Below are positions 1 to 8,537 of a stretch of DNA of 8,537 nt, piece by piece. The notes under the pieces were generated by a model. That model did not search any database, was not told the DNA's origin, and saw nothing but the letters and a program-made list of their open reading frames with translations. This DNA is from Deltaproteobacteria bacterium RBG_13_61_14 (GTDB lineage Bacteria > RBG-13-61-14), in assembly GCA_001797815.1 (NCBI GenBank), contig MGQK01000126.1, forward strand, positions 1,254-9,790, written 5' to 3'. Position 1 is the stretch's first letter. Every line of letters starts with the position of its first letter. A program made the position numbers and the translations under genes.

Positions 1-168
1 CAACTGGATCACGCCTTCCAGGAAATCCGGGGACCGGGGCAGGGGCGTGATCTTGAGCGGCCGGATGATCTGCTTGATCTTCATAATGTCCACCGCGTAG
101 GGCTGGCCCTCGACCTTGAAGCAGGCCACCTTCAGCTCCGGTCCCACCAGTTCGGAATTCACGTTCAT
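1..168 (-). CDS. cheW: CheW-like coupling protein, N-terminal part (cut by window edge)
   Basis: The first 56 codons of a second CheW-type adaptor; the rest lies beyond base 1. CheW proteins link the CheA kinase to chemoreceptors in the cytoplasmic signalling array. The visible residues fit the start of a CheW domain: KVACFKVEGQPYAVDI gives the first beta strands, KIKQIIRP matches the usual V-x-E-I-I segment, and ITPLPRSPDFLEGVIQL is the conserved 'T-x-x-P-x-x-P-x-x-(V/L)-x-G-V-(I/x)-(N/x)-L' stretch that runs into the R-G-x-x-(I/L)-P motif. The ATG at 168 is 11 bases after the TAG stop of the preceding CheW gene, with a modest GTGAG ribosome-binding sequence at 176-172, so it is the next gene of the same operon. 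Unlike its neighbour it has almost no N-terminal extension. A CheV-type CheW-REC fusion cannot be excluded because the C-terminus is not visible. Confidence 0.88.
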   Translation of the reverse strand, partial: MNVNSELVGPELKVACFKVEGQPYAVDIMKIKQIIRPLKITPLPRSPDFLEGVIQL

Positions 169-179
169 GGACTCACTCG

Positions 180-1202
180 CTAGTGCATGGTCGGCGGCGC
201 CAGCACTTTTTCCAGGTGGAGGAGGATCAGCATGCGGCCTTCGCTGCGGCCGATCCCCTCGAGATATTCCGCTTCCAGGCCGCCCAGGACGGGCGGAGGC
301 GGTTCGATGCCGGCCGCGGGAATCCGCACCACCTGCCGGACCCGGTCCACGATCAGGCCGATGGACTTGGCCCCTTCCCGCACCACGATGATCCGTGTCT
401 CCCGGGTATGCTCGCGCCGGGCCAGGCCCAGCCGCCGGCGCAAGTCGAAGACGGGGATGATCACGCCCCGCAGGGAGATGACACCCAGGACGTACTCCGG
501 CGCCCGCGGCACCGGGGTGATCTCCCGCATCTTGATGATCTGCTGCACCAGGGTGAGCCGGATCGCGTAGCTCTCCTGGGCGAGCTGGAAGCTTAAAAGC
601 TCCAGTTGCTCGCCGAGATCCTCTTGCGTCTCCTCGCCGAACTCCCGGCGGTAGAGGTCTTCACTGACCAGTTCCAGGAAATCATCCTTTTCCGCCCCCA
701 GGGTGTCCAGGTCAGGACCAAGGGCTGCCGGGGGCGGCTTGGGCGCAGCACTCTTTTTCGTCAGCTGCGGCGGAGCCGGCCTTGGCGCGGGTTTTTCCGG
801 CGGTCTCGGCGGCAGGACGCCCAGCTCGAATTCGGCATCCTCGTCGGGTGGAAGCGGCAAGTCCTCGCCGAAGGACATATCCACAAAGATGTCCTCCTCG
901 GAAGGCGGGCCTTTGGCCGGGGCCGGCGGAGGCGGCGCCACGGCCCTGGGCTTGGCCGGACCGGGGGCGCTGCTCGCCTTGGCTTTCTGGACCGGCGGCT
1001 TCGGAGTTTTAGCGGCCGGTTCCTGCTTCGGCTTGGGCTTGCGCTGGCTTTTGGCTGCTTCGGCCAGCCGGGCTTTTTTCGGCGGCGGGAGCGCCGGAGC
1101 CGGCTCCGCGGCTTGGGCCGGGGCCTCTTTCCCCTGCCGGCGGGCCTTTTCTTCCTGTTCGGCCTTCTCGCGCGCTTTCTTTCTGGCTTGAACGATGTCC
1201 AT
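180..1202 (-). CDS. cheW: CheW-domain protein with long Lys/Pro/Ala-rich N-terminal extension
   Basis: 340 residues, about twice a normal CheW (about 150-170). Residues 1-75 are strongly basic and rich in K, R, A, P and Q (starting MDIVQARKKAREKAEQ), 76-100 are Pro/Ala, 101-130 are acidic (SEEDIFVDMSFGEDLPLPPDE), and 131-165 are again Pro-rich. An acidic helix-like stretch (about 165-198) leads into a complete CheW domain at about 199-336. Its hallmarks are LLSFQLAQESYAI, VQQIIKMREITPVPRAPEYVLGVISLRG, the IPVFDLRRRLGL loop at 249-260 and IGLIVDRVRQVVRI. The domain should couple CheA to receptors; the job of the extension is unknown, but it looks disordered and could act as a tether or binding tail. 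The ATG at 1202 lies 3 bases after the TAA of the ATPase gene; I see no strong Shine-Dalgarno, so translational coupling is likely. Product call sure; function of the extension unassigned. Confidence 0.93.
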   Translation of the reverse strand: MDIVQARKKAREKAEQEEKARRQGKEAPAQAAEPAPALPPPKKARLAEAAKSQRKPKPKQEPAAKTPKPPVQKAKASSAPGPAKPRAVAPPPPAPAKGPPSEEDIFVDMSFGEDLPLPPDEDAEFELGVLPPRPPEKPAPRPAPPQLTKKSAAPKPPPAALGPDLDTLGAEKDDFLELVSEDLYRREFGEETQEDLGEQLELLSFQLAQESYAIRLTLVQQIIKMREITPVPRAPEYVLGVISLRGVIIPVFDLRRRLGLARREHTRETRIIVVREGAKSIGLIVDRVRQVVRIPAAGIEPPPPVLGGLEAEYLEGIGRSEGRMLILLHLEKVLAPPTMH

Positions 1203-1205
1203 GGT

Positions 1206-2108
1206 TTATTTGGCCCATGCCACGGCCGGGGCGGCCTCGTTCTTCTTTTTGCGCGGCCACTCCGGCATGGGTTCAGGGTTCTCCGGTTCGATCTCGTCAT
1301 CGGCCAGGGCCATGCCCAAATCTTGCGCCACGTTGGCGATGATCTCGGGCGTGATCACCTTGGCTTCCCGGCCGAAGCCTTCGAGCAAGGCGGCGCCGGC
1401 GAGGTTGTTGATCCGCCGGGGAATGCCCCGGCTCAGGCGCCAGATCAACGCCGTCGCCTCGCGGCTGAAGAGCCCTTGCTTGCCGCCGGCCTGTTCCAGG
1501 CGATAGCGGAGGTAAGCCTCGGTGCCGGCCCGGTCGAGCGCGCCCAGGTGATAGCGGAGCCCGATGCGCTGGCGGAAGGCCTCGTAGGCCGGGTGCTCCA
1601 GGCGCCTGAACAGGTCGGGCTGGCCGATCAGGATCATGGCCAGCAGGTTAACCTCGTCCAGTTGGAAGTTGGTGAGGAGACGGATTTCCTCGAAGGTCTC
1701 CCGGCCGGGGATGAGCTGGGCCTCGTCCAGGATGAGCACCGGGCAGATGCCCTTGTCATAGCAGTCGTAGAGCAGCCCGTTCACCTGGTCCACCAGGTCG
1801 GAGCGGAAATACTTGGGCGGCTCGGCGCCCAGCCGCACCGCCACCGTGCGCAGGAGCTGGTTGGGGGTGAGGCGGGGGTTGATGATCAGGGCCACCCGGT
1901 AGTTCTCGCCCAGCCGGTCAATCAGCGTCCGGGAAAGGGTGGTCTTGCCCGAGCCGATCTCGCCGGTGAGCAGCATCAGCTCGCGGTCCTCCACCGCCTG
2001 CTCCATCCGCGCCAGCGCCTCGGCGTAAGCCGGGCCCAGGTAGAGCATGCCCGGGTCCGGCGTCTTGACAAAGGGCTTGCGCTTCAGATGGTAGAATTCC
2101 CGGTACAT
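1206..2108 (-). CDS. ExeA/GspA-type AAA+ ATPase in a chemosensory operon
   Basis: 300 residues from the ATG at 2108. It opens with MYREFYHLKRKPFVKTPDPGMLYLG, the typical N-terminus of the ExeA/GspA and MSHA-associated ATPase family (F-x-L-x-x-x-P-F-x-x-(T/S)-P-D-P). Walker A is GEIGSGKTT (49-57), Walker B LILDEAQ (125-131), a sensor-1-like ILIGQPDL follows at about 159-166, QRI at about 180-182 fits the arginine-finger position, and RGIPRRINNL (about 227-236) is sensor 2. The C-terminal 30 residues are charged, with a KKK patch. Relatives bind ATP and work with type II secretion (ExeA with ExeB inserts the secretin) or pilus machinery; transposition ATPases such as TniB are more distant. There is no transmembrane segment or peptidoglycan-binding domain, both of which ExeA has. 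A GTG at 2120 overlapping the CheA stop (GTGA) would add four residues, but the ATG has GAGGA five bases upstream and fits the family start. Its place between cheA and cheW suggests a role in the pathway's output; this is inference. Confidence 0.93.
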   Translation of the reverse strand: MYREFYHLKRKPFVKTPDPGMLYLGPAYAEALARMEQAVEDRELMLLTGEIGSGKTTLSRTLIDRLGENYRVALIINPRLTPNQLLRTVAVRLGAEPPKYFRSDLVDQVNGLLYDCYDKGICPVLILDEAQLIPGRETFEEIRLLTNFQLDEVNLLAMILIGQPDLFRRLEHPAYEAFRQRIGLRYHLGALDRAGTEAYLRYRLEQAGGKQGLFSREATALIWRLSRGIPRRINNLAGAALLEGFGREAKVITPEIIANVAQDLGMALADDEIEPENPEPMPEWPRKKKNEAAPAVAWAK

Positions 2109-2113
2109 CGGGT

Positions 2114-2118
2114 TCCTC
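2114..2118 (-). promoter_or_regulatory. Shine-Dalgarno of the ExeA-type ATPase gene
   Basis: GAGGA on the minus strand, five bases before the ATG at 2108. The TGA stop of cheA (2119-2117) overlaps it, so ribosomes ending CheA translation sit on this site. It decides the ATG at 2108 over the GTG at 2120. Confidence 0.6.
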
Positions 2119-4216
2119 ACACTCCACTCGCCCCGGTGACCTCGGCGGCGCGAAAGAGGCTGCTCGCCGCCTCTTCCATCAAGTCCACCACGTCCAAGAC
2201 CAGGATGGTTTTTTGGCTGCCCAGTTCGGTGGCGCCGGCAATCCCCCGGATCCCCTTGAGCGCCTCGCCCACCGACTTGATCACGATATCCTGCCGGCCG
2301 CGCATCTTGTCCACCACCAGGCCCAGCCGCTTCTCCGCGATCCCCACCTTGACCACGAACAGTTCGTCGGTGGCATATTCCTCTTCCTCGGGCGTGCGCG
2401 GCCGCGGCCTCAGCCCGAAGAAGCGGGCCAGGCGCAGCAAGGGCAGGGTGCGCTCGCGCAGCTCGATCACTTCCCGGCCCTCGATGGTCTGGATCTCGTC
2501 CGGGCTGACTACCAGGCTTTCCTGCACCGCGTTGAGGGGGATGGCGAAGGTCTCGGTGCCGGCCTCGATGATCAGCGCCTGGATGATGGCCAGGGTGATG
2601 GGCAGGGTGATGCTGACGGTGGTGCCTTCGCCCGGCGAGCTCAAGAGGTCAATCGCCCCGCTCAGAGCCGAGATGTTGCTCTTGACCACGTCCAGGCCCA
2701 CGCCCCGTCCGGAGATTTCGCTCACTTTCTCCGCGGTGGAAAAGCCGGGCAGGAACAAAAGCTCGTTCAGCTCTTCCGGCTTCAGCTCGGCCGAGACATC
2801 CGCCAGGCCCATCTGCGCCGCCTTCTTCTTGATGCGGGCATAGTCCAGGCCGGCGCCGTCGTCCTGGATCTCGATCACCACGTGGTTGCCGCGCTGGAAA
2901 GCGCGGAGCCGGATCAGACCCCGCTCGGGCTTGCCCAACTGGATCCGCTCCGCCTTGATCTCGATCCCGTGGTCCAGGGAGTTGCGGATTACGTGCATGA
3001 GCGGGTCGGCCAGATCCTCGATGATCAACTTGTCCAACTCGGTCTGCCCGCCCTCGGTGACAAACTCCACCTCCTTGCCCAGCTCCCGGGAGAGCTTGCG
3101 GAGGTTGCGGGAGAGCTTGTCAAAGACCTGGCCGATCGGCACCATCCGCACTTCCAGCACGCCCTGCTGGAGCTCGGAAAGCTTGCGCTCGAGGGCGCGG
3201 TTGGCCTTGAACAGCTCGATCATCAGCTCGGAGAAGCCCGCCTCCGCCTTGAGCCGCTCGATGAGCTGGGCGATGATGTTTTTAAAGAGCACCAGCTCGC
3301 CCACGATGTTCATCAGGTTATCCAACTTGCCGATGTCCACCCGCACCGTCTGGCTGATGCTCCGCAGCGATCCTTCTAATCCGGTCTCCACCACGGGCTC
3401 GGCCGGTTCGGCCGGTTCGGCCGGCTCGACCTCGGGTTCCGCCTTGGCCTCCGGCGCGGCCGGGGCCGTCCCGGCCCGGAGCTCCTTCACTTCCACCAAG
3501 CGGTCGGCCAGGGCTTCCCGCACCTGCTCGCGGGGCCGGTCGGTGCCGAGCAAGAGGATGAAGGTGATCTGCTCGTCGGAAGAGGCGTCCGCGCTGGGCA
3601 GGGTGGTGATGATCTCGCCCAGTTTTTTCGCCGCCTGCTGCAACTGTCCCAGATCCTCGTCAAAGGTGCTCAGGCTGAAGCTGGCCCGGAGCTGATACAA
3701 GCCCACGCCTTCCCGGAGGTTCTCGCTCAGGCGGTGCTCCTCGTACTCGGTGAGCACCGAGAGGATCTCGGGGCCGATCCCGACCCGGCGGAAGAGGTCG
3801 GCCTCCGACTCCGCCCCCTGCACGTCCACGTGCTCCAGGCGGTGGAGCAGGTCATCCAGTCTGGGAATTTCACCGGTCTGGCCCTCGCCCTTGCGCACCA
3901 CGATCTGGCGGAGCATTTCCACGGCCTCGAAGAGGAGGTCGAGCACGCGGAGGCCGAGCTGGATCTTGCCCATACGCAGCCGGTCGAGCAGGGTCTCCAG
4001 GGTGTGGCTGAGCCGGGTCATCTCGGCAAAGCCGAACAGCCCGGAGATGCCCTTGAGCGAGTGGGCGGCGCGGAAGATGTTGTTGATCAGCGCGGGATCG
4101 GTCTTGCCCTTGCCGTGCCGGACGCTCTGGTCCAGGGCCAAGAGGTCCCGGTTGAGCGAATCAATGATCTCCTCGGACTCGCCCAGGAACTCGCGAATGT
4201 TGATTTCCGCCGCCAT
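2117..4216 (-). CDS. cheA: Chemotaxis histidine kinase CheA
   Basis: A full-length CheA of 699 residues from ATG 4216, or 706 from a GTG at 4237 that overlaps the cheY stop as GTGA. It autophosphorylates on the HPt histidine and passes phosphate to CheY-type receivers. Numbering from the GTG: HPt (P1) about 13-115 with the phosphorylated His59 in FRAAHSLKG; a P2-like domain about 165-255 (GLYQLRASFSLSTFDEDL to FILLLGTDRP); a Glu/Pro/Ala linker with an EPA triplet repeat about 265-285; dimerisation P3 about 295-360; and the HATPase domain with N box HVIRNSLDHG (415-424), G1 DDGAGLD (459-465), F box LFLPGFS (494-500) and G2 GRGVGLDVVK (510-519). A CheW-like P5 regulatory domain covers about 555-690. 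All catalytic motifs are intact. I prefer the ATG because MAAEINIREFLGESEEIIDSL fits a normal HPt start, but neither start has an ideally placed ribosome-binding site (GGGAG abuts the GTG; AGGGAG is 12 bases from the ATG). No receiver domain is fused to it. Confidence 0.97.
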   Translation of the reverse strand: MAAEINIREFLGESEEIIDSLNRDLLALDQSVRHGKGKTDPALINNIFRAAHSLKGISGLFGFAEMTRLSHTLETLLDRLRMGKIQLGLRVLDLLFEAVEMLRQIVVRKGEGQTGEIPRLDDLLHRLEHVDVQGAESEADLFRRVGIGPEILSVLTEYEEHRLSENLREGVGLYQLRASFSLSTFDEDLGQLQQAAKKLGEIITTLPSADASSDEQITFILLLGTDRPREQVREALADRLVEVKELRAGTAPAAPEAKAEPEVEPAEPAEPAEPVVETGLEGSLRSISQTVRVDIGKLDNLMNIVGELVLFKNIIAQLIERLKAEAGFSELMIELFKANRALERKLSELQQGVLEVRMVPIGQVFDKLSRNLRKLSRELGKEVEFVTEGGQTELDKLIIEDLADPLMHVIRNSLDHGIEIKAERIQLGKPERGLIRLRAFQRGNHVVIEIQDDGAGLDYARIKKKAAQMGLADVSAELKPEELNELLFLPGFSTAEKVSEISGRGVGLDVVKSNISALSGAIDLLSSPGEGTTVSITLPITLAIIQALIIEAGTETFAIPLNAVQESLVVSPDEIQTIEGREVIELRERTLPLLRLARFFGLRPRPRTPEEEEYATDELFVVKVGIAEKRLGLVVDKMRGRQDIVIKSVGEALKGIRGIAGATELGSQKTILVLDVVDLMEEAASSLFRAAEVTGASGV
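3399..3425 (-). repeat. Three tandem 9-bp units in the CheA linker
   Basis: Plus-strand TCGGCCGGT, TCGGCCGGT and TCGGCCGGC stand head to tail and encode repeated Glu-Pro-Ala in the disordered linker between the P2-like and dimerisation domains of CheA. Gain or loss of a unit would stay in frame and change linker length only. Confidence 0.75.
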
Positions 4217-4233
4217 GCTCGCGCGCTGCTCCC

Positions 4234-4608
4234 TCACTCTCCCAGATACTTTTTCACCAGGTCTTGCAACTCCGCCGGGTTGACCGGCTTGACCAGGTAT
4301 GCGTCGGCTCCCAGGGCCAGGCCTTTCTCGCGGTCGCGCTCGGCTCCCTCGGTGGTGACCACAATCAGGGGAATGCTGGAATACTGGAGGTTGTTCTTCA
4401 CGAAATTGATCAGCTCCAGCCCGTTGATATCGGGCATGTTGATGTCGGTGATGATCAGGCTGTACTTGCGCCGGGGCAAGAGTTTCAAGGCCTCGAACCC
4501 GCTGGAGGCCTCGATAATCTCGAAGTCGTCGATCTCCTCCAGGGTCGCCACCAGGAAGGCGCGGGTGGTCGCCGAATCTTCCGCCAGCAGAATGCAGTGC
4601 TGCGACAT
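4234..4608 (-). CDS. cheY: Single-domain response regulator, CheY-like
   Basis: 124 residues, exactly one receiver domain and nothing else, as in CheY. The acid pair is E10-D11 (ILLAEDSATTR, with E in the place of the first Asp, a common substitution), the phosphorylated aspartate is D55 in ITDINMPDING, the switch Thr is T85 (VVTTEGAE), the aromatic switch is Y104, and the conserved lysine is K107 (YLVKPVNP). CheA, encoded immediately downstream, is the natural phosphodonor. Without an output domain it must act by binding a partner: a flagellar switch, a pilus motor component, or the PATAN regulator encoded just upstream. Alternatively it could be a phosphate sink. The ATG at 4608 lies 5 bases after the upstream stop and has a good ribosome-binding site. 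Confidence 0.95.
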   Translation of the reverse strand: MSQHCILLAEDSATTRAFLVATLEEIDDFEIIEASSGFEALKLLPRRKYSLIITDINMPDINGLELINFVKNNLQYSSIPLIVVTTEGAERDREKGLALGADAYLVKPVNPAELQDLVKKYLGE

Positions 4609-4613
4609 CGCGG

Positions 4614-6578
4614 TTACCTCGCCTTGCTCCTCAGCGCCGGCTCCGTCTCGCGCAGTTCCTGGATCCGGCGCTCCAAGAGCGCCTTTTCCATGGCCAGGCC
4701 GGCCTGGGCCAGGAAGATCTCCAGGCTTTCGGTATCCCCGATTTCCTTGCTCTCGGGCAAGTTGTCCCCGTAGAGGATGGCCGCGATGCGGCCGCCGGCG
4801 ATGATGGGGGCGACAAACACCTCAGCCGGCTCCAGGCCACCCAGCCGCTCGATCAGGTAGTCGTTCCACTTGGTGTGGCGGAGCCGTTTTTTCAGCACCA
4901 TCCGTTTTTGCACGGTTTCCTGGAAGATGCTGGGCTCGCTCAAGGGGATGCGCATGCGCCGCACGTGCTTTTCCGGATCCACGCCGTTCAAGTCAATCCC
5001 AAACTGGCCCAGCCCGGCGATCTGGTTGCGGGCGACCAGGAAGATCACGGCCCGGTTCATCATTTCCGCGGCGAAGCGGAGCACGAGCAGGGTGATCTGG
5101 CCGCTGGAGGAGGGGTCATTGAGCTCCGAGATCATGGCCTTGAGCATGGCCAGCCCCCGGCTGGGCACCACCTCCAGAGGACCGCTCCCCGGCGTAAAGT
5201 CTTCATCCCCCATCTCCCGGCGCAACTCTTCGCCCAGATTGATCAGGCCCTCACCCTCCCGCGGCCGCGGGCGCGCCGGCGCCGGAAGGGAGTCCAGGGC
5301 GTTTTCCAGCACCGCCACAAAGTTCTGCAGCTCCGGGGTGGAAAAGTCTTCTTCCAATTGCGAGCTTTTCGGCTTGAAGAAGAAGAACCGGGTGCCCAGG
5401 CTCTTCGCCTTGGTCTGGGCCGTGGGGTTCTCGTAGTCGGTCATCAGGATGCACGGCACCTCCGGCCGCTCGGCACGCACCCGCTCAATCAGGTCCAGGC
5501 CGCCCAGGTAGTTGGCCTCGTCCCAGCCCGGCATCAGCAAATCCGCGACCAGGACCGGCGGTTCTTTTTCGGCGGAGAGGGAGCTCAGCCGGTGCATGAC
5601 TTGGGAAACCCGGGCAAAGCTCTCCACCCGGAACCCCTTGGGCTTAAGGTAAAAGGCCAGGGATTTCGCCATCAAGGGATCGTCGTCCACCACCAGGACC
5701 AGCCGACCAGTGCCGGACGCCGAGACCGGCGGCAAGGGTTGCGGTTCTGCCGGAGGCGGAGCCGGGAGTTCTTTCTGCGCCGCAGGGGCTTCGGCTGAAA
5801 ATTCCTCCCCAGCCGGCGCGGGGTGAGGATTTTTCTCGGCGCCGGCGGCAATCTCCGGAGCCGGCGGAGGGGGCGCCTCGGACTGAGCTGGGGCCGGGGG
5901 CGAGGGGGTCTCAACTTTTTCGTGAGCTTCCACCACGGCGACAAAGTCGGCGACCGAGGAAAAATCATCCTCGGCCAGGGAACTGCCTGGGCCGGCCGCG
6001 GGCGCTTTAGCCGGCAGGGGTTCCGGCGGTCGGGTCCGTGGCGGCCCCACGGGCGCGGCCGCGGTCGAGCGCCGGCGCTCGTCCTGGAGTCGGGTGCCTT
6101 CCATGGCCAGGTATTGCGGGCTCAGGCCCACCTCCAGGACAAAGGCCTGAAGCTGGGGCGGAAAGTTCTTGATTTCCGGCTCGATTTCCATCAGCTCAAA
6201 GTTGAAGTTGCCTTCGGGCCAGGCGAAAAAGCTGAAGACGGTTTCTTCAATCTGCTCCTTGACGATTTGATCAATCAGGGTATGGGCAATATGACCCTGT
6301 CGCATCAGGATTTGGCGAAAATCGGTTTTGCCCTTTTGGACCGCGGCCAGCATGCCTTCCCAGTCCGCGGCGGAGATCGCGCCCTGCTCGACCAAGGCCA
6401 GGCCCAGGTTGGGCTTGACCTGGTTGCCGAGCGCCGCCACCACCTGGCCGTCCCGGAAAATGATCTTGCCCCGCATGTCCCCCCAATTCAGGTTGAGGAC
6501 CCCTGATTTGCGGGAAAGGCTGACGATCTGGAGGATGTCCCCCAGACCGAGATCTTCCAGACTGCCCACCAAGCTCAT
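4614..6578 (-). CDS. PATAN (DUF4388)-receiver-GAF-like response regulator
   Basis: 654 residues, first gene of the chemosensory operon. Residues 1-165 are a PATAN/DUF4388 domain: MSLVGSLEDLGLGDILQIVSLSRKSGVLNL, then GKIIFRDGQVVAA and the helical part LGLALVEQGAIS to EETVFSFFAWPEGNFNFEL. A Pro/Ala/Glu-rich linker (about 170-290) follows. A receiver domain covers about 292-430, with acidic cluster D298-D300, phosphorylated D346 (LVADLLMPG), T380 and K402 (FFFFKPK). The C-terminal part, about 465-640, looks like a divergent GAF domain (ITLLVLRFAAEMMNRAVIFLVARNQI to VFVAPIIAGGRIAAILYGDN) ending in a charged helix. There is no DNA-binding or enzymatic output, so it probably works by protein contacts. 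In cyanobacteria PATAN-REC proteins (PatA, PixG) accompany che-type operons that control type IV pili; here the order matches PATAN-REC, with an extra GAF-like tail. The ATG at 6578 has only a weak purine-rich site (AGCGAG) upstream. Domain calls 1 and 2 are sure, the GAF call moderate. Confidence 0.93.
   Translation of the reverse strand: MSLVGSLEDLGLGDILQIVSLSRKSGVLNLNWGDMRGKIIFRDGQVVAALGNQVKPNLGLALVEQGAISAADWEGMLAAVQKGKTDFRQILMRQGHIAHTLIDQIVKEQIEETVFSFFAWPEGNFNFELMEIEPEIKNFPPQLQAFVLEVGLSPQYLAMEGTRLQDERRRSTAAAPVGPPRTRPPEPLPAKAPAAGPGSSLAEDDFSSVADFVAVVEAHEKVETPSPPAPAQSEAPPPPAPEIAAGAEKNPHPAPAGEEFSAEAPAAQKELPAPPPAEPQPLPPVSASGTGRLVLVVDDDPLMAKSLAFYLKPKGFRVESFARVSQVMHRLSSLSAEKEPPVLVADLLMPGWDEANYLGGLDLIERVRAERPEVPCILMTDYENPTAQTKAKSLGTRFFFFKPKSSQLEEDFSTPELQNFVAVLENALDSLPAPARPRPREGEGLINLGEELRREMGDEDFTPGSGPLEVVPSRGLAMLKAMISELNDPSSSGQITLLVLRFAAEMMNRAVIFLVARNQIAGLGQFGIDLNGVDPEKHVRRMRIPLSEPSIFQETVQKRMVLKKRLRHTKWNDYLIERLGGLEPAEVFVAPIIAGGRIAAILYGDNLPESKEIGDTESLEIFLAQAGLAMEKALLERRIQELRETEPALRSKAR
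4616..4620 (-). promoter_or_regulatory. Shine-Dalgarno of cheY
   Basis: GAGGT on the minus strand, seven bases before the ATG at 4608. Its last base is the first T of the TAA stop codon (4616-4614) of the upstream PATAN regulator gene, which points to coupled translation. Confidence 0.6.
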
Positions 6579-6659
6579 GGCAAACTAATCTCGCTTCATC
6601 TTCCCCGGGCAATTGGGGGGTGATGATTGCACCGGAACCTCACAATCCTCTCTCTTAAA

Positions 6660-6686
6660 ATTATCATAGCCCACTCCGAATGTAAA
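6660..6686 (-). promoter_or_regulatory. Candidate sigma-70-type promoter of the chemosensory operon
   Basis: On the minus strand TTTACA (6686-6681, five of six bases of the -35 consensus) is followed after 15 bases by GATAAT (6665-6660, five of six of the -10 consensus), in a locally AT-rich patch. Spacing is two short of the usual 17. Transcription would begin near 6653 and leave a leader of about 75 nt before the ATG at 6578. A weak 5-bp stem (6609-6613 with 6626-6630) lies in the leader. It is the best promoter-like match I see in this gap, but it is a visual match only. Confidence 0.35.
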
Positions 6687-6702
6687 GAGGTGATTGGGAG
6701 AG

Positions 6703-6836
6703 GGGTGTGCGACAAATTTGGTAGTTGGATGGCCCTGCCTTGAGTCAAAATCTTGCGCCACGGCGGTAGGGGCGACCGGCCGGCCGCCCCTACGCCCCGC
6801 ACGGTCATTGTCCGTCACCAAATTTGTCGCACACCC
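6703..6836. mobile_element. MITE-like non-coding element, 134 bp, with TIRs and flanking direct repeat
   Basis: The ends are perfect 20-bp inverted repeats: 6703-6722 (GGGTGTGCGACAAATTTGGT) and its exact complement at 6817-6836. Immediately outside, the 9-bp sequence TTGGGAGAG occurs as a direct repeat at 6694-6702 and 6837-6845; the following G makes it 10 bp if the boundary is shifted by one. This is the pattern of a transposed element with target-site duplication. No coding frame of useful length lies inside, so it must rely on a transposase encoded elsewhere, as MITEs do. A 9-10 bp duplication would suit some IS4- or IS1-like transposases, but I do not recognise the terminal sequence and assign no family. 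It lies in the gap upstream of the chemosensory operon, with its left duplication 7 bp from the candidate -35 box. Confidence 0.72.
6762..6796. repeat. GC-rich hairpin inside the MITE-like element
   Basis: GTAGGGGCG (6766-6774) pairs perfectly with CGCCCCTAC (6785-6793), the centre CCGG/CCGG (6776-6783) pairs too, with one A-C mismatch, and outer GGC/GCC pairs extend it past a one-base bulge. The resulting palindrome is roughly 35 nt. It is not centred on the terminal repeats, so it is a separate structure carried within the element. Similar GTAGGGGCG...CGCCCCTAC palindromes are, from memory, scattered in many GC-rich genomes. Confidence 0.7.
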
Positions 6837-6878
6837 TTGGGAGAGGCTTTCGGTTCAAGGGTCAGAGGGCGCGACCCG

Positions 6879-6913
6879 GCCTTCGTAGCCGAAGCTACTT
6901 CGGCGGAGTAGGC
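6879..6913. repeat. Imperfect palindrome with GCCGAAG/CTTCGGC core
   Basis: GCCGAAG (6888-6894) and CTTCGGC (6898-6904) form a perfect 7-bp stem around a CTA loop. The outer arms GCCTTCGTA and GGAGTAGGC pair partly, giving 12 of 16 matches over the full arms. Its compact form and intergenic position suit a dispersed REP-like repeat, which cannot be proved from one copy. Confidence 0.6.
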
Positions 6914-6939
6914 TTGGATTCTCGCCGCCCGATTCCGCC

Positions 6940-6978
6940 GGAGAAACGGGCGGGTATCCAAACCCGCCCTGCTTCTCC
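6940..6978. repeat. Two-part hairpin with GGGCGGGT/ACCCGCCC stem
   Basis: GGGCGGGT (6948-6955) pairs with ACCCGCCC (6962-6969) over a six-base loop, and after a small internal loop GGAGAA (6940-6945) pairs with TTCTCC (6973-6978). That makes 14 perfect base pairs in 39 nt. No T-run follows on the minus strand, so it is better called a REP-like palindrome than a terminator. Confidence 0.65.
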
Positions 6979-7176
6979 TGGTGGGGGGCGGGCTGGGGAA
7001 GGGATCCCCCTCATACCCTCTTGAGCCGGATGGGCCAATAATCATGGAGCGGATGAGGTAACCGGAAAGGAAAGAACTCGCCGGCGAGCGCGTTTGGCTG
7101 GAGAAGAGTCGGCTCTCGCCGCAAGGCTCCCCCTTGGATGAAAGCCAGCCGGCTCCAGGGCCGGACTCAAGGAAGA

Positions 7177-8307
7177 TCAGCGGGCCAGGGCCTCCGCCCG
7201 CTTTTTAAATGCCTTCAGGTCGTCCTGAACATTCCCCCTGCCTTCCTGGGCGGCGATGAGTTTGGAGCGGTCGTCAGTCAACGCCTCAATTTTGTATCCG
7301 CGAAAGCCGCCCGCAACCCCGAGACCGGCGGTAAGAGTATTATCCAGATCTTTGCAAAACATCTCCATGATCGAATGATCAAAAAACAGTTCATGGTTGC
7401 TAGTTTTCATATTCCCCATTTTTTGAATCACCACGTGGTCCGAAGTGCGTTCCAGAATATTTACGGACAGGCAACCGGGCATGAATTCGCAGTAGTTTTC
7501 CACATCCGTGATCGCTTCCCAGGCCAGACTGGCCGGGGCCTCAACCGCGGTCGAAAAATAAGCGACATTTTTATCCCCGCTTTTGCCTTTGACCGAATAT
7601 ACCCCCCCCCTTTCCAGGGCGCTGGATTCCGCGGCAGAATCCACATTCACGCTCTGAAAGATTTTTTCAAACCGCCGGATTTTAGCCGCGGTCTCAGCGG
7701 AAATCGCTTCCACGGAACGGGTGGGCCGATAAGAGCCGGAACTCTGCGGGGCGCCGGAGGGAGCTGAAGCCTGGGCGGCTTTCCGGGCATAAATTCCGGT
7801 TTCGCCGAAGTGCTCCCGGATTTTGGCGCTGGCCAGGGCCGCGAGTTGATCCAACTGATCCTCGGTGCAGGTGCATTGCTCCTTGCCGCTCATCTCCACG
7901 GTGCCGGTCTGAATATCCACCAGGTTCACGGTCATAATGTAGCGGTTTCCGAGCTTGCTCAATTCGCCGTTTACCATCTTTTGGGCCGCCACCAGCTTTC
8001 CGATTTCCACCTGGCACATGGTCGAATCGCACAGGTCGGAGATGTTCATGGCCTGCCGCTTCATCACCTCTTGGAGCATGTCCTCCTTGATCACCAGCAG
8101 CTTGGGCGATTGGGTCAGCTCATAATTGACGAGCGAGGTTATGGTCGCGGCCACCGACTTGTCCACCGTCCCGACGGCTTTGAACGGATACACGGCCACG
8201 CTGGTCTTTTCCGCAGCCGGCGCCGCGGCGCCCAGGATCCCGACCAGGATCAGGATCAACCCGCTGAACCCGCACAGAAGGGACGACTGACTCTTGAAGG
8301 TCGGCAT
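7177..8307 (-). CDS. Exported protein: CsgG-like domain fused to SRPBCC/START-like domain
   Basis: 376 residues from the ATG at 8307, chosen because GAGGAG lies 8 bases upstream and the protein then begins with a clean signal peptide; an ATG at 8349 would add 14 residues and bury it. The signal peptide spans about 1-32 (K5, hydrophobic core GLILILVGILG, likely cleavage after PAA), so the protein should reach the periplasm or beyond. Residues about 35-165 resemble the CsgG/TolB-N-like family: SVAVYPFKAVG, ITSLVNYELTQSPKLLVI, then LCDSTMCQVEIGKLVAAQKMVNGELSKLG with paired cysteines and TVNLVDIQTGTV. A Ser/Pro linker follows (about 178-200). Residues about 247-370 look like an SRPBCC/COQ10-START domain (VAYFSTAVEAPASLAWEAITDVENYCEFMPGC), a fold that holds hydrophobic ligands. 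The pairing suggests an envelope lipid- or ligand-handling role, which is inference. It is separated from the chemosensory operon by about 600 bases and is probably an independent unit. A run of nine G lies in codons 233-236. Confidence 0.88.
   Translation of the reverse strand: MPTFKSQSSLLCGFSGLILILVGILGAAAPAAEKTSVAVYPFKAVGTVDKSVAATITSLVNYELTQSPKLLVIKEDMLQEVMKRQAMNISDLCDSTMCQVEIGKLVAAQKMVNGELSKLGNRYIMTVNLVDIQTGTVEMSGKEQCTCTEDQLDQLAALASAKIREHFGETGIYARKAAQASAPSGAPQSSGSYRPTRSVEAISAETAAKIRRFEKIFQSVNVDSAAESSALERGGVYSVKGKSGDKNVAYFSTAVEAPASLAWEAITDVENYCEFMPGCLSVNILERTSDHVVIQKMGNMKTSNHELFFDHSIMEMFCKDLDNTLTAGLGVAGGFRGYKIEALTDDRSKLIAAQEGRGNVQDDLKAFKKRAEALAR
7602..7610 (-). repeat. G9 homopolymer within the exported-protein gene
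   Basis: Nine consecutive C on the plus strand, read as nine G in the coding strand (AGG GGG GGG G), covering Arg233-Gly234-Gly235-Val236 in the linker before the SRPBCC domain. It is the longest single-base run I notice in the window. Loss of one G would shift into a frame that stops at 7461, removing the SRPBCC domain while leaving the CsgG-like half. Confidence 0.85.
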
Positions 8308-8315
8308 TTTGGCTT

Positions 8316-8321
8316 CTCCTC
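8316..8321 (-). promoter_or_regulatory. Shine-Dalgarno of the exported-protein gene
   Basis: GAGGAG on the minus strand, eight bases before the ATG at 8307. It is the strongest ribosome-binding site in the window and fixes that start over the ATG at 8349. Confidence 0.7.
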
Positions 8322-8472
8322 GAATGAAAATTTCAGTTTCTTTTACCATAAGTCCCTTCCGGATTCAAGTTGGGTAAAGAAAAATCTGCGCACTCGGAAG
8401 CCGCGGCCCTCGGGCGGTTCCGCGCAAAAAATCTTATGATTAGAGATGCTGCTCTTTAGAACTTTTTGGAGT

Positions 8473-8490
8473 GCGGCGGTTTACCGCCGC
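8473..8490. repeat. Perfect hairpin GCGGCGGT/ACCGCCGC
   Basis: An 8-bp perfect stem (8473-8480 with 8483-8490) around a TT loop, followed on the plus strand by TTTTCTT. In that direction it looks like a weak intrinsic terminator, but no plus-strand gene precedes it in the window. It is paired with another two-base-loop hairpin just to its right, which favours a REP-like repeat. Confidence 0.6.
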
Positions 8491-8497
8491 TTTTCTT

Positions 8498-8517
8498 CCC
8501 GCCGATTCATCGGCGGG
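8498..8517. repeat. Perfect hairpin CCCGCCGAT/ATCGGCGGG
   Basis: A 9-bp perfect stem (8498-8506 with 8509-8517) around a TC loop, followed by TCTT on the plus strand. It stands 7 bases from the 8473-8490 hairpin, and the two together look like a tandem palindromic unit upstream of the exported-protein gene. It could also belong to the 3' end of a gene beyond the right edge. Confidence 0.6.
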
Positions 8518-8537
8518 TCTTCAGGCGGTCGTCAATG

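Follow-up and report, generated by a model that had tools for sequence, protein, structure and literature searches.

To our knowledge, the chemosensory arrays of textbook chemotaxis assemble without a dedicated AAA+ ATPase. Some che operons encode ATPases that position chemosensory arrays (ParC/ParP, PpfA), but these belong to the deviant Walker ATPases of the ParA/MinD type and are not related to the che-linked AAA+ protein analysed here. The latter shares an AAA_22 domain and a MYxxFY..PDP N-terminus with ExeA/GspA, which works with ExeB/GspB in type II secretion. It differs from ExeA/GspA in that it lacks the transmembrane segment, the periplasmic region and the PF01471 C-terminus (present in L139, a protein used for comparison), falls in a separate clade, and adjoins cheW instead of gspB. 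The ATPase domain of ExeA is required for the ExeA-ExeB complex (PMC4098917).

Two other families resemble the che-linked ATPase. It covers positions 1-266 of the 269 of TIGR03015 (XrtA/PEP-CTERM ATPase), its best named family, with 219.8 bits. This is below the curated cut-off of 324.5, and neither an exosortase nor a tyrosine kinase lies beside it. The closest solved folds of its AAA+ part are MuB and TnsC, to which a partner protein docks through a terminal peptide on a flexible tether; TnsC filaments, for example, are bound by the 15-residue terminal hook of TnsB (PMC9371665). However, these are DNA-binding transposition proteins of approximately 18% identity, and no DNA role is indicated for the che-linked ATPase.

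A close described system is the Esn network of Geobacter sulfurreducens (GSU2220-GSU2222), where genes for CheA, an ATPase and CheW are consecutive and all three show an electrode biofilm phenotype. There, the protein appears under the bare name 'ATPase' and received no further study. Tran et al. (2008) reported a che cluster of the beta group that has preliminary matrix phenotypes and, like the loci of the Geobacter order in our survey, contains no mcp genes (PMC2577667). From gene content and order, we infer that this cluster is the ATPase operon. In the literature searched, we found no earlier study of a role of this ATPase in chemosensory systems.

A soluble ExeA-like ATPase between cheA and cheW

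We analysed a window of 8,537 nucleotides (contig C126, positions 1254-9790) of the 4.7 Mb draft genome of Deltaproteobacteria bacterium RBG_13_61_14 (G000). It encodes the first genes of a che operon, with these features:

1..168, minus strand: CheW1 (second CheW), start only, running beyond the window into C126 (locus L009, 933-1421)
180..1202, minus strand: CheW2, a CheW of 340 aa with a long N-terminal extension (Pfam)
201..602, minus strand: CheW domain of CheW2, PF01584, residues 201-334 (Pfam)
603..1172, minus strand: variable linker of CheW2, of low confidence (disordered) (AlphaFold2 and alignment)
1173..1202, minus strand: N-terminal motif of CheW2, MDIVQARKKA, consensus MD[IL]xxIRKKA (motif alignment)
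1206..2108, minus strand: ExeA-like soluble AAA+ ATPase of 300 aa (Pfam, motifs, homologues)
1941..1964, minus strand: Walker A of the ATPase, GEIGSGKT, residue 49 (motif reading)
2109..2119, minus strand: ribosome-binding region of the ATPase, overlapping the cheA stop codon (junction sequence)
2117..4237, minus strand: CheA histidine kinase with Hpt, dimerisation, HATPase and CheW domains (Pfam)
4234..4608, minus strand: CheY-like single-domain response regulator (Pfam)
4614..6578, minus strand: PATAN (DUF4388) and receiver-domain protein, encoded at the head of the operon (Pfam; gene order conserved)

The ATPase ORF has 300 codons from its ATG, and the longest ORF opens at a GTG further upstream (2120). 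The protein starts with the ExeA-family N-terminus (MYREFYHLKRKPFVKTPDP) and matches Pfam AAA_22 (E 1.7e-22). The glycines and the lysine of Walker A are invariant across 13 che-linked homologues. Walker B (VLILDEA, residue 124), sensor 1 (LIGQP, residue 160), the arginine finger (QRI, residue 180) and sensor 2 (GIPRRIN, residue 228) follow. The Pfam search returned no peptidoglycan-binding domain (PF01471) in the ATPase, and the peak 19-residue hydropathy is only 1.26, hence no membrane segment. A sequence search of solved structures gave no relative, and a single-sequence scan of genome contigs gave no match. When compared over length by fold, the AAA+ part is closest to the MuB filament (8xvb, TMt 0.74) and to TnsC (7m99, 0.76), then to Orc/Cdc6. 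At the cheA/ATPase junction (GAGTGTGAGGAACCCGATG), a GAGGA-type ribosome site sits on the TGA of cheA, and the junction with cheW is TAA-ACC-ATG, a gap of three bases. A sequence-only reading of the window had described a soluble ExeA-like AAA+ protein without peptidoglycan-binding domain, whose Shine-Dalgarno overlaps the cheA stop and whose gene ends three bases before cheW; the motifs, Pfam, hydropathy and junctions confirm this description. The window displays two features of the proposed che-linked clade: the ATPase between cheA and cheW, and a CheW2 tail (MDIVQARKKA).

Beyond the window, the contig goes on with a zinc-ribbon-REC protein. The full conserved operon encodes PATAN-REC, CheY, CheA, the ATPase, CheW2, an optional MCP or REC protein, CheW1, zinc-ribbon-REC, a HEAT-repeat protein, CheR, CheB, GAF and CheY. 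The HEAT-repeat protein and CheR are fused in G002 (L017, 4753-6768) and encoded by separate adjacent genes in L105, L052 and L055. Genome G045 has two copies of the operon (L053, L054), each with the ATPase. The region upstream of the PATAN gene has a perfect 20-bp inverted repeat (GGGTGTGCGACAAATTTGGT) at 6703-6722 and 6817-6836, with a spacing of 94 bases and an internal 14-bp palindrome, which resembles a small element of the MITE type. Further upstream, a gene on the same strand as the che operon (7177-8349) encodes a protein with a signal-like N-terminus, a polyketide-cyclase/SRPBCC domain and a weak TolB/LpoB-like resemblance.

Distribution and phylogeny of the ATPase

We searched 192 genomes, sampled over bacterial groups, with an ATPase profile. 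Scores above 250 bits were reached by 13 copies, from 12 genomes, and all 13 lie between cheA and cheW. None of the 18 lower-scoring loci examined has a cheA adjoining the ATPase; one (L043) has cheW only. A scan of named genomes yielded 80 ATPase loci. The ATPase has cheA directly upstream in 72 of them, and the remaining eight are one locus at a contig end and seven more distant members (≤45% identity). In two genomes of the same order as the source, the gene order is kept and the ATPases are 64-67% identical. The owners belong to Desulfuromonadota, Nitrospirota, Acidobacteriota and Myxococcota, and those named include Citrifermentans, Geomonas, Oryzomonas, Trichlorobacter, Malonomonas and Anaeromyxobacter. 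Of the 141 genomes in the order of Geobacter and Citrifermentans, 125 have exactly one copy, and a single copy above 350 bits is present in 47 of 198 genomes of another phylum (that of G125). The check proposed in the sequence-only reading, a search for this gene order across genomes, shows that it recurs over phyla. Two Acidobacteriota loci (L086, L089) keep cheA and the ATPase, followed by an RNase III-like gene with no CheW2 alongside.

In an IQ-TREE phylogeny of 65 ATPases, the 39 che-linked ones form one clade (support 99/88) with a single non-che member (L129). We also identified five ATPase-less operons that belong to this class (G149, G093, G058, G092 and G177). They are scattered in the CheA tree, where well-supported branches force at least three separate events. 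For example, L176, without the ATPase, is sister to L130, which has it (100/100). The five genomes encode only distant paralogues of the ATPase (at most 285 bits), whereas six named owners searched alongside score at least 311. The simplest reading of these trees is that the ATPase would be an old accessory part that was repeatedly lost. It is inessential to the pathway, since five lineages manage without it. In one ATPase-less operon (L173, 7343-8308), a receiver-domain protein occupies the slot between cheA and cheW.

Relatives with the operon but no ATPase, or an ATPase found mainly in unrelated contexts, had been named beforehand as signs of an incidental insertion. The first pattern exists, in these five relatives; the second does not, as the subfamily is hardly ever found in unrelated contexts. 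The five relatives are what speaks for an unrelated ExeA-type gene simply carried along in the operon. This explanation is rejected on the synteny, the single clade and the one-copy conservation in the Geobacter order, and is further contradicted by the conservation of the CheW2 tail and by the Tn-Seq phenotype (see below), so that we consider it extremely improbable.

A conserved N-terminal tail in the adjacent CheW

The sequence-only reading missed a feature of CheW2 that is the best lead on mechanism. CheW2 proteins start with M-[DN]-[IL]-x-x-[IL]-R-K-K-A, followed by a variable linker of 44-220 residues and the CheW domain. The motif, anchored at the start, is present in 78 of 79 ATPase-adjacent CheWs, and the 79th has a near-fit (MDILKARAKAK). 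An 80th adjacent CheW, from Anaeromyxobacter oryzae, was read by hand and carries the motif (MDFLEIRKKAKERAA), giving 79 out of 80. The motif is absent from the other CheWs of those loci (0/61) and from the ATPase-less operons (0/5). The sisters L130 and L176 still resemble each other in the CheW2 linker (PLDDFFYRPDEEAPELP and PLDEFFWREDERAPALP), and the tail is found only in the ATPase-bearing L130. A Fisher test of this pattern does not account for relatedness, and we count the co-absence of tail and ATPase as at least three independent cases.

Could the tail be conserved for reasons unrelated to its protein sequence? Per-position entropy in CheW2 is about 1.5 bits or less, then exceeds 3 bits past residue 11. 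The arginine of the tail never varies and is encoded by each of its six codons, and the CheW2 and ATPase genes do not overlap in 56 of 78 loci, where the motif is just as strong. Hence, selection acts on the tail as protein, and conservation through overlap with the ATPase gene is ruled out.

These patterns make recruitment of the ATPase by the CheW2 tail the best-supported mechanism, and we regard it as probable. The two Acidobacteriota loci without a neighbouring CheW2 count against it. We also made a docking trial with AlphaFold2, in which the ATPase and CheW2, which share a frame in the window, were modelled as one chain with the stop read as a glycine linker, using an alignment of 19 homologous read-through pairs. 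The tail is predicted as a helix, with pLDDT of 81/89 in CheW2 alone versus 53/79 with the ATPase covalently in front. The predicted motif helix gained no confidence over the CheW2-alone control, and the fusion model gave no support to docking.

Alternatively, the tail could be a helix binding the membrane or some other target, linked to the ATPase by a common function and without direct contact. It is basic and amphipathic, and is predicted as a confident helix when the ATPase is not present. Yet it is missing in all five ATPase-less operons, including in the sister pair where the linker was kept, and the other CheWs of the same operons never carry it. We consider this explanation unlikely.

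Co-occurrence with pilus motors and an electrode phenotype

FliG is encoded by one of 12 sampled ATPase owners and is missing from the source genome, whereas PilT-family ATPases are present in all 12, with several copies in the source genome. The usual output is therefore not the flagellar motor, and flagellar output as a general role is ruled out by the 11 owners lacking FliG. The link to pili is one of co-occurrence only among these 12 owners. An association of the ATPase with the loss of flagella is unsupported, as FliG is present in 3 of 5 ATPase-less versus 4 of 18 ATPase-bearing genomes.

In a Tn-Seq experiment with G. sulfurreducens on a poised electrode, the 'ATPase' GSU2221 had a log2 value of -2.1, next to -2.4 for its neighbour CheW (GSU2220) and -2.8 for CheA (GSU2222), on a list of approximately 39 genes that also includes pil genes (PMC5585712). 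The authors argued that polar effects were relieved in their library; they made scarless deletions of cheA and cheW, and not of the ATPase gene, and named the network Esn (PMC5585712). Our match of GSU2221 to the che-linked ATPase is based on gene position and annotation rather than on sequence. The phenotype of GSU2221, the same as that of its cheA and cheW, supports the membership in the signalling system that the sequence-only reading had put forward, as do the synteny over phyla and the single clade bar one member. Taken together, the conserved linkage, the single clade, the motif that tracks the ATPase and the Geobacter mutant phenotype equal to that of cheA and cheW point to a dedicated ATPase. 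We are highly confident that it is a real, dedicated component of a non-flagellar chemosensory class, and it looks like an unrecognised working part of the chemosensory system.

The same data bear on an output-side role, in which CheW2 would hold the ATPase at the array and its target would be a type IV pilus or an envelope machine, such that the array site would determine where pili or exopolysaccharide machines form, as ExeA acts on the secretin. Relatives of the ATPase serve secretin assembly, the distribution of PilT (12/12) and FliG (1/12) fits, GSU2221 and pil genes are found together among the electrode phenotypes (PMC5585712), and cyanobacterial PATAN-REC proteins bind PilB/PilC and act on the pilus motor (PMC12288463). 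However, the parts of ExeA that span the membrane and bind peptidoglycan are missing from the ATPase, and the operon has no pilus gene, its conserved neighbour being a CheW. Such a role is rather improbable in our view, though less so than the membrane-binding helix.

Proposed mechanism

The best explanation, which we hold with evenly balanced confidence, is that of an AAA+ protein recruited by a CheW tail that assembles or positions the array in a non-flagellar, type-IV-pilus/biofilm-type class. The ATPase would be a dedicated part of the Esn-type chemosensory class of Geobacter. The CheW2 tail (MD[IL]xxIRKKA), on its flexible tether, would dock on the ATPase and recruit it. The ATPase may then oligomerise under the control of ATP, in the manner of MuB and TnsC, and the oligomer could assemble, cluster or position the array of CheA, CheW and receptors, or tie this array to an envelope target. 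The tentative part of this scheme, drawn by analogy, is that the ATPase would assemble or position arrays and not act on kinase activity or on pili; we give it somewhat less than even credence.

The same fold class suggests a different activity. The tails of MuA and TnsB trigger the disassembly of MuB and TnsC, and by the same tail logic the ATPase might be a remodelling factor that disassembles arrays or resets CheA/CheW stoichiometry, as an ATP-dependent form of adaptation. That the tail is carried by a CheW and not by a receptor would fit. Against this, the operon already encodes CheR and CheB for adaptation, and loss of the ATPase has a phenotype of the same sign as loss of CheA or CheW, not the opposite. 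Remodelling is the least probable of the three alternative roles given to the tail or the ATPase, and we prefer recruitment to the array for its assembly or positioning.

Tails beside other ExeA-like ATPases

Other neighbours of ExeA-like ATPases also start with short motifs. GspB-like proteins, including those beside ExeA/GspA, have an N-terminal motif before a linker (e.g. LSIIHDALKRAE, MSSILDALKKLE), ParA/MinD-like kinases start with MSKIEEALKKA, and HD-domain proteins with MVKLIDLIKQ or MRLSDLIKQ. A comparable motif is present in 11 of 27 genes adjoining ExeA-like ATPases versus 5 of 76 others, an optimistic contrast since the motif was written after the examples. A partner-tail rule for other ExeA-like clades is, on these sequences, a lead.

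Further loci show related arrangements. Another ATPase clade (L033, L047, L048, L138) adjoins HD_5-domain (HD-GYP-like) proteins with N-termini of the MVRITDILK/MRLSDLIKQ type. The source genome (L010, G000:C17, 1922-6081) and L019 (G001:C608, 8953-13162) each encode a second ExeA-like ATPase, located after a large TPR protein, and these TPR proteins end in KKISYL/KKISYV. In the ATPase-CheW pairs without cheA (L043/L060), the CheW starts with MAKKKISYAKLL, which together with the TPR ends may represent a shared terminal tail.

Implications

A broader generalisation would be that the ExeA-like AAA+ protein is an all-purpose, exchangeable machine that a client recruits with a short terminal tail on a flexible tether, and which in chemosensory systems polymerises on the array or organises it. 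We regard this as possible, if doubtful. If true, CheW, GspB-like proteins, ParA/MinD-like kinases and HD-domain proteins would be clients of one machine, and the assembly of chemosensory arrays would be controlled by ATP. The client tail and its AAA+ partner make a testable rule, which may unify the ExeA-type ATPases of secretion, exopolysaccharide and signalling operons. An AAA+ protein between cheA and cheW, matched by a CheW tail and conserved in four or more phyla, would mean that a large class of non-flagellar chemosensory systems has an additional, ATP-driven step. This class includes the chemosensory system that Geobacter needs for electrode colonisation, in a tractable organism for which scarless cheA and cheW deletions are on hand (PMC5585712).
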